A DNA stretch of 64,000 bases from Pseudomonadota bacterium. Its GTDB lineage: Bacteria > Pseudomonadota > Gammaproteobacteria > Steroidobacterales > Woeseiaceae. Positions 1 through 64,000 of the stretch are shown one piece after another. Both the position numbers and the translations under genes were made by a program. Each line of letters opens with the position of its first letter. The first letter of the stretch is position 1. The stretch lies in the NCBI GenBank assembly GCA_022572185.1, contig JACZWL010000009.1, positions 1 through 64,000 on the forward strand, in the 5' to 3' direction. Under the pieces are notes generated by a model that was not told the DNA's origin, did no database searches, and saw only the letters and a list, made by a program, of their open reading frames with translations.

Positions 1-1
1 G

Positions 2-1906
2 GGACATACTCTCGGCGAAATGGATTTCCCGTCCTTTCTAATCGACACGGTTGACGGTTTTTTCCTCAAAGCCACTCAATACATGGGCGTGCAACGCACG
101 GGCGGCAGCACATCTGTCAGGACCACCGGCATGATCGGCATGCGGATTGCAGGCGCAGCGACAAAATCCATTTTGACACAGGCCGCCGCGGACACCTGGC
201 AGATACCGCTGGAAGAGCTGCAAACAAAGAACAGTCATGTGTACCATGCGCCAAGCAACCGCTCCGCGCCTTATGCGGCATTCGCGGCACAGGCGGCGGA
301 ACTCTCCGTACCACCCAAACCGACGCTCAAGTCCGAGGAAGAATTTTCGATCATGGGGCGGTCCATGCCGCGCCTGGACGTGCCGGCGAAAGTCGACGGC
401 ACCGCCAGTTTCGGCATTGATGTAGTACTGCCCGGCATGAAATATGCGGCCGTGAAAGCAGCGCCAGTATTCGGGGATCGCATCAAGTCGGTGGACTCGG
501 CCTCCATACAAGACATGCCGGGTGTCAGGAAGGTCATCAACCTCGACGACGCTATTGTTGTCGTTGCCGACGGCTACTGGCAAGCCAAACAGGCTGTCGA
601 CAAGATCGCAGTCGAATACGAATCCGGCGGCAATGGGAGTGTCGAACAGAGCGATATTTTCAAACAATTCGCAGCCGACATGGATCGCGCGAATGAGAAC
701 GGTGATCAACAAACGGATTTTGCGATCGGCGATGCTGAAGCAGCGCTAAGCACATCCGGGAGAGTCATCGAGGCCGAATACCGGGTACCTTATCTTGCCC
801 ACGCCACGATGGAGCCGATGAACTGCACCGCCTGGCTGCATGACGGGGAATGCGAACTCTGGACCGGAACCCAAAACCCGTTTGGCTTTGCCAAGGAGGT
901 TGCCGACGCGATCGATATGGATGTCTCCAATGTTACCGTTCATAACCAGTATCTCGGTGGCGGGTTCGGGCGACGGTCCTTTTCAGATTACGCGATTCAG
1001 ACCGCGCGCGTGGCGTCGCAGGTACCCTATCCCGTTAAGCTGATCTGGTCGCGCGAAGAGGACATGCGCCACGACCACTACCGGCAGGCGAACATCAGCC
1101 GGTTCAAGGCGGCGCTGGATGATTCCGGCAAGCCGACGGCATGGATTAATCAGTTCGTTGACAAACATGACCCCGTTGAAGCGCCATACATTCCTTATGG
1201 CATCGAAAACCAGTTCATCCATTTCGTCGACAGCAAGACACATGTGCCCTGGGGAAACTGGCGGAGCGTGGATCACTCCCTGCATGGCTTTTTCACCGAG
1301 TCGTTTATCGATGAACTCGCCGTTGCCGCAGGCACGGATCCATACAAATTCCGCCATGACCTGCTTGCCGATGCACCGAGACACCGAGCGGTTCTCGATC
1401 TCGCCGCAGAAAAAGCAGGTTGGGGCGAAAGCCTGCCGGAAAACTGGGGCCGGGGGATCGCAATTCATAAATCATTCGGATCCATCGTGGCACAGGTCGT
1501 CGAAGTTGAAGTCAAAAACGGAAAGCCGCGGGCACATCGAGTTGTATGCGCCGTTGATGCGGGATACGCGTTCCATCCGGACGGCATGAAGGCACAAATG
1601 GAGAGCGGCAGTATTTACGGACTAACCGCCGCTCTTTACGGTGAAATATCTATCCATCGTGGCTCGGTTGCACAAAGCAATTTTCATGACTACCAGATGG
1701 TTCGAATGAACGAATCACCGGCCATCGAGACTTACATCATCAACAGCGGCGAGGCGATAGGCGGCGCAGGTGAGCCCGGCACGCCGGCAATCGCCCCTGC
1801 TCTCGCAAACGCGATCTACGATGCGGTTGGCATCCGCATACGTGAGCTACCGATCAAGAATCACGACCTCAGGGGCGAGGATCTCGAATCAAAGGACATT
1901 GCTTGA
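2..1906 (+). CDS. Molybdopterin-binding subunit of xanthine dehydrogenase/IorB family (5' end outside window)
   Basis: Large molybdenum-cofactor subunit of a periplasmic-type hydroxylase or aldehyde oxidoreductase, closest to the isoquinoline 1-oxidoreductase beta (IorB) group. The frame is open from base 2, upstream of the first ATG at 20, and IorB proteins usually have about 100 more residues, so the N-terminus (normally with a Tat signal) is missing. Visible motifs are RTGGSTSVR near the start, LGGGFGRRS in the middle (cofactor loop) and GGAGEPGTPAIAPA near the C-terminus, which holds the catalytic glutamate. Partner genes, expected to be a 2Fe-2S alpha subunit and a cytochrome c, would lie to the left if present. 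The substrate cannot be told from sequence. Family call firm. Confidence 0.88.
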   Translation, partial: GHTLGEMDFPSFLIDTVDGFFLKATQYMGVQRTGGSTSVRTTGMIGMRIAGAATKSILTQAAADTWQIPLEELQTKNSHVYHAPSNRSAPYAAFAAQAAELSVPPKPTLKSEEEFSIMGRSMPRLDVPAKVDGTASFGIDVVLPGMKYAAVKAAPVFGDRIKSVDSASIQDMPGVRKVINLDDAIVVVADGYWQAKQAVDKIAVEYESGGNGSVEQSDIFKQFAADMDRANENGDQQTDFAIGDAEAALSTSGRVIEAEYRVPYLAHATMEPMNCTAWLHDGECELWTGTQNPFGFAKEVADAIDMDVSNVTVHNQYLGGGFGRRSFSDYAIQTARVASQVPYPVKLIWSREEDMRHDHYRQANISRFKAALDDSGKPTAWINQFVDKHDPVEAPYIPYGIENQFIHFVDSKTHVPWGNWRSVDHSLHGFFTESFIDELAVAAGTDPYKFRHDLLADAPRHRAVLDLAAEKAGWGESLPENWGRGIAIHKSFGSIVAQVVEVEVKNGKPRAHRVVCAVDAGYAFHPDGMKAQMESGSIYGLTAALYGEISIHRGSVAQSNFHDYQMVRMNESPAIETYIINSGEAIGGAGEPGTPAIAPALANAIYDAVGIRIRELPIKNHDLRGEDLESKDIA

Positions 1907-2014
1907 CGTTAAACCAGCGCCGTAGGAGGCCTTTTTGGACAGGAAGACCTTATGTCGCGGAGCACTGGGATGTGCGTGAGCGACGAGGCCTGATCCCGAA
2001 ATAAAAGACGATCT

Positions 2015-2296
2015 TTAATCGCTGCGCTCGGTTACCTCCAGGAGGTGGTAACCGAATTTCGTTTTCACCGGTCCCTGAACGATACTGATCTCGGCACTGA
2101 AAACCACCTCATCAAACTCTTTAACCATCATGCCGGGACCGAACTCTCCAAGGTCACCGCCTTTCTGACCTGAAGGACAGGAGGAATGCTGCCTGGCCAG
2201 CTCCGCAAAATCGGCACCCGCGTCAATCTGATTCTTTAGGTCCTGACATAGCTCTTCCGTATCTACCAATATGTGTCGTGCCGATGCTGTGGCCAT
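2015..2296 (-). CDS. Parvulin-type peptidyl-prolyl cis-trans isomerase (PpiC-like)
   Basis: A single-domain parvulin of 93 aa, similar in size to E. coli PpiC. It begins SARHILV, contains the loop HSSCPSGQKGGDLG and ends FGYHLLEVTE, all standard parvulin blocks. With no signal peptide or membrane segment it should be a cytoplasmic foldase acting on Xaa-Pro bonds. The start ATG at 2296 has GGAG about eight bases upstream. It is transcribed against the preceding molybdenum hydroxylase gene and away from the cassette region, so it seems to be a single-gene unit. Confidence 0.88.
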   Translation of the reverse strand: MATASARHILVDTEELCQDLKNQIDAGADFAELARQHSSCPSGQKGGDLGEFGPGMMVKEFDEVVFSAEISIVQGPVKTKFGYHLLEVTERSD

Positions 2297-2601
2297 GCGT
2301 GCTGCTCCAAGTGCTATCCAATGCTGTCGGCATTATCCCGGAAAGAGAGGAAGAATTGGATCCAATTTCAAAAATAATCGGCCCCGTTGCCGAGCAGGCG
2401 CTGTCAAAACTCACAGAGGGATCGTCACTCTGCCCAGACCCGGGCGACGCCTGATAATCTCCCGTTGGACTGGCGTATAGTCTTCCACCAGTGCGATGGT
2501 TTTTCAGCCACTTAACCATGCCGACACAATTTATAAACCACTTTTGTCGGCAACAAACACGCCATTTTCGAGGCATAACTAATAGTTAGGCGCTAGAAAA
2601 T
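2297..2601. other. Intergenic stretch bordering the cassette region
   Basis: No convincing gene. It holds an inverted repeat TGCCGACA/TGTCGGCA (2519-2526 and 2545-2552), an RYYYAAC-like heptamer ACTTAAC (2510-2516), a 13-nt palindrome TAACTAATAGTTA, and a right-hand integron core GTTAGGC at 2585-2591 just before the first cassette gene. The spacing of these parts does not make a canonical attC, so this may be a degenerate recombination site at the left border. Confidence 0.4.
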
Positions 2602-2931
2602 ATGAGCAAAGTATTTTTTTGGATTCTGGCTGTCGCGACAATTGTTGGCGGCATCGCAGCAGTCAGTTACTTTCGTGATAAGTGGCGCGAGAAACAGCAA
2701 TGGGTCGTCGAGCATAAGGAAGTCAATAGCACTTGGTGGGAATCTTCCGAGCTGAAGCGGCATTATGAGGCAAAGGGCTATAAAGATTTCGCTTGGTCAA
2801 ATTTAGATCGAGTAGCCGAACGAATTATCGCAGGAAAGGAAATTGTCTACGAGCCCGATAAAGAGAAAAGAGTCAAATACAAGCTCGTTAATAGAAGCGG
2901 TCAGGTGCTAATGTGCCGTGCTGGCGCCTAA
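2602..2931 (+). CDS. Unknown small membrane-anchored protein in an integron cassette
   Basis: 109 aa, not recognised. Residues 4-24 form one hydrophobic segment followed by a basic stretch (RDKWREK), so a short N-terminal anchor with the rest exposed is likely. The remainder is charged and rich in Lys, Glu and Trp. The gene begins 11 nt after a GTTAGGC core and its TAA stop lies inside the GCCTAAC left core of the attC at 2926-3030, the classic arrangement of a mobile gene cassette with almost no non-coding sequence. Base composition is more AT-rich than the flanking genes, which fits transfer. Function unknown. Confidence 0.72.
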   Translation: MSKVFFWILAVATIVGGIAAVSYFRDKWREKQQWVVEHKEVNSTWWESSELKRHYEAKGYKDFAWSNLDRVAERIIAGKEIVYEPDKEKRVKYKLVNRSGQVLMCRAGA

Positions 2932-3030
2932 CAATTCGCTGCACTGGCCGCCGGGCGTGATTGTCACGTATCTTGCGTTTGAAGCAACACAAGCGCCAAT
3001 CACTGGCGCCAGTGAGCTAAACCGTTAGAC
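2926..3030 (+). repeat. Integron attC recombination site
   Basis: All four attC boxes are visible: R'' GCCTAAC (2926-2932), L'' CACTGGC (2942-2948), L' GCCAGTG (3008-3014) and R' GTTAGAC (3024-3030). L''/L' are perfect complements and both R-L spacers are 9 nt. R''/R' are complementary except for one position. GCtg/aGC beside the L boxes leaves an unpaired base as in known attC folds. An inner pair GTGATTG/CAATCAC (2957-2963, 2997-3003) extends the hairpin. Recombination would fall between G3024 and T3025. Length 105 nt, within the known attC range. Confidence 0.85.
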
Positions 3031-3067
3031 GGTGCTGCAACTATTTTTCGCGCACCAGGAATTGAAT

Positions 3068-3724
3068 TTGGGTACGCTGTCCTACCAACAAGCGCGGCGA
3101 ACATATGATCGAATCGGGTCACTGCAAGACTCGCAACGATTCTACGAAGATCGCGCTACTGCGCTGGTCCTGCTGCACGGGGACTTTGGATCGGCGGAGT
3201 CCGTCTTTGAATTTGGTTGTGGAACCGGCCGTTTCGCACGACGCCTCCTCGAGAAATATCTGTCCGATACGGCGCACTACCGGGGAGTAGATATCAGCCC
3301 GACGATGGTTCAATTGGCTCAAGACCGCCTTTCGTCATACGCAACGCGGGCGGACGTGATCCTAACTGAGGGCGAACCTCCAACTGGCGAACCTGCCGGG
3401 TCCTGCGATCGCTTCGTGTCAAACTACGTATTTGACCTGCTTTCCCATGAGGACATCCGGACCGTGCTTCGTGAAGCCCATAGGATGCTTCGCCCTGGTG
3501 GTTTGCTTTGCCTGGCAGGCCTTACCAGCGGAACAGGGTTTACCTCGCGGATCGTGGCAAGCGTAATCGGCTGGGTTCAACCTAAATGTCCCGCGCTGGT
3601 TGGTGGTTGCCGTCCAGTCGACCTCCTGCCGTTGTTGCCGGAGTCACAATGGCAACTCCAGCACCACTTGAAGGTGGTGGCTTTCGGCTTGCCATCCGAA
3701 GTCGTGGTGGCAAAACGATGTTGA
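3068..3724 (+). CDS. Class I SAM-dependent methyltransferase (cassette-borne)
   Basis: Rossmann-fold methyltransferase of about 218 aa. The SAM-binding glycine motif is FEFGCGTGRFARRLL (motif I) and GVDISPTMV follows as the acidic strand-2 motif. SNYVFDLLS and the LRPGGLL motif complete the fold. The substrate cannot be inferred. The frame is open from GTG 3032, two bases after the attC core, but the family N-terminus (LSYQQARRTYDRIG) and an AGGA 7 nt upstream favour TTG 3068. It sits immediately downstream of the attC, so it is probably the next cassette. A matching right-end attC is degraded at best. Confidence 0.8.
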   Translation: MGTLSYQQARRTYDRIGSLQDSQRFYEDRATALVLLHGDFGSAESVFEFGCGTGRFARRLLEKYLSDTAHYRGVDISPTMVQLAQDRLSSYATRADVILTEGEPPTGEPAGSCDRFVSNYVFDLLSHEDIRTVLREAHRMLRPGGLLCLAGLTSGTGFTSRIVASVIGWVQPKCPALVGGCRPVDLLPLLPESQWQLQHHLKVVAFGLPSEVVVAKRC

Positions 3725-3731
3725 TTTAGCC

Positions 3732-3902
3732 GTCTAATTCCAATGCCGCGAGGGGAACATCGATCTACGGTCCTGTAGTTGAGTCTGAAGCTCCGATGGG
3801 CGACGTTGTTTTTTCCCGAGTTCGACCATGGTGGCCGATGCGTGCGCAATGCTATGGTAAGGAATTCCAGGCACTTGACACCAGTAGGCTAAAGCCTTAG
3901 GC
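3732..3902 (+). repeat. Possible degenerate attC remnant after the methyltransferase
   Basis: A GTCTAAT heptamer at 3732, seven bases after the methyltransferase stop, resembles an R'' core. CTTAGGC at 3896-3902 resembles R' but lacks the G of the crossover triplet. No paired L boxes with equal spacers were found between them, so this is at most a decayed site. Confidence 0.25.
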
Positions 3903-3925
3903 GTACCTTACGAGGCATTCTTGAA

Positions 3926-4207
3926 ATGAAAGCAATTTGGAAAAACGAAGTCATCGCTGAATCCGATGAAACCGTCGTTGTCGAGGGTAATCATTATTTT
4001 CCAATTAGCTCGGTACGACGCGAGTTTCTGACTTCAAGTGATAAAACCAGCTCTTGCCCCTGGAAAGGTACTGCGAACTATTACTCGCTAAAAGTAGCTG
4101 GCGCGATGAATCCGGATGCGGCGTGGTATTACGCCGACCCCAAAGACGCCGCGAAAGAGATCGCCGGGCGCGTCGCATTTTGGAACGGTGTTCAGGTCGT
4201 CAAATAG
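3926..4207 (+). CDS. DUF427 domain protein
   Basis: 93 aa, the usual length of a stand-alone DUF427 protein (nucleotidyl-transferase-like beta fold of unknown activity). The diagnostic blocks are the YFP motif in the first third, then CPWKGTANYYSL in the middle, then a C-terminal Tyr-rich segment (AAWYYADP). It is cytoplasmic with no signal. It lies on the same strand as the cassette genes and may belong to the same acquired block, although no intact attC follows it. Family assignment is firm, function is unknown. Confidence 0.85.
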   Translation: MKAIWKNEVIAESDETVVVEGNHYFPISSVRREFLTSSDKTSSCPWKGTANYYSLKVAGAMNPDAAWYYADPKDAAKEIAGRVAFWNGVQVVK

Positions 4208-4216
4208 TAGCCAGGA

Positions 4217-4247
4217 GCTTAACAGTAAGTAAATTTGGTGGTTAAGT
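4217..4247 (+). repeat. Paired integron-core-like heptamers GCTTAAC / GTTAAGT
   Basis: Two heptamers that fit RYYYAAC and GTTRRRY face each other across 17 nt, just after the DUF427 stop. At 31 nt the element is shorter than a functional attC (about 57 nt minimum) and has no L boxes. It may be a truncated attC or simply a weak hairpin. Confidence 0.25.
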
Positions 4248-4293
4248 TCTCATAGCAATCAGCGTAATCATACTCTGCTTCAAACATAAGACA

Positions 4294-4734
4294 ATGGTAG
4301 ACAAGTTCCTCGATGCCGCAATTCAGGAAGCCCGACAGGGACTTCGTGCCGGGGGAATTCCGATTGGGTCGGTATTGGTAATCGACGGCGAGATCGTTGG
4401 CCGGGGACACAACAAACGGATTCAACGTAGCAGTTCAGTGCTGCACGCGGAAATCGATTGTCTTGAAGATGCCGGACGACTGACCGCTGCAGAATATAAG
4501 CGCTCTGTTCTATACTCGACGCTATCGCCATGCGATATGTGCAGCGGTGCTGTCCTGCTGTATAAGATTCCGACTGTCGTTATTGGTGAGAATCGTACTT
4601 TTCAAGGTCCCGAGGATTACTTGCGATCACGCGGGGTTCAGTTGGAGATAGTGGATAGCTCAGAGTGCTTTAGACTCTTGCAGGACTTTATCCGGGAAAA
4701 TGTTTCTCTTTGGAATGAAGACATCGGTGAGTAA
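4294..4734 (+). CDS. Cytosine deaminase of the small fungal (Fcy1) type
   Basis: Zinc hydrolase of the CDA superfamily that would convert cytosine to uracil (pyrimidine salvage). The zinc and proton-shuttle motif is LHAEID, and SPCDMCSGAV supplies the two zinc cysteines. The C-terminus ends in a WNEDIGE motif nearly identical to the yeast Fcy1 ending, and the 146-aa length also matches that group rather than the 400-aa CodA amidohydrolase. Related guanine or tRNA adenosine deaminases lack this ending. It is translationally coupled (TAATG) to the following GNAT gene. The specific substrate is inferred from the fungal-like features. Confidence 0.82.
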   Translation: MVDKFLDAAIQEARQGLRAGGIPIGSVLVIDGEIVGRGHNKRIQRSSSVLHAEIDCLEDAGRLTAAEYKRSVLYSTLSPCDMCSGAVLLYKIPTVVIGENRTFQGPEDYLRSRGVQLEIVDSSECFRLLQDFIRENVSLWNEDIGE

Positions 4735-5207
4735 TGGTGGACTACAAAATAAGAGCAGCAACGGCCACAGACGGCGAAGCCATGTTGGCGTTGATGCCGC
4801 GATTATCGGCATTCGAAATCCCGGAATCCCGAACGCCGGAGCACCTGTGGCTGGATGACGCGAAATTGCTCCGCGAATGGATTTGTGGGGGCGCAGACGA
4901 TTGTTTCGTGCACATTGCGGAAGATGACGTCGGCGCTATTCTGGGACTGACACTGGTGCGTCTTCGTCCTGAACCATTAAGCCACGAGCCGAGCGCGCAT
5001 CTGGAAGCCATTGCCGTCGCGAAGGGTGCGGAAGGGAGGGGCATCGGTCAGGCCCTTTTGGGTGCCGCCGAGGAAAACGCGCATAAGCAGGGCGCGCAAA
5101 CAATGACCCTGCATGTGTTTTCCACAAATACACGCGCGCGGCAATTTTACGAACGATCCGGTTACGACGGCGAGGTGATCAGGTACATCAAGCCACTCGC
5201 CGATTAA
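4734..5207 (+). CDS. GNAT family N-acetyltransferase
   Basis: 157-aa acetyl-CoA-dependent acyltransferase. It starts IRAATATDGEAML (GNAT motif C region), has the acetyl-CoA loop GAEGRGIGQALL (R/Q-x-x-G-x-G/A type) near residue 105, and a C-terminal ARQFYERSGY motif B. The acceptor is unknown. The start codon overlaps the stop of the cytosine deaminase by one base, so the two are probably co-translated. No transmembrane segment. Confidence 0.88.
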   Translation: MVDYKIRAATATDGEAMLALMPRLSAFEIPESRTPEHLWLDDAKLLREWICGGADDCFVHIAEDDVGAILGLTLVRLRPEPLSHEPSAHLEAIAVAKGAEGRGIGQALLGAAEENAHKQGAQTMTLHVFSTNTRARQFYERSGYDGEVIRYIKPLAD

Positions 5208-5264
5208 GACACCAAGTGCCAGGAAGCCAGCCTGCGGTGCGTTTATCAAGTGAGGACGAAGCCC

Positions 5265-5675
5265 ATGACAATTCTATATCCAACATTTGCATTGGCCGGG
5301 TTAACTATGTTTTGTGTTTTTCGCATGGGAATCCTGAGGTTTTCTGCAGTTCGCCGAGGCGAGCTCGACCCTCGGTTCTATCGCCTGTACAGAGATTATG
5401 AAGAGCCGGAGTACTTGCGTGCCCTTTCCCGCCATATCGTAAACCTGCACGAGGCGCCGGTTCTTTTCTACGCAGTTTCGATAATCGCTTTTGTCACGGA
5501 GTCGGTGACGACGCTGCTCATTGTACTGGCCTGGACGTACGTGGCGTTTCGATATGCGCACAGTTACATACATCTGACGTCGAACAAAGTGCTTTATCGG
5601 TTTCGCTTGTTTGCGGTCAGCCAGATTGTGCTGCTTGTATTGTGGCTGCTTGTCCTGGTGGGTCTCCTGCGTTAA
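5265..5675 (+). CDS. MAPEG family membrane protein
   Basis: 136-aa integral membrane protein with four hydrophobic segments and the MAPEG signature in the middle: EYLRALSRHIVNLHEAPVLF followed later by RYAHSYIHLTSNKVLYR. The family covers eicosanoid/glutathione enzymes in eukaryotes and poorly known proteins in bacteria. ATG 5265 is chosen over an in-frame GTG at 5250 because GAGGA lies 8 nt before it. It sits in the same-strand series of small genes with short gaps on both sides. Confidence 0.85.
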   Translation: MTILYPTFALAGLTMFCVFRMGILRFSAVRRGELDPRFYRLYRDYEEPEYLRALSRHIVNLHEAPVLFYAVSIIAFVTESVTTLLIVLAWTYVAFRYAHSYIHLTSNKVLYRFRLFAVSQIVLLVLWLLVLVGLLR

Positions 5676-5690
5676 GGAGTCACGGTCCGC

Positions 5691-6266
5691 ATGACGACAG
5701 CCGATATTTTCGTCAGAAAAGCCGCGTCAGGGGACGCCGCTGATATCGTGAAACCCGGGGCCAAGACATTTCTTGCGGCTTACGGCGCCGACAACAAGCC
5801 GGAGCACATTGACGGAGCAAACCCGATCGGAATAAAGCGCATCCATGTCGATGCAAGCCATCAGGGGAGCGACATCTTTCTCGTCTATGACAAAGAATGT
5901 CCGGCCTGTGACCTTTATTGCAAGCTGGTCAGGATCCGCGAGTCGATCGGTAGTCTGATATTAGTCGATGCCAGGAATCCCAGTTCATTTATGGATGAGA
6001 TCACGGCCGCGGGGCTCGATATTGACCAGGGTATGGTACTCATCGTCGGAGATCGAATGTATTACGGTGCCGACGCCATACATACGCTTTCAATCATGGG
6101 AACGCGCTCAGGCGTCTTTAATCGACTGGCTTACTGGTGCTTTAAATCGCGAGCGGCATCGCGCATTGTCTATCCCCTACTTCGATCATGTCGCAACCTG
6201 TTGCTGAAAATCCTGCGAAAGACAAAAATCAATAATCTTGCGCTTGAGAACAATGATTACTTCTGA
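5691..6266 (+). CDS. DCC (DUF393) thiol-disulfide oxidoreductase-like protein with a GNAT-like N-terminal piece
   Basis: Residues about 60-180 form a DCC/DUF393 domain: FLVYDKECPACDLYC carries the D-x-x-CPxC redox motif, and a thioredoxin-like fold is expected. Residues 5-42 (IFVRKAASGDAADIV then FLAAYGADN) instead resemble the first strand and helix of a GNAT acetyltransferase, with nothing after it that could bind acetyl-CoA. This looks like a fusion of a truncated GNAT start to a DCC gene. The C-terminal tail is basic (KILRKTK). AAGGAG precedes the start at a somewhat long spacing. Confidence 0.78.
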   Translation: MTTADIFVRKAASGDAADIVKPGAKTFLAAYGADNKPEHIDGANPIGIKRIHVDASHQGSDIFLVYDKECPACDLYCKLVRIRESIGSLILVDARNPSSFMDEITAAGLDIDQGMVLIVGDRMYYGADAIHTLSIMGTRSGVFNRLAYWCFKSRAASRIVYPLLRSCRNLLLKILRKTKINNLALENNDYF

Positions 6267-6331
6267 CACATGGGTGCGTCTTCTCTGGCGCCGTAGGGCA
6301 GAGGTCATATAGCCTTAGGAGCTAGGAGACA

Positions 6332-6793
6332 ATGAGACACAAGATCGCATGCCTGGTCGCAATGTTTGTCCTGCCTGCCAGTGCCTCGCCTGACTCGATT
6401 TCGGATCTCGCCTGGTTGTCAGGCTGCTGGGCCGCAAGCAATCAGGAAGCGGGGTCCAGGGAACAATGGATGCCGCCGGCGGGTGGCACGATGCTTGGTG
6501 TGAATCGCACGGTACGAGACTCGAAGACTGTTGCCTTTGAGTTCATGCGGATTATCGAACGGGACGATGGTGGACTCGAGTTTATCGCCTCGCCGTCGGG
6601 GCAAGGCACGACAAGCTTTTTGATGGTAAGCGTCAATGATCGCGAAGTGATTTTCGAAAATCCCGATCATGACTTTCCGCAGCGGATTATCTACCGCCTG
6701 TTGTCAGATGAGGACTTGCTCGGCCGCATTGAAGGCACGATAAACGGCAAGGCGCGGGCAGTAGATTTTCCAATGAAGCGAACTGAGTGCTAA
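6332..6793 (+). CDS. DUF6265 family secreted protein
   Basis: 153 aa with an N-terminal signal peptide ending near PASASP, so periplasmic. The mature part follows the DUF6265 pattern: LAWLSGCWAA, EQWMPPAGGTMLG, and FENPDHDFPQRIIYR. This beta-barrel, lipocalin-like domain has no assigned activity. AGGAG lies just upstream of the ATG. The next gene, a ceramidase-like membrane protein, starts 18 nt later, so the pair is probably one transcript. Confidence 0.82.
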   Translation: MRHKIACLVAMFVLPASASPDSISDLAWLSGCWAASNQEAGSREQWMPPAGGTMLGVNRTVRDSKTVAFEFMRIIERDDGGLEFIASPSGQGTTSFLMVSVNDREVIFENPDHDFPQRIIYRLLSDEDLLGRIEGTINGKARAVDFPMKRTEC

Positions 6794-6810
6794 TCTGACC
6801 GGCCGATTTC

Positions 6811-7581
6811 GTGAGCGCCAGAACTATATTACTGATAGCACTGTCAGCGATCCTGATCGTCGCGGCTTTCTTCATCGATCCGATTCCTCAGGACCCTTCA
6901 TACCACGCGTTCGCAGATACGCGGTCATTGCTGGAAATTCCCAATTTCTGGAATGTGGTGTCGAATATTCCGTTCCTGATAATCGGTGGAGCCGGCCTTT
7001 ACCATGTGAGATCGAAGCATCATCCTGGCTTGTTGCCCGGCCTGTCTATGGCTTACCTCGTGTTTTTCTCCGGAATATTCCTGACGGGCATTGGCTCCGC
7101 TTACTACCACTACGCGCCGGATAATAACACTCTCGTTTGGGACCGCTTCCCGATGACGCTTGGATTCATGGGCTTCGTTGCGATCATAATTGGCGAGCAC
7201 ATCTCTCTGCCGGCTGCGAAGAGATTGTTGATTCCGTTGTTGATTGTGGGTGCAGGGTCTGTCGTTTACTGGGACATCACGGAAGCACAGGGCTCAGGGG
7301 ACCTTCGACCGTATGCGATTGTGCAGTTTCTGCCGATGTTGCTGATTCCTCTGATCCTTCTGATGTACCGTTCGGTATTTGACCGCGTGAACTTTTTCTG
7401 GCTCGTCATTGCCTTGTACGTGCTATCCAAGCTGTTTGAGCACTTCGATTATGATGTCTACGCATTCGGCGAACTTATCAGCGGGCATTCACTCAAACAT
7501 TTTGTAGCGGCAGTGGCGCCACTTGTTCTTCTTTATGGCTTCGACAGTCGGCGTCCCCGAAGCGGGGTTTCCTCAACATGA
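6811..7581 (+). CDS. Alkaline-ceramidase-like membrane hydrolase (CREST superfamily)
   Basis: 256 aa with about seven membrane segments. The metal-site motifs of the ceramidase family are visible: NFWNVVSNIPF in helix 1-2, GSAYYHYAPDNNTLVWDRFPM (conserved Ser, His, Asp) in the middle, and SGHSLKHFVAA near the end, giving the zinc histidines. Bacterial members are found in gammaproteobacteria and their lipid substrate is usually unproven. The start is GTG. It follows the DUF6265 gene closely and the two may act together on envelope lipid, which is inference. Confidence 0.83.
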   Translation: MSARTILLIALSAILIVAAFFIDPIPQDPSYHAFADTRSLLEIPNFWNVVSNIPFLIIGGAGLYHVRSKHHPGLLPGLSMAYLVFFSGIFLTGIGSAYYHYAPDNNTLVWDRFPMTLGFMGFVAIIIGEHISLPAAKRLLIPLLIVGAGSVVYWDITEAQGSGDLRPYAIVQFLPMLLIPLILLMYRSVFDRVNFFWLVIALYVLSKLFEHFDYDVYAFGELISGHSLKHFVAAVAPLVLLYGFDSRRPRSGVSST

Positions 7582-7706
7582 GACCAAGAGTCACCGCCGG
7601 GAAGAACATCGTGACGAAAGTGCCCGCACATGAGTACGAGGGCATAAATTGTTTTTTACCTTATCATCAATAGAGACATTCGAGACCAAGTCAGCGGAGG
7701 CCGGCT

Positions 7707-8132
7707 TTGCTATCAGAATTCCAGGGAAGCTGTCATTGCGGAGCGATAGGTTTTAGCTATCGAACCAGTATTGCACCTGAGCACTGGTCGATCAGGGCCT
7801 GCCAGTGCAGTTTCTGCAGGGCCCACGATGCCCCGAGCACATCGGACCCGGCCGGCTCGCTTGAGTTCACAGCCAGTGATCCGGATCTTCTGAACCGCTA
7901 CCGCTTTGGACTGCGAACAGCAGACTTTCTTCTCTGCCGTGAGTGCGGCATTTATATCGGAGCGTTGATAGAAACAGGCAAGGGACGATTCGGAATCATC
8001 AGTATGCACGCACTGGTCGAGGCTCCGGAGAATCTTGCCGCGACGGAACCCATAAGCTACGACTCCGAAGATATTGCCGAGCGGGTCTCCAGGCGGGAGG
8101 CGCGCTGGACACCTGTCAAAACGAATCTATAG
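7707..8132 (+). CDS. GFA family zinc-binding protein
   Basis: 141 aa, glutathione-dependent formaldehyde-activating (GFA/CENP-V) family. Zinc ligands are visible as SCHCGAI near residue 9, CQCSFC near 33-38 and LCRECGIY near 78. The reaction is unknown; the name reflects Gfa, whose enzymatic role is debated. The chosen start is TTG 7707, preceded by GGAGG at good spacing. The 3' end overlaps the convergent TPMT gene by six bases. Confidence 0.85.
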   Translation: MLSEFQGSCHCGAIGFSYRTSIAPEHWSIRACQCSFCRAHDAPSTSDPAGSLEFTASDPDLLNRYRFGLRTADFLLCRECGIYIGALIETGKGRFGIISMHALVEAPENLAATEPISYDSEDIAERVSRREARWTPVKTNL

Positions 8133-8786
8133 ACGCGACGACCAGACTGTTTCTGTAACTTCCGTCAAACCAGCCGCTTTGAATTTCGGCGGGCAATTAT
8201 CTATGTCGTTGTGCCTGCTTACAATCTCGAGCTTACTCCAGTAAGAAATTATCTCATCGGGCATGACGGCAAACGGCGGGCCGCAAGCCTCAGACTGGTC
8301 ATATTCGAGCGTAATGATCAACCGGTAGGCATCTTCTTTTAGCAGCATTTTGGTGTGTTCAATGTATCGTGGGCGCTCGTCAGCGGGTACGGCCACCAGC
8401 GCCCCACGATCATACAAAGCATCAAAGGGCTTCGATTCAAATTCAAAATAGTCGCCGCAAAAAATGGTAATCGGGTGGGCGTGCGAACGGTAACGCACCA
8501 GGTCGCCCTCGTCCCTGGCTTCGTATTCGAGGTCGTGCTCGGTAAAAAACGTTTCGACGGCAATCTGTGAGAGTTCTACGCCAACGATGTCGAGGCCGCG
8601 ATTCGCGAGCCAGATAAGGTCGCGGGCCTTGCCGCAAAACGGAACGAGTACGCGGCTGCCATTATCCAGATCCGGCCAGTATCTCTTAAGGTTAGCGTTA
8701 CCGTCCGGCTCGTGCCAGCCGATTCGTCCTTGCTCCCAGCGTTCGAGCCACGGTTCCGTCACCTTAGATTTTGAACACTCAGTCAC
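8127..8786 (-). CDS. tpm: Thiopurine S-methyltransferase (TPMT) family methyltransferase
   Basis: SAM methyltransferase of the TPMT family, about 211-219 aa as usual. Motifs: PWLERWEQGRIGWHE at the N-terminus, VLVPFCGKARDLIWLA (SAM loop), and DALYDRGALVAVP. In bacteria it methylates thiols and can detoxify selenium or tellurium compounds. The frame is open back to 8981 but that extension overlaps the DoxX gene and is not family-like. GTG 8786 or GTG 8762 are the plausible starts and neither has a good ribosome site. Confidence 0.85.
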   Translation of the reverse strand: MTECSKSKVTEPWLERWEQGRIGWHEPDGNANLKRYWPDLDNGSRVLVPFCGKARDLIWLANRGLDIVGVELSQIAVETFFTEHDLEYEARDEGDLVRYRSHAHPITIFCGDYFEFESKPFDALYDRGALVAVPADERPRYIEHTKMLLKEDAYRLIITLEYDQSEACGPPFAVMPDEIISYWSKLEIVSRHNDIDNCPPKFKAAGLTEVTETVWSSRL

Positions 8787-8833
8787 TTCCCGATAGTCGA
8801 TCGCCGCCCTGGTGAAATATGCAGACTCCTGAA

Positions 8834-9313
8834 TCAGCGAAGAAAAGGCAAACGGTCCGATAGCCCGTCGTCCAGGCCCGCAATTTTTCCGGCCGGAATG
8901 AAGCCGAGCACTATCAGGATGACAAACCACACGATATCGTGGTTCGTACCGGCGAAAACACCCACTCCCTTGGCGAACCAAAAATTCAATACCATGAATG
9001 CGCCGAAGAAAGCAGCATATCGGGTCGCCAGCCCGATAATCAAGGCAAGTCCCATCGTCAATTCGCCCCAGGAAATCAGGGTGCTGAAAATCTCTTTGTT
9101 GGGCAGGACGACCGATTCAATAAACGCACGATAAAAAGAAAAACTTGAATCCAGGTTTCCAGTTAGAAAATTCGACAAGGAAGCTGCAAAATCATCATGG
9201 CGAATCTTCCCGACGCCGTGATAAAGAAAGAAAACTCCGCTGTAAACACGGAGTAAGACGATTGGCCATTGTTTAAGTGTTATGGACGTCGGTGCATCTA
9301 TTCGATCGAGCAT
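8834..9313 (-). CDS. DoxX family membrane protein
   Basis: 159 aa, four hydrophobic helices typical of DoxX/DoxD-like proteins. Motifs are LLRVYSGVFFLYHGVGKI in helix 1 and GELTMGLALIIGL in helix 2-3, with a VWFVILIVLG helix near the end. Role in bacteria is uncertain, often linked to redox or membrane stress. It is upstream of TPMT on the same strand with a short gap, so co-transcription is possible. It is divergent from folD. Confidence 0.85.
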   Translation of the reverse strand: MLDRIDAPTSITLKQWPIVLLRVYSGVFFLYHGVGKIRHDDFAASLSNFLTGNLDSSFSFYRAFIESVVLPNKEIFSTLISWGELTMGLALIIGLATRYAAFFGAFMVLNFWFAKGVGVFAGTNHDIVWFVILIVLGFIPAGKIAGLDDGLSDRLPFLR

Positions 9314-9518
9314 CTCTCGGCCTCCTTCTTATCTTCGATGTTAGCACTCGACTGATTATTTGCTACCGCTATTTCCGTCTGCGATGAGAGACAGAGTCGG
9401 ACCAGGCAGAATGTTTACGGGGATGCACAACAGGGGTTACTATCTGCGCCCCGATCGACCATTATTGTTCTCCCGACCGCCTGTCCCGGCGGTTATCCAT
9501 GTCCAAGGACTGATTTTC

Positions 9519-10415
9519 GTGGCACCTGCGGCACTAATTGATGGTAAGGCAAGGGCGGCCCAGCTCTCCGTATCAATCACCGAGTCTGCGGCCGAGCTTT
9601 TCGAGACGCATGGCATCAGACCGGGCCTTGCGGTCGTCATTGTCGGAGACGATCCGGCCAGTAAGGTCTATGTCAGGAATAAGCAGCAAACGGCCGAGAC
9701 TTGCGGTTTTCACTCCGTCCAGCACGCGCTCGCGGCAGACTCAAGCCAGGAATCCGTCCTCGCACTCCTGACCGAACTCAATGCCGACCCGGCGATACAC
9801 GGAATCCTGGTGCAGTTGCCACTTCCCGATCATCTGGATGAACAACTGATCACACAATCAGTCGCCCCGGAGAAAGACGTTGACGGGTTTCATTTTCAAA
9901 ACATCGGAAAACTAACGGCCGGTCAGACAGAAGGCGCGTTTGTGCCTTGCACACCGGCAGGCTGCATGCTGATGATCGAGGACCAACTCGGCAAGGATCT
10001 GTCCGGCCTGAATGCTGTCATTATTGGCCGCTCGAATATCGTCGGAAAACCATTGGCAAGCCTCTTACTGAAAGCAAATGCAACAGTAACGATCACCCAC
10101 AGTCGCACCAGCGACTTACCTGCCGTATGTCGTAATGCGGATATTCTGGTCGCGGCCGTCGGCCGGCCAAACATGGTAAAAGGCGAGTGGATCAAGCCGG
10201 GGGCCATTGTTATTGATGTCGGCATCAATCGAATCCAAGTCAGCGAAGGCGGCAAGATAAAAACAAAGCTGACAGGCGATGTCGATTTCGAAGAAGTCAG
10301 CAAAGTGGCCGGGGCCATTACGCCAGTCCCGGGCGGCGTAGGTCCGATGACCATTGCCATGCTGATGGCAAACACCGTGGCATCCGCAAAACGCGCCGCA
10401 AACATTAGCGACTAG
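9519..10415 (+). CDS. folD: Bifunctional methylenetetrahydrofolate dehydrogenase / methenyl-THF cyclohydrolase FolD
   Basis: Cytoplasmic one-carbon enzyme of 298 aa interconverting 5,10-methylene-, methenyl- and 10-formyl-THF with NADP. Family motifs: [13 protein letters not shown] with the catalytic lysine, [40 protein letters not shown] (dinucleotide fold), and [11 protein letters not shown] at the end. The frame extends upstream to 9360, but GTG 9519 with AAGGAC eight bases before it gives the normal FolD N-terminus. It stands alone, divergent from doxX. Confidence 0.95.
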
Positions 10416-10503
10416 CCCGAACGTTTCAACCGATTTAGCTGCCCTCGGCCGTCTAATGGGCAAGAGATGAATTTGCGGCTCATATCCGGCGTACGGTGGC
10501 ATT

Positions 10504-11562
10504 GTGAAAATTGGTCATATCAATCTTGAAAAGGAATACGGCGGCAGCGGGCATCAACTATTGATGTTGGCAAAAGCGCTGTCGAATTACAGCATCGAGC
10601 AGCACGCAGTCGTCAGGAATCCTATTCTCGCTCGGCGCCTCCTCGAACATGCCAAATTTTCATTTTCGCCGTTGGTTAATTCGCCGGTCACTGCTTATGC
10701 ATTGATGCCGAATATCGACCTTGCTCACCTGCATGACAGCAGGAGTCTGCAATCCGGATTATTGCTGACACTGACGCGATCTATTCCCTATATCGTCACA
10801 CACAGGTCATTGGAGCCGCCACCTGCACGCGCGCTGGCGAGATCCATGTATCGACGCGCCGAAGGGATAGCCTGTGTTTCTCAAGCCGTCTTGAAAATCA
10901 TGCTTGCTTATTCTCCGGGTACACCAATTGACAACATCTATGATGCCTGCTGCACAAATAGGACCGGTATTCCATCCGCGAGAGTGCAACCCGGGCGACG
11001 CGATGATGAGTTTGTTGTTGGCCATGTCGGTAAGTTAAACGAATCGATGAAGGGACAGGGTATTATCCTCGATATCGCCGAGCAATTCGTCGACCGCCAT
11101 CCCCGCGTTCGATTTGTACTGATCGGCGACGGTAAGGATGAAGGCGAACTAAAGGAACGTGCCTCGCATCTGCCCAACGTATCGCTCACAGGATGGCTCG
11201 CGAACCTGCAGATCTGTTACGAAACGATGGACGTATTTCTTTTTCCATCCCGAAGAGGGGCCCTGGGCTCTGCGATGCTCGAGGCAATGTCTTATCACTT
11301 GCCGATCGTAGCAAGTAATATCGGCGGCATACCGGAAATCGTTCGACATGGCCGGGAAGGCATTTTGTGTGGTACGAACGACCGCCGGGGATTTCAGGAC
11401 GCGTTGCTCGCAATCTACAGCGACGCAAACCTGAGAAAAAGACTGGGCGATGCAGCTTGGGCCCGCGCCAGGCAGTTCAGCCCCGAGCGAATGGCCGCAG
11501 AATACACGCGAGTATATCGGCGGATACTTGACCGCAAACGCGTGCCGGCCCTGTTGATATGA
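10504..11562 (+). CDS. Glycosyltransferase family 4 (GT-B fold)
   Basis: 352 aa retaining-type GT4 enzyme. The N-terminal acceptor domain starts with KIGHINLEKEYGGSGHQ, and the C-terminal donor domain shows VVGHVGKLNESMKGQ, FVLIGDGKDEGEL, and the E-x7-E region FLFPSRRGALGSAMLEAMSYHLPIV split by the usual glutamates. It probably adds a sugar to LPS core or another envelope glycan. Residue GALGSAMLEAM stands where many relatives have GLG. The start is GTG. It ends 20 bases before the convergent TonB-receptor gene. Confidence 0.87.
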   Translation: MKIGHINLEKEYGGSGHQLLMLAKALSNYSIEQHAVVRNPILARRLLEHAKFSFSPLVNSPVTAYALMPNIDLAHLHDSRSLQSGLLLTLTRSIPYIVTHRSLEPPPARALARSMYRRAEGIACVSQAVLKIMLAYSPGTPIDNIYDACCTNRTGIPSARVQPGRRDDEFVVGHVGKLNESMKGQGIILDIAEQFVDRHPRVRFVLIGDGKDEGELKERASHLPNVSLTGWLANLQICYETMDVFLFPSRRGALGSAMLEAMSYHLPIVASNIGGIPEIVRHGREGILCGTNDRRGFQDALLAIYSDANLRKRLGDAAWARARQFSPERMAAEYTRVYRRILDRKRVPALLI

Positions 11563-11583
11563 GTCCGTGAATCTTGCAGCCGC

Positions 11584-14130
11584 CTACTGGAATTCCCAGA
11601 GGAATCCGATCGCGGGTAATCGAGGTAGCCAGTAATCGTCGCTAAGCTCGAACACTTCGTTACCGTCGGCGTCTTCCTCAAAGTCATAATCACGGCAACA
11701 CAGATTTTTGCGATCAAATACATTGGAAACTTCGAGAAAGGCGGTGATCGTTCCCTTTCCGACTCTGAATCGCCGGCTGATGCGCGCATCCACACTGGCA
11801 AAAGTACCGAGCCTCTCAGCGTTACGTGGCCCTGGTATGGCGACGAACGTCGGCTCACCAACAGGATCATTTGCGTCGACAAGTGCCAGATCTGTCGTCG
11901 GCCAGCCACTGTGTACGTTTGTTGCAAGCGAAAAGTCCCATGCGTCGCTATTCCAGTTCAAACCTGCCTGAAGAGCATGTCTCTGGTCCCAGTTTCTCGG
12001 TTCCCTGACGCCATCTACTGTGTCGGTCACTTTAGAGAGTGTGTAGCTTGCCCACCACGCAAGTGACCTGCTTGTGTGATCGATCGAGAGTTCCATGCCT
12101 CTGGCCCGCGCGTCGCTCGGCGCAATTCTTACTCGGTCCGGCTGCATCTCCGGGATCAGGGTCAACGGACCGAACAGGTTCTCAAACCGTGGCCGCAATC
12201 GGCTCATGTCTTTCTGGAACAATTCCAACCTGAGTGAATTCTGATCGTCGAAGTTGTGCCGCAGGCCGACAATGATGTGGTCGGCACGCTGGGCAGGATA
12301 GAACTCGGTGACGCCATCCTCAATTTGCAGCTCCTGTATGCCCTGAGACTGGTAGTACCGCCCCCAGCTCAATCTGAGCTCTGTGGCGGGACTCAAAGCG
12401 TGCAGCACACTGAATCGCGGGCTTAATTGAGAATCCGAGACCAAGCCGGTGTAGGTCTGGTCATCCCACCTGAGGCCCAGTTCAACGATGGTTCCATGCG
12501 CGACCTTCCATCGATCCGATACGTAAACCCCGAATTTGCTACCAACGGGTGCAGCACTAAGATCTCGAGAGATCGTGTCGTCTACGTCCTCGTATAACGC
12601 GGCAAGACCAAAGAACTCGGCCTCACCCGTATAGGCGTAACGAGCCTCGCTGTGCTCTGCCTGAAATCCCCACTGAACCAGGTGAATGTCGGACTGGTTC
12701 CAGTACCAATCCAGCCGGATTCCGTATTGATCGACTCGTCGATGGTCGTCTACGGCCGATACGATTTTTTCAACGTCGCTCGTCACGCCAAGCCGATCGT
12801 TGGAGAACGAACTGACTGAGAAAACGCTCGTGCTGCGCAACGCCGGCGCCCACTGATTTTCCAGCGTCACCCAAAACTGCATGTTCTGAGTACTACTGGT
12901 TGTCTGCTCCAGTTCGGCCGGCTCGCTCTCGAGTACGACGATCACATCGTCATTCGCGAATAGGGCGTTCAGAGACAGCCTCGTACCAGGCGTCAGGTCG
13001 AACGAAACTTCACTGAACACATCGTAGTAATTTGGTTGGCCGAGATTCGGATTCAGGACAAGATCCAGGTTGCTGCGTCTAGCGGATAGCAGCCATTGTG
13101 AGTCACCATCTGAAAAAGTGCCTGCCGTTAGTACGGATGTGTTGAAAACACTTACGCCCAGCTCCGTGTACCGTGGCCGCAAGGAATCGAGAGAATCCAT
13201 CAGCACGAAGCCACTCAGTCGATCGCCATATCGGGCCGGAAACCCGCCTGTGTAAACTTCGACGCCATTGATCGCGCGCGCATCGATCGTGCTGAAGATA
13301 TTGTTGTAATCGCGAACGTGAAACGGATCGAAGAGCCGCTGTCCGTTCAGGATGATGCCGGTCTCGGTGTCTTCGCCGCCACGGAAATGCGCGCGAGCCG
13401 AGACTCCACCGGCTGCTGTCCCCGGCAGTCGGTGCACAACACGGACAGGGTCTTCGCCAACGTCCGGCATGTTCTGGATCGTGCGCTGATCGAGAAAGAA
13501 ATTGGACGTCGTAACGTCGCGGGAGATTTCGTAACGGCTTGCCGAAACCGTAATCGATTCAATCTCGGGCTTCGCCGGCTCCAGCAGGATCGTCACGGTT
13601 GTCGTTCTTGCCGATTCGACATACACCAGTCGCACCGCGGGTTCGAAACCGCTGGCCTCAACTTCGACGCGGTAGGAACCCGGCTTCAGTTCAGAGTACT
13701 GCTGGATTCCCGGCGCGAGAATGCTGGCCCGTGTAAATGCGGGTACGGCGTTGACGGTCGGCTGCTGAAGCGGCATATAGTCCCGTTTGTCTCTCACGAT
13801 CAGCAGGACGTCCCCTGCCTGTTGACTCCCCTGATCGCCCCTGACGATGAGCCACAAACCCTCTTCCGAGCGAATGGTCAGGTTGTGCGGTTCGAGAATC
13901 TGCCTGACGATCTGAAGTTCGTCGGTGGCTGTCGGCTCGATCGTAACGAGCAACCTGTCGCTGACGAGGATGGTGCTGTAAGTCAGACCAAATCCCTGTG
14001 ATCGAAAATCATCGATCACCGACATCACCGTCCTGCCCTTGTAGCGCGTCGACTCGCCGTCTGCGGCGAGGGCACCGGCCGAGACCAAGAACAGAACCAG
14101 GAAGAAGAGCGGCCGACGCAACTTAATCAC
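11584..14130 (-). CDS. TonB-dependent receptor with N-terminal STN signalling domain
   Basis: 848-aa outer-membrane transporter. Order: signal peptide (LFFLVLFLVSAGALA), STN secretin/TonB short domain (about residues 25-95, RYKGRTVMSVIDDF to LWLIVRG), a carboxypeptidase-regulatory-like beta sandwich (100-185), plug (about 190-330, with LNGQRLFDPFHVRDYN and YGDRLSGFVLM), then the beta-barrel ending in Phe-Gln. The STN domain normally relays ligand binding to a FecR partner. GTG 14130 is chosen because it overlaps the fecR stop by 8 bases and directly precedes the signal sequence. The substrate is unknown. Third gene of the sigma-fecR-receptor operon. Confidence 0.87.
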   Translation of the reverse strand: MIKLRRPLFFLVLFLVSAGALAADGESTRYKGRTVMSVIDDFRSQGFGLTYSTILVSDRLLVTIEPTATDELQIVRQILEPHNLTIRSEEGLWLIVRGDQGSQQAGDVLLIVRDKRDYMPLQQPTVNAVPAFTRASILAPGIQQYSELKPGSYRVEVEASGFEPAVRLVYVESARTTTVTILLEPAKPEIESITVSASRYEISRDVTTSNFFLDQRTIQNMPDVGEDPVRVVHRLPGTAAGGVSARAHFRGGEDTETGIILNGQRLFDPFHVRDYNNIFSTIDARAINGVEVYTGGFPARYGDRLSGFVLMDSLDSLRPRYTELGVSVFNTSVLTAGTFSDGDSQWLLSARRSNLDLVLNPNLGQPNYYDVFSEVSFDLTPGTRLSLNALFANDDVIVVLESEPAELEQTTSSTQNMQFWVTLENQWAPALRSTSVFSVSSFSNDRLGVTSDVEKIVSAVDDHRRVDQYGIRLDWYWNQSDIHLVQWGFQAEHSEARYAYTGEAEFFGLAALYEDVDDTISRDLSAAPVGSKFGVYVSDRWKVAHGTIVELGLRWDDQTYTGLVSDSQLSPRFSVLHALSPATELRLSWGRYYQSQGIQELQIEDGVTEFYPAQRADHIIVGLRHNFDDQNSLRLELFQKDMSRLRPRFENLFGPLTLIPEMQPDRVRIAPSDARARGMELSIDHTSRSLAWWASYTLSKVTDTVDGVREPRNWDQRHALQAGLNWNSDAWDFSLATNVHSGWPTTDLALVDANDPVGEPTFVAIPGPRNAERLGTFASVDARISRRFRVGKGTITAFLEVSNVFDRKNLCCRDYDFEEDADGNEVFELSDDYWLPRLPAIGFLWEFQ

Positions 14131-15139
14131 CGACCACAATTTCACCGCCCTCGATACGCCATGCCAGTCCGGTGATCGGCATATACAGGCGCAGCGCATG
14201 GCTGGGCTCCTCATCGTACACGCCGTGCATGGTCTCCTTACTGACAATTTCTTTGACACGTTGCGACATGCGTAATGGCTGGCCCGTCTCGCGACTAACC
14301 CAGGTGAGAAACTCGATGATCGGGCGATTATCCAGCGTGAGGGACGGCGAGGTTTTCTCGATCCACTGCCAGTCGCCTCCGGAAACCTCTATGATGCGCA
14401 CAGTTATCCGGCCGTCACGGGTAACGGTCAGCTTTTGACCCACCATCGCAGTCTCATTGACGTGCGTTCCTTTGACCGATACGCGTCCTTCCCTAACCAG
14501 CACGCTGAGATTATTCCCATCTGTCTGTGCAATAAACTGTGTACCGAAATGCCGCACTGTGCCGGCGTCGGTACGAATGGCCAGTCTTGCCTTGTCAGGA
14601 TCTGTCAGAACGGATGGAATGCCACTCGGCATCGAATCGAAATAGATGCGTCCGGACCGAAGATAGATCTGCGAGCCCGATTCGAATTCAACACGCGTAT
14701 TCTGATCAAGCCGCAGCGAGCCCCCAGCATTCCACGCGAGTGTCAGGCCGGACTCGTCGCCCGTTTCAATGGACTGCCCGCTGCCAATCGCCGATACGTC
14801 GTTGTCATCAGGGCCTGATTGGCGATTGCTCAGCACCTTGATAACGCCGAATTGTTTTTGGATGTTTGCCACCTGCTGGAGCCCACCGCCATCGAATGGG
14901 CCGCGCAAGGCATTCAAAGTAAGCAGTACCACGACCAGAACTGATGCTGCCAGTGCAAAATTCGTCAGGCGACGATTTCGTATTCGTCGCTTCATGACCT
15001 GGTCCCACTCGGCATGTACAGCGCGACGAATCACCTGCTCATCCTGCTGTGGCGGCAACGGTCTCGGCTCTGCTTTGCCGAGCAGTTCCTCAAGCGCCCT
15101 TTCGGACCGAAGGTCTTGTTCCTGGTTCATTGGATTCAT
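14123..15139 (-). CDS. FecR-family anti-sigma/transducer protein with C-terminal STN-like domain
   Basis: 338-aa inner-membrane transducer. Residues 1-58 are the cytoplasmic sigma-binding part, 59-80 a transmembrane helix (LTNFALAASVLVVVLLTL), and the periplasmic part carries the FecR domain (LRLDQNTRVEFESG then TVRHFGTQFIA). Residues about 255-338 resemble an STN fold (PIIEFLTWVSRETGQPL). This is a known variation but it means both FecR and the receptor carry STN modules. It starts 2 nt after the sigma-factor stop and overlaps the receptor start, so the three are tightly coupled. Confidence 0.87.
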   Translation of the reverse strand: MNPMNQEQDLRSERALEELLGKAEPRPLPPQQDEQVIRRAVHAEWDQVMKRRIRNRRLTNFALAASVLVVVLLTLNALRGPFDGGGLQQVANIQKQFGVIKVLSNRQSGPDDNDVSAIGSGQSIETGDESGLTLAWNAGGSLRLDQNTRVEFESGSQIYLRSGRIYFDSMPSGIPSVLTDPDKARLAIRTDAGTVRHFGTQFIAQTDGNNLSVLVREGRVSVKGTHVNETAMVGQKLTVTRDGRITVRIIEVSGGDWQWIEKTSPSLTLDNRPIIEFLTWVSRETGQPLRMSQRVKEIVSKETMHGVYDEEPSHALRLYMPITGLAWRIEGGEIVVGD

Positions 15140-15141
15140 GA

Positions 15142-15762
15142 CTACATTAGGCCTGTTAATGTCGACTCCGATCGCAGGGGACCGGTAAGTGACGAATAAA
15201 CGTCACCAAATGCTCGCTTGGCCCGCGCGAGCAGGGACTGAGTCGCTTCATGCCCAAGCTCCAGCTTCTCTGCTATCTCCTTGACCGAGTAGCCCTCAAT
15301 GTATTTCCACTCCAGGACATTGCCATACCTCGCCGGCAACCGATCCAGCGCGACCTGTATGAGGCGGAGGCCCTCCATCCGCTGTGCGTGCTGTTCCGGA
15401 TTGTCTTCCTGCGGCGCCCGATACGAATCGACGGCGGCCTGTATTTCGGGAATGTCCTCAGTAAGCACAATATGCTCGCGATACCGGCGATGCCTCGCGA
15501 GCCAGTCACTCCCTTCATTGCGGCAGATCGCACAGAGCCAGGTAAAAAGGGCCGCTTCACCCCGGTAGGTATGCAGCTTCTGAATGGCCCTGCTTAACGT
15601 AATCTGCACAACCTCGCGCGCACCCTCCGGATCATCCGGCAAGCGCGTCAGCGCGAATCGGTACAGCCGCGCAAAATTGTCGTTGAAAAACGTATCAAAT
15701 GCCTGCTCATCATGAGCAAGTAGTTGTTTTACAAGGCGTTTATCGTCCAGATAGCTTGTCAC
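15142..15762 (-). CDS. ECF-type RNA polymerase sigma factor
   Basis: 206 aa sigma-70 family protein with sigma-2 (LVKQLLAHDEQAFDTFFNDN to TYRGEAALFTWLCAICRN) and sigma-4 regions (LDRLPARYGNVLEWKYIEGY then the helix-turn-helix YSVKEIAEKLELGHEATQSLLARAK). No sigma-1.1 or sigma-3, so extracytoplasmic-function type. GTG 15762 has GGGAG upstream and gives a normal ECF N-terminus; the frame extends further to 15822. It is the first gene of the operon and should direct transcription of the receptor when FecR signals. Confidence 0.88.
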   Translation of the reverse strand: MTSYLDDKRLVKQLLAHDEQAFDTFFNDNFARLYRFALTRLPDDPEGAREVVQITLSRAIQKLHTYRGEAALFTWLCAICRNEGSDWLARHRRYREHIVLTEDIPEIQAAVDSYRAPQEDNPEQHAQRMEGLRLIQVALDRLPARYGNVLEWKYIEGYSVKEIAEKLELGHEATQSLLARAKRAFGDVYSSLTGPLRSESTLTGLM

Positions 15763-15984
15763 CGGCCAGAACTCCCTGAATCTCAAGTATTTGACCCCCG
15801 GGAGGGCGAATATCGGTCGCAACCCACAGATTTTCAGGCTGATTTGCGCGCAAGTTCACGTTGCAGCAGTGTACTCCGATCGGAGCCAGCCAGATTGGAA
15901 GCAGGGCGACCGTGGCTGCCGCGGAGGCTAAGATGGCGGACCTGTCACTTGCTGTGCCAAAACGAGAAGAAATGATGCCAGATA

Positions 15985-16004
15985 TCGCCCGTCCTGACGG
16001 ACGA
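15985..16004. repeat. Dispersed GCCCGTC/GACGGGC-type palindrome (copy 1)
   Basis: TCGCCCGTCCTGACGGACGA, an imperfect copy of the palindrome seen at four other intergenic places in the window. It lies just before mtnA, within the end of a short reading frame (MADLSLAVPKREE...) whose stop overlaps the mtnA start as TAATG. Confidence 0.5.
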
Positions 16005-16012
16005 ATCCAGTA

Positions 16013-17131
16013 ATGACAGCGAATATCCAAAATTTTCGAACGATCTGGCTCAAGCCTGACGATCCCTCAATTGTTCAGATCATTGACCAGACGAAACTGC
16101 CTCATGAGTACGTCGTACGAGACTTGAGCAACTACCGGGAGGGTGCACAGGCAATCAGGGAGATGCTCGTGCGCGGTGCACCATTAATTGGTGCGACGGC
16201 AGCGTGGAGTCTTTATCTCGCCGCCATCGAGGGCAGTGAAACAGAAGACCCGGTCAGTTTCGTGAAGCAAGCGGCAATCGAGCTGGGTGAAACCAGGCCG
16301 ACTGCCGTTAACTTACGCTGGGCATTGGATCGGGTGCTGGGCGTCATTCGCCAGTCAGGCGAGAATCGGGACCTGGTTTCTTTGCTGCGCAGCGAAGCAC
16401 AGTCCATTTGTGACGAGGATGTCGAGATATCCTGGAACATCGGCGTGCACGGCTGCGCCCTGCTCGAGGAAATTGCAGAAGAGAAATCCGGCGAAGTCGT
16501 TAATGTCCTGACACATTGCAATGCAGGCGCACTGGCTACGATCAACTGGGGTACGGCGACTGCCCCCATCTATGTTGCCAGGCAGCGCGGCATTGATGTT
16601 CACGTTTGGGTCGATGAAACGCGGCCGAGAAACCAGGGCTCTCAACTGACCTGCTGGGAGTTGGCAAGAAACGGGGTGCCTCACACGCTTATTGTAGACA
16701 ACGCGGGCGGCCATTTGATGCAGCGCGGTCAGGTTGACATCTGCATTACCGGTACCGATCGAACGACGCGTACCGGCGACGTAGCGAACAAGATCGGCAC
16801 ATATCTGAAAGCGCTCGCCGCACACGACAACGCCATCCCTTTCTATGTTGCACTGCCCTCGACATCGATCGACTGGACGATACAGGACGGAATGACCGAG
16901 ATTCCTATTGAAGAACGCGACACACACGAGGTCTCACATGTCCGCGGCATGCATGGCAATGATGTTCGTGAGGTAAAAACGGTCGCCGACGGTTCGGCTA
17001 TCAGGAACTATGCCTTCGATGTAACGCCTGCGCGTCTCATCACCGGCTTGATTACCGAATGCGGTATATGCGAGCCCAGCGAAGAAGGCCTCGCCCGACT
17101 TTTCCCGGATTTTGCCAAACGCGCATCATGA
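16013..17131 (+). CDS. mtnA: S-methyl-5-thioribose-1-phosphate isomerase MtnA
   Basis: 372-aa aldose-ketose isomerase of the eIF2B-like family that converts methylthioribose-1-P to methylthioribulose-1-P in methylthioadenosine salvage. Motifs: MLVRGAPLIGATAAWSL, the catalytic-cysteine motif LTHCNAGALAT, the GDVANKIGTY aspartate motif, and VALPSTSIDW. The next gene, a class II aldolase family enzyme, overlaps as ATGA. A short reading frame directly upstream ends in TAATG at the mtnA start and could couple translation; no strong ribosome site is seen otherwise. Confidence 0.93.
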   Translation: MTANIQNFRTIWLKPDDPSIVQIIDQTKLPHEYVVRDLSNYREGAQAIREMLVRGAPLIGATAAWSLYLAAIEGSETEDPVSFVKQAAIELGETRPTAVNLRWALDRVLGVIRQSGENRDLVSLLRSEAQSICDEDVEISWNIGVHGCALLEEIAEEKSGEVVNVLTHCNAGALATINWGTATAPIYVARQRGIDVHVWVDETRPRNQGSQLTCWELARNGVPHTLIVDNAGGHLMQRGQVDICITGTDRTTRTGDVANKIGTYLKALAAHDNAIPFYVALPSTSIDWTIQDGMTEIPIEERDTHEVSHVRGMHGNDVREVKTVADGSAIRNYAFDVTPARLITGLITECGICEPSEEGLARLFPDFAKRAS

Positions 17132-17733
17132 CCGATGAAGGCTACATCAAGTTCAGCTGCGATTGGACGAAAGGCCCGCCATTTGAAAACGCTGCGATAG
17201 CCGAACTCAATACCTGGCGGCGTCCATTGTTCGATGCGGGGCTGGTAGGCCAATATGAGGATACCGGTGTCGGATTTGGCAATATGAGCATGCGCTCGGG
17301 ATCCGATGTGCAGTTCATTATCAGCGGCACCCAGACCGGTCACCTGGCCGATCTAACCGGCGCTCACTACGCCGAAGTGACGGACTATGACATCCAGGAC
17401 AATCGCATCACCTGTCACGGGCCGGTCAAGGCATCCTCTGAATCGCTGACACACGCAGCAATCTACGAGCTGGATCCGACGATTCAGGCCATCGTGCATG
17501 TCCACAACGACACCCTGTGGCACGAGCTTCGCAATACAATACCGACAACAGATCCCACTGTGACATACGGCACACCCGATATGGCGGAGGAGTTCCGGAG
17601 GCTGTACTGTGACACCGACTTCACCAGCAGCAAGATTGCCGTTATGGGGGGACATCACGGGGGCTTGATCAGTATCGGGCACGACATGGCGGAGGCGGCC
17701 CATCGCTTTCTCGATATCGCCACCACGGCCTGA
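17128..17733 (+). CDS. Class II aldolase/adducin family protein
   Basis: 201-aa cytoplasmic metalloenzyme. The zinc histidines are in AIVHVHNDTLW (HxH), with a third in the GGHHGGLIS motif near the C-terminus. The N-terminal part has the GNMSMRSG motif (usually GN-x-S-x-R). The family includes sugar-phosphate aldolases and MtnB dehydratase. Its ATG overlaps the mtnA stop, so it most likely acts on methylthioribulose-1-P or 5-deoxyribulose-1-P. Whether it is a dehydratase or an aldolase (shunt-type) cannot be told from sequence alone. The in-frame extension upstream to 17059 lies inside mtnA and is rejected. Confidence 0.85.
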   Translation: MTDEGYIKFSCDWTKGPPFENAAIAELNTWRRPLFDAGLVGQYEDTGVGFGNMSMRSGSDVQFIISGTQTGHLADLTGAHYAEVTDYDIQDNRITCHGPVKASSESLTHAAIYELDPTIQAIVHVHNDTLWHELRNTIPTTDPTVTYGTPDMAEEFRRLYCDTDFTSSKIAVMGGHHGGLISIGHDMAEAAHRFLDIATTA

Positions 17734-17783
17734 ATACTAGTGGTCCAACACGGTTATATTGATGGATCACTATGAGGTCAGAA

Positions 17784-18782
17784 ATGAAATCCAGCGTTTT
17801 TTTCGCAAGCATTGTCGCCTGCATGATGTGGCTCCCACGAAGTCCGATTTCACAAACCGTCGAAATACGCGAATGGCTGGTTCCCTGGAGCGACTCGCGG
17901 CCACGAGACCCGTTTGTGGATGATTCGGGTCGTGTCTGGTTCGTGGGGCAGATCGGCCATTACATCGCCAATCTGCAGCCCGCGACCGGTGAATTCAGTC
18001 GCTACGATCTCGATGCCGGTACGGGGCCCCACAACCTGATTGTCGCCGAGCATGATTCAGGCCGCGCGGTCTGGTATGCGGGAAATCTCAAGTCACATAT
18101 CGGACGGCTCAATCCCGACACGGGTGTTATCGAGAAAACAATGATGCCGGACAGCCAGGCGCGCGACCCACACACACTGGTGTTCGATTCTGCGGGGGAT
18201 ATCTGGTTTACGGTGCAGGGGGGCAATTTCGTCGGCAAGTTGACGACGGAAACCAGCGAAGTGTCTTTAATGGCCGTACCAACGAAGCGATCCCGACCGT
18301 ATGGGATTGTCATCAACTCGAATGATGAGCCATGGGTTGTCGAATTCGGCAGTAACAAGCTCATTCGGATAGACAAAGACGAGCTGACGCTCGAAGAAAT
18401 CGAACTGCCCAACAAGAAATCCCGGCCGCGGAGACTCCAGATTACGTCAGACGATAATGTCTGGTACGTCGATTACGTACTCGGCCTGCTCGGTCGTTAC
18501 GAGCCCGATGACAAAAAGTTTACCGAATGGCAAATGCCGTCCGGCGAGGAGAGCAAACCTTACGGCATGGCAGTTGACAAGAATGACCGTCTCTGGATCG
18601 TCGAGACCGGCGTATCGCCGAACCGTTTCGTTGGTTTCGACACCCTGTCCGAATCATTCCTGAGTGAAACCGATATCCCCAGTGGCGCCGGGTCCGTTCG
18701 GCATATGTACTATTTCGAAGCCGCCGGTGAAGTCTGGTTTGGTACGGATACCAACACTATTGGCCGCGCCAGGGTGCACTAG
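17784..18782 (+). CDS. Secreted virginiamycin B lyase-like beta-propeller protein
   Basis: 332 aa with a signal peptide (MKSSVFFASIVACMMWLP) and then repeated blades of about 42 residues with motifs such as DSGRVWFVGQ, AGDIWFTVQGG, NDEPWVVEFGSN, SDDNVWYVDY and NDRLWIVETG. This is the streptogramin lyase (Vgb) propeller, but the antibiotic-cleaving activity is not assured: many relatives are uncharacterised periplasmic proteins. ATG 17784 with GAGGTC six bases before it is preferred over ATG 17772. Likely periplasmic. Confidence 0.8.
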   Translation: MKSSVFFASIVACMMWLPRSPISQTVEIREWLVPWSDSRPRDPFVDDSGRVWFVGQIGHYIANLQPATGEFSRYDLDAGTGPHNLIVAEHDSGRAVWYAGNLKSHIGRLNPDTGVIEKTMMPDSQARDPHTLVFDSAGDIWFTVQGGNFVGKLTTETSEVSLMAVPTKRSRPYGIVINSNDEPWVVEFGSNKLIRIDKDELTLEEIELPNKKSRPRRLQITSDDNVWYVDYVLGLLGRYEPDDKKFTEWQMPSGEESKPYGMAVDKNDRLWIVETGVSPNRFVGFDTLSESFLSETDIPSGAGSVRHMYYFEAAGEVWFGTDTNTIGRARVH

Positions 18783-18959
18783 CCTGCACAGCCGGATATC
18801 GATAATGCTTGCCTTGTCTTTCGCGATGGCGGGCGCAAGCCTGCAGGGAAGAGCTTGTCATCAAGGTCGCCGCCAATGCCAGGAACGATGACCCGTCCGC
18901 ATGCGGCGATTGCATCTACGATATTGAAAAAAGACGGCGGGCAGTTGATCGACCAGAGC

Positions 18960-19370
18960 CTATTCGATTTCCTCAATAGCGACCGGCTTAAGCAGAAACC
19001 GGAATGTCCGGCAGGTTTTCACAACCGCGGCCTTTTGGTTCGACCGCAAAGGCTCGTAGCTCGATTTCTTAATGGCCTTAAGTGATTGTTTCGCAAACAT
19101 TTTGTGGGAGCTTCGCCGGACGGTAGGCCTGCGGATTCGGCCACGTGCGTCGATCGTGTAGCAGACGGTTGCTTCACCCTCGATCCGATCACGTCTTGCT
19201 ATTTCGGGATATTGCGGTACCGCAGTAACGGACGGCATACGATCGGATGATGCGTCTTCCATATGGGTTATGCGCGTGACTCGCGTGCTGTCGTCCGCCA
19301 GAACGATGGCGGATGACGCCACCGCCAGGCAGATTAAAGCAGTTACGGATGTCTGTCCTGCGGTGGTCAC
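18960..19370 (-). CDS. TonB C-terminal domain protein (secreted, small)
   Basis: 136 aa with a signal peptide (ALICLAVASSAIVLA) followed directly by a TonB-C fold: VPQYPEIARRDRIEGEATVCY then IDARGRIRRPTV and LKAIKKSSYEPL. It has no N-terminal transmembrane anchor plus proline linker, so it is not a normal energy-transducing TonB. Its GTG start lies 9 nt after the stop of the TPR gene, so the two form an operon. Such stand-alone TonB-C proteins have unclear roles. Confidence 0.82.
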   Translation of the reverse strand: MTTAGQTSVTALICLAVASSAIVLADDSTRVTRITHMEDASSDRMPSVTAVPQYPEIARRDRIEGEATVCYTIDARGRIRRPTVRRSSHKMFAKQSLKAIKKSSYEPLRSNQKAAVVKTCRTFRFLLKPVAIEEIE

Positions 19371-19379
19371 AAGACACGC

Positions 19380-19910
19380 CTAGCTTTGTTCCTTTACGGA
19401 AACATCCGCGCTCTTGCGTTTGCGATCATCAATAATGATATTCGGCGATACCGGATGTGTTGCGTCCAGAAACATGCCCTTGACCACTTTCAGAGTACGG
19501 GCATTGGGATTGATCTCCTGGCCCATCGCAAGGTCCTTTTCTGCCTTTTCGTATTCCTCGCGCATGACGTAAATCAGGGCGCGGTTATTGTAGCCCCGCC
19601 AGTGTCTGTCGTTACTCAAGAGGAGCATGTTGCAGTACATCAATGCGGAATCGAGCCTGTCGATCATGATGTAGCCGGCACAAAGATTGGATAAAGCGGC
19701 TTCTTTCTCTCTCTTTCCCTGGGCAGATCGCAAACCACGCAAGGTCAATTCAAGGCCCTCTCTGGCATTGCCGGCAAGGAGTTCCTGGGCGCCATCCGAC
19801 AGGTCCAGATTTCTCGGGCCGATGACAACTTTGCTCTCTTCGGACCAGGCTACAGGAATCAGCAATACGGCGGTGATGAGGGCAATGGCAAAGGCGGCAG
19901 GCCCACTCAT
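19380..19910 (-). CDS. Secreted tetratricopeptide-repeat protein
   Basis: 176 aa: a signal peptide (FAIALITAVLLIPVAWS), then helical TPR-like repeats including ALSNLCAGYIMIDRLDSALMY and RGYNNRALIYVMREEYEKAEKD, then a charged tail. ATG 19910 has a strong GGAGG seven bases upstream, so the longer frame to 19973 is not used. It probably mediates protein-protein contact in the periplasm. It is the first gene of a pair with the TonB-C protein, and divergent short-spaced genes are absent. Confidence 0.8.
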   Translation of the reverse strand: MSGPAAFAIALITAVLLIPVAWSEESKVVIGPRNLDLSDGAQELLAGNAREGLELTLRGLRSAQGKREKEAALSNLCAGYIMIDRLDSALMYCNMLLLSNDRHWRGYNNRALIYVMREEYEKAEKDLAMGQEINPNARTLKVVKGMFLDATHPVSPNIIIDDRKRKSADVSVKEQS

Positions 19911-20140
19911 GATTCTTACCTCCGGCCGCTCAACAGAAGACTGAAAACGGCCTCCAGCAACAATTTGACACACTGTACTCCCGAAAATTCAATCGTGCAT
20001 CAGCGGGCCGGTTTTTGAATTGTCTGGCCCGCGTGTTCGATCAGTTAGAAAAGACGCGTTGATCAGGGACCGGGCGAGAGCGCTGGGCTGCACTCCGGGC
20101 CACATTCCGGGCCGTACTACGTAGCGGTGAAATAATCGGG

Positions 20141-20569
20141 CTAACCGCTGATGTAGTGCTCGAGTTGCTCTATTTCCTCTTGCTGGTCGGCAATTATCGC
20201 CTTGACCAGGTCGCCAATCGATACCAGACCAGTGACCTTGTTTCCCTCTACGACGGGCAGGTGCCGGATACGTTTGTCGGTCATCACGCTCATGCAACTA
20301 TTGACCGTTTGATCAGGACTCGTCGAAATTACACCGGTCGACATAATGTCGCTGACGGGCGTCTCGTCCGACGACCGCCCTTTCAGAATGACCTTTCGCG
20401 CATAGTCTCTTTCCGTGACGATTCCCGTCATAGCATCCCCATCCATGACGATGAGAGCACCGACGCCTTTCTCGGCCATTAGCTTTATCGCATCCAGAAC
20501 CGATGCCGACGGCGCGATCGACAATACATCATGGCCCTTTGAATCAAGCAGTTGGTTGACCAGTTTCAT
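20141..20569 (-). CDS. CBS-domain pair protein
   Basis: 142 aa comprising two CBS modules (about residues 8-64 and 75-131) and little else. Motifs: VGALIVMDGDAMTGIVTERDYARKV in the first and RHLPVVEGNKVTGLVSIGDL in the second. Such proteins bind adenine nucleotides and regulate partners; the target is not evident. Cytoplasmic. The ATG 20569 is preceded by a long intergenic region with hairpins. Confidence 0.9.
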   Translation of the reverse strand: MKLVNQLLDSKGHDVLSIAPSASVLDAIKLMAEKGVGALIVMDGDAMTGIVTERDYARKVILKGRSSDETPVSDIMSTGVISTSPDQTVNSCMSVMTDKRIRHLPVVEGNKVTGLVSIGDLVKAIIADQQEEIEQLEHYISG

Positions 20570-21042
20570 TTTGGTTTCCTGGTTATTATCGCCGGACGTG
20601 GCTTCTCATCAGCCAATCATAGGTCATTCTGCTCAAATCAGCAGCAAAGTTAATAAAATCGCCTGTCCGGGCTCGTCGCACTTCGAACGGACTGCGTCAA
20701 TAAAGGTTACAAATTCGCCAGGGTGAGGTGCAAAGCCGATGCATCGCATTGGCCCACCGAACGCCGAAGCCATGGATGGCGGAGGCCGGAGTTGTTAGCG
20801 AAGCAGGATGCCGGACTTACAACTAAATCTGGACGCCCACAGGGCGCCTTCGCGAAGCGAATGTCACGACCAGGGATGGTCGTGATCAATCCGCAGGGAT
20901 CGGACTGCGGTTACTAACACTGGTGGCGGACTGGGACTCCAACAAGCGGCAACAGAATCGTTGCAGGAACCCGTTCCGACGGGCGATTGGCCCGTTCCGA
21001 TGGTCGATTGGCCCGTTCCGACGGGCGATTTCAGAAACGTTA
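20570..21042. other. Intergenic region with a chain of GGA-loop hairpins and 21-bp repeats
   Basis: No gene is supported. On the + strand five consecutive short hairpins carry GGA or AGGGA in or near the loop: GCCATGGATGGC (20769-20780), AGTTGT/ACAACT enclosing GCAGGATGC (20790-20824), CGCCC/GGGCG (20834-20846), CACGACC/GGTCGTG around AGGGAT (20865-20884) and TCCG/CGGA around CAGGGAT (20890-20904). This could be a small RNA or dispersed repeat. A tandem repeat follows at 20970-21030. Confidence 0.4.
20970..21030. repeat. 21-bp tandem repeat, 2.9 copies
   Basis: Units CCCGTTCCGACGGGCGATTGG (20970-20990), a variant with ATGGTC (20991-21011), and a final truncated unit (21012-21030). The unit is related to the dispersed CCCGTCCTGACGGGCGATT palindrome, so this appears to be a local expansion of that element. 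Confidence 0.75.
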
Positions 21043-21719
21043 TTAGTCTTCTTTCTCGACGCGGCCGTTGACGCGTGCGAAGCTCAGCGATCCGCTGCCG
21101 TCGTCTTCGATGATCAGGTCTGCCTCGACGTCGCTTGCGTTGATGTCGCCGGAGCCGTCATCAATTACTACGCTGCCATGCACATGCTGCACGGTAATGC
21201 TGCCGGAACCCTCTTCAATTGAGATGTCACCGCCGACACGTTCTACAGAGATCGAGCCGGAACCATCGATGACCCGGAACCATCCTCGACTATGATGTCA
21301 CCCAGGACACCCCGGATCTTGATCGAGCCGGCGCCATCTTGGATATCGAGTCCGACGCTTTCCGGCACCGCTACCTCAAGGCGGACGCTCGGACTGCCGC
21401 CCCATCCCCAGCGACTGGAATCGAAATACCCGTTCAGTGCGGCTGAGTCACCATCGCGCTCAAGGGTCAATACCAGTCTGGATACAATAACTTTTCGAGC
21501 CTTTTCTTCGTTCTTGCCAGGCGCCTGGATGGGTGCAGTGACGGATATCTTCCTGGCATTGGGGTTCCCGCGTACCTCGAGGCTGCCTGCACCAGTCACA
21601 ATCTCGACGGTATTGACTCCGCGGGCATCCAGCGCCAGATCGCGGGCTTCTTGATGATCGTGCCAGGCCGCGTTGCTCAGGCTGGCAGTGAACATCCCTA
21701 AAACGAGAAACGCGCGCAT
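21043..21719 (-). pseudogene. DUF4097-like secreted repeat protein, frameshifted
   Basis: Signal peptide, then repeats of about 18-20 residues built on a [I/V]xDGSGS motif, as in DUF4097/adhesin-like parallel beta structures. The first frame runs 21719-21243 and ends PARSL after EDGSGSS. The downstream DNA, read in another frame, continues DGSGSISVERV, EEGSGSITVQHV, DDGSGDINASDV and ends VEKED at 21043. The break is near 21266-21285, where GATGGTTCCGG occurs twice, so slippage or a deletion between repeats is likely. The full product would have been about 225 aa. An assembly error is possible. Confidence 0.7.
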
Positions 21720-21800
21720 AAGATTGATCTCTCAAGTTGATCTCGGCCGTTTTGACCGATCTTGTATGCCTTAGATGCCGCTCATCAAGGAACGGTTGCA

Positions 21801-21837
21801 ACAGGGAAGGACCCCGCGGGGTCCTTCCCTGTTTTTA
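21801..21837 (+). terminator. Strong palindromic terminator
   Basis: A 32-nt perfect palindrome (arms ACAGGGAAGGACCCC and its complement, 21801-21832) is followed by TTTTT on the + strand. The T run is oriented to stop + strand transcription, although both flanking genes are on the minus strand; on the minus strand it would act as a hairpin without a U tract. It separates the amidohydrolase gene from the DUF4097-like pseudogene. Confidence 0.75.
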
Positions 21838-21846
21838 TCGCGTTTC

Positions 21847-23187
21847 TCAAAGCTCGAATCTCGAGAGGATCTCGCCCAGATCAGCGCGGGCCAGCCAGCG
21901 CCCTCGCAACATCACGCCGTGAATGCGGCTTGCGTTTCCGATATCGATCAGCGGATTCGCATCCAGGAGCACCAGATCTCCCTCCTTTCCGGTTTCCACG
22001 GTACCGAAAACGTGCTCCTGCCCGAAAAACTTCGCTGGATTGACCGTTCCGGTCCGTAGTGCCTCATATGGAGTCAGGCCTGAGGCCACGAGATACTCGA
22101 GCTCCCGATGAATTGCAAAGCCCGGCACATTGAATACCTGCGGAGCATCAGAGCCCAGCAACAGTCCGGCGCCGGCCTCGTGCAGCGCGAGAATCAGTTT
22201 TCTTCTTATTTCGATCGCCCTGGTCGCAATCGCGGGATCGTATGCCGGATCGTCCAGGACCTGCTGCTTGGCATTCACCCAACGGCCGATCGTCGCAAGC
22301 GACACATAACGCATTTCCGGCCACTCACGCATTTCCGCAGGCGTGGTCTGCGAGATTCGGTGCTCAATCATCGACTGGGTCGGCACATTCCAGACGCCTG
22401 CGGCCGCTGTTTCCACGGCGATTCTTGCAATCTTCTCTTCATCGATCTGGTCTGCGAGAAGCACGCCGAAGAATCCGGCGGGGCCTCTGGACAGATCTGC
22501 ATCGTCTTTGAGCATCGCCTGCATGTAGCCGTCCAAATGATCGATCGATGCCATTCCGGCAGCCAGCGCATGTGGCACGCCGACCGCAATCGACACATGC
22601 CCGGCAAACTGCATACCGAATCGTTTCGCGGTATTCGCAAGCGCATCGAATTCGGCCTTCGTCAATCCCGGATGTATCTTCAGAAAGTCGTAGCCCGCCC
22701 CATGCTGCGCTCGAACCATCTCACTTGCGTCTTCAGGGCGGTTAATGCTGTTGCCGTTGAACGAGGGGCCGGATGTAAAGAGCCTCGGTCCAAGCACCTC
22801 GCCACTCAGGATCTGTTGCCGGAGGTCAAGGTGGGCGGGTCGTCCCAGCATGCCGCGGACAATCGTGACTCCATTCGCGACGTTGAGGCCCAGCACTCTC
22901 TCAAGACCTGTCGAACTCACGCGGGGAATGTGGGCATGCATTTCCGCCAGCCCCGGTATAAGAAATCTGTCCGTACCATCGACTACGAATGCATTTTTTG
23001 CGATGGGAATATCGTCCACAGCACCGATCGTCACGATTTTCCCGTCCTCGACAACGACAGTCTGTGCTGCAATGACGGTCTCGGATGTCATTGGAATGAC
23101 GTTGACGTTAATGAACACCGTTTGCGCCGCGGATGCTGGAAACGCCTGTAACACCAATGCGATTGCTGCAACCCTGAGAATCAGCAT
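21847..23187 (-). CDS. Secreted amidohydrolase (imidazolonepropionase/prolidase-like)
   Basis: 446 aa metal-dependent hydrolase of the amidohydrolase superfamily. A signal peptide (LRVAAIALVLQAFPASA) sends it to the periplasm. Metal motifs: GLAEMHAHI (HxH), FLKIHPG with the bridging lysine, MQFAGHVS and GLLLGSDAP with the catalytic Asp. The C-terminal beta sandwich returns with KEGDLVLLDANPL. Relatives cleave peptides, cyclic imides or lactams; substrate unknown. No obvious operon partner. Confidence 0.87.
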   Translation of the reverse strand: MLILRVAAIALVLQAFPASAAQTVFINVNVIPMTSETVIAAQTVVVEDGKIVTIGAVDDIPIAKNAFVVDGTDRFLIPGLAEMHAHIPRVSSTGLERVLGLNVANGVTIVRGMLGRPAHLDLRQQILSGEVLGPRLFTSGPSFNGNSINRPEDASEMVRAQHGAGYDFLKIHPGLTKAEFDALANTAKRFGMQFAGHVSIAVGVPHALAAGMASIDHLDGYMQAMLKDDADLSRGPAGFFGVLLADQIDEEKIARIAVETAAAGVWNVPTQSMIEHRISQTTPAEMREWPEMRYVSLATIGRWVNAKQQVLDDPAYDPAIATRAIEIRRKLILALHEAGAGLLLGSDAPQVFNVPGFAIHRELEYLVASGLTPYEALRTGTVNPAKFFGQEHVFGTVETGKEGDLVLLDANPLIDIGNASRIHGVMLRGRWLARADLGEILSRFEL

Positions 23188-23564
23188 AAAGGTCTGCTCT
23201 TACTGTTCGATTGAGAGTTTTGAGCACCGTGGGCGCTCGCAGTTCGGGTGATGGTAGCAAATCACCCGTCAGGACGGGCTCCTACGGTTCCCAATAGAAT
23301 CATCGTTGGAGCTGTCGGACCGCCATGGATGGCGGGAGTGCAGGTGTTGCAGGAGTATTCACCTGCCTGATGGGCGAAATCAGCAACTGGTGAAACATTC
23401 GGCTTGGAGTCTGCGCGGTAAAAATATCCGTAGCGAGAAGGTGCCACAGCGAGGACAGTTTTTCGATCTTTTGAGGCGCATAGTGGGATTACGTAAGGAA
23501 AAAGATCGGAAAAATGGACCGCTGTGGTGCCTTCGCAGTAGGCATACTTTCTACCGCGCAGACT
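23188..23564. other. Intergenic region packed with repeats
   Basis: No gene. It contains a copy of the dispersed palindrome (23261-23285), two hairpins with GGA loops (CGCCATGGATGGCG 23321-23334; GCAGGTG/CACCTGC with GCAGGA in the loop 23340-23366) and a long inverted repeat (23407-23565) that touches the stop codon of the dehydratase. Confidence 0.6.
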
Positions 23565-23565
23565 C
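23407..23565. repeat. 159-bp long inverted repeat (MITE-like)
   Basis: Ends are GAGTCTGCGCGGTA (23407-23420) and its exact complement TACCGCGCAGACTC (23552-23565). The arms continue imperfectly through AAGGTGCCACAGCG and its near complement, and TTTTTCGATCTTTT with a near complement, around a loop of roughly 26 nt. The overall arm length is about 65 nt. The last base is also the first (complementary) base of the dehydratase stop codon. It has no coding capacity. Confidence 0.8.
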
Positions 23566-24524
23566 TAGATAACTTCTTTCAGCATCTCTCTGCTGATGTT
23601 GCCGCCACAGATGATAACGACGACGTTTTTTCTCTGGTAGCTATCCGCGCGGAGTCTTAGCCCGGCAAGCGCGACCCCGGCGGCGCCTTCAAGCAACATG
23701 TGGTGCGCGTCGATGAACTGCCGCATCGCCTCGGCGATCTGATCCTCGGACACAACGACATAATCGTCTGTCACCGCGCGACAAAGATCGAAAGTAATCG
23801 CATCGGCTTCAATGCCGCCGGCTGTACCATCCGACAAAGTCGGCTGACTCGGCAACTCCAGAATCTCGCCGGCTTTGACCGATTCCGTCATCACGGCAGA
23901 CGCCGCAGGCTGACAGGCGAGCACAGCCATCGTGGGATTGACCGACTTCAGGAAGCTGCCGACGCCGCTGATCAGGCCACCGCCACCGACGGCAACAAAA
24001 ATCGCATCGGCCTGAGGCAGTTGCTTCGCAATTTCCACACCGCAGGTACCCTGCCCGGCAACGATATCCTCATCGTTATATGGAGACAGGTAGCACATGC
24101 CGTTTTCGGCAGCGTACTCCCTTGCGTGCATTTCCGTATCGAGGCCATCAGTACCGAAAAACCGCACCTCGCCGCCGGCGCGCTTAATGGCCTCCACCTT
24201 GGTCGTCGAAGTCCCTTCCGGAACGAAGATCACGCCTTTCGTGCCGAGCTTCGACATGGCAAAGGCAACCGCAGCGCCATGGTTGCCACTCGAGGCCGCA
24301 ACACAGCCAGCCGCCCGCTGTTCCGGCGTTAATGAAAGCAGCTTATTAAAGGCGCCGCGCAGCTTGAACGACCCGGTGAACTGAAGGTTTTCCAGTTTCA
24401 GGAAAACGTTCGCACCTGTCAGTTCGCTGAAAAACGGAGAGTGATCCAGGGGCGTTTCCCGAATATGCGGGGCTATCCGGTTCGCTGCCAGGACCACGTT
24501 CGCCGGTAATAACTCTTCTCTCAT
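23565..24524 (-). CDS. Threonine/serine dehydratase (PLP fold type II)
   Basis: 319 aa, short catabolic-type enzyme without a C-terminal regulatory ACT domain. Motifs: LQFTGSFKLRGAFN (PLP lysine), AASSGNHGAAVAFA, VGGGGLISGVGSFL (phosphate loop) and ICGGNIS near the end. It deaminates threonine or serine to the 2-keto acid; a racemase role is possible in this group. The ATG 24524 gives the usual N-terminus; the frame runs further upstream to 24590 without support. The stop codon abuts the 159-bp inverted repeat. Confidence 0.9.
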   Translation of the reverse strand: MREELLPANVVLAANRIAPHIRETPLDHSPFFSELTGANVFLKLENLQFTGSFKLRGAFNKLLSLTPEQRAAGCVAASSGNHGAAVAFAMSKLGTKGVIFVPEGTSTTKVEAIKRAGGEVRFFGTDGLDTEMHAREYAAENGMCYLSPYNDEDIVAGQGTCGVEIAKQLPQADAIFVAVGGGGLISGVGSFLKSVNPTMAVLACQPAASAVMTESVKAGEILELPSQPTLSDGTAGGIEADAITFDLCRAVTDDYVVVSEDQIAEAMRQFIDAHHMLLEGAAGVALAGLRLRADSYQRKNVVVIICGGNISREMLKEVI

Positions 24525-24640
24525 CCGCCTACTGTATCCCAGCGCACAGGCAATAATGTCCGGAGTACGGAGCGGAGCCCGTTCACGCAATCACATCTGT
24601 AGCAGGCTTCGGACCCGGTTATGTCGACAATTCCTGCTTG

Positions 24641-25462
24641 CTAAAGCATATCCTGCTTGCGATACCCTTCCGGCGGTTCGAACATCGCGGCATCGATGGA
24701 CTCGCTGCGGCTGGATGTCAAGCTTGACTCACCTTCAAGCGCACCCGTGTCATCATAATCTCTTGCGTAGACGGGATAACCACCCAGCTCCCTCATATGC
24801 GCAAATATTTCCTGTTGCTTGCCCATGAGATCAGACCCGGCGGCTTTTGAAAATGCATCGTGCATGCTCTCGAAAAATTCGCCCATCCTGATCATCGCAT
24901 CGGCTGCCTCACGACCACCTTCTATGTCGTCCCATTGGGCTACACACATATCGCGTGTTTTTCTTCCCTGCTTCAAAACCTCATAATATTCGCAGTCGTA
25001 GCCGTTTATCTTGTCGCTCTCTCCCGTCTTGCGCAGCGTGCTTGGCGCTTCCTGCGCTGGCTGCAATCCCGGCATCTGATGCTTCATCATTTGCTCAGCC
25101 ATCGCACGTTGCTCGGGCGGCAGCGACGCCAGCATTTCTTCCATCTGTTTCATCGCATCGCTGACCTGCCCCGCCATCTGATTCATGGTCTGCTGATCGA
25201 TGACGTAGTACTCCAGTCGTTCGTTATCAGCCATGATCATTTCGTTACGGTCTCCGCGATAAATCACGAGGCCATCCTCGTCAGATGAAACAGATTTGAT
25301 CTCTATCCTGAGCAACACTCCATCAACAAACATCTTCGTCGTGCCGATCGCAGGCGGATCAACGTGATACTCCTTCGTTTCCATTTGCAACACCGCACCG
25401 GCGAAAGCCTGATATGAGAGAAGAAAACCGGACAAGAGCGTGAGCTTAAATGCGTACTGCAT
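24641..25462 (-). CDS. Secreted DUF4412-like protein
   Basis: 273 aa. Signal peptide (YAFKLTLLSGFLLSYQAFA) then a domain of beta character with ETKEYHVDPP, VIYRGDRNEMIMAD, and a Met-rich middle part (MKQMEEMLASLPPEQRAMAEQ) resembling DUF4412 proteins, then DKINGYDCEYYEVLKQG and C-terminal FEPPEGYRKQ. The start at 25462 has GGGGGAAAG upstream. Periplasmic, function unknown. Family call is tentative. Confidence 0.68.
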   Translation of the reverse strand: MQYAFKLTLLSGFLLSYQAFAGAVLQMETKEYHVDPPAIGTTKMFVDGVLLRIEIKSVSSDEDGLVIYRGDRNEMIMADNERLEYYVIDQQTMNQMAGQVSDAMKQMEEMLASLPPEQRAMAEQMMKHQMPGLQPAQEAPSTLRKTGESDKINGYDCEYYEVLKQGRKTRDMCVAQWDDIEGGREAADAMIRMGEFFESMHDAFSKAAGSDLMGKQQEIFAHMRELGGYPVYARDYDDTGALEGESSLTSSRSESIDAAMFEPPEGYRKQDML

Positions 25463-25541
25463 TGCACTTTCCCCCTTCGTGAAGGGCTGATTGATCAGTG
25501 CTTGCAAAGTAACCCAGACAGGCGTTCATTGCCAGAATGTA

Positions 25542-25606
25542 AAAGAGGGACAGAGGAAAATCAGGGGATGGATCCCCTTTCAGGACCCGGGTCCGTTCCC
25601 TTTTTT
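25542..25606. repeat. Hairpin-rich repeat: GGGGAT/ATCCCC and GGACCCGGGTCC
   Basis: Contains GGGGATggATCCCC (25564-25577) and the perfect palindrome GGACCCGGGTCC (25583-25594), then CCCTTTTTT. The composition GGGACAGAGGAAAATC...GGGGATGGATCCCC resembles intergenic repeats common in proteobacteria, some of them linked to REP-associated transposases. It lies between two minus-strand genes and may also act as a terminator. Confidence 0.5.
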
Positions 25607-25698
25607 CGCAGGTGTCACCCTGCCTGCCGGGTATTGTGCGCATTTGATTCGCTGGGAATCAAAAGGAATGGCAGACAGGGCGACTCAGGCTACATTGC

Positions 25699-27507
25699 TT
25701 ACGGCACGCTGGTGAACTCCACCAGTTCCACGCGGTCGCCGGTTTCAAGGTCTACTTCAACAATGAGGCCGAGACCAGGCGCGTAAAACTTGTTTTCCGC
25801 GACACCGGGCTCAAGTGGCGTGAAGTCGGTTGTCATCAGACAGTCGCCGTCGCAGGCACCACCAGGTGTTGCCTCGGTTGCGTCAAGGCTTTCGATTCTG
25901 ACGACATCCTCAGCCTCGCCGTAGGCGACTTCCTGGCGAATGGTCTCACCGACAACCGGTGCGAATGGCAGCAGTATCCCTGCCTCGGATCCGTCGCGGC
26001 CGGCTTTCCAGGAACCGTCAATATCGACGAGCTCCGGCTCCTCCGGGACATCGCCTGCGAAGACTTCAAAGTTTCGCGAGATCTCGCCGCAATACCAGAC
26101 ATTGCCGGTGAGGTCCTGGGCGTACCAGTCTCCGGTGATTTCGACGGCAACGCCATCCTCGCTGACGGTATCTATGACCACGACACAGGTGATTCCATCG
26201 ATCAGCTTGGTCTGATCGGTGATCACCACTTCAATGGTTTCATCGACACCCTCGTAGACCCAGCGATTACCGGTCACCAGCGGAAACCACGGGTTCGCCG
26301 GAACTGTGCTTCCGATATCGAGCGGATTGACGAAGTCGGCGGCGAAGTCGGTGCCGAACATCGGTTCGTGGGCCGCGTCATTCAGATCCGCACAGAGTTC
26401 AAGACGGGCGTCGAATACAGCTTCGCACTCATCCTCGTTTTCATCTTTGTCCAGTTCGACATCGGCGGCGCAATCGTTGCGATCATCGTCATCGGCAATA
26501 TCAGTACAAATCGCCGTGCCTTCGAGGATGTCGTCTATCACATCAACCGCGCAGGCCTGCCTCATTGAGACAGCGGCCGACGAACAGGGTCCGACTGCAA
26601 AAATCGCGATGTCATCATCGCTTCCTGCCGATTCGATATCGGCGACAGCAACGGCAATTGATTCAAGCTCGGGCGTTGGCTCAAGATCGACCGGAATCGC
26701 GCCATCGATGTCCCCGTCAGCGGCATCTGCGGCAAGTGCTGCAACGATTTCGTCATAGCTGAGGTCCTCGGCGTGAGCGGCTGTACGCATAAGGAACCCG
26801 ATTGCGCCCGAAGCCTGATGGACTGTGTCGTCATCCAGATCGGTGAACGGATCGAAACCAGCCGGATACAAGTCACGGCCAAGAGAGTCTTTCGCAAATG
26901 CACTCAGTACGTTGGCACTGGCGTTTTCCATTTCCGTCTGAATCTCGGGCAAATCAATAGACGTGCCGTCGCCGTCGGGATCGAGCTGGCCACGAACCAG
27001 TTGCGTGACGAGCGTAGTCTGCATTGACAGGTTAACTCGCTGACTTATACCGGGAACGCCGAGTATGGCAATGGACTCGAGATTGGGCGGCGTATCCCCA
27101 TAGGCATCGTCCTCGGCGTCTGTATTATCGAAGATCATGAACGCGGCAGTACTTGCAAACTCACCCGGAATCGAGATCGAGTACTGGTCTCCGTCAGCCG
27201 GATCCCGGGTCAGCGTTGCAATCGAATCGGCGGCGATCAGGTCGGCCAGCCGATCACCGTCAGGATCGATGCCGGCAAAGGCTGCCAGCACCTGATCCGC
27301 GGTGAAAACAAATACCGTGCCACCGACAACCGGTCCGTCTGTTACGACTCCCGAAACGGTCACTGCGGCGAGTGGAGTGGGTGGTGGTGGCGTTGCTATC
27401 GGTGCATTGCCGCTACTGCTGCAGGCACCAAGCCCGATTACCAGGATCACGGTCAGCAACAGCCCATAGCTGCGACGTGAGCAGCGTAAGCAATATAGAG
27501 AATTCAT
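25699..27507 (-). CDS. Large acidic lipoprotein, paralogue of the next gene
   Basis: 602 aa. Lipoprotein signal (VILVIGLGACSSSG, acylated Cys near residue 29), a proline linker, an N-terminal domain with VVTDGPVVGGTVFVF (a carboxypeptidase-like or DUF-type beta domain), then a very acidic middle, then a C-terminal domain of about 210 aa. That domain is the same as in the gene upstream, e.g. NRWVYEG, DWYAQDL, GSWKAGRDGSEAG and LEPGVAENK. Likely outer-membrane surface or periplasm. Function unknown. The ATG overlaps the stop of the upstream gene (ATGA). Confidence 0.78.
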   Translation of the reverse strand: MNSLYCLRCSRRSYGLLLTVILVIGLGACSSSGNAPIATPPPPTPLAAVTVSGVVTDGPVVGGTVFVFTADQVLAAFAGIDPDGDRLADLIAADSIATLTRDPADGDQYSISIPGEFASTAAFMIFDNTDAEDDAYGDTPPNLESIAILGVPGISQRVNLSMQTTLVTQLVRGQLDPDGDGTSIDLPEIQTEMENASANVLSAFAKDSLGRDLYPAGFDPFTDLDDDTVHQASGAIGFLMRTAAHAEDLSYDEIVAALAADAADGDIDGAIPVDLEPTPELESIAVAVADIESAGSDDDIAIFAVGPCSSAAVSMRQACAVDVIDDILEGTAICTDIADDDDRNDCAADVELDKDENEDECEAVFDARLELCADLNDAAHEPMFGTDFAADFVNPLDIGSTVPANPWFPLVTGNRWVYEGVDETIEVVITDQTKLIDGITCVVVIDTVSEDGVAVEITGDWYAQDLTGNVWYCGEISRNFEVFAGDVPEEPELVDIDGSWKAGRDGSEAGILLPFAPVVGETIRQEVAYGEAEDVVRIESLDATEATPGGACDGDCLMTTDFTPLEPGVAENKFYAPGLGLIVEVDLETGDRVELVEFTSVP

Positions 27508-28484
27508 AGTCCCACTCCCGTAAATTCAACCAGTTCGACGCGATCGCCTGTTTCCAGATCGATTTCTACGATCAGGCCGATACCGGGTACGTAATATTTG
27601 TTTTCCGCGACACCGGGTTCGAGCGCCGTGAAGTCGCGTGTCAGCAGACAATTGCCGTTACAAGCACCGCCGGGTGCGGCCTCCGTGGCATCGATCGCCA
27701 TGATCTCGATGGCGTCTTCCGCATCGGTCTGAGCGAACTCCTGCCTGAAGATGTCACCTGGCTGGGGATCAAAGGGCAGGAGAATTCCTGCTTCAGAGCC
27801 ATCGCGACCGGCCTTCCAGGAACCCTCAATATCGACGAGTTCGGGCTCATCTGTTTCATCGCCATCAAACTCTTCGAAGTTCTCTGAGATTTCGCCGCAG
27901 TACCAGACGTTTCCATCAAGGTCCTGTGCATACCAGTCGTTTGTGACTTCGACTACGACATCGTCTTCGCTTGCCGTATCAATCACGACGACACATGTCA
28001 CCCCATCGACTAATTTGGTATCGCCGGTAACGACGACCTCTATGGTTTCTCCGTCGCCCTCGTAGACCCAGCGGTTGTTGGTAACGAGCGCAAACCAGGG
28101 GTTGGGGGCGATACTGAGTCCGATTTCCAGGGGATCGACGAAGTTGACGGCGAAGTCCTCCCCAAATTCCGGATCGTGTGTTGCATCCTCGAGGGACTCA
28201 CAAAGATCAAGGCGTGCCTCGAGTATGTCGTCGCATTCTTCGATGCCCTCATCGAATTCGCCTGCGGCATCACTAAAGCAGGTCTCGTCCTGCACCGCAC
28301 TATCAAGACAGATTGCCGATTGCGTATAGAAGTCGTCGCGCAGATCAAACTCACAGGCAAGCCGTTGCGTTTGAGTGCTTGCGGCGCAGCCTGGCTCACC
28401 GGCCGCTGCATAACCACACATAACGATCAGCGAGATAAAAATTGTGCCCAACGCGACCGCACGCGATGTGTTTTTTTCATTCAT
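27504..28484 (-). CDS. Secreted acidic protein, tandem paralogue
   Basis: 326 aa, signal peptide (ALGTIFISLIVMCGYAAA), a Cys-rich N-terminal third (ACEFDL, ICLDSAV, ETCFSDA, EECDDIL, DLCESL), and a C-terminal domain of about 210 residues closely matching that of the downstream lipoprotein, including WYCGEISENFE, IEGSWKAGRDGSEAG and PGIGLIVEIDLETGDRVEL. Probably a secreted product; not recognised beyond that. First gene of a two-gene overlapping operon. Confidence 0.78.
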   Translation of the reverse strand: MNEKNTSRAVALGTIFISLIVMCGYAAAGEPGCAASTQTQRLACEFDLRDDFYTQSAICLDSAVQDETCFSDAAGEFDEGIEECDDILEARLDLCESLEDATHDPEFGEDFAVNFVDPLEIGLSIAPNPWFALVTNNRWVYEGDGETIEVVVTGDTKLVDGVTCVVVIDTASEDDVVVEVTNDWYAQDLDGNVWYCGEISENFEEFDGDETDEPELVDIEGSWKAGRDGSEAGILLPFDPQPGDIFRQEFAQTDAEDAIEIMAIDATEAAPGGACNGNCLLTRDFTALEPGVAENKYYVPGIGLIVEIDLETGDRVELVEFTGVGL

Positions 28485-29022
28485 GACCGTCTCCCTCGCA
28501 TTGTTGCGATATGCTCAGGTGGATAGACGGTCGCCGAGTCGAAAATCAATCGATTCGGCAGCTTTCCACTGAATTGCTGTCCCGCGCCCCATGCGGACAT
28601 CGGCAACCCACACCGGACATCATTCGACCGACTACTGATGGGTGAGGTGTCTAATGCGGGTTGGTATTGGCCGGACTCTTATGGTCGGGAATTCTCATGT
28701 CGTCATTCGATTTAACATTTTCCCGAAACCAGACTCGCTGAAAATTGACAGCATGATCAACGCTGTGCAACGATTCACACTCGTTTGAAAAAGGCACACC
28801 TGTCGAAAGGCAGGGCCGCAAAGCCACCGGTCTAAGGGGATATCCTATGATAGCGGGGTCGCCGATCCGAATTGCCGGATGCGACATTTCTTGCCGTCGC
28901 AGGCAACCCTCTTCATTGCTCTGATCCTCGCTCGCAAGAGCCCTTGGATTCCCGAGTGATCATGCTGGCTTTGCTCGTTTTCTTCTCCAAACGAGATGGT
29001 CGCAACCCAATAGGAGCCAGCA
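28485..29022. other. Divergent intergenic region with a riboswitch
   Basis: About 540 bases separating a minus-strand operon from a plus-strand gene. The rightmost 240 bases hold the GEMM riboswitch (see its entry), a hairpin TGCGAC/GTCGCA (28880-28901) right after it, and a short frame of 26 codons at 28879-28959 with hydrophobic codons. Nothing else was recognised in 28500-28780. Confidence 0.6.
28785..28872 (+). ncRNA. Cyclic di-GMP-I (GEMM) riboswitch
   Basis: The + strand matches the c-di-GMP-I aptamer: GGCACACC, then the CGAAAG tetraloop of the first hairpin, GGGCCGCAAAGCCACCGG (the GCAAAGCC core), UCUAA, a second hairpin with CCUAUGAUAGC as tetraloop receptor, and GGGGUCGCCG closing the three-way junction. 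The order and spacing follow the known Vc2 aptamer. It lies about 150 nt upstream of the FAD-linked oxidase, so it should control that gene. A hairpin at 28880-28901 may be part of the expression platform, but no U tract was seen. Confidence 0.9.
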
Positions 29023-30390
29023 ATGTCAGCCAAAGCCAGTACCCTGCGTAGCAGTGGCATATTCTCCAGCCACAAACCTGCAAAATCTACCGTCGTCCGC
29101 CCCATCACTTTCAGAGATATTCAGGGTTACCTGGACACTTCGTCGAATTACCTGGCTCCATTTCGACCGATGGGGGCAGGTAGCTCGTCGACAGACTGCA
29201 GTACAGCGACCGCCGGCACAGTCATCGACATGACCGGCATGGATCAGATCATGAAGATCGACGCCTATGCAGACACCGTCACCGTGCAAGCCGGTGTGCG
29301 ATTACACAGACTCGTCGACGCCCTGGCCGACAACGGCCTCGAACTTGCGGGAAATTACGATCTGATGAACCGGACGGTCGGCGGCGCCGTGGCCGGTGGC
29401 TGCATTGGCCCATCGATGACAGCCGATGGCGCATTCTTTGCCAGGCATGTCATCGGCATGAAGGTCATCACACCGGCGGGCGATTTCCTGGAAATAAACC
29501 AGCAAAAGAAAAATATCCTGAACGCGTTTCGCCTGAGTTACGGCATGCTTGGCATCATTTGCGTCATAACCCTGAGAGTGCGCCCGATCAAGGGATTTGC
29601 CGTGAATCACAGGCGTTGCACCATAGATCAACTGGCTGCGTCAGCAAGCAAACTGGCTACTGCTAATATAGGCTTGAAATTCTATTTGCTCCCCTTCAGG
29701 GACCGTGTCTATCTGGACCTGAGGAGCTACAGCCCTGAGACTCGATCCACGCATTCTATTCCGTGGAAGATAAAAGACTGGGGAGAGAGCACTGTCCTTC
29801 CGCACGTATTCAAGTCGATCGGTCGTATTGTCCCCATAAGCAGATTTCGGTATCGACTGATCGACGGAATCAGTGAAGCCACTCAAGGGCTCGTCAACAA
29901 CCGGCTGGTTTCCTCCGGTGACAACGCGGCGACGCAGTCATTGAGGGTGAACGGCCTCCAGAACACAAGCCCGCTACAATATTCGACGTGGTGTTTTCCG
30001 GCAACCGACTTTTCCGTCGTTGCCAAGGCGTATGAGAATTTTTGTCTCGATACTTATTCCGAGACGCAGTTTCGCTGTGACATGCCCACGGTCGGATTCC
30101 TTCTTGCTCGCGATCGAAGTGCCCTGTTATCGCCCACCTTTGACGAGCCGATGTTTGCTCTCCGCGCCGTATCCACGCCGTGCGGGGGGTGGGAAGACTT
30201 TGTCATCGATTTCGCCGAATTTGCACAACACTGGGGCGGCTCGCCGTTCTTTAACCAGACACGAAGCATCGAACCGGACTACGCCCGACACGCATTCGGC
30301 AGCCGGATCGATTTCTTCAGGAAAATTCGGCGCCAATTAGACCCCGCTAATCGTATGATGAATTCGTTTCTCTCGCAGTATTTTCTATAG
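29023..30390 (+). CDS. FAD-binding oxidoreductase (FAD_binding_4, sugar-lactone-oxidase-like)
   Basis: 455 aa vanillyl-alcohol-oxidase-type flavoenzyme. FAD domain: LAPFRPMGAGSSSTDCS near residue 45, IDMTGMDQIMKIDAYADTVTVQAG and DLMNRTVGGAVAGGCIGPS (pyrophosphate loop). The C-terminal substrate domain ends with FRKIRRQLDPANRMMNSFL, the usual closing motif of this family. Closest type is L-gulono/arabinono-lactone or alditol oxidases, substrate not certain. No signal peptide. AGGAG precedes the ATG. A c-di-GMP riboswitch sits in its leader, tying expression to biofilm/motility signalling. Confidence 0.88.
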   Translation: MSAKASTLRSSGIFSSHKPAKSTVVRPITFRDIQGYLDTSSNYLAPFRPMGAGSSSTDCSTATAGTVIDMTGMDQIMKIDAYADTVTVQAGVRLHRLVDALADNGLELAGNYDLMNRTVGGAVAGGCIGPSMTADGAFFARHVIGMKVITPAGDFLEINQQKKNILNAFRLSYGMLGIICVITLRVRPIKGFAVNHRRCTIDQLAASASKLATANIGLKFYLLPFRDRVYLDLRSYSPETRSTHSIPWKIKDWGESTVLPHVFKSIGRIVPISRFRYRLIDGISEATQGLVNNRLVSSGDNAATQSLRVNGLQNTSPLQYSTWCFPATDFSVVAKAYENFCLDTYSETQFRCDMPTVGFLLARDRSALLSPTFDEPMFALRAVSTPCGGWEDFVIDFAEFAQHWGGSPFFNQTRSIEPDYARHAFGSRIDFFRKIRRQLDPANRMMNSFLSQYFL

Positions 30391-30403
30391 CGGTATATCG
30401 CCC

Positions 30404-30432
30404 GTCTTCTCTGATAGCTAATCAGAGAAGAC
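30404..30432 (+). terminator. 12-bp hairpin after the FAD oxidase gene
   Basis: Perfect arms GTCTTCTCTGAT and ATCAGAGAAGAC around AGCTA, starting 13 bases after the stop codon of the oxidase. There is no U tract, so factor-independent termination is not certain. Confidence 0.5.
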
Positions 30433-30445
30433 TGCCAACATGCTA

Positions 30446-30469
30446 GGGAGCCCGTCCTGACGGGCGATT
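30446..30469. repeat. Dispersed GCCCGTC/GACGGGC palindrome (copy 3)
   Basis: GGGAGCCCGTCCTGACGGGCGATT; the stem GCCCGTC/GACGGGC is perfect here. Related copies: 15985-16004, 23261-23285, 39375-39400 and 39431-39457. Confidence 0.7.
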
Positions 30470-30691
30470 TTCAATCCAAATCCGCATTTCATGCATCTAA
30501 GGGTCGAAAGGCTGGTATTGCAGCCCGGATTTTTGCCCGGTTCGGACCCTCGAAATCAGCCGTTATCGACAGTCAGATGGTTACCAGGTCTCTTGTATTT
30601 AAAACATAATTTGAGGCCCTGCTTACCAGAGACTCCATAAATCATTGAAAAACAGGAGAAATCGGTAAGGTTTGGGTCAAAAACAGGGGTA

Positions 30692-30731
30692 TTGCGTTAT
30701 AGTTATCTAGTGTTATACTTCACTATAACAC
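30692..30731 (+). promoter_or_regulatory. Promoter with overlapping palindromic operator for the RND operon
   Basis: TTGCGT (30692) and TATACT (30714) with a 16-nt spacer make a good sigma-70 promoter. GTGTTATA (30710-30717) and TATAACAC (30724-30731) are perfect complements separated by 6 bases and cover the -10 box. That is the form of a TetR- or MarR-type operator. No regulator gene of such a family is present in the window. Confidence 0.65.
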
Positions 30732-30773
30732 CATTAGACCCCCGGGGCCCACTGTCCCGTTTCAGGTGAGAAA

Positions 30774-31850
30774 ATGAACTTAAAGAGAATTGGCGTCGTA
30801 GCGATTACCGCGATTATCACCGCCTCGCTATCGGCCTGTGGCGTCGGCGAAGCCAAAGTTGCGGATCCGGCCGAGATAGCAACGGCGACGCCCTTGCCGG
30901 TTGAAGTTTCTACGCCGCAGATAGCGGACATATTCGCCACCTATCAGACCACGACTACGATCACTTCTGATTCCGAGGCGCCGGTGCTGGCGCGCGTATC
31001 GGGCGAAGTCGTCGAGATTCTGGTCGAGGAAGGTGACGAGGTTGAAAAAGGACAGTTACTGGCCCGTCTCGACGGCGACCGCCTACGCCTGCAGATGCTT
31101 CAGGCAAAAGCCAACCTCGAGAAAACAAGCAAAGCATACGAGCGATATGTTCAACTTCACGAGCGCGGCCTTGTAAGCGCCTCGATTTTCGAAGGCCTGA
31201 AGTTCGACGTGGACGCGCTTAGCGCAAGTTATGAACTGAAGCGGCTGAGCTACAATTACACCAAAATTCGTGCACCGATCTCCGGTGTGGTTTCCTCCAG
31301 GGACATTAAGCTTGGGCAACACGTAATGGCTGGTGCGGCGACATTCACGATCACCGATACATCGAAACTCATTGCTTATCTGCGAATCCCGCAGGTCGAG
31401 TTGTCGAAGATTTCAGCGGGAGATACGGCTCGGGTACGGGTCGACGCAATGCCGGAAGTCGAATTCGAAGCTATGATTGCCCGGATCAGCCCGACAATCG
31501 ACCCGCTCAACGGTACATTCAAAGCGACGGCGATTATTGAAAACCAGGACGGCTACCTTGCACCTGGTATGTTCGGACGGTTCAACGTCGCCTACGAAAA
31601 GCACTCTGACGCATTACTGATACCCGCAGCTGCATTGATCGAGGAAGATAACGAATCCGTCGTCTACGTCGTGAATGATGGTTCCGCAAACCGCCGCACC
31701 ATCATAGTCGGCATCGAGTCGGATGGCCTGGTCGAAGTACTCGGGGGTCTCGAAGCGAATGAGAAAATCGTCATTACGGGTCAGGGCGGACTGCGCGATG
31801 GTGCCAGAGTTCTGGCGAGCAATGCGTTACAGACCAGCTTCACCGGCTAA
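30774..31850 (+). CDS. RND efflux periplasmic adaptor (MFP) 1
   Basis: 358-aa membrane fusion protein lipoprotein: signal with lipobox SLSACG (Cys 22), then a lipoyl/barrel-sandwich hybrid (EAPVLARVSGEVVEILVEEGDEVEKGQ and YTKIRAPISGVVSSRDIKLGQ), a short hairpin between them, and beta-barrel plus membrane-proximal domains (YLAPGMFGRFNVAYE). It would link an inner-membrane RND pump to an outer-membrane channel. It is the first gene of the four-gene operon and is roughly 45 percent identical by eye to the next adaptor. Promoter and operator are upstream. Confidence 0.88.
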   Translation: MNLKRIGVVAITAIITASLSACGVGEAKVADPAEIATATPLPVEVSTPQIADIFATYQTTTTITSDSEAPVLARVSGEVVEILVEEGDEVEKGQLLARLDGDRLRLQMLQAKANLEKTSKAYERYVQLHERGLVSASIFEGLKFDVDALSASYELKRLSYNYTKIRAPISGVVSSRDIKLGQHVMAGAATFTITDTSKLIAYLRIPQVELSKISAGDTARVRVDAMPEVEFEAMIARISPTIDPLNGTFKATAIIENQDGYLAPGMFGRFNVAYEKHSDALLIPAAALIEEDNESVVYVVNDGSANRRTIIVGIESDGLVEVLGGLEANEKIVITGQGGLRDGARVLASNALQTSFTG

Positions 31851-31906
31851 GAAGAAAGATAAGTCCCCTGCCTGATACTGACATGGGGAACAAAACGGAG
31901 ACCGAA

Positions 31907-33022
31907 ATGACGACAGGACGATTCTGGCCTGGTCTGATTCTCGGCTTGATATTGTTGGCTGCCTGCCAGCCCGACGTGGAATCGGAGGGCGCCGCGGACG
32001 CGGATGGGGCGAACGCCGAAAAAGCCGAAGACGACACCCCGGCAATCCCTGTAGAAACCTCGGTCGCGAGCCGCGGCGATATTTATGCGATGTACTCGGG
32101 CACAGCGCCTATCGAGGCGCTCGCTGAGGCCGAGGTCATTGCGAAGGTCTCCGGCGAAATCCGTGAGATTCTCGTCGAAGAAGGCGATGACGTAACAAGC
32201 GGGCAGGTGCTCGCTCGTCTCGACGGCGACCGCCTGCGCCTCGAGCTGATGCAGGCCGAAGCCAACCTGCGCAAGCTGCAGCGCGACTACCAGCGCAACG
32301 TCAATCTGAAGAAAAGAGGCCTGATCAGTGCCGGAGACTTCGAAAAGATCAAGTACGAAACTGAGGCGCTCGAGGCCACGTACAACCTTGCCAGACTGGA
32401 ATACAGCTACACGGAAATCAAGGCGCCGATCGACGGCGTCGTCGCCGAACGCTTTGTGAAAATCGGCAATATGATCGATGCCAACTCCGTCACGTTTCAG
32501 GTAACGAGTCTCGAACCCCTGGTAGCGTACCTGCATGTGCCGGAACGCGAATACCGACGCATCGAGCGCGGGCAGGCTGCGGTCATAGAAGTCGATGCCC
32601 TGCAGGGAAAGGAGTTCCAGGCAGCTGTGACTCGTATCAGCCCGGTAGTGGACCCTGCGACCGGCACGTTCAAAATCACCGTCGAAGTATCCGACCCGTC
32701 ACGGCAGCTGAAGCCCGGCATGTTTGGCCGCATCAATATCGTGTATGACATGCACGCGCAGGCGTTACAGATCCCCAGAGGCGCGATTATCGATGAAGCA
32801 GGCGAGACTTCGGTATTCATAGTTGAGGATGAGAAAGCCGTACGCCGGGTGATCACAACAGGCTACGCCAAAAACGGGCACATTGAGATCCTCGGCGGCC
32901 TGACGGGCAGCGAGAAGATAGTCGTTGTCGGGCAAACAGGACTGAAGGATGGATCGAAAGTCTCGATTATCAATGTGGTAGAAGCCGAAGAAAGCTCGGC
33001 CAGTAACAACACATCCGAATAA
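31907..33022 (+). CDS. RND efflux periplasmic adaptor (MFP) 2
   Basis: 371-aa second adaptor with lipobox LLAAC, an acidic linker, then motifs VIAKVSGEIREILVEEGDDV and YTEIKAPIDGVVAERFVKIG, LKPGMFGRINIVYD and ILGGLTGSEKIVVVGQTGLKD. The ATG 31907 is used because GGAGACCGAA lies just ahead; the frame extends to 31883. Paralogue of adaptor 1, as in TriABC-type systems where two adaptors act with one pump. Next gene, the RND pump, starts 28 nt later. Confidence 0.88.
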   Translation: MTTGRFWPGLILGLILLAACQPDVESEGAADADGANAEKAEDDTPAIPVETSVASRGDIYAMYSGTAPIEALAEAEVIAKVSGEIREILVEEGDDVTSGQVLARLDGDRLRLELMQAEANLRKLQRDYQRNVNLKKRGLISAGDFEKIKYETEALEATYNLARLEYSYTEIKAPIDGVVAERFVKIGNMIDANSVTFQVTSLEPLVAYLHVPEREYRRIERGQAAVIEVDALQGKEFQAAVTRISPVVDPATGTFKITVEVSDPSRQLKPGMFGRINIVYDMHAQALQIPRGAIIDEAGETSVFIVEDEKAVRRVITTGYAKNGHIEILGGLTGSEKIVVVGQTGLKDGSKVSIINVVEAEESSASNNTSE

Positions 33023-33049
33023 GCCTTAACAAGTCGAAGTGATATAGCA

Positions 33050-36274
<3,225 letters not shown>

Positions 36275-36286
36275 CCGGGCGCAGAA

Positions 36287-39200
36287 ATGAAGCATACCGA
36301 GATCGCAATCCGCCGCCCGATTACGACAACTGTGATTTTTGTGGCACTGGCGCTGGTCGGGATGATTGCTGCAAGACTACTGCCACTCGAGAAGTTTCCC
36401 GATATCGAATTCCCAGGGATCTTCATCCAGGTTCCCTACGCAGGCTCAACTCCCGAAGAAATTGAGCGCCTGATAACGCGACCGATCGAGGAAGCGCTGG
36501 CAACATTATCGGGCGTCGAGCGAATGTACTCCACGTCCAGGGAAAACCAGGCCGAGGTGTTTCTGCAGTTCGGCTGGGATGAAAGCATGGGGGTAAAGGG
36601 AATCGAGGCACGCGCCAAGGTAGACGGTATTCGCCATGAACTCCCTGCTGATGTAAGACGGGTATTCATTTTTACGGGGTCGCTGGGCGACCAGCCGGTT
36701 CTGCAGCTTAGAATTTCAAGCGACCGCGACTTGTCGAACAGCTACGATCTACTCGATCGCCTGCTCAAGAGGCCCCTTGAAAGACTCGAAGGTGTATCGC
36801 AGGTCCAGCTGCACGGTGTCGATCCGCGAGAGATTCGCATCCTGCTCGATGCGGACCGGTTGGCTGCTCATAACATAGATATTAATGAGCTTCGCCAGCT
36901 CCTCGAGCGCAGTAATTTTGCCGTCAGTGCGGGACGCATTACCGCCGGCGGCCAGCGATTCAGCGTGCGGCCACGTGGCGAATTCGCCTCACTGGACGAA
37001 ATCGGCGACATCGTTATCGATGAGAGCAACGTGCGTCTTCGCGATGTTGCCGAAATCGCCTTGCGAAGCCCCGATAGAGAGTACGGCCGCCACCTTGACC
37101 GCAAGTACGCCATCGGCGTGGCGATCAGCAAGTCGACCGGATCCAACATGGTGGACGTTACGGACCGCGTAATGGCGGAAGTGGAAAAGATCAGCCGCCT
37201 GCCACAAATGCAGGGAATCAATATCTTTTCCCTGGACAACCAGGGCGACAGCGTACGCGAATCTTTATCCGATCTGCTCAACGCCGGCATGGTGGGGGCA
37301 CTGCTGGCCCTGTTGGTTCTTTACATGTTTCTCCGGCAGGTAACAACAACTTTGATCGTGATCGCTGCAGTGCCATTCTCGTTGACAATCACGCTCGGCG
37401 TTCTGTACTTTGCCGGACTTAGTCTGAATATGCTGACCATGATGGGGCTGATGCTCGCCGTCGGCATGCTGGTGGATAATGCCGTTGTTGTGACCGAGAA
37501 CGTCTTCCGTCACCGTGCAATGCATCCTGACAAACCCCGAGAAGCGACTTTGTCAGGCGTCAATGAGGTTGGCCTTGCCGTCATCGCCGGCACGGCAACG
37601 ACGATCATTGTCTTCGTTCCAATTATGTTCGGAACGAAAACTGATATTTCCGTATTCATGACACACGTGGCCGTGACCATCATTGTCGCTTTGCTCGCAT
37701 CCCTGTTGCTCGCACAGACACTGGTGCCGATGCTGGCCGCGCGCATACGACCGCCGCCCGAACCGAAAGGCAAAGCTTTGATGGTTCGTCTGACCAAGCG
37801 CTATGTACGAAGCCTTCAGTGGATTCTGGTTCATCCGTGGAAAACCTTCGGCGGCATTTTCCTGATATGTGTTGTCGGAGTGATGCCGCTAGTGCTGCAA
37901 CTGGTCAAGTTCGACGCATTCCCGCAGGATTCGGGACGACGGTTATTCATGCCGTACCATATCGACGGACAGCATCCGCTCGAGCGAATGGAGGCCACGG
38001 TCAACACGATCGAGGAATACCTTTTCTCCCGCCAGGAAGAATTCAACATTCGCTCGATTTACAGCTACTACGACTTAGTTCGTGCCCAGTCAACCATATT
38101 GCTAACTGATGAAGACGACGCAACGCTTTCGACAAAGGAAATCATCAAGCGTATCGAGGCAGATATGCCGGTAATCGCCATCGGAAAACCGAGTTTCGAG
38201 TTCGAGCAGCAAGGTGGAGGCGAGGGGTTCAATCTGCAGGTCTTGGGTGATTCAACTGCTCGCCTGAATGCGCTCGCTGCTGACCTCGCACGCGCGCTCG
38301 CGTCAGTTGAAGGACTCAAAGACGTTCGTTCCGACGCCCAAGCCGGCGAGCGTGAAGTCCGCGTACACGTTGATCGGATACGTGCCGCAGCTGTCGGCCT
38401 TACCGTCCGGGAGATCGCGGAATCGATAGCGATTGCAATGCGCGGCGAGAATCTGCGTGAGTTTCGCGGTGATCTGGGCGAAGTCGAAGTTCGGCTGGCC
38501 TTCAGAGACAGCGACAAGCAAAGCGTGGAGCAACTGGCCAACCTGCCTCTTTATGCAGCAGACGGACGGCGAATCACGCTGGGGACCGTGGCCAGTTTTC
38601 ATGTCGGCTATGCACCTGACACGATCCAACGCGTTGACCGCCAGACCGCTGTGGTAATTTCGGCGAACCTTGACGAAGACTCCAGTCTGGAACTGGTTCG
38701 ACCAAAGGTCGAAAGCCTCATGGAGCAGTTCGAACTTCCGCCTGGCTACAGCTGGAAGTTTGGGCGTGGTTTCGACCGGCAGGATGAAACGCAGCAGATG
38801 ATGGCGACCAACATCATGCTGGGCATTGCCTGCATCTTTCTCGTCATGGCCGCGGTGTTCGAGTCTTTGCTGTTCCCGTTTTCGATCATCCTTGGTTCGA
38901 TCGTGTTTTCCATATTCGGCGTGTTTCTGTTTTTTGCGGCGACGGGCACCACATTTTCGTTCATGGCATCGATCGGCATCATGATATTGATCGGTGTCGT
39001 CGTGAATAACGGTATCGTACTCGTCGATCACATCAATAACCTGCGCCAGGAAGGTATTCCGCGAAATGAGGCGATCGTCGAAGCGGGCCGGGATCGACTG
39101 CGACCGATATTGATGACGGTAGCGACAACAATCGTCGGATTGGCGCCGCTGGCTGTTAGCACCACTCAGGTCGGCGGCGACGGGCCTCCGTATTTCCCGA

Positions 39201-39370
39201 TGGCCCGCGCCATTATCGGCGGCCTTGCATTCTCCACCATCGTCTCATTGCTGGTCGTACCCGCGCTTTACGCCTACTTCGACACACTGTCGGCCTGGGG
39301 CAGGAAAGTCATGCGGACCGCGAGAAACGCGGCGTCGCGGTCTGCACCAATCGAGAGCCCCGCCTCTTAA
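36287..39370 (+). CDS. RND (AcrB/HAE) transporter permease 2
   Basis: 1027 aa, paralogous pump with KHTEIAIRRPITTTVIFVALA at the start, porter segments with FPGIFIQVPYAGSTPEEIE, TM4 motif AVGMLVDNAVVVTENVF (Asp 397 then Asn) and GRDRLRPILMTVATTIVGLAPLA. No outer-membrane channel gene follows, so a TolC-like protein from elsewhere is needed. With permease 1 it probably forms a heterotrimer as in MdtBC, inferred from tandem arrangement. Confidence 0.9.
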   Translation: MKHTEIAIRRPITTTVIFVALALVGMIAARLLPLEKFPDIEFPGIFIQVPYAGSTPEEIERLITRPIEEALATLSGVERMYSTSRENQAEVFLQFGWDESMGVKGIEARAKVDGIRHELPADVRRVFIFTGSLGDQPVLQLRISSDRDLSNSYDLLDRLLKRPLERLEGVSQVQLHGVDPREIRILLDADRLAAHNIDINELRQLLERSNFAVSAGRITAGGQRFSVRPRGEFASLDEIGDIVIDESNVRLRDVAEIALRSPDREYGRHLDRKYAIGVAISKSTGSNMVDVTDRVMAEVEKISRLPQMQGINIFSLDNQGDSVRESLSDLLNAGMVGALLALLVLYMFLRQVTTTLIVIAAVPFSLTITLGVLYFAGLSLNMLTMMGLMLAVGMLVDNAVVVTENVFRHRAMHPDKPREATLSGVNEVGLAVIAGTATTIIVFVPIMFGTKTDISVFMTHVAVTIIVALLASLLLAQTLVPMLAARIRPPPEPKGKALMVRLTKRYVRSLQWILVHPWKTFGGIFLICVVGVMPLVLQLVKFDAFPQDSGRRLFMPYHIDGQHPLERMEATVNTIEEYLFSRQEEFNIRSIYSYYDLVRAQSTILLTDEDDATLSTKEIIKRIEADMPVIAIGKPSFEFEQQGGGEGFNLQVLGDSTARLNALAADLARALASVEGLKDVRSDAQAGEREVRVHVDRIRAAAVGLTVREIAESIAIAMRGENLREFRGDLGEVEVRLAFRDSDKQSVEQLANLPLYAADGRRITLGTVASFHVGYAPDTIQRVDRQTAVVISANLDEDSSLELVRPKVESLMEQFELPPGYSWKFGRGFDRQDETQQMMATNIMLGIACIFLVMAAVFESLLFPFSIILGSIVFSIFGVFLFFAATGTTFSFMASIGIMILIGVVVNNGIVLVDHINNLRQEGIPRNEAIVEAGRDRLRPILMTVATTIVGLAPLAVSTTQVGGDGPPYFPMARAIIGGLAFSTIVSLLVVPALYAYFDTLSAWGRKVMRTARNAASRSAPIESPAS

Positions 39371-39374
39371 GAAG

Positions 39375-39400
39375 CTCGCCCGTCAGGATAGGCTCCTACA
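39375..39400. repeat. Dispersed palindrome (copy 4)
   Basis: CTCGCCCGTCAGGATAGGCTCCTACA, in the opposite orientation to the copy at 39431-39457. The two copies lie 30 bases apart in the converging space between the RND operon and the amidase gene, like a paired REP (BIME). Confidence 0.55.
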
Positions 39401-39430
39401 ATTTTCAAATCATCCTTGCAGCACCAAGGT

Positions 39431-39457
39431 GGGAACCCGTCCTCACGGGCGATTCCC
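39431..39457. repeat. Dispersed palindrome (copy 5)
   Basis: GGGAACCCGTCCTCACGGGCGATTCCC, with arms CCCGT/ACGGG and an outer GGGAA/TTCCC pair. Forms the second half of a converging pair with copy 4, and may act as a bidirectional terminator between converging transcripts. Confidence 0.6.
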
Positions 39458-39461
39458 GGTC

Positions 39462-40841
39462 TTACGAGAAATCGGGCGGCGTCCGGTACCAATCCGTTGC
39501 CTGCTGAACCGCATGGGCTATCTGCAAGACCTGCCGGTCTTTAAACAGACGACCTGTGAACATCATGCCGACGGGAAGTCCTTTAGCGGTAAAGCCGCAG
39601 GGAATTGAGGCCGACGGCTGACCCGTGAAATCGCTGATCCCGGTGTTCTTCCAGGCGTTCCGCCGGTAATCCTCCGGCCTGTCGTTGATCGGCGCAGCCG
39701 CAATAGTCGCGGTCGGCGCAAGTAAAACATCGCACTTCGACATCAGCTCTTCACACTCTTTTGTGAATTGGCGGCGAAAGTGCTGCGCTTGTGCGTAACG
39801 GCTTGCCCGTATGCTTTCCGACTCGGCAAGGCGTCCGCGAAGTTCTTCGCTGTATGCTTCCGGATTCTGTTCGAGATTATCAGCATGGACCGCGAATGCC
39901 TCGGCGAAAGTTATGCGGGCCTCCCTGGAAGCCTGTTCGACGTTGGGAAGCTCAAGATCGATGAGCCTGGCGCCCAGCTCGCGAAGCGTTTCGAGTGCGG
40001 TATCAACGACGTCGATTACGTCGGCATAGCCGTCGAAAAAAAAGTTTCGAACAACGCCGATTTTCATCCCATCCAGCCTGACGCCCGAGCAATCAAAATC
40101 GTCCACGCCTGTGTTTTTCGCCGAGTAAGGATCATCCGGATTGTGGCCAGCGAGGACGCCAAGCATCAATGCCGCGTCTTCGACGCTGCGTGTCAGCGGC
40201 CCGACATGATCCATGGTCCAGACCAGCGGCTGCACGCCGGCCGTGCTAACCAATCCAAAAGTCGGTTTGTGCCCGACGATTCCGCAACAGTGAGCAGGTT
40301 GGCGAATCGAACATCCTGTTTCGGTACCCAATGCCGCATACGCCAGTCCCGCCGACACGGCGGATGCGGAGCCACCGCTGGAACCACCGGGATCGTGGTC
40401 GGTCGCCCAGGGGTTGCGGACCGCCCCGAAGAAAGGATTAATGCTGGTATTGCCGTAAGCCAGCTCATGGAGTCCCGTCTTGCCAAGCAACACTGCTCCT
40501 GCGTCGAGCATGCGCGTCACCGCCGCAGCGTCATACTCCGGAATCCAGTTCTCGAATAACTTCGAACCACAGCTTGTGCGAATCCCTTTGGTGGCGAACA
40601 GGTCTTTGATCGCAATTGGAATGCCGTGAAGCGATCCGCAGTCCTTTCCCTGGCTCAGTTCGTCATCCGCTTTCCGTGCCTGTTCGAGCGCGAGATCGCC
40701 CGTGACCGTAATGAAGGCGTTCAGCGTATCGTTATGCCGCTCGATCCGATCGAGCATCAACTGTGTTAATTCAATTGAACTTACTTCGCCGGATCTGAGC
40801 TTTCTGCTGACGCTTGCGATTGTTTCGTAATGAAGTTCCAA
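39462..40841 (-). CDS. Amidase signature family protein (GatA/AtzF-like)
   Basis: 459 aa with the Ser-cisSer-Lys triad: Lys in AIKDLFATKGIRT, cis-Ser in DPGGSSGGSASAV and nucleophile in GTETGCSIRQPA. The family contains glutamyl-tRNA amidotransferase subunit A and stand-alone amidases; no gatB/gatC neighbours, so a stand-alone amidase is likelier. ATG 40841 gives the usual N-terminus ETIASVSRKLRSGEVSS. That start lies 71 bases inside the end of the upstream gene, an unusual overlap. Cytoplasmic. Confidence 0.88.
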   Translation of the reverse strand: MELHYETIASVSRKLRSGEVSSIELTQLMLDRIERHNDTLNAFITVTGDLALEQARKADDELSQGKDCGSLHGIPIAIKDLFATKGIRTSCGSKLFENWIPEYDAAAVTRMLDAGAVLLGKTGLHELAYGNTSINPFFGAVRNPWATDHDPGGSSGGSASAVSAGLAYAALGTETGCSIRQPAHCCGIVGHKPTFGLVSTAGVQPLVWTMDHVGPLTRSVEDAALMLGVLAGHNPDDPYSAKNTGVDDFDCSGVRLDGMKIGVVRNFFFDGYADVIDVVDTALETLRELGARLIDLELPNVEQASREARITFAEAFAVHADNLEQNPEAYSEELRGRLAESESIRASRYAQAQHFRRQFTKECEELMSKCDVLLAPTATIAAAPINDRPEDYRRNAWKNTGISDFTGQPSASIPCGFTAKGLPVGMMFTGRLFKDRQVLQIAHAVQQATDWYRTPPDFS

Positions 40842-41613
40842 GCAGCAACAGTAGCATCAGGGAGATCATCCACCAACTGGTCGCGCCACCACCGCCGTGA
40901 CTGATTACGACTGGATGATCGAAGTGCGGATCGTCTCTGTTCGAATCTTCCAGTGGCAGAAAACTCAGCTCTGATGTGTCTTCGGGCCCATAGCTGGCCA
41001 GGAACTCACCGTCATAGGAATCGAAAAGCTCGATTAGAACATCGTAGTATCCCGTCGGGTACCCGGACACGAGCTCCGTAACCAGCACGTATTCGTCATC
41101 GCTGCTCGCACCAAATAGTTGAAACGAATCGGTGACCGCGTACTCGTTCCAGGGGCCGCCTTCGTAACTCAGGTAGACAACCGCGAAAACATCTGCATCG
41201 TCATAGTAGGTGTCAGCATCGAATAGGAGATCGATGCCCCAGTAAAACCCGTCGAAGTCGTCGTCATTGAAGAGCACGACATCGGCAGTGTAAAACCAGA
41301 AATCGTTTCCGGCACTCTGCTGCCCGCTGGGCGAAGATCGTGCCCCGCTCAATGAGAGCGCCTTATAACTATCGTCTGATTTCTCGAGTTTCGAGTACTT
41401 TTCGCGCTTGCGCTCGGGACTGCCTTGCTCGCGCTCGGGATTTCTCAGGCTCCTCGAAATTCTGATTTCAACGGTATCACCTGCCGTTGCCGTAACATCC
41501 AGCGCCCACAGCTCGGTGCTCACAGCACTGAGAAAAAGCATGGTTGAAACAATTCCGAAGTAGATTCTTCGGTGCAGACCATTATTTCCTTTTACAGCTG
41601 TCATCTCGTTCAC
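40771..41613 (-). CDS. GlyGly-CTERM-anchored secreted protein (choice-of-anchor H type)
   Basis: 280 aa: signal peptide (YFGIVSTMLFLSAVSTELWA), a basic linker (ERKREKYSKLEK), an Asp/Tyr-rich beta domain (ADVVLFNDDDFDGFYWGID and FDSYDGEFLASYGPEDTSELSFLP, as in choice-of-anchor H proteins), and a C-terminal GGGGATSWW plus hydrophobic segment plus basic tail. This is the GlyGly-CTERM sorting signal cleaved by rhombosortase. Product is probably surface-exposed via type II secretion. No rhombosortase gene is in the window. The end overlaps the amidase start by 71 bp. Confidence 0.8.
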   Translation of the reverse strand: MNEMTAVKGNNGLHRRIYFGIVSTMLFLSAVSTELWALDVTATAGDTVEIRISRSLRNPEREQGSPERKREKYSKLEKSDDSYKALSLSGARSSPSGQQSAGNDFWFYTADVVLFNDDDFDGFYWGIDLLFDADTYYDDADVFAVVYLSYEGGPWNEYAVTDSFQLFGASSDDEYVLVTELVSGYPTGYYDVLIELFDSYDGEFLASYGPEDTSELSFLPLEDSNRDDPHFDHPVVISHGGGGATSWWMISLMLLLLLGTSLRNNRKRQQKAQIRRSKFN

Positions 41614-41839
41614 CCGTTATCCGTGAGCTACTTCCTTGTCGCCATTAGGCCCTGTAAGCGCTGAATCACGACTGAACTCCTGCTGGATAGTTGTTCATCG
41701 TTCGTTCAGGTTTTGAGTCAAAGACGCAAAGTCGCTGGCGGCCGGCCTGGAAGCCGGGCGGCTGCCGCCCCACAAATCACTTTTCTTCGCTCGGACATGT
41801 GTGCCAACATATCGCCCGGCACCGGCTCATCCACTTCTT

Positions 41840-42802
41840 ATGTCACAGCAGCCACCAGGCGATTCGACTAGTACGGCCATCGCGTTCCTGCTTTTTGGTG
41901 TAGCGGGCGGATTAGGTCTTGACCTTTGTGCGAAGGCATTGCTCGTCGACTATGCGCTACAGCAGTTTATTTTCCTGCGAACCATATTCGGCTTGCTGAT
42001 TTTCCTCGCAATGATGCGCCGGTTCGGCGGCTTCGATAGCCTGAAAACCAAAGTATGGCCATGGCACTTGCTTCGCACGCTGCTCGCGTCTGGCGCAATG
42101 TTCGGCTTCTTTTTCGGCCTGGCACGCATGCCGCTCATCAATGCGCTGACCTTGGGATTCACCGCACCGCTGATGGTAACCGCCCTCTCCGTCCCGTTTC
42201 TCGGTGAGCATGTTGGCTGGCGGCGCTGGACGGCCGTCGTGTTCGGCTTTATTGGCGTGCTCATTATCCTGCGTCCCGGTGCCGGCTTTATGACACCCGC
42301 CGCTCTTGCAATTATCGCCGCTGCCTTCTGCTATGCCTGTCTGGCAATAACCGCCCGGAAACTGTCCATCACGGAGACGAGCTTCTCGCTGTCCGTATAT
42401 GTCATTACCGGCCCCTTGCTGATTTCAGGCCTGTTGCTCCCGGGCAACTGGTCTGCACCGAGTGCTTCGGGATGGATGCTGTTCTTGCTTGCCGGTATGT
42501 GCTCTACCGCCGCCTGGATTGGAATTATCGGCGGTTACCGGCGTGCCTCTCCGGCGATGCTTGCGCCGTTCGAGTATACGGCCCTGATCGGCGGTGCGAT
42601 TGCCGGCTACTACATCTGGCATGAAGTCCCCGACCGATGGGTCCTCACAGGCGCGCTTGTCATTATCGGAAGCGGCTTGTTTGTTGTTTATCGAGAACTG
42701 GGCAGCGCCCTATCGAACAGATATTTGCGTGTCTTCACTGCCGCCGGTACTGCGGCCATGGCTCGCCGCCGAAGGCGCAAGCGATTAGATTCAACTGAAT
42801 AA
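41840..42802 (+). CDS. EamA/DMT superfamily transporter
   Basis: 320 aa with ten predicted helices in two EamA repeats. Start ATG 41840 (MSQQPPGDS) avoids a non-family extension to 41801. Motifs: LLFGVAGGLGLDLCAKALL, TLGFTAPLMVTALSVPFLGEHVGWRRW (first repeat end) and PFEYTALIGGAIAGYYIWHEVPDRW (second repeat end). It likely exports metabolites or amino acids across the inner membrane. Convergent with the BKACE gene, 3' ends overlapping by 12 bases. Confidence 0.88.
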   Translation: MSQQPPGDSTSTAIAFLLFGVAGGLGLDLCAKALLVDYALQQFIFLRTIFGLLIFLAMMRRFGGFDSLKTKVWPWHLLRTLLASGAMFGFFFGLARMPLINALTLGFTAPLMVTALSVPFLGEHVGWRRWTAVVFGFIGVLIILRPGAGFMTPAALAIIAAAFCYACLAITARKLSITETSFSLSVYVITGPLLISGLLLPGNWSAPSASGWMLFLLAGMCSTAAWIGIIGGYRRASPAMLAPFEYTALIGGAIAGYYIWHEVPDRWVLTGALVIIGSGLFVVYRELGSALSNRYLRVFTAAGTAAMARRRRRKRLDSTE

Positions 42803-43630
42803 CTGCCTGACGTCATCCGCCGTAGCCACCGGCCGGCCGGCAGAGCGCCCATGCGCGCCAGCCAGACGCACCAGTGCTGCATTATCCGGCGCCTCGGATC
42901 CATCAGGCATCAGCAAATTATTCTCGAATCCGACCCGTGCATGGCCATTGGCGGTTGCGGCGTACTGTGATGCCTCGTCTTCCAGAGGGCCGAAACAACA
43001 GACTGCCCATGGAATACGCTGATCGCCCAGCGCGCGCCGGTATGCGTCGATATCCCTGGGATCACCACAATCGTTCGTGCCGTATCGGCCAAGCACAAAA
43101 AGAACGAATGGCAGGTCCTCGTCAAATATTCCGCGCCGCCGCAATCCTTCGAACCACTCGACTTCCTGCGGCGAATACAGAATGTATTGCGGCATCACTT
43201 TGTTCGATCGCAGCCACGCAAAGAATCGGCTGGCGTCACCCACGATGTCCGGGTCAGGTATGAGCTCGCGCAGGGCGATGGACACCGCCTCGGGTTTCAA
43301 ATCTTTCACAACCGCCATCTGCTGCTCTGCTGAATAGATGCCGCAGGCTTCGGTCGTAATCTGTATGACCAGGCGATTTCCGACCTGCTCGAGCACCGCA
43401 CTGATAGCCGCGCGATAACGTTGCGGATCCAGTGTGTGTCGTTCCGACTCATCCCGCACATGGAGGTGAAGTATCGATGCGCCACTGTCAAGAATTGCCT
43501 GTGCGTTTTCCGCAAGTTCCCGCGGTGACAATGGAATCCCTGAGTGATCTGCCTTGCCGCGGCGCGCGCCGTTGGGCGCCGACATGACGATAAACGGAAT
43601 TTCTTCCCTGGCGTCAGACCTGCCCGTCAT
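42791..43630 (-). CDS. BKACE family enzyme (DUF849, beta-keto acid cleavage)
   Basis: 279 aa TIM-barrel enzyme with zinc motif LHLHVRDE near residue 57 and PFVLFVLGRYGTN. The BKACE family cleaves beta-keto acids with acetyl-CoA (e.g. Kce acts on 3-keto-5-aminohexanoate in lysine fermentation). Which beta-keto acid is used is not evident. Its start overlaps the stop of the aminotransferase by four bases (ATGA), so a beta-keto or semialdehyde substrate made by transamination is plausible. Confidence 0.88.
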   Translation of the reverse strand: MTGRSDAREEIPFIVMSAPNGARRGKADHSGIPLSPRELAENAQAILDSGASILHLHVRDESERHTLDPQRYRAAISAVLEQVGNRLVIQITTEACGIYSAEQQMAVVKDLKPEAVSIALRELIPDPDIVGDASRFFAWLRSNKVMPQYILYSPQEVEWFEGLRRRGIFDEDLPFVLFVLGRYGTNDCGDPRDIDAYRRALGDQRIPWAVCCFGPLEDEASQYAATANGHARVGFENNLLMPDGSEAPDNAALVRLAGAHGRSAGRPVATADDVRQLFS

Positions 43631-44952
43631 GCAGCGAAGACCGTATTGAATACCGTGTTGAGCCTTCCCGCCAGTTCATCCAGGTGTTTGCTTTCGACAA
43701 TGAATGGTGGCGCAAGCAGTATGTGGGCGCCGCGTTTTCCATCGACCGACCCCGCGCCCGGATAGCAGATTAATCCTGCATCCATCGCAGCTGATTTGAT
43801 CTTCGACGCCAGCTTTTCTTCGGCCGGGAACGGCTCTTTTGTTTCTCTGTCAGCAACGAGTTCAATACCGGCGAACAAGCCGCGACCGCGAATGTCGCCC
43901 ACATTTGGATGATCGCCGATTGACTTGTGCAATACGTCAAAAAGTTCCCGGCCCATTGCAGCAACCTTCGTCAACAGCTCCTGTTCGTCGAGGCATCTTT
44001 GTACCGCAACGCCGGCGGCACAGGCCGTAGCGTGCCCGATGTAAGTATGCCCGTGCTCGAAACCGCCCGACAAAGACGCGATAGCATCGACAACATGTTT
44101 TCTCGCGAGGGTCGCGGCGATCGGTTGGTACCCAGCGCCCAGGCCCTTGGCCATCGTTACGATGTCGGGCAGCACATCGTCTTGCTCATGAGCGAAGAAA
44201 CTTCCCGTGCGCCCCGAGCCACACATTACCTCGTCGGCGATAAACAGGACGTCATGCTCATCGCAGATTTGCCGAATCTCGCGAAAATAGCCGTCCACCG
44301 GCGGAACCGCTCCGAGCGTTGCGCCAACAACCGGCTCGGCGATAAACGCCGCTGTTTTGTCGGCGCCAATCTCTTCGATCGCTCGCCGAAGATCACCGGC
44401 AGCACGACGTCCATAGTCCGCTTCGGCCTCGCCGCTGCTCTTGTGGCGATACGCATAGCAGGGTGCAATGCGCGGCCAGTCATGAATAACGCTTTCATAA
44501 TGCACCCGGCGAGACAAATTGCCTGTGACCGACAATGCGCCCATGGTATTGCCGTGATAGCTGAATTGCCGGCTAATGACGATCGTCTTGCCCGGGCGAT
44601 CCGCCGCCTGACAGTACTGCCAGGCGAGTTTCAGCGCCGTTTCGTTGGCTTCGGAGCCACCGGAAGTGAAGTAGATACGGGCGCCCGATTCCGCGAATCG
44701 TGACGCCAATCTGTCGGCTAACTCTTCCTGCGGCTCGTTGGTGAAAAAAGCCGTATGTGCGAATGCCAGGTTGCCGATCTGCTTTTGGACGGCAGCAACG
44801 ACCGCCTCGTGGCCATGACCGAGACAGGAAACCGCTGCGCCACCGCTCATATCCAGGTACTGATCACCGGAATCGCTATACAGGTACATGCCCTCCCCGC
44901 GAACAGCAACGGGATAGTCGTGCCCAAGATCACGATAAAAAACTGAAGACAC
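43627..44952 (-). CDS. Class III (omega) aminotransferase
   Basis: 441 aa PLP enzyme, fold type I. Motifs: YTSGGSEANE-type pocket (YFTSGGSEANETALK), FIADEVMCGSGRTGSFFA, and TMAKGLGAGYQPIAATLA holding the PLP lysine, then EHGHTYIGHATACAAG. GTG 44952 follows AGGAG at nine bases; the upstream extension to 45039 is not family-like. It feeds the BKACE gene in an overlapping operon. Substrate likely a beta- or omega-amino acid, or an amine. Confidence 0.88.
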   Translation of the reverse strand: MSSVFYRDLGHDYPVAVRGEGMYLYSDSGDQYLDMSGGAAVSCLGHGHEAVVAAVQKQIGNLAFAHTAFFTNEPQEELADRLASRFAESGARIYFTSGGSEANETALKLAWQYCQAADRPGKTIVISRQFSYHGNTMGALSVTGNLSRRVHYESVIHDWPRIAPCYAYRHKSSGEAEADYGRRAAGDLRRAIEEIGADKTAAFIAEPVVGATLGAVPPVDGYFREIRQICDEHDVLFIADEVMCGSGRTGSFFAHEQDDVLPDIVTMAKGLGAGYQPIAATLARKHVVDAIASLSGGFEHGHTYIGHATACAAGVAVQRCLDEQELLTKVAAMGRELFDVLHKSIGDHPNVGDIRGRGLFAGIELVADRETKEPFPAEEKLASKIKSAAMDAGLICYPGAGSVDGKRGAHILLAPPFIVESKHLDELAGRLNTVFNTVFAA

Positions 44953-45033
44953 TCTGGGCCTCTCCTGAATTTCTGTTTGCCGGCCTGCCTGTCGCGTCTG
45001 TACTATAAACAAAAATAATCGAAGGAACCGCCA

Positions 45034-46464
45034 ATGCACCGAAAGACGACATTACTTTGTGCGCTCATCCCGTTTGCTTTTCCCGTCTGCGCTGCCGCTG
45101 CTGAGGCTGACGACGTTATCAAGTTCGTCGATTCCCGATACGAGCAAACAGCAGCTCTCGCCAGGGACTTGTGGGAATTTGCCGAAGTCGGCTACCAGGA
45201 AGTGAAGAGCAGCGCCTTGATCAAAGAAACGCTGGCCGCCGAGGGTTTTGAAATCGACTCTGGACTCGCCGGAATTCCCACCGCGTTCGTAGCGACTTTT
45301 GGTACCGAGGGCCCGGTCATCGGTATTCTCGCCGAATACGACGCCCTGCCCGGAATTAACCAGGATGATGTACCGATTCGCAGCCTGATCGAGGGCAAGA
45401 CCGCTGGCCAGGCCTGTGGACACAACCTGTTCGGCGCCGGTTCCGTCGGCGCAGCGATTGCCGTCAGGCACTGGCTCGAAGAGACGGGCGCGCCCGGCGT
45501 CATTCGCCTGTATGGAACGCCCGCTGAGGAAGGTGGCAGCGGCAAAGTCTATTTAGTCAGGGACGGGGCGTTCGACGATGTGGACATCGTTCTTCACTGG
45601 CATGCGGATGGTCAAAACTGGGCGGGGGCCCGGACAACCCTCGCGAATCGTTCGGCGAAGTTTCGCTTCCGCGGCGTCTCGGCCCATGCGGCGAGCGCGC
45701 CTGAGAAAGCGCGTTCCGCTCTCGACGGCGTCGAGGCTTTCAATTACATGGTCAACATGATGCGCGAACACGTGCCGCAGGAGACCCGCATTCACTATGT
45801 CATTACGAGTGGTGGCAGTGCGCCGAACGTCGTGCCGGATTTCGCGGAGGTCTTCTACTATCTGCGACATCCCGAAGCTGAAACCGTAAAGGAACTGTGG
45901 CTTCGTCTTGAGCAGGCGGCGCTGGGCGCGGCCCAGGGAACTGGCGTCGAGGTCGACTGGGAAATCATCCACGGCAATCATCCTGTTCTTATTAATGAGA
46001 CGCTTGCGAAGATGATGGGCGAAAAGCTCCGGCAAGTCGGCGGCGTTGAGTACAACGAAAGGGAAAAAGCGTTTGCCAGAGAACTGTACCCGACTTTGGT
46101 GAAACCGAAGTTCGAGCTGGGCTCGCAGACGGAAATACAGCCCTACGAAGTCAGACTTGGTTACGGATCCACCGATGTTGGCGACGTCTCGATAACCGTA
46201 CCAACCACGGGACTCAGAGCAGCAACCTGGGTGCCGGGCACACCTTCGCACAGTTGGCAGGCAGCTGCCGCCAGTGGCATGAGCATTGGCTTCAAAGGCA
46301 CACAGGTCGCGGCAAAAACCCTCGCGCTCGCCGCCATCGAACTATTGGAAAACCCCGAATTACGCGCCGCCGCCAGAGCCGAGTTCATTGAACGGCGGGG
46401 AGAGAACTTTGTCTACGAAGCGTTGTTGGGCGACCGCAGCCCGCCGCTTGACTATAGAAATTAG
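45034..46464 (+). CDS. Secreted M20 family amidohydrolase (AbgB-like)
   Basis: 476 aa with signal peptide (LLCALIPFAFPVCAAAA). M20D-type: VIGILAEYDALPGI, TAGQACGHNLFGAGSVGAA with the metal Cys/His, TPAEEGGSGK with the catalytic Glu, and HWHADGQNW. The AbgB/aminobenzoyl-glutamate and amino-acid amide hydrolases are the nearest. The signal implies hydrolysis of acyl-amino compounds in the periplasm. Starts 81 bp from the divergent aminotransferase, so the two units could share regulation; functional link is inference. Confidence 0.87.
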   Translation: MHRKTTLLCALIPFAFPVCAAAAEADDVIKFVDSRYEQTAALARDLWEFAEVGYQEVKSSALIKETLAAEGFEIDSGLAGIPTAFVATFGTEGPVIGILAEYDALPGINQDDVPIRSLIEGKTAGQACGHNLFGAGSVGAAIAVRHWLEETGAPGVIRLYGTPAEEGGSGKVYLVRDGAFDDVDIVLHWHADGQNWAGARTTLANRSAKFRFRGVSAHAASAPEKARSALDGVEAFNYMVNMMREHVPQETRIHYVITSGGSAPNVVPDFAEVFYYLRHPEAETVKELWLRLEQAALGAAQGTGVEVDWEIIHGNHPVLINETLAKMMGEKLRQVGGVEYNEREKAFARELYPTLVKPKFELGSQTEIQPYEVRLGYGSTDVGDVSITVPTTGLRAATWVPGTPSHSWQAAAASGMSIGFKGTQVAAKTLALAAIELLENPELRAAARAEFIERRGENFVYEALLGDRSPPLDYRN

Positions 46465-46496
46465 CTCAGAAACCAGTTTCGCCTGGCAAGTAATCT

Positions 46497-47321
46497 TCAG
46501 GTCCCGGAGTTCTGATCCGCGATCAAGAGCCGCAATTCGCTCAATGTTGCCTTGATTCGGGTGGCGTGCTCGTTGCCCATTCGTATCAGCAGCTTCTGTC
46601 CGCTCGATAAGCTCTCAAGGTCCATATCGGCAAATTCATACAAGACATGCGGCCTGACCAGGCTGATCGGGCCCTCCACCACCGGGGCAGTCAGCAGATG
46701 ATCGATTACCGCGACCAGGCGGTCGTTGAAATAGGCGTTCGGATAGCCCAGCTCCACGTAGGCCTTTTGAAACAAGGGATAAAAGCGGCCGTAGACCTCG
46801 GTCAGCTCGTTCAGGTCGGCGTTAGTCACCATATCTACGAGCAGATCGTAGCGACGATAGCTGTCGGGGCTTATGGTGAACTCGATATTGTCTCCGCTCG
46901 CCTCGACATCGAACGGGCTGGGAATACCGGCGATCGGCCTGATCCGTTCCGCAACATGATCCCTTGGCAGGTTGTCAATGGTGGCGACCATCCGTGCGAT
47001 CAGGTTGGTCTCCGCCAGCATTTCCACCAACGATTGCGAACCGAGCACGTCGGCCAGCGCCAGTTTGAGATACTCGTCACTCTGATCAAGCGACGGCAGC
47101 GATACCAGCTCGCCTCCCGGCCCTTCGGGAGATTCGATCCTCGGAAACGGGTGTAGCGGATTTCTCGGTTCATCCACCAGCGGCTCGACAAGCGCTGGCG
47201 AGACGACAGGCTCTGGCAGCGGTCCTGGCCGGTTTATTTCCAGCCAGTAGTAAGTCAGCGCGGCAGCGAGCACGATCGCAAGCAGTATAGGAATGTAAAA
47301 CTGGGTTGCTTCTCTGCGCAC
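46497..47321 (-). CDS. DUF3014 domain protein
   Basis: 274 aa: one N-terminal transmembrane segment (YIPILLAIVLAAALTYYWL), a proline-rich linker, and the DUF3014 domain with SDEYLKLALADVLGSQSLVEML, LPRDHVAERIRPI, YRRYDLLVDMV and FNDRLVAVIDHLL. Inner-membrane protein with periplasmic domain. The family is widespread in gammaproteobacteria but has no assigned function. Confidence 0.87.
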   Translation of the reverse strand: MRREATQFYIPILLAIVLAAALTYYWLEINRPGPLPEPVVSPALVEPLVDEPRNPLHPFPRIESPEGPGGELVSLPSLDQSDEYLKLALADVLGSQSLVEMLAETNLIARMVATIDNLPRDHVAERIRPIAGIPSPFDVEASGDNIEFTISPDSYRRYDLLVDMVTNADLNELTEVYGRFYPLFQKAYVELGYPNAYFNDRLVAVIDHLLTAPVVEGPISLVRPHVLYEFADMDLESLSSGQKLLIRMGNEHATRIKATLSELRLLIADQNSGT

Positions 47322-47703
47322 TGATCTCTCTCCACCTGCTATTGCAACGGGCCTTGGACGATTTCGATCGACCGGAAGCAGTTTACCCTACCCCACCCAG
47401 CCCGGCTTGAGCATGACCGATATGAGACCAATGGGCTCATCGCCGGTGTAGCCGGATTCCGGATCCACACTCGGTTCGGTGGCTTCATCGTACCAGCCAG
47501 CTTCGGCAGTTTCGGAGTGGCTTTGGCAGCGATACCGACCGAAATCATCGTTGTTCGACCCCGGCGTCTGGCCGCCACATCAAGAGCTGAATTCCGTCCG
47601 CAGCGGTTCATTTGCTCCCGCAGATTAGTTTGTGGGTGTCCCATATACTACGCGGCAGGCGCGTATCTCATATTCGCCGGCCTGGAATTGTGGAGAATCG
47701 AAG
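47322..47703. other. Intergenic region without a supported gene
   Basis: A 101-codon minus frame (47339-47644) is present, but its composition is not protein-like. A second minus frame holds a short acidic stretch (ETAEAGWYDEATEPSVDPES) ending in a stop at 47388 with no start codon, so it may be a gene remnant. The OsmC gene's ribosome site lies at the right end. Confidence 0.4.
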
Positions 47704-48132
47704 ATGGCACGTATAACTGCAACGCTCACCTCAGGTATGGTCGTTCGACTGTCAAATGGCCGGCATGAATGGACAGCGGATGAACCGCTCGATGCAGGTG
47801 GTACGGATACCGGCCCGAACCCTTACGAGTTGTTGCTGGGATCGCTGGCCGCCTGTACCTGCATCACGATCTCATGGTACTGCCAGCACAAGTCGCTGCC
47901 GCTTCAGTCCGTCAGCGCAACCTATGATTTTGGGCGCGTCCATGCCGACGATTGCAAAGACTGCGACATTCCGGACAGAGGGTACATCGAGAAGATCACC
48001 AGTAACGTCCATATCACCGGAGATTTCGACGCGGCGCAAAAGAAGCGCCTCGCTCAGATCGCAGAACGCTGCCCCGTACACAAGACGCTCGCTCATGGCA
48101 TCGTGTTCGAGGACAGGGCTACGTTCGGCTAA
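47704..48132 (+). CDS. OsmC family peroxiredoxin-like protein
   Basis: 142 aa. OsmC/Ohr fold with two redox cysteines: SLAACTCITISWYCQHK near residue 55 and AERCPVHKTLAH near residue 123. Such proteins reduce organic hydroperoxides. The ATG 47704 has GGAG eight bases upstream; the frame extends to 47632. Cytoplasmic. Extra cysteines (DDCKDCD) occur in the middle and are not standard. Confidence 0.88.
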   Translation: MARITATLTSGMVVRLSNGRHEWTADEPLDAGGTDTGPNPYELLLGSLAACTCITISWYCQHKSLPLQSVSATYDFGRVHADDCKDCDIPDRGYIEKITSNVHITGDFDAAQKKRLAQIAERCPVHKTLAHGIVFEDRATFG

Positions 48133-48399
48133 ACCGGCATCAGCAATGCTCCTGTATGAGCTTCGGCCAGGAATTGTTCCTGAGCAGGGGTAGAGATTTC
48201 GTGGTTTTATCAGAATCTTCAACTTTGACCATCTATTGCCTCGCTGCCAGCAATGACAAGCTTTCAACAGTAAGTGAACAAGAAATTGTATGAACAGTCT
48301 GATTATTTTGTAGCAAACACCGTGAAGTGTTCTATATTTGTTGCTACATCATGATAAAGATATTTGCCGCTACCGAAATATCTTGGCAGGAGACATGAC
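48133..48399. promoter_or_regulatory. Leader region with two inverted repeats
   Basis: GTAGCAA/TTGCTAC (48310-48316, 48341-48347) and AAGATATTT/AAATATCTT (48357-48365, 48376-48384). The second is a 9-bp-arm hairpin ending four bases before the AGGAG ribosome site of the next gene, so it may control translation or bind a repressor. Confidence 0.5.
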
Positions 48400-48852
48400 A
48401 TGGATGCAGCCTGGATCAAAGTAATTGTCCTGACCCTCGCCGAATGTGTCGCGCCGGAAGGCAAGACCGTCTGCCGGGAGCAGGAAGTTCAATATCATTT
48501 CCTTGACGAAGTCGAATGCCAAAAGGTACTTGAGCAGCTGCTTGATTATCGGGACGGATTCGACAACGTTATCGTCAACAGAGAAGACTCCAGTTGCCTG
48601 CCGGCTGCCAAAAATTCGCCGGTATTTGATTCCCGGTCCGAGGCGGATCAGTTCCTTGCGGGAACCGAGGGATGGGGGATCTTGTCCGACGAACCGGCAC
48701 CGAAGGACTTCTTGCAGGATCGACACGACAAGCGTTTACAAAACCTGCCCGTCTGTGACGATGAGAATCTGATCACGCCATGCCGGCGCGGGGATATCAT
48801 CATCGAAGGCGTGACTGAGAATGACACGGCGGTATGGAAGAAAAACCAGTAA
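48400..48852 (+). CDS. Unknown small Cys-containing protein
   Basis: 150 aa, not recognised. A short hydrophobic N-terminus (WIKVIVLTLAECVAP) may be a weak signal or anchor. Six cysteines are spread along it (CVAPEGKTVC, VECQKV, SCLPAA, VCDDEN, CRRGD), suggesting disulfides. ATG 48400 has AGGAG seven bases before it. The leader has inverted repeats. Charged, with an Asp/Glu-rich C-terminal half. Confidence 0.7.
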   Translation: MDAAWIKVIVLTLAECVAPEGKTVCREQEVQYHFLDEVECQKVLEQLLDYRDGFDNVIVNREDSSCLPAAKNSPVFDSRSEADQFLAGTEGWGILSDEPAPKDFLQDRHDKRLQNLPVCDDENLITPCRRGDIIIEGVTENDTAVWKKNQ

Positions 48853-48973
48853 TCGAGCTTCACCGTCGATGTGAACTGTACAAGCACCAGATTGGCCGTG
48901 ACGGAAAAGCACGTGAAGAACCCCAAGAAACAGACCGTTTCAACAGTTTTTTGCTCTGGGCGGCCTAACAAAC

Positions 48974-49747
48974 TTAGTGGTCAAAATTCGGAATCGGTAT
49001 ATTGCTGTCTTTGTAATAATCACGCCATTCCAGCCCGGGATCCTTCGCGCCCGATAATACGATGTCCGTGAATATCGAATATGCGGTCGGCGCAAGCGCT
49101 GCGGTGTCTTCATCGAATGCAGGCGGCAAGCCTGCTTCCCTTCGATAGATGTGTTCATAATTCGCGCACGCCGCATGCTTGAACGGCATGTACCAGTCAC
49201 GGTCTTTGCTGTAATCACCGAGTTCGATGCGTGCAGAATTAAACGTCTCCAGAAACCAGTGCGTTTGCCAATAAGATTGCTGCACGAGGTCCCAAATGAT
49301 GTCCAGGGTCGGCAATTTCGTTTTTCCGTAGATCTCCGAACGAAGGTGGCTGTTGGCCTCAGCGATCCGACCAAGATGTTCCTTCAGGCCGCCGCTTATC
49401 CCGGGCTGCGAGCGGAGGCCGCTGGGATCATTCTCTGGTGGTGGCGGGATTACGAGGACCTGATACGAGGCAAATTCGATCATTTTAGCCGCAAGTTTTT
49501 CCCGGCAGGCCATTACAGGGTCGAATGAATTGCAAATCTCATTAATGACAAGGTACAGATTCCTGGCCAGCACGCCTCTCGCGTCATCCCCGACAAAATT
49601 CTTCAACGGGATCTGATCGTAAATTATTGAAGACTTATCGACGGTAGATAGCAACACCGGGTTTTGGCGTCCGGTCTGCACCGCCGTTTGACGTTCGGTC
49701 TGCACCGCCGTTTGGCGCCGGAATAGATTGCCCAGGCGACTAGTCAT
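48974..49747 (-). CDS. Unknown 257-aa protein with N-terminal octapeptide repeat
   Basis: Not recognised. The first 28 residues include RQTAVQTE and RQTAVQTG in tandem, encoded by a near-perfect 24-bp direct repeat, then RQNPVLLS. The rest is hydrophilic and Trp/Tyr-rich (QSYWQTHWFLETFNSARIELGD, KDRDWYMPFKHAACANYEHIYR, WRDYYKDSNIP). No signal peptide or membrane segment. Could be a soluble regulatory or structural protein. Single-gene unit. Confidence 0.68.
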   Translation of the reverse strand: MTSRLGNLFRRQTAVQTERQTAVQTGRQNPVLLSTVDKSSIIYDQIPLKNFVGDDARGVLARNLYLVINEICNSFDPVMACREKLAAKMIEFASYQVLVIPPPPENDPSGLRSQPGISGGLKEHLGRIAEANSHLRSEIYGKTKLPTLDIIWDLVQQSYWQTHWFLETFNSARIELGDYSKDRDWYMPFKHAACANYEHIYRREAGLPPAFDEDTAALAPTAYSIFTDIVLSGAKDPGLEWRDYYKDSNIPIPNFDH

Positions 49748-49784
49748 GGTTTGATGCTAGCAAACAGACGCGCTGCTTTTGCAA

Positions 49785-50519
49785 CTATTTCGTCTGTACC
49801 GTCCGCAGATGAAAGTCAAATGGTTTACGGTAAACGTACCGGTTATTTATCCAGAGTATCAACATACCTTCGACAAAGTGGGCGTAACGAACAGGCCCGA
49901 GATCGATCGGCTCCAGGCCGATGCCCTCGGCCAGGGTTGCGACAACGGCCTTGGCCTCGGCGCTGTCGCCGACTAATGGTATCGATACCGGGCCGCCGGC
50001 GGACTCAGGGTCAAGCATGGTTCTCCAGTTCAGTGTATTAAAAGCTTTCACGACAAAGGCATTCGGCGCCCATCCCTGAATGAGCTCAGCATTCGACGTT
50101 TCAACGCCAAGTTCAAAAAGCCCATCGTCCCCGCGCCGAAGCGCATTGGTCGGATCGATAATTATCTTGCCGGAGAGATCACCAATGCTTTTCATGACTG
50201 ATTCGATAGCCATCCCTGGTACCGCAAGCACGACAATATCCGCCATTGCCGCAGCTTCCGCAGGAGTCGTTGCGGACGCGCCATGACCGGTGTGTGCAAC
50301 GAGTTGCTTTACTTCATCTCGCGACGGGTTCCGCGAACCATAGACAATATCGTGACCGAGCTCGGCGAAACGGGGACCCAGTGCACTCGCCACCTGACCT
50401 GTCCCAATGATGGCGATGGTCTCAGCCGAGACTGGCGTCGGTATAGTCAGACTCACGATCAAAATAAGTAGCACACAGCGTGCCAGGTGCTTGCGCAGAA
50501 CAAAGGATAGTTCGTTCAC
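49785..50519 (-). CDS. Exported NADPH-dependent F420 reductase-like (NpdG-type) protein
   Basis: 244 aa. Rossmann motif TIAIIGTGQVASALGPRFAELG directly after a signal-like segment (CVLLILIVSLTIPTPVSA), then VVLAVPGMAIESV, KIIIDPTNAL and FVVKAFNTLNW, matching the F420-reductase/NADP-oxidoreductase family. Homologues are normally cytoplasmic, so the export signal is odd; a membrane anchor is the alternative. A function in F420 use is not implied. Confidence 0.8.
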   Translation of the reverse strand: MNELSFVLRKHLARCVLLILIVSLTIPTPVSAETIAIIGTGQVASALGPRFAELGHDIVYGSRNPSRDEVKQLVAHTGHGASATTPAEAAAMADIVVLAVPGMAIESVMKSIGDLSGKIIIDPTNALRRGDDGLFELGVETSNAELIQGWAPNAFVVKAFNTLNWRTMLDPESAGGPVSIPLVGDSAEAKAVVATLAEGIGLEPIDLGPVRYAHFVEGMLILWINNRYVYRKPFDFHLRTVQTK

Positions 50520-50927
50520 GACATAACCTCATCGGGGTATTGACCAGGAATAGCGTCAGATTTGTGTGCTGGCGATATTAGCAAAGCTCGCTGTGATTGC
50601 GATAGCCGGCGAAGCAGTCTTCCGACAGTGTCTGTGGATCAAGATTATTATGGCTCCATCTGTCTGCCGATCCCGGTTTCCAGCCCAAAACGCAAATGGA
50701 GATCTCAGGCTTCAATTCACAAGCTTCGCTGCAACGCGACACTTTGATCTCTTTGAAAAAACCGTCTTGATCATCTGAGAATCCGGCAGAGACATCGTAA
50801 GGCTCTGCGTGCTGTTCACAGAGGCTGCGATATCTGACTGATTTTAAAGGCTTGTGACAGGATGTGACCAATCGCTCGCCGTGCGGTAAGCTGCTACAGA
50901 CCTTTCACTAAGAGGAGGTAGAAATAA
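50520..50927. other. Intergenic region without a supported gene
   Basis: Some short frames are open here but none has a ribosome site or family match. The right end carries the promoter area and a strong AGAGGAGG ribosome site for the EF-G-like gene at 50928. Confidence 0.5.
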
Positions 50928-52973
50928 ATGGCCTATACCACCGCTGACATCCGAAACGTGTGCCTCGTTGGGCCCGGCCATGCCGGCAAAACTCAGCTCG
51001 CCGAGGCACTTCTGGCCGCCGGTGGTGCTATTTCCCATGCAGGTTCTGTTGAGAAAGGCGACACGGTCTCCGATTTCAGTCCCAAGGAAAAGGAGCTCGG
51101 ACACTCTATATATCCTTCGGTCTGCCATCTCGATCATGCCGGCATACATGTGAACCTGATCGACACCCCGGGATATCGGGATTTTTTTGGCCGCGCAGTG
51201 TCAGTATTGCCTGCCGTTGAGACGGCTGCAATCGTAATCGATGCCGAGAACGGCATTCAAATGGTCACGAGCAGGATGATGGACGCCGCGAAAGAGCAGC
51301 GTCTTTGTCGGATGATCATTGTCAACAAAATCGATGAGGAAGGCATAGATCTGGCCGGGCTCGTCGATGATATTCGTGCGACATTCGGCTCGGAGTGCCT
51401 GCCCATCAACCTGCCGACAGCCGATAGTAGTGCTGTCGTTGACTGCTTTTTCGAGCCAAATGGTGCTGACACCGCTTTCAGCGACATCGAGACAGCCCAT
51501 ACCCAAATCATTGACCAGGTCGTGGAAGTCGACGATGAGCTGATGGAGCTTTACCTGGAGCAAGGTGAAGAACTTACGCCCGAGCAGTTGCACGCGCCAT
51601 TCGAGAAGGCCCTGCGCGAGGGCCACCTCGTGCCGATCTGTTTTGTATCCGCCACAACTGGCGTCGGCGTAAAAGAATTGCTCAACGTGTTTGAACGACT
51701 GATGCCGAACCCTGCCGAGGGTAACCCACCGGTGTTTTACAAGGGTGAAGGTGACGATGCTCAAGAAGTTGTCGTTACGCCTGATCCGGATCAGCATGTC
51801 ATCGCCCACGTGATCATGGTCCACATCGATCCTTTCAAAGGCAAATTAGCTATCATTCGCATACATCAGGGCTCGATCAAGGCCGGCAACCAGCTGTTTG
51901 TCGGCGATGCACGTAAACCAATAAAAGTTTCTCAGCTCCTGAAACTCAATGGTGGTGATCACAAGAAAGTTAACGTCGGCGTGCCTGGAGACATTTGTGC
52001 GATCCCGCGCGTCGATGAAGCCCACTACGACGCAGTGCTGCACGACTCACATGACGAGGATCACTTTCACCTGAAGCACAAGCGGCTGCCGCGCCCAATG
52101 TACGGCTTGGCAGTCAGACCGGCCAACGATGCTGATGCGCAAAAAACGTCAGATGCTCTGCACTCGGCGGAGGCGGAAGACCCGTCCCTCAAGCTGGAAC
52201 ATGTTGCATCGTTGAACGAAGTCGTGCTTCGCGGCCTGGGTGAAATGCATCTGCGCACAGTACTTGACGGGATCTCGGAACGTTATGGCTTGCAGGTAAA
52301 TACGTCGCTGCCATCCATTGCATACCGGGAAACCATCACCGCACCGGCAGAAGGCCACCACAGGCACAAAAAGCAGACCGGTGGCGCCGGTCAGTTCGGT
52401 GAGGTGTACCTGCGGGTGGAGCCGTTGCCACCTGGCACTGGCTTCGAGTTCGCCAACAAGGTCATCGGCGGATCGATTCCGTCACAGTATATTCCCGCTG
52501 TAGAAACTGGTGTTCGTCAAGTTATGGGCAAGGGCGCGATCTCTGGACATGAGATGCAAGATGTGAAAGTCACTGTCTACGATGGTAAGCATCACGCGGT
52601 AGATTCCAAGGAAATCGCTTTTGTGCAAGCGGGTAAGAAAGCCTTCCTCGAGGCAGTTATTGAAGCCAAGCCGATTGTCATGGAGCCGATCGTTGACGTT
52701 ACTTTTACCGTACCGAGCGATTGCATGGGTGGTGTCACAGGCGACCTTGCCGGTATGCGAGGGATGGTGAGCGGCACCAACAACCTTCCAAACAACCGCA
52801 TGGAAATCTCCGGTCAGGCCCCGCTCAAGGAGTTACAGTCTTATCACTCAAGACTGAAGTCCCTGTCCGCCGGCGAAGGCAGTTTCACGATGGACTTCAG
52901 CCACTACGCGCAGGTAACGCCGCAGATGCACCAGGCGTTGGTCAGTGAGTTCCGTCACGAGTCAGCGGAGTGA
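50928..52973 (+). CDS. Elongation factor G-like GTPase (EF-G paralogue)
   Basis: 681 aa translational GTPase. G1 loop GPGHAGKTQLAEAL (canonical EF-G has AHIDAGKTT), G3 DTPGYRDFF, G4 NKIDE, domain III/IV with RPMYGLAVRPAN, KQTGGAGQFGEVYLRVEP and the domain V end. It is an EF-G2-type paralogue, not the main fusA, since it lacks ribosomal-protein neighbours and is shorter with altered G1. The role may be ribosome recycling or stress. Strong ribosome site. A CAGCGG/CCGCTG hairpin follows at 53034-53050. Confidence 0.87.
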   Translation: MAYTTADIRNVCLVGPGHAGKTQLAEALLAAGGAISHAGSVEKGDTVSDFSPKEKELGHSIYPSVCHLDHAGIHVNLIDTPGYRDFFGRAVSVLPAVETAAIVIDAENGIQMVTSRMMDAAKEQRLCRMIIVNKIDEEGIDLAGLVDDIRATFGSECLPINLPTADSSAVVDCFFEPNGADTAFSDIETAHTQIIDQVVEVDDELMELYLEQGEELTPEQLHAPFEKALREGHLVPICFVSATTGVGVKELLNVFERLMPNPAEGNPPVFYKGEGDDAQEVVVTPDPDQHVIAHVIMVHIDPFKGKLAIIRIHQGSIKAGNQLFVGDARKPIKVSQLLKLNGGDHKKVNVGVPGDICAIPRVDEAHYDAVLHDSHDEDHFHLKHKRLPRPMYGLAVRPANDADAQKTSDALHSAEAEDPSLKLEHVASLNEVVLRGLGEMHLRTVLDGISERYGLQVNTSLPSIAYRETITAPAEGHHRHKKQTGGAGQFGEVYLRVEPLPPGTGFEFANKVIGGSIPSQYIPAVETGVRQVMGKGAISGHEMQDVKVTVYDGKHHAVDSKEIAFVQAGKKAFLEAVIEAKPIVMEPIVDVTFTVPSDCMGGVTGDLAGMRGMVSGTNNLPNNRMEISGQAPLKELQSYHSRLKSLSAGEGSFTMDFSHYAQVTPQMHQALVSEFRHESAE

Positions 52974-53068
52974 ACAATAAGAATGCGATTTGAGAATAAT
53001 GAACGTTGATGAATTCACACTCATTCTAAATCAACAGCGGTTTGTCCGCTGCTGGTAAGCATTATCGC

Positions 53069-54449
53069 TCAGAAGCTGCTCTTTGCTTCAATCAGGAGTT
53101 GTACATTTTCGATGCTATCGTCGTCGCTGCCCAGTGGAAATGCCAGATCAACATGAATCATGCGCGCCAGGCCCGACCGTGCATTTCCGAGGCGAAGCCC
53201 AAATCCAACGTCCGTCTGTAATCCAGGGTTTTCGGAGCCGACCGGGCTCTGACCAACCAGGCATTTCGATCGGCGCCAAAGCCTGTACTGGAATATCCAA
53301 GTCTTGCACTGAAAAAGGTACCGAGATATCGATCCTCGGTGCGGTTGATCTGGTTCACGTTTTCGGCTTTTTCGAATTCGTCTTGCATAAATTCAATGCC
53401 GATAAACGGATATACCAGTTTTCGATCCTCCGGGACGACCAAAATCGGCGCCGCACTTCCATCGACGGGGGAAAACCTGTGTTCGTCGTAAGCGAGACCG
53501 GTTGTGTAGCGATGAGCCCAACCCTCGGTGAGGCCCTTTGACCATCCGACTTGAATTTCATGCGATCGTGTTTGATGACGGTAATCGGCGAGTATCTCGC
53601 CGCGATCGTACAACGACTCTATTCGATCGTTATCGAAGAACGACAAGCCGCGGGCGCCAGTGCTGGAAAGTGAATAGAAAGGCTTGTCGATGCTGAACAT
53701 TCGTGTATATCCATCGCTGTTGTCAGCATACTGTGCTTCCAGGCCTACCAACTATTCCCAAGATGACGATCAATGTATGTAACAGACGCTGAATCACGAT
53801 CCACGTTGCTATGATAAGCAACTCCAAGCTGAATTCCTGTGCCAAAAAGATTCGTCTCCTGGAGTCCGAACCCGGCGCTGCTCTCACCGCCATGCCGACC
53901 GTACGAAATTTTCGGGCTGAGGGTCCATGTATCTTTTGTGCGAACGTCAATTTCAGCGACGCCGTTTTCGATGTGAACAGCTTGAATTGTCACTTCCTGA
54001 ATATAGCGGTTGCTACGCAGGATGCGCTCCGATTCATCCAGTGCGTGAAGAGAAAAATCATCTCCCGGCTTGAATAACAATTGCTGACGAATAACGTCAG
54101 GCCGGGTTGTTGCATGGACCTTGTTCGCAAGCTGAAAAATCCACTTGTCTTCGTCCGGATCGTCCAGATCGAAAATGCTGCCGTTGCTTATGGTGATGTC
54201 GCCGATAACTGCTCCTTCTGTCTCGAGCAGAGCAGGTGTCAGTATTGCTACCTGCATGCTGCCGGACGCATCAGACATGCGCTCCAGGGGTGGACCGGCA
54301 AGCGCTGTGATCGGCATCAGCAGCAAAAACCTGAGCGAAAAAGACAGTCCCGGCTCCACAGCAGACCGCGATTTCTCGTAGCCGGATTTATTGGTAATAA
54401 ATCCCAAAATGATCCTGCTCCATTCGCCCGAAATTTGACTTGCCCGCAT
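53069..54449 (-). pseudogene. POTRA/surface-antigen (Omp85-like) outer-membrane protein, frameshifted
   Basis: Frame 1 (54449-53745) has a signal-like segment, a POTRA-type domain (IRQQLLFKPGDDFSLHALDESER), then barrel strands, and ends LGNSW. Frame 2 (53751-53158) continues GLEAQYADNSDGYTR and barrel strands, ending MHGRAWRA. Frame 3 supplies LQTDVGFGLRLGNARSG and RMIHVDLAFPLG, ending KSSF at 53069. At least two single-base-type frameshifts (about 53748 and 53255) interrupt an otherwise collinear protein of about 450 aa. Either a decaying gene or sequencing error. An intact relative would insert or export outer-membrane material. Confidence 0.75.
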
Positions 54450-54701
54450 AACAATAAATCGCCGAATTCGGGTCGGATTTCCCGTTTGATTGAGAGCTTA
54501 GACGCAGCGACTTACGGAAATCATTCGCAAGAGGCGGTGAAACGCCACTGGAATGCCCGTTTGATAGGGCTTAAAGTAATCGCACCACAGGCAAGCACAT
54601 GAGCCTTGGCTTCGCAGTGGCAGCCCGCGGAGCTCCCGGAAAAACGAAAAAGCAATGATGACAATTTTGTTTGCTTCGGCAACGGAACGCAGGAGTACCC
54701 G

Positions 54702-55940
54702 ATGAAAGTAAGCAGCATGCGCCTGTTGGATCGCTGGGTCGGATCGCTTATTTCAGCAGTGCTGACAGTTGTGCGGAGACTGGTGGATGTATTTCAAGCC
54801 GAGCCCGCCGGCCCGCCGCAGCGAATCCTGTTCATTAAGCTTGTTGAGCAGGGGGCAACCGTGATCGCCGAGCCCGCGCTTCGGCGCGCAGTCGAGATGG
54901 TCGGCCGAGAAAACGTCTTCATGGCTGTCTTCGAACAGAACCGCTTCATCCTCGACGTCCTCGATGTGATTCCACATGAAAATGTAATCACTATCAGAAG
55001 TGACGGATTGGTCGTTGTTTTCATTGACACTATTCGCGCGATCTGGCGGATGCGTCGGGAGCGAATCGATGCCGCGATCGATTTCGAGTTCTTCTCACGT
55101 TACTCCGGCGTTCTTACCTACTTGAGCGGCGCCAAGCGCCGCGTCGGGCTTCATTCGTTCGCCGGCGAGGCGGGCTACCGCGGGGACCTGATGACGCACC
55201 GCGTTGGCTACAACCTCACTCTTCACGCAAGCCAGATCTACCTGGCGCTTGTCGAGACACTGACTTTATCGCCCGACCAATTGCCGACCATGGCCTTCCA
55301 GCTCGCGAACGACCAGACTCAGCCGGCGTTTCGAGCGGACGCGGACGAAATTAGAAAAACCGAATCATTACTACGGCAGATACTCGGCCGCGAATCGATC
55401 CCTCCGTTGATTCTCCTGAACGCGAACTCCGGCGATCTTTTACCGCTCCGGCGTTGGCCACTGGAGCGTTACGTGGAATTGGCGCAGCGACTTCTACAGA
55501 AATATCCGGAGGTGGTGATCGCATTTACCGGGGCTCCTGATGAGCAGGAGGAGGCTGAACGTGTAGCGGCAATCGTTGACTCGGACCGTTGCGTCAGCCT
55601 CGGCGGCCGGACCACTCTGCGCCAACTACTCATCGTATATGGCCTTTCTGAAATTCTGGTCACGAACGATAGCGGGCCGGCTCACTATGCGGTCATGACG
55701 CCAATAGATGTCGTCACATTGTTCGGCCCGGAAACACCCGCCATATTCGGATCCAAATCGCCACGCAGTCACATCCTCTGGGCGGGAATACCATGCAGCC
55801 CATGCGTCAACGCATTCAATCAACGCTTTACGACCTGCACCAACAATCTTTGCATGCAGAGGATCTCGGTGGATGAGGTATTCGCGACAGTATGTCGTAG
55901 CTATGAGCAGCGCTCGAAACGTAGTGGGTTCACGGGGTAA
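54702..55940 (+). CDS. Glycosyltransferase family 9 (heptosyltransferase-like)
   Basis: 412 aa GT-B enzyme of the ADP-heptose:LPS family. N-terminal motif QRILFIKLVEQGATVIAEPAL (usual IL-I-R-L-GD variant), donor region LLNANSGDLLPLRRWPLERYVELAQ, LGGRTTLRQLLIVYGLSEILVTNDSGPAHYA (diagnostic NDSG-H), and FGPETPAIFG. A Cys-rich end (GIPCSPCVNAFNQRFTTC) is typical of some GT9. AGGAG precedes ATG 54702. It probably builds LPS or glycan core. It starts divergent from the pseudogene. Confidence 0.88.
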   Translation: MKVSSMRLLDRWVGSLISAVLTVVRRLVDVFQAEPAGPPQRILFIKLVEQGATVIAEPALRRAVEMVGRENVFMAVFEQNRFILDVLDVIPHENVITIRSDGLVVVFIDTIRAIWRMRRERIDAAIDFEFFSRYSGVLTYLSGAKRRVGLHSFAGEAGYRGDLMTHRVGYNLTLHASQIYLALVETLTLSPDQLPTMAFQLANDQTQPAFRADADEIRKTESLLRQILGRESIPPLILLNANSGDLLPLRRWPLERYVELAQRLLQKYPEVVIAFTGAPDEQEEAERVAAIVDSDRCVSLGGRTTLRQLLIVYGLSEILVTNDSGPAHYAVMTPIDVVTLFGPETPAIFGSKSPRSHILWAGIPCSPCVNAFNQRFTTCTNNLCMQRISVDEVFATVCRSYEQRSKRSGFTG

Positions 55941-56013
55941 TGCTTGCCACGACAATGGCAATGCTGGCGTATCATAACGGCGTGCATCGTCGAATCCTCT
56001 TACGCAGGCGTCC

Positions 56014-57081
56014 ATGATGAGCATCCTGAGTGCTTACCTGATGCGTACGATTCTGACCAGCACATTGCTGGTGCTGATCGTGCTGCTCGCAATCGCGACT
56101 TTATTCGAATTTATCGGCGAACTCGATAACAATATGGGCGACTATGGCATCGCGCAAGCTCTCCAGTTTTCGGTACTGTTTGTACCGCAGCTGTCAATTC
56201 AGATGTTGCCAATGGCGACGCTGATCGGCGCATTACTCGGACTGGGCGGCCTTGCCAGCAAAAGTGAACTCGTCATTATGCGCTCTGCAGGATTATCTGT
56301 TGGAAGACTCGCCGGAATGGTTGCGATGACTGGTGTAGTTCTGATGGTGATCAGTGCATTGATCGGTGAATACATCGGGCCACCGCTCGACCACTTCGCC
56401 CGCAACATGCGAACAGAGGCAAGATTTCAACAGAATGAAAGAAATTCCGGACATGCGGCCTGGCTCAAAGACGGCCCCGTGATTCTGCATTTGGAACGAG
56501 TAAACAGTGAATTCGAATTTGGCGGCATCTATCTGTACCGATTCAACGAGGACAATTCACTGCGCTCGGTGGGAAGGGCAGAGAATGCGGGTATCGATGA
56601 CTCAGATAAATGGATATTGGAGAATTATCGTGAAACTCGATTTCAGGATGACGGTGTTCAGGCAATGGAGTCGCCTCTTGCCGTCGAATCGTTCGACGTC
56701 AGCGGCGACTTGCTCGGGATAACGCTGATGAAGCCAGTGAGCCTGTCAGCACGAGGCCTCTCAAGTTACATCCGCTATTTGAAGAAAAACAGTTTGTCCT
56801 CAGGTCGGTATGAAATCGAACTCTGGTCACGAATTGCGAGGACTGTCACTATAGCGATCATGCCTGTTCTCGCACTGACCTTTGTATTGGGATCATCACG
56901 TTCGTCTGGTTCCGGCAGCCGGCTTATGATCGGCGTACTGATCGGCCTTGGCTATTACCTGGCGAGCCAGGTGATCGCCAATTTCGGACAGGTATATGAC
57001 TTCAATCCGGCGTTTGTGACCTGGCTACCGTCTCTGGCCTTGCTGGCTATTACCATTTTTGCACTGGACCGTGTCAAGTAA
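56014..57081 (+). CDS. lptG: LptG/LptF-type LPS export permease, lptG-like
   Basis: 355 aa with N-terminal helices (TSTLLVLIVLLAIATLFEFIGEL), the LptG motifs PQLSIQMLPMATLIGALLGLGGLASKSELVIMRSAG, a beta-jellyroll periplasmic domain and C-terminal helices (MPVLALTFVLGSSR). It would move LPS from the inner membrane with LptB2F. Normally lptF lies directly upstream, and here a GT9 gene does, so LptF must be elsewhere or this is a variant permease. Starts at ATG 56014 or 56017. Confidence 0.85.
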   Translation: MMSILSAYLMRTILTSTLLVLIVLLAIATLFEFIGELDNNMGDYGIAQALQFSVLFVPQLSIQMLPMATLIGALLGLGGLASKSELVIMRSAGLSVGRLAGMVAMTGVVLMVISALIGEYIGPPLDHFARNMRTEARFQQNERNSGHAAWLKDGPVILHLERVNSEFEFGGIYLYRFNEDNSLRSVGRAENAGIDDSDKWILENYRETRFQDDGVQAMESPLAVESFDVSGDLLGITLMKPVSLSARGLSSYIRYLKKNSLSSGRYEIELWSRIARTVTIAIMPVLALTFVLGSSRSSGSGSRLMIGVLIGLGYYLASQVIANFGQVYDFNPAFVTWLPSLALLAITIFALDRVK

Positions 57082-57097
57082 GGCACGGCCTGAATCC

Positions 57098-58336
57098 CTA
57101 TTTACGTTTTGCACAGTACCTGAACCGGGTACCGGACAATCGATCGTGCCAGCAAAGATTGCCTTTCACTGTTGCCGGGTGCACCGCACTCCCGGATGGA
57201 AATGGCCAGTCGAGCTGTAATCGCTCGCGCAAGCCCGCCAGCCGTTCCAGATCCCCGGGTTGATACAGCGAGGAAAATCTCAGGTAACTGTGCTGTGGTG
57301 TGTCCCAGGCTACTACCGCGAGGTCGAAGTCATCCATCAGATGTTCGGCCGCCTCCGCACCGGTAGTCACCGCCTTCCCGCCGATATGGGCAGGAACCGG
57401 GCAGATCGAGTAAATACCGGAAGGCGAAGGATAAGGCTCGAAGCCGATATCAGTAAGCGTCTGTCGTAGCTGTGCCAACTGAATCGGGAAAAACTCGCGT
57501 AACTCCTGCAGTCTTGCTGAATCGTGCAGACACAAAGTGGTCGCCTGCACTTGCAGCGAGCTGAGCGGCGACCAGGCGAACTCGCTGTAATTCGAAACGC
57601 TGCGCATCGTTTTCTCGGAGCCGGCAAGAAAGGAAACGGCAATTGGGCCGATCGGAAACAGCTTCGAAAACGAATGCAGCTCGACCAATTCGATCTGTGA
57701 ATCCCCACTTATGTTCTCGTTCAGCAGGGATGTCGGCTGATGATCGTAGACCAGAGGGCCGTATGTCGCGTCATTGAATACGATGGTCCCGGTACCGGTC
57801 ACTCGACGGAGCAATTCAATCGTCTCCGGCGTGAGTGTCGCTCCTGTCGGGTTATTCGGGTAATTCAGCGCGATCACACGCAGCGGCGCTGCGTCACGGT
57901 CAAGGGCCGACCCGAGATCAGGCGCAAACCCGTGTTCAGGATCCAGTACGGCCTCGTGAAGGTTTGCGTGCCGATGGGTCGCCAGTCGGGCAAACGACGG
58001 GTAGCCCGGTTCGGTTACCAGTACTTCATCACCAGGTTCCAGAATGCTCGCGACGAAGGCGCTCATGGCAGCGCGACCGCCGGGTGTGGGCAGGATACGA
58101 TCGGCGGCAATATCGGCGCCATATTCGCGCCTGAGCAGATCCGTGGCGGCCTCGGTGAACGCTTCTATTTCGGCCTGGCCTGCCGGCTTCATCGCAAGCA
58201 CCGCATTGGCCCGAATCCAGCTGTCGATGGACTCAGGCAGTCCGATGCGGCGCTGGCCAATTGCAAAATCCAGGGCCGCGCCCCGCCGCGCGGCGAGTTT
58301 CTCCTTGATTAACGCGAAAGGATATCGCGTTGTCAT
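57098..58336 (-). CDS. Class I/II PLP-dependent aminotransferase
   Basis: 412 aa fold-type I PLP enzyme. Motifs ALNYPNNPTGATLTPET, FNDATYGPLVYD, and ELHSFSKLFPIGPIAVSFLAGS with the PLP lysine. The frame runs back to 59077 over the flippase gene, but the real start is ATG 58336, which overlaps that gene's stop as ATGA. Transaminates an amino acid; substrate unknown. Being coupled to a membrane lipid/flippase-like protein suggests a modified-lipid or amino-sugar role. Confidence 0.88.
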   Translation of the reverse strand: MTTRYPFALIKEKLAARRGAALDFAIGQRRIGLPESIDSWIRANAVLAMKPAGQAEIEAFTEAATDLLRREYGADIAADRILPTPGGRAAMSAFVASILEPGDEVLVTEPGYPSFARLATHRHANLHEAVLDPEHGFAPDLGSALDRDAAPLRVIALNYPNNPTGATLTPETIELLRRVTGTGTIVFNDATYGPLVYDHQPTSLLNENISGDSQIELVELHSFSKLFPIGPIAVSFLAGSEKTMRSVSNYSEFAWSPLSSLQVQATTLCLHDSARLQELREFFPIQLAQLRQTLTDIGFEPYPSPSGIYSICPVPAHIGGKAVTTGAEAAEHLMDDFDLAVVAWDTPQHSYLRFSSLYQPGDLERLAGLRERLQLDWPFPSGSAVHPATVKGNLCWHDRLSGTRFRYCAKRK

Positions 58337-59274
58337 CCGATTCCTTCGGACTCTGCCAGGTGAGCGGCGGACTCGGGCGTCACCGGTCGGGATAAGCGGC
58401 GATTCACAACCGCAAGTGCCAGCCATCCGATCGGAATCCATATCCAGAACGTGATCAGGCGAAATGCTGCTATGGCGAGGGCGAGGTGCTCGGTCGGGAC
58501 GCTCCTCAGGCGGAGCGAGGCGCCGAGGAGCCCCTCGGTGGCGCCGAGGCCGCCGGGCAGGCCGGTGGCTACCCCAAGCACCGCTGAACCAGGGCCGAAA
58601 AACAGTGAATCCCAAAGCGTCATATTGCCGGGGAGGTCCGCGACCACCACATGCAACGCCACGCCATGAGCAACCCAGCCTGTCATGTCGACCAGGATAA
58701 TGGCCATGGTTGGCCAGGCCCACCAAAATGCGGCGGGCAGCTGCATGCGAGTGTGCGTCAGCATCCGGGCAATGCGATTTCCAAGATATACGGACACTGC
58801 AATCACTGCGGCCACAGCGAAGGGGGTCGCCGCAGGGTAGGCCCTGTATACAAGCAGCCCTGCGAGCAGCGAGGCGACTGAGATAGTGTCCAGAATGAAT
58901 ACCACGGCTTCTGCTTTGAGGCAGTCTCCGAGAGTCGCGCGCTTCAATTTCACCATTGCGTCTGGACGAATGAGCCGGCCGAGCTGTGCCGGAAGGAGCA
59001 ATCCGGCCCGGCCAGCCAGGAACGTGGCCGAACCACCCCTGTCGAAAGAACGGATCTGGAAGCGGTGATAAACCCACATCCAGGCGATCCCTTCCAACAC
59101 GACATCGATCACCGAGATTGCTGCAAGCATTGGAATGATCGCGAGGTGGTTTCGCCAGTAAGCAATTACATCGGTCCAGTCACCGATCATGAAGCGGTAA
59201 ATGCCATAGAGCGTTACCAGGCCAAGCAGCACAAAAGCCGTCAACCTCGTGTATTTGATGATTATGTTTTTCAT
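58333..59274 (-). CDS. Flippase-like (LPG_synthase_TM/UPF0104) membrane protein
   Basis: 313 aa with eight or so membrane helices. Motifs GRAGLLLPAQLGRLIRPDAMVKL and GLPGGLGATEGLLGASLRL are the family's conserved Gly/Glu/Arg regions. It resembles the membrane half of MprF and dolichol-type flippase-like proteins; it may move or modify a lipid-linked sugar. ATG 59274 is used in place of the 59346 extension. Divergent from the DegT-type gene and coupled to the aminotransferase. Confidence 0.84.
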   Translation of the reverse strand: MKNIIIKYTRLTAFVLLGLVTLYGIYRFMIGDWTDVIAYWRNHLAIIPMLAAISVIDVVLEGIAWMWVYHRFQIRSFDRGGSATFLAGRAGLLLPAQLGRLIRPDAMVKLKRATLGDCLKAEAVVFILDTISVASLLAGLLVYRAYPAATPFAVAAVIAVSVYLGNRIARMLTHTRMQLPAAFWWAWPTMAIILVDMTGWVAHGVALHVVVADLPGNMTLWDSLFFGPGSAVLGVATGLPGGLGATEGLLGASLRLRSVPTEHLALAIAAFRLITFWIWIPIGWLALAVVNRRLSRPVTPESAAHLAESEGIG

Positions 59275-59529
59275 TATTCGCGGTTTGCGTGGATCCCTCG
59301 CGCAGCGCTCTGACGGCTGATCGGAGATCTTGCGGGCCACCGCCAAATCCCTGCCCGTGATGGAGCCAAGCGGCGAATCCTAAAGACAGAACGTAGAAGC
59401 TGTCAAACACAGGCACTTGCGCCACCATAAGCTTCGGTTGCAAGCTCGCCGGTGATTGCATACATTGCGGCATTCATTCGCCTGCCGCAGGGCCAATATG
59501 GGTGCCGCGCGCCCCGAGTTCACTAAATT

Positions 59530-60783
59530 ATGGCTGTTCCGAGACAACGCATCCATCTGCCACCTGCCGCCTGGCGCAGTGCAATCGGCGCCGTATTGCG
59601 CGGCAACATGTCCGAGGGTCCGGCAATCGCCGAATTCGAGCAGGCATTTGCGGCATTCATCGGCGTCCCGGATGCGGTGACCGTGCCATCCGGCCGAGCC
59701 GGACTCCGCTTCTTGTTTGACAGCCTGGGCCTTAGGCCCGGGGCAGAGGTAATTTGCTCGGCCTTCGGCTACCCGATTGTTCCCTTCCTCGTAAAATCAC
59801 TGGAATTTGATCTCAAATTTGCTGACTGTGAAATGCAGACTCTCGGCATGGATCCCAGCGCACTCGATGCGGCAATCTCGGAACGAACTGCAGCAGTTAT
59901 CGTTACCCACCTCTACGGTATCCCCTGCCAGATACGGGAGATCGCCGACATTGTGAAAGCGCGCGGGGTCCTGCTGATAGAAGACTGCGCGCATTGCTAT
60001 GGGGCGTCGGTTGGCGACTGCAAAGCCGGGGCGTTTGGCGACGCCGCCTACTTCAGTTTCGAGACCTCGAAGGTTATCAACACCATGGGTGGCGGCATGG
60101 TCACGGTGCGAGACGCCGCTCTTGGAAAGCGGGTGAGAAACGCAGGCAGTGAGGAGCCACAGAAAGGCATCGCCTGGCTGTTGAAGCGCCTGCTGAAGAC
60201 AAGCTTCGAGGCCACTGTGACGAATCCGCTGGTGTTTAATCTCGGCGTCTACCAGGCCTTGCGACTGGCACCACGGGCCTCGGCAGACGGCGATCGCTTT
60301 GCTTCCGGATATCACGGCGACGAAGTCTCGATGACGGGCAAGATGGGCCGCTATACGAATTATCAGTCTCGCCTCGGCTTGCAACAGATGAAACATGCGG
60401 CAGCACGAAATGCGCGGCGTACACTGAACGCTGAGCGCCTGATCGGCAAGCTTCGGGACCACATCCATTTCCAGGAACCGGCCGGACCCGATGTATCGGC
60501 AAACTACATGCTCGTTACGGCACTTGTGCCGAAACTGCAGGAGGTTGCCGCTCAGCTGCTGCGTTCAGGTGTCGACACGAAACACAAATACATGCGGGAT
60601 TGCAGTGGCATGTTTGAGACCGGTGCCACATTCCCGAATGCCGCGCGGGCCGAACGCGAAGTGTTGCACCTGCCGGCCCATCCGGAAATGTCACTCGCGC
60701 AGATCGACGCAGTCGCCTCGAAAATCGCTGCTGTCATAACGGCACTTGGCTTGTCCAGACAGGGCCAGCCGAATAAGGAATAG
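59530..60783 (+). CDS. DegT/DnrJ/EryC1/StrS aminotransferase family protein
   Basis: 417 aa, PLP fold type I sugar aminotransferase. Motifs: GRAGLRFLFDSLGLRPGAEVICSAFGYPI, VIVTHLYGIPCQIREIADI, LLIEDCAHCYGAS, and AYFSFETSKVINTMGGGMV where K (SFETSKVINT) is the PLP lysine. It transfers an amino group to nucleotide keto sugars, so it likely makes an amino sugar for surface glycan. The start ATG 59530 is used; the downstream DprE1-like gene converges, 9 bases apart. Confidence 0.88.
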   Translation: MAVPRQRIHLPPAAWRSAIGAVLRGNMSEGPAIAEFEQAFAAFIGVPDAVTVPSGRAGLRFLFDSLGLRPGAEVICSAFGYPIVPFLVKSLEFDLKFADCEMQTLGMDPSALDAAISERTAAVIVTHLYGIPCQIREIADIVKARGVLLIEDCAHCYGASVGDCKAGAFGDAAYFSFETSKVINTMGGGMVTVRDAALGKRVRNAGSEEPQKGIAWLLKRLLKTSFEATVTNPLVFNLGVYQALRLAPRASADGDRFASGYHGDEVSMTGKMGRYTNYQSRLGLQQMKHAAARNARRTLNAERLIGKLRDHIHFQEPAGPDVSANYMLVTALVPKLQEVAAQLLRSGVDTKHKYMRDCSGMFETGATFPNAARAEREVLHLPAHPEMSLAQIDAVASKIAAVITALGLSRQGQPNKE

Positions 60784-60792
60784 TTCGCGCGA

Positions 60793-62340
60793 TTATCCTG
60801 ATTCGCTGTCGCCGGGCACAGTGTCTTCAGCATTTCCGCGTAAGAGCCGCCTGTACATGTCCGACTGGAAAAGCTCATCGGGATCGACGCGTTGTTTAAT
60901 CGCGAGAAACTCGCCGTACTTCGGAAAAAGCATTCGGAACTGGGCTCGCGTCAATACCATGTCTTTCGCCAGATGAACCTTGCCGCCGAATCGAATAACA
61001 GACTCAACGAGATCATCAACGAACCGATTCATTCGCTTTACATGACGCCTGTTCGGATGCAACTCGAAGTTAAGACTGTATCCATCTTCGGCAAAGGAGA
61101 TCAGGTAATCATCCTGCCGGTGCACCCGCATGATCAGCTTTGCCGGCAGGCAGGGTGACGCCTGACATAAATTGATCATCTCCGTAATTGCTGTCCGTGC
61201 CTCTTTGCGCGGAAATATCACCTGAACGGTATATCCACGAAAGCCACAGACGGCCGTTGCAGACGGGATCATAAAACTTGCGTCGAAGTTATAGCGCAGA
61301 AAACTCTCGACATTATCGGCAGAATGCAGACGGTGTCGAATGCGACTGTAGAAGAAATAGAGCTTGTTAAACAGGAGTACGGAAATTTTCTGAATTTGCA
61401 GCATGGTGGTAACCACAAACTCCGTAATAGGACTCAACATGCGAGCCTGACGAAGCCGTGCTTCCAGTCGCGCGAAACTTGCCGTGACCTGGGCTCGAAT
61501 CTCGTCCGGCGTGCCGTCCCGCTCGACCCAGCGCGTCGCATGAACGACTGCCCGGCCTAGCCCTTCGCCCTTTGTACATGTATCCAGCCAGACAACTGCG
61601 AAGTCGCTGGTCTCCTCAACTTCCTTCATGTGCTCGAGTAATTGCTCCACGTTTCCCACCGGGGTACGCGAAATTTCGAGAAAGGGCGAGGGAATTTTTT
61701 GCAAGCGGAGTGTTGCCTGTACAACGATGCCCATCAGGCCCAGCCCGCCTACTACGGCCTGAAAGAGCGGTTCGTCTCTATCGCGATCGACGTCCAGCAC
61801 CTCACCCGAGGCAGTCAGCAACTTCAGGGCCACGACCTGATCGCCAAAATTTCCAAGTCGCCAGGCGTCTTTGCCGTTCACATTGCCGCCGATGGCGCCG
61901 GCTACAGTAATTGTCGATTCCGATGGAATTGCGGCAAGGGCGAGGCGCAGGTGAAGGATACGCTTGAAAATATCGATCATTCTGACGCCCGGTTCGACGA
62001 CCATCAGGCCCGTACTCTCGTCAAATTCAAGAATTCGATCGAGCTTCGACGTGTCGAGGATCACATTTTGATCGTTCAGAATAATATCGCCGTAGCTGTA
62101 GCCGCCGCCGCGCGGGCAAATGGATAAGTTGTTGCGTTTACAGAACGATACCGCTTCCCTGCACACCGCCTCACTGGTGGGATAAGCCACCAGGCAATCT
62201 GCTTGTTTCGAACCAACCAGCGAAGATACGGACTCCCATTGCATGTAGTCCGGCAGTGATTCGGTGATATGCGGTCTCAAGTGTTTACCGTTGGCAAGAG
62301 CTGTATCAATGACACGCTGTTTCCGGGTTCGCGACACCAT
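60793..62340 (-). CDS. DprE1-like FAD-dependent oxidoreductase
   Basis: 515 aa flavoprotein of the vanillyl-alcohol-oxidase fold. N-terminal FAD part: ICPRGGGYSYGDIIL, TITVAGAIGGNVNGKDAWRLGNFG and VVGGLGLMGIVVQATLRL. C-terminal GKVHLAKDMVLTRAQFRMLFPKY and RVDPDELFQSDMYRRLL match the closing motif of decaprenylphosphoryl-beta-D-ribose oxidase (DprE1). DprE1 with DprE2 converts polyprenyl-P-ribose to arabinose in actinobacteria. A gammaproteobacterial homologue next to polyprenyl-sugar-type genes suggests related sugar-lipid oxidation. No DprE2 is in the window. Confidence 0.85.
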   Translation of the reverse strand: MVSRTRKQRVIDTALANGKHLRPHITESLPDYMQWESVSSLVGSKQADCLVAYPTSEAVCREAVSFCKRNNLSICPRGGGYSYGDIILNDQNVILDTSKLDRILEFDESTGLMVVEPGVRMIDIFKRILHLRLALAAIPSESTITVAGAIGGNVNGKDAWRLGNFGDQVVALKLLTASGEVLDVDRDRDEPLFQAVVGGLGLMGIVVQATLRLQKIPSPFLEISRTPVGNVEQLLEHMKEVEETSDFAVVWLDTCTKGEGLGRAVVHATRWVERDGTPDEIRAQVTASFARLEARLRQARMLSPITEFVVTTMLQIQKISVLLFNKLYFFYSRIRHRLHSADNVESFLRYNFDASFMIPSATAVCGFRGYTVQVIFPRKEARTAITEMINLCQASPCLPAKLIMRVHRQDDYLISFAEDGYSLNFELHPNRRHVKRMNRFVDDLVESVIRFGGKVHLAKDMVLTRAQFRMLFPKYGEFLAIKQRVDPDELFQSDMYRRLLRGNAEDTVPGDSESG

Positions 62341-62459
62341 TGCGTGCTGTTTTATCAGGCCAGTGCGCGAACGTGCAATAGAGTATCGTATTAGCGTTCA
62401 TCCGTGTCAGGCAACTAATATACAATTGCTGGCGTCGCAATCGGAGTCCCAGGACTCAC

Positions 62460-64000
62460 ATGAACCTATCAACTCTGCCCGACAAGGCGATCAGGTACCG
62501 GACCCTGCTGCTCGTGCTGCTCGGGGCACTCTTGTACATCGCATTCATCGGTTTGCGTGATCTATGGTATCCCGACGAACTCGACATTGCCGAAGTTGCC
62601 CTGGCGATGTTCCTCAGCGGCGACTGGGTGTCGCCACGGCGAATGGGCGTTATCTGGGTCGATTACCCGCCCATGATTTACTGGGTCGGTACTGTCTTTT
62701 CGCATTTGTTCGACGGAATGTCCGCCTTCTCGTTGCGCCTGCCGAACGCCCTCGCTGCAATTGGCACCGTGGTCATAACCTGTGCCGTGGGCACGCGTTG
62801 GTACGACGCGCGAACCGGGCTCTGGGCCGGTTTCGCTTTGCTCACGTTCCTTTCGTTCGTGTATGAAGCGAACAGCTACCGGCCAGACGTGCTGTTCACT
62901 CTGATGATCACATCAGGAATAATCGCCTATGCCTGCGGCGCCGGCGAGCGGCCCCGCTTGTCTCTTCGCATCTCGGGATTTGCCTTCCTTGGACTTGCCA
63001 TGCTTGCCAAGGGCCCGCTTGGTCTCTTGCTGCCTGGGTTGATATTGACCTTGTGGCTTGGCGCGCGCCATGAGTGGCGCCGCATTCTCGAACTTGCGCC
63101 GCTGTCGCGGATCGCGCTCGCCATATATTTGCCCTGGGTTGCTGCAACTGCTGGAGCGATGGGGTGGGATAATATTCTCTACGAACTTTACGCACAGAAT
63201 TTTGCGCGTTTTCAGGAGGGCGCGTTGCGCGGTCATGCACAACCCTTCTACTACTATTTCAAGAATTTCTGGCTCGACTTTGCGCCATGGTCATGGCTGG
63301 TACCTCCGGCGATCTGGTGGATTGTGCGCACAGACCGTTGGCGCGATCCGCAGGTTCAGCTCGCACTGTGGTGGTTCGGTACGTTTTTCGTGTTCCTGTC
63401 TCTCGCGGCGACAAAACGCCAGTTGTACTTATTGCCCGCCTATCCGGCCATCGCGCTATTGCTTGCACCTTGGCTGGCCAGCGTCGGCCGACCCGAAACT
63501 GGATCGTCAGCGGATACCCCACGAACCCGCCCGGTTCGAATTTATTCCTTCATCCTGGCGATTGTTTTTTCAGCTCTCGGTATCGCCTTGATCGGTGTTA
63601 TCGCCAGGTTCACGTCCATCGTTGCCGGTCAGGATCTCAATCAACAGGAACTTGAGGTGGCGCAGGGAATCCGGATTCCTCTTGCAGTGATGGCCACTGT
63701 CTTGCTTGCGTCCGGGGTCTGGATAATTCTGGCATGGAAACGGAGCGATACACGGGCCACACTCGTTCGTATCGGAGCGGCGCACGTCGTGCTGTATGTC
63801 GTGATCCTGGCTCTCGTGTTACCAGCTCTCGGGCCAACCAAGACCTATGCGACTCAGAGTGAGTGGATACGCGAGCAGATTGGATCGGAGACAAATTTCG
63901 GAATGGTGTACCCCTTCGGCTCGAAAACGGCATCCGGAAAGATTATGAATGCGGGCGTTGCCAAGCGAGGCGGGTTCGCCTACCACACCGGTGCAATGGT
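62460..64000 (+). CDS. GT39 (ArnT/PMT-like) membrane glycosyltransferase, 3' end outside window
   Basis: At least 513 codons, cut by the right edge. Begins MNLSTLPDKAIRYR, a first helix, then the periplasmic loop GLRDLWYPDELDIAEVALAMF, where the acidic ArnT-type D/E residues lie, and LAKGPLGLLLPGLIL. Many transmembrane helices follow. Such enzymes use undecaprenyl-phosphate sugars as donors to lipid A or protein. It is divergent from the DprE1-like gene. The last visible residues read GGFAYHTGAM. Confidence 0.87.
   Translation, partial: MNLSTLPDKAIRYRTLLLVLLGALLYIAFIGLRDLWYPDELDIAEVALAMFLSGDWVSPRRMGVIWVDYPPMIYWVGTVFSHLFDGMSAFSLRLPNALAAIGTVVITCAVGTRWYDARTGLWAGFALLTFLSFVYEANSYRPDVLFTLMITSGIIAYACGAGERPRLSLRISGFAFLGLAMLAKGPLGLLLPGLILTLWLGARHEWRRILELAPLSRIALAIYLPWVAATAGAMGWDNILYELYAQNFARFQEGALRGHAQPFYYYFKNFWLDFAPWSWLVPPAIWWIVRTDRWRDPQVQLALWWFGTFFVFLSLAATKRQLYLLPAYPAIALLLAPWLASVGRPETGSSADTPRTRPVRIYSFILAIVFSALGIALIGVIARFTSIVAGQDLNQQELEVAQGIRIPLAVMATVLLASGVWIILAWKRSDTRATLVRIGAAHVVLYVVILALVLPALGPTKTYATQSEWIREQIGSETNFGMVYPFGSKTASGKIMNAGVAKRGGFAYHTGAM

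Follow-up and report, generated by a model that had tools for sequence, protein, structure and literature searches.

Class I (GEMM-I) riboswitches for c-di-GMP usually control genes for motility, pili, adhesins or the matrix. In the 64,000-nucleotide stretch of DNA analysed here, hereafter called the window, such an aptamer instead stands ahead of the gene of a VAO-fold dehydrogenase. This raises the question of whether the enzyme is a genuine target of c-di-GMP and, if so, how it would be controlled. Here, we compared the locus with its orthologues at the level of the aptamer, the leader, the protein and the neighbouring genes. The reading that we favour, with a probability of roughly 0.7, is that a standalone flavin dehydrogenase of the sugar or sugar-lactone type is made under the control of a class I c-di-GMP riboswitch in the 5' leader of its gene, and that this riboswitch acts as a translational OFF switch. 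The features of the locus are collected in Table 1.

Table 1 Features of the riboswitch and oxidase locus (window positions).
Feature	Position	Strand	Basis
Candidate -35 hexamer TTGACA	28745-28750	+	sequence, inference; absent from promoter scan, no convincing -10 behind it
c-di-GMP-I (GEMM-I) riboswitch aptamer	28784-28867	+	RF01051 77.9 bits, RF03167 67.4 bits; covariation in 54 orthologous aptamers
G20 (Vc2 numbering), ligand contact	28793	+	sequence; role from PMC9049102
Aptamer core strand GCAAAGCCA, complementary to leader 28966-28974	28818-28826	+	sequence complementarity
A47, stacks between both ligand guanines	28820	+	sequence; role from PMC9049102
C92, ligand contact	28862	+	sequence; role from PMC9049102
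155-nt leader (expression platform)	28868-29022	+	sequence, fold
Candidate anti-Shine-Dalgarno UGCUGGCUUUGC	28963-28974	+	fold; dual complementarity
Shine-Dalgarno AGGAG, 6 nt before ATG	29012-29016	+	sequence, fold
VAO/PCMH-fold FAD-linked oxidoreductase, 455 aa (P0001)	29023-30390	+	Pfam FAD_binding_4, ALO; predicted fold
Terminator-like hairpin GCCCGTCCTGACGGGC GATTTTCAAT after the oxidase gene	30450-30475	+	consensus scan

The aptamer and its ligand pocket

A cmscan search of the whole window gave a single match at gathering score, which agrees with an earlier note on this DNA that had seen no other gene-control RNA. The match was named c-di-GMP-I-GGC (RF03167; cut-off 59, E 8.8e-14, full length). 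The same segment also matches RF01051 (cut-off 35, model positions 1-87, E 1.6e-15 per genome). This is the significant plus-strand hit that the earlier note had proposed as the check on its class I c-di-GMP aptamer, and the motifs that it quoted, the CGAAAG tetraloop, the GCAAAGCC core and the GGGGUCGCCG closing arm, are all present. RF01051 and RF03167 belong to one Rfam clan, and their per-genome E-values at this site are nearly equal (1.6e-15 and 1.0e-15, respectively), so that the GGC label is a result of clan competition. The window aptamer, which has the same fold, element order, tetraloop and G20/A47/C92 pocket as Vc2 of Vibrio cholerae (RF01051 type), is a typical member of a known riboswitch class, and it is predicted to bind accordingly.

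In class I aptamers, the conserved A47 sits stacked between the two guanines of c-di-GMP, and G20 and C92 are treated as conserved binding-site residues (PMC9049102). All 70 orthologous aptamers, a set that includes a few identical or overlapping loci, have G20, A47, C92 and C93. Because G20, A47 and C92 are all present in the window, its pocket is of the c-di-GMP type and, judged from these residues, intact. Position 20, which would be A in a 3',3'-cGAMP aptamer, is G in the window and in the whole set. The printed consensus of RF03167, from which the meaning of 'GGC' was read, has CGCGAAG (G47), whereas the window has CGCAAAG; on account of A47, the assignment of the window aptamer to the GGC variant was rejected. 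Many ordinary A47 aptamers, in the window and at the orthologous loci, receive the RF03167 label through clan competition, and automated annotation that simply adopts the top clan match would misname their ligand class.

The c-di-GMP-I fold was evaluated on 54 orthologous aptamers. Standard pairs fill 96% of the cells, and 93 cells have double changes compared with 26.5 in shuffles. The covariation score for P1, P2 and P3 is 0.328, a value reached by none of 500 shuffles, and slid versions of the fold collapse. Furthermore, the core pair C22-G45 is swapped to U22-A45 in 15 orthologues. By these comparisons of sequences, the orthologous aptamers are real RNA structures.

These data bear on two other readings of the aptamer. 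A GGC-type variant with another ligand than c-di-GMP would agree with RF03167 being ranked best in its clan, but it is very improbable given the 77.9 bits of RF01051 at a nearly equal E-value and the joint presence of A47, G20 and C92 in all 70 orthologous aptamers, the window's included. That the aptamer has decayed and lost its function is scarcely credible: the window's own leader platform is not clearly structured, but all ligand contacts are intact, the helices covary, and the aptamer has been kept across families of the order.

The oxidase and its pairing with the riboswitch

The oxidase P0001 matches the Pfam families FAD_binding_4 (84.6 bits) and ALO (26.9 bits, cut-off 23.1). An AlphaFold2 model built from 30 orthologues (pLDDT 78, pTM 0.80) has the VAO fold and, among solved structures, comes closest to those of alditol oxidase (8ot8, Z 37.7), L-galactonolactone dehydrogenase (8qmy, Z 37.0) and DprE1 (Z about 34). 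The FAD_binding_4 score together with the Z-scores of 34-38 to VAO-fold enzymes places P0001 in the VAO/PCMH superfamily. It resembles L-galactono-1,4-lactone dehydrogenase, AldO and DprE1 in having the VAO fold over most of its length and in FAD_binding_4 plus ALO, but its identity to them is 17-20%. All NCBIfam equivalog or subfamily matches of P0001 are far under their cut-offs, the best one scoring 105 against 292; the scores for L-galactonolactone dehydrogenase, sugar-1,4-lactone oxidase and DprE1 are 80.8, 71.6 and 71.3 against cut-offs of 396.8, 458 and 500, respectively. The 'sugar or sugar lactone' label is a provisional one, drawn only from the fold and from weak profile matches.

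Members of this superfamily with covalent FAD have a His at the flavin-linking position, whereas the oxidase family has Thr or Ser there by alignment. At its GxGHS-type motif, the family reads GAGTAST or GAGSSST, which aligns with GSGLSPN of L-galactonolactone dehydrogenase. This alignment suggests that the FAD of the oxidase is bound non-covalently. A second, distant protein with FAD_binding_4 and ALO (515 aa) is encoded elsewhere in the window, at 60793-62340 (-), with no Rfam riboswitch there.

A scan of 84,980 genomes gave 39 orthologues of the oxidase at 46-68% identity, all from gammaproteobacterial or proteobacterial metagenome-assembled genomes, many of them labelled Woeseiaceae; one distant actinobacterial protein came in addition to these. 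Three of the 39 were left out since the contig end cuts before the leader. In 36 of the 36 informative orthologues, exactly one c-di-GMP-I aptamer lies directly 5' of the gene on the same strand, and in those with an assigned start the aptamer end is 0 to about 155 nt from the start codon. Forty further upstream regions, a few of which overlap the first set, were selected so as to cover additional families in the order, and the aptamer is present in 33 of the 39 that have enough upstream DNA. The remaining six, which gave no Rfam match even at E<=1, come from five genomes of one related family and one further genome. In the oxidase tree, this family is placed, without starred support, beside an aptamer-bearing family, and a loss of the aptamer in it is plausible. 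At depth the tree is poorly resolved and compatible with a single or a multiple origin of the pairing, and the orthologous loci share ancestry and are not independent counts. Within the order, 102 of the 296 genomes sampled contain the oxidase clade, compared with only 2 of 274 genomes sampled across the class, one of which is the window's own.

The earlier claim that the aptamer is coupled to an FAD-linked VAO-type enzyme is thus borne out by the Pfam domains and the fold match, with very strong comparative support. The order-wide retention of the pairing in these sequences is strong evidence that the target matters. No report of a c-di-GMP-I riboswitch paired with a VAO oxidase was found in the titles and abstracts searched, a search that many subscription papers fall outside, and the oxidase is probably a core and previously unrecognised target of c-di-GMP.

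Leader platforms and the direction of the switch

The orthologous leaders fall into three types by the spacing between aptamer and gene and by the place of the Shine-Dalgarno. In the first type, found in nine relatives, the ATG follows the aptamer after 0-1 nt, and GCGGAG, which is a Shine-Dalgarno about 8 nt before the ATG, replaces the GCGGGG conserved in the aptamer. All 9 abutting cases have the A at this position, as do 8 of the 61 others, counts that come from related sequences and are uncorrected for shared ancestry. In the second type, a GGAG overlaps the 3' end of the aptamer. In the third type, 60-155 nt lie between aptamer and gene, and in 14 of 15 short leaders of this type GUGUCUUUG (once GUGCCUUUG) is conserved although the sequence on either side varies. 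The leaders can be described as a natural series, in which one aptamer has been rewired to different translational platforms before the same gene.

Folds of the leader only usually pair GUGUCUUUG with the Shine-Dalgarno GGAGACA or GGAGGCA. RNAalifold, when applied to aptamer and leader of 15 relatives, pairs it unprompted, in 14 of them, with the aptamer core CAAAGGCAC. These two pairings exclude each other and would make a simple translational OFF switch. The CUUUG of the element pairs with GGAG via two wobble pairs, which would be understandable if the element must also match the CAAAG of the aptamer. Across 21 leaders, the mean unpaired value of the Shine-Dalgarno is 0.14 compared with 0.32 in shuffles (p 6e-4, for related sequences that are not independent).

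In the window, the corresponding element UGGCUUUGC is the exact complement of the aptamer strand GCAAAGCCA, and the overlapping UGCUGGCUUU complements GGAGCCAGCA (29013-29022), the pairing of the candidate anti-Shine-Dalgarno with the ribosome site being 28963-28972 with 29013-29022. Of 20,000 shuffled leaders, 77 contain an element with such dual complementarity, in a test chosen after the element had been seen. The Shine-Dalgarno of this leader is no better hidden than in shuffles (0.27 vs 0.19 unpaired), and the fold shifts with the length of coding sequence included. A scan of the leader found no transcription terminator on the + strand, and control is probably translational.

We propose that, at low c-di-GMP, the aptamer core would be partly unfolded and its CAAAG-containing strand would hold the leader element (GUGUCUUUG in the relatives, UGGCUUUGC in the window), which would leave the Shine-Dalgarno free so that the enzyme is made. 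At high c-di-GMP, the aptamer would close and release the element onto the Shine-Dalgarno, and translation would stop. In the subgroup with GCGGAG inside the aptamer, the ligand-stabilised fold would cover this site directly. The OFF direction is that described for Vc2, a translational switch in which the ligand masks a distant ribosome site (PMC9262584 and its reference 61), with the likeness drawn at the aptamer level. For the window's own leader, in which the platform is weakly supported, the OFF direction is a prediction towards which we lean.

Neighbouring genes, host genome and significance

In the window's own family, the riboswitch and the oxidase are often followed by a PadR-like regulator, and then by one or more HlyD-type adaptors and an RND pump, names that were given by sequence inspection. 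Among the other sampled families, the riboswitch stays on the oxidase and the pump is absent. Because these families share no common neighbour, the unit of conservation is the riboswitch plus the oxidase and not an operon. No matrix or polysaccharide gene recurs near the oxidase in 40 loci, nor in twelve loci that reach other families. The idea, put forward earlier, that the oxidase produces or alters a sugar of the matrix or surface thus finds no support: exopolysaccharide genes are not among its conserved neighbours, what is conserved beside it in its own family is an RND efflux operon, and a switch that is off at high c-di-GMP, as predicted, fits matrix synthesis poorly. Between the oxidase and the HlyD-type gene of the window, at 30692-30719, there is a promoter-like pair TTGCGT...TATACT; it is absent from the promoter scan, and is consistent with the pump genes being transcribed separately.

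The conserved order of oxidase, PadR (where present), HlyD and RND genes could also mean that the riboswitch mainly serves the downstream efflux operon, with the oxidase merely the first gene of the transcript. We consider this improbable in view of the terminator-like hairpin 3' of the oxidase, the gaps, mostly of 45-390 nt, that separate the oxidase from the next pump-group gene, and the families that lack the pump but keep the riboswitch on the oxidase. Another alternative keeps the same c-di-GMP aptamer but reverses the sign: in an ON switch, the ligand would free the Shine-Dalgarno, or block Rho or leader structures that stop transcription, and sessile cells would be the ones that make the enzyme. 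Both ON and OFF switches are known among GEMM-I riboswitches (PMC9262584), and the unconstrained fold of the window destroys the 3' strand of the aptamer yet still covers the Shine-Dalgarno, so that the switch could act elsewhere. However, the conserved element of the relatives, which pairs exclusively with either the aptamer core or the Shine-Dalgarno, and the ribosome sites embedded in the aptamer both point to OFF, and an ON switch seems unlikely.

Beyond the translational OFF switch itself, it is an even question whether the locus represents an old, order-wide member of the c-di-GMP regulon. This would be a lineage-restricted flavin dehydrogenase under one riboswitch, of which the neighbours were replaced and the translational platform was rebuilt at least two times, with an anti-Shine-Dalgarno element competing for the aptamer core and with a Shine-Dalgarno inside the aptamer.

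The window's own genome (3.14 Mb, 96% complete) has 16 GGDEF, 10 EAL and 10 GEMM-I matches. The genes behind the other GEMM-I matches include those of an Ig/fn3-domain protein, an M23 peptidase and a PagL-like lipid A deacylase, and several without a Pfam match. Those with a Pfam match have envelope or surface functions, which are usual targets of c-di-GMP-I riboswitches. Three of the aptamers in this genome, C50:2050-2162, C37:23914-24028 and C85:1394-1511 (L020, L021 and L025, respectively), have C21-G46 for G21-C46 and a long P3 insertion that is partly common to them. A fourth (C27), which is cut short, has C21 with A46. The C21-G46 aptamers form a distinct subfamily. A weaker match at C91:2177-2262 (L022; 41.9 bits), which is followed by the gene of a secreted-looking protein, has A20 in an uncertain alignment; A20 in GEMM-I is associated with recognition of 3',3'-cGAMP. 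At C42:77335-77418 (L019:4336-4419), the GEMM-I match ends on the first base of the ATG of a gene that encodes 472 aa and has no Pfam match; this is likely another aptamer-embedded ribosome site. In the order, c-di-GMP-I riboswitches are very numerous, with up to 21 in one genome (G009) and 17 and 15 in two others (G026 and G044), and one genus with genomes of 1.1-2.0 Mb (g5) has none.

Most Woeseiaceae species are attached to sediment, biofilms or particles, according to a genome study of the family that mentions neither riboswitches nor c-di-GMP (PMC12175321). The families that carry the pairing are abundant, mostly sediment- or surface-attached marine bacteria. The targets of conserved signalling riboswitches are usually tied physiologically to the signal, and a standalone enzyme that keeps its c-di-GMP aptamer in several families would offer a direct lead to an oxidation step controlled by c-di-GMP.
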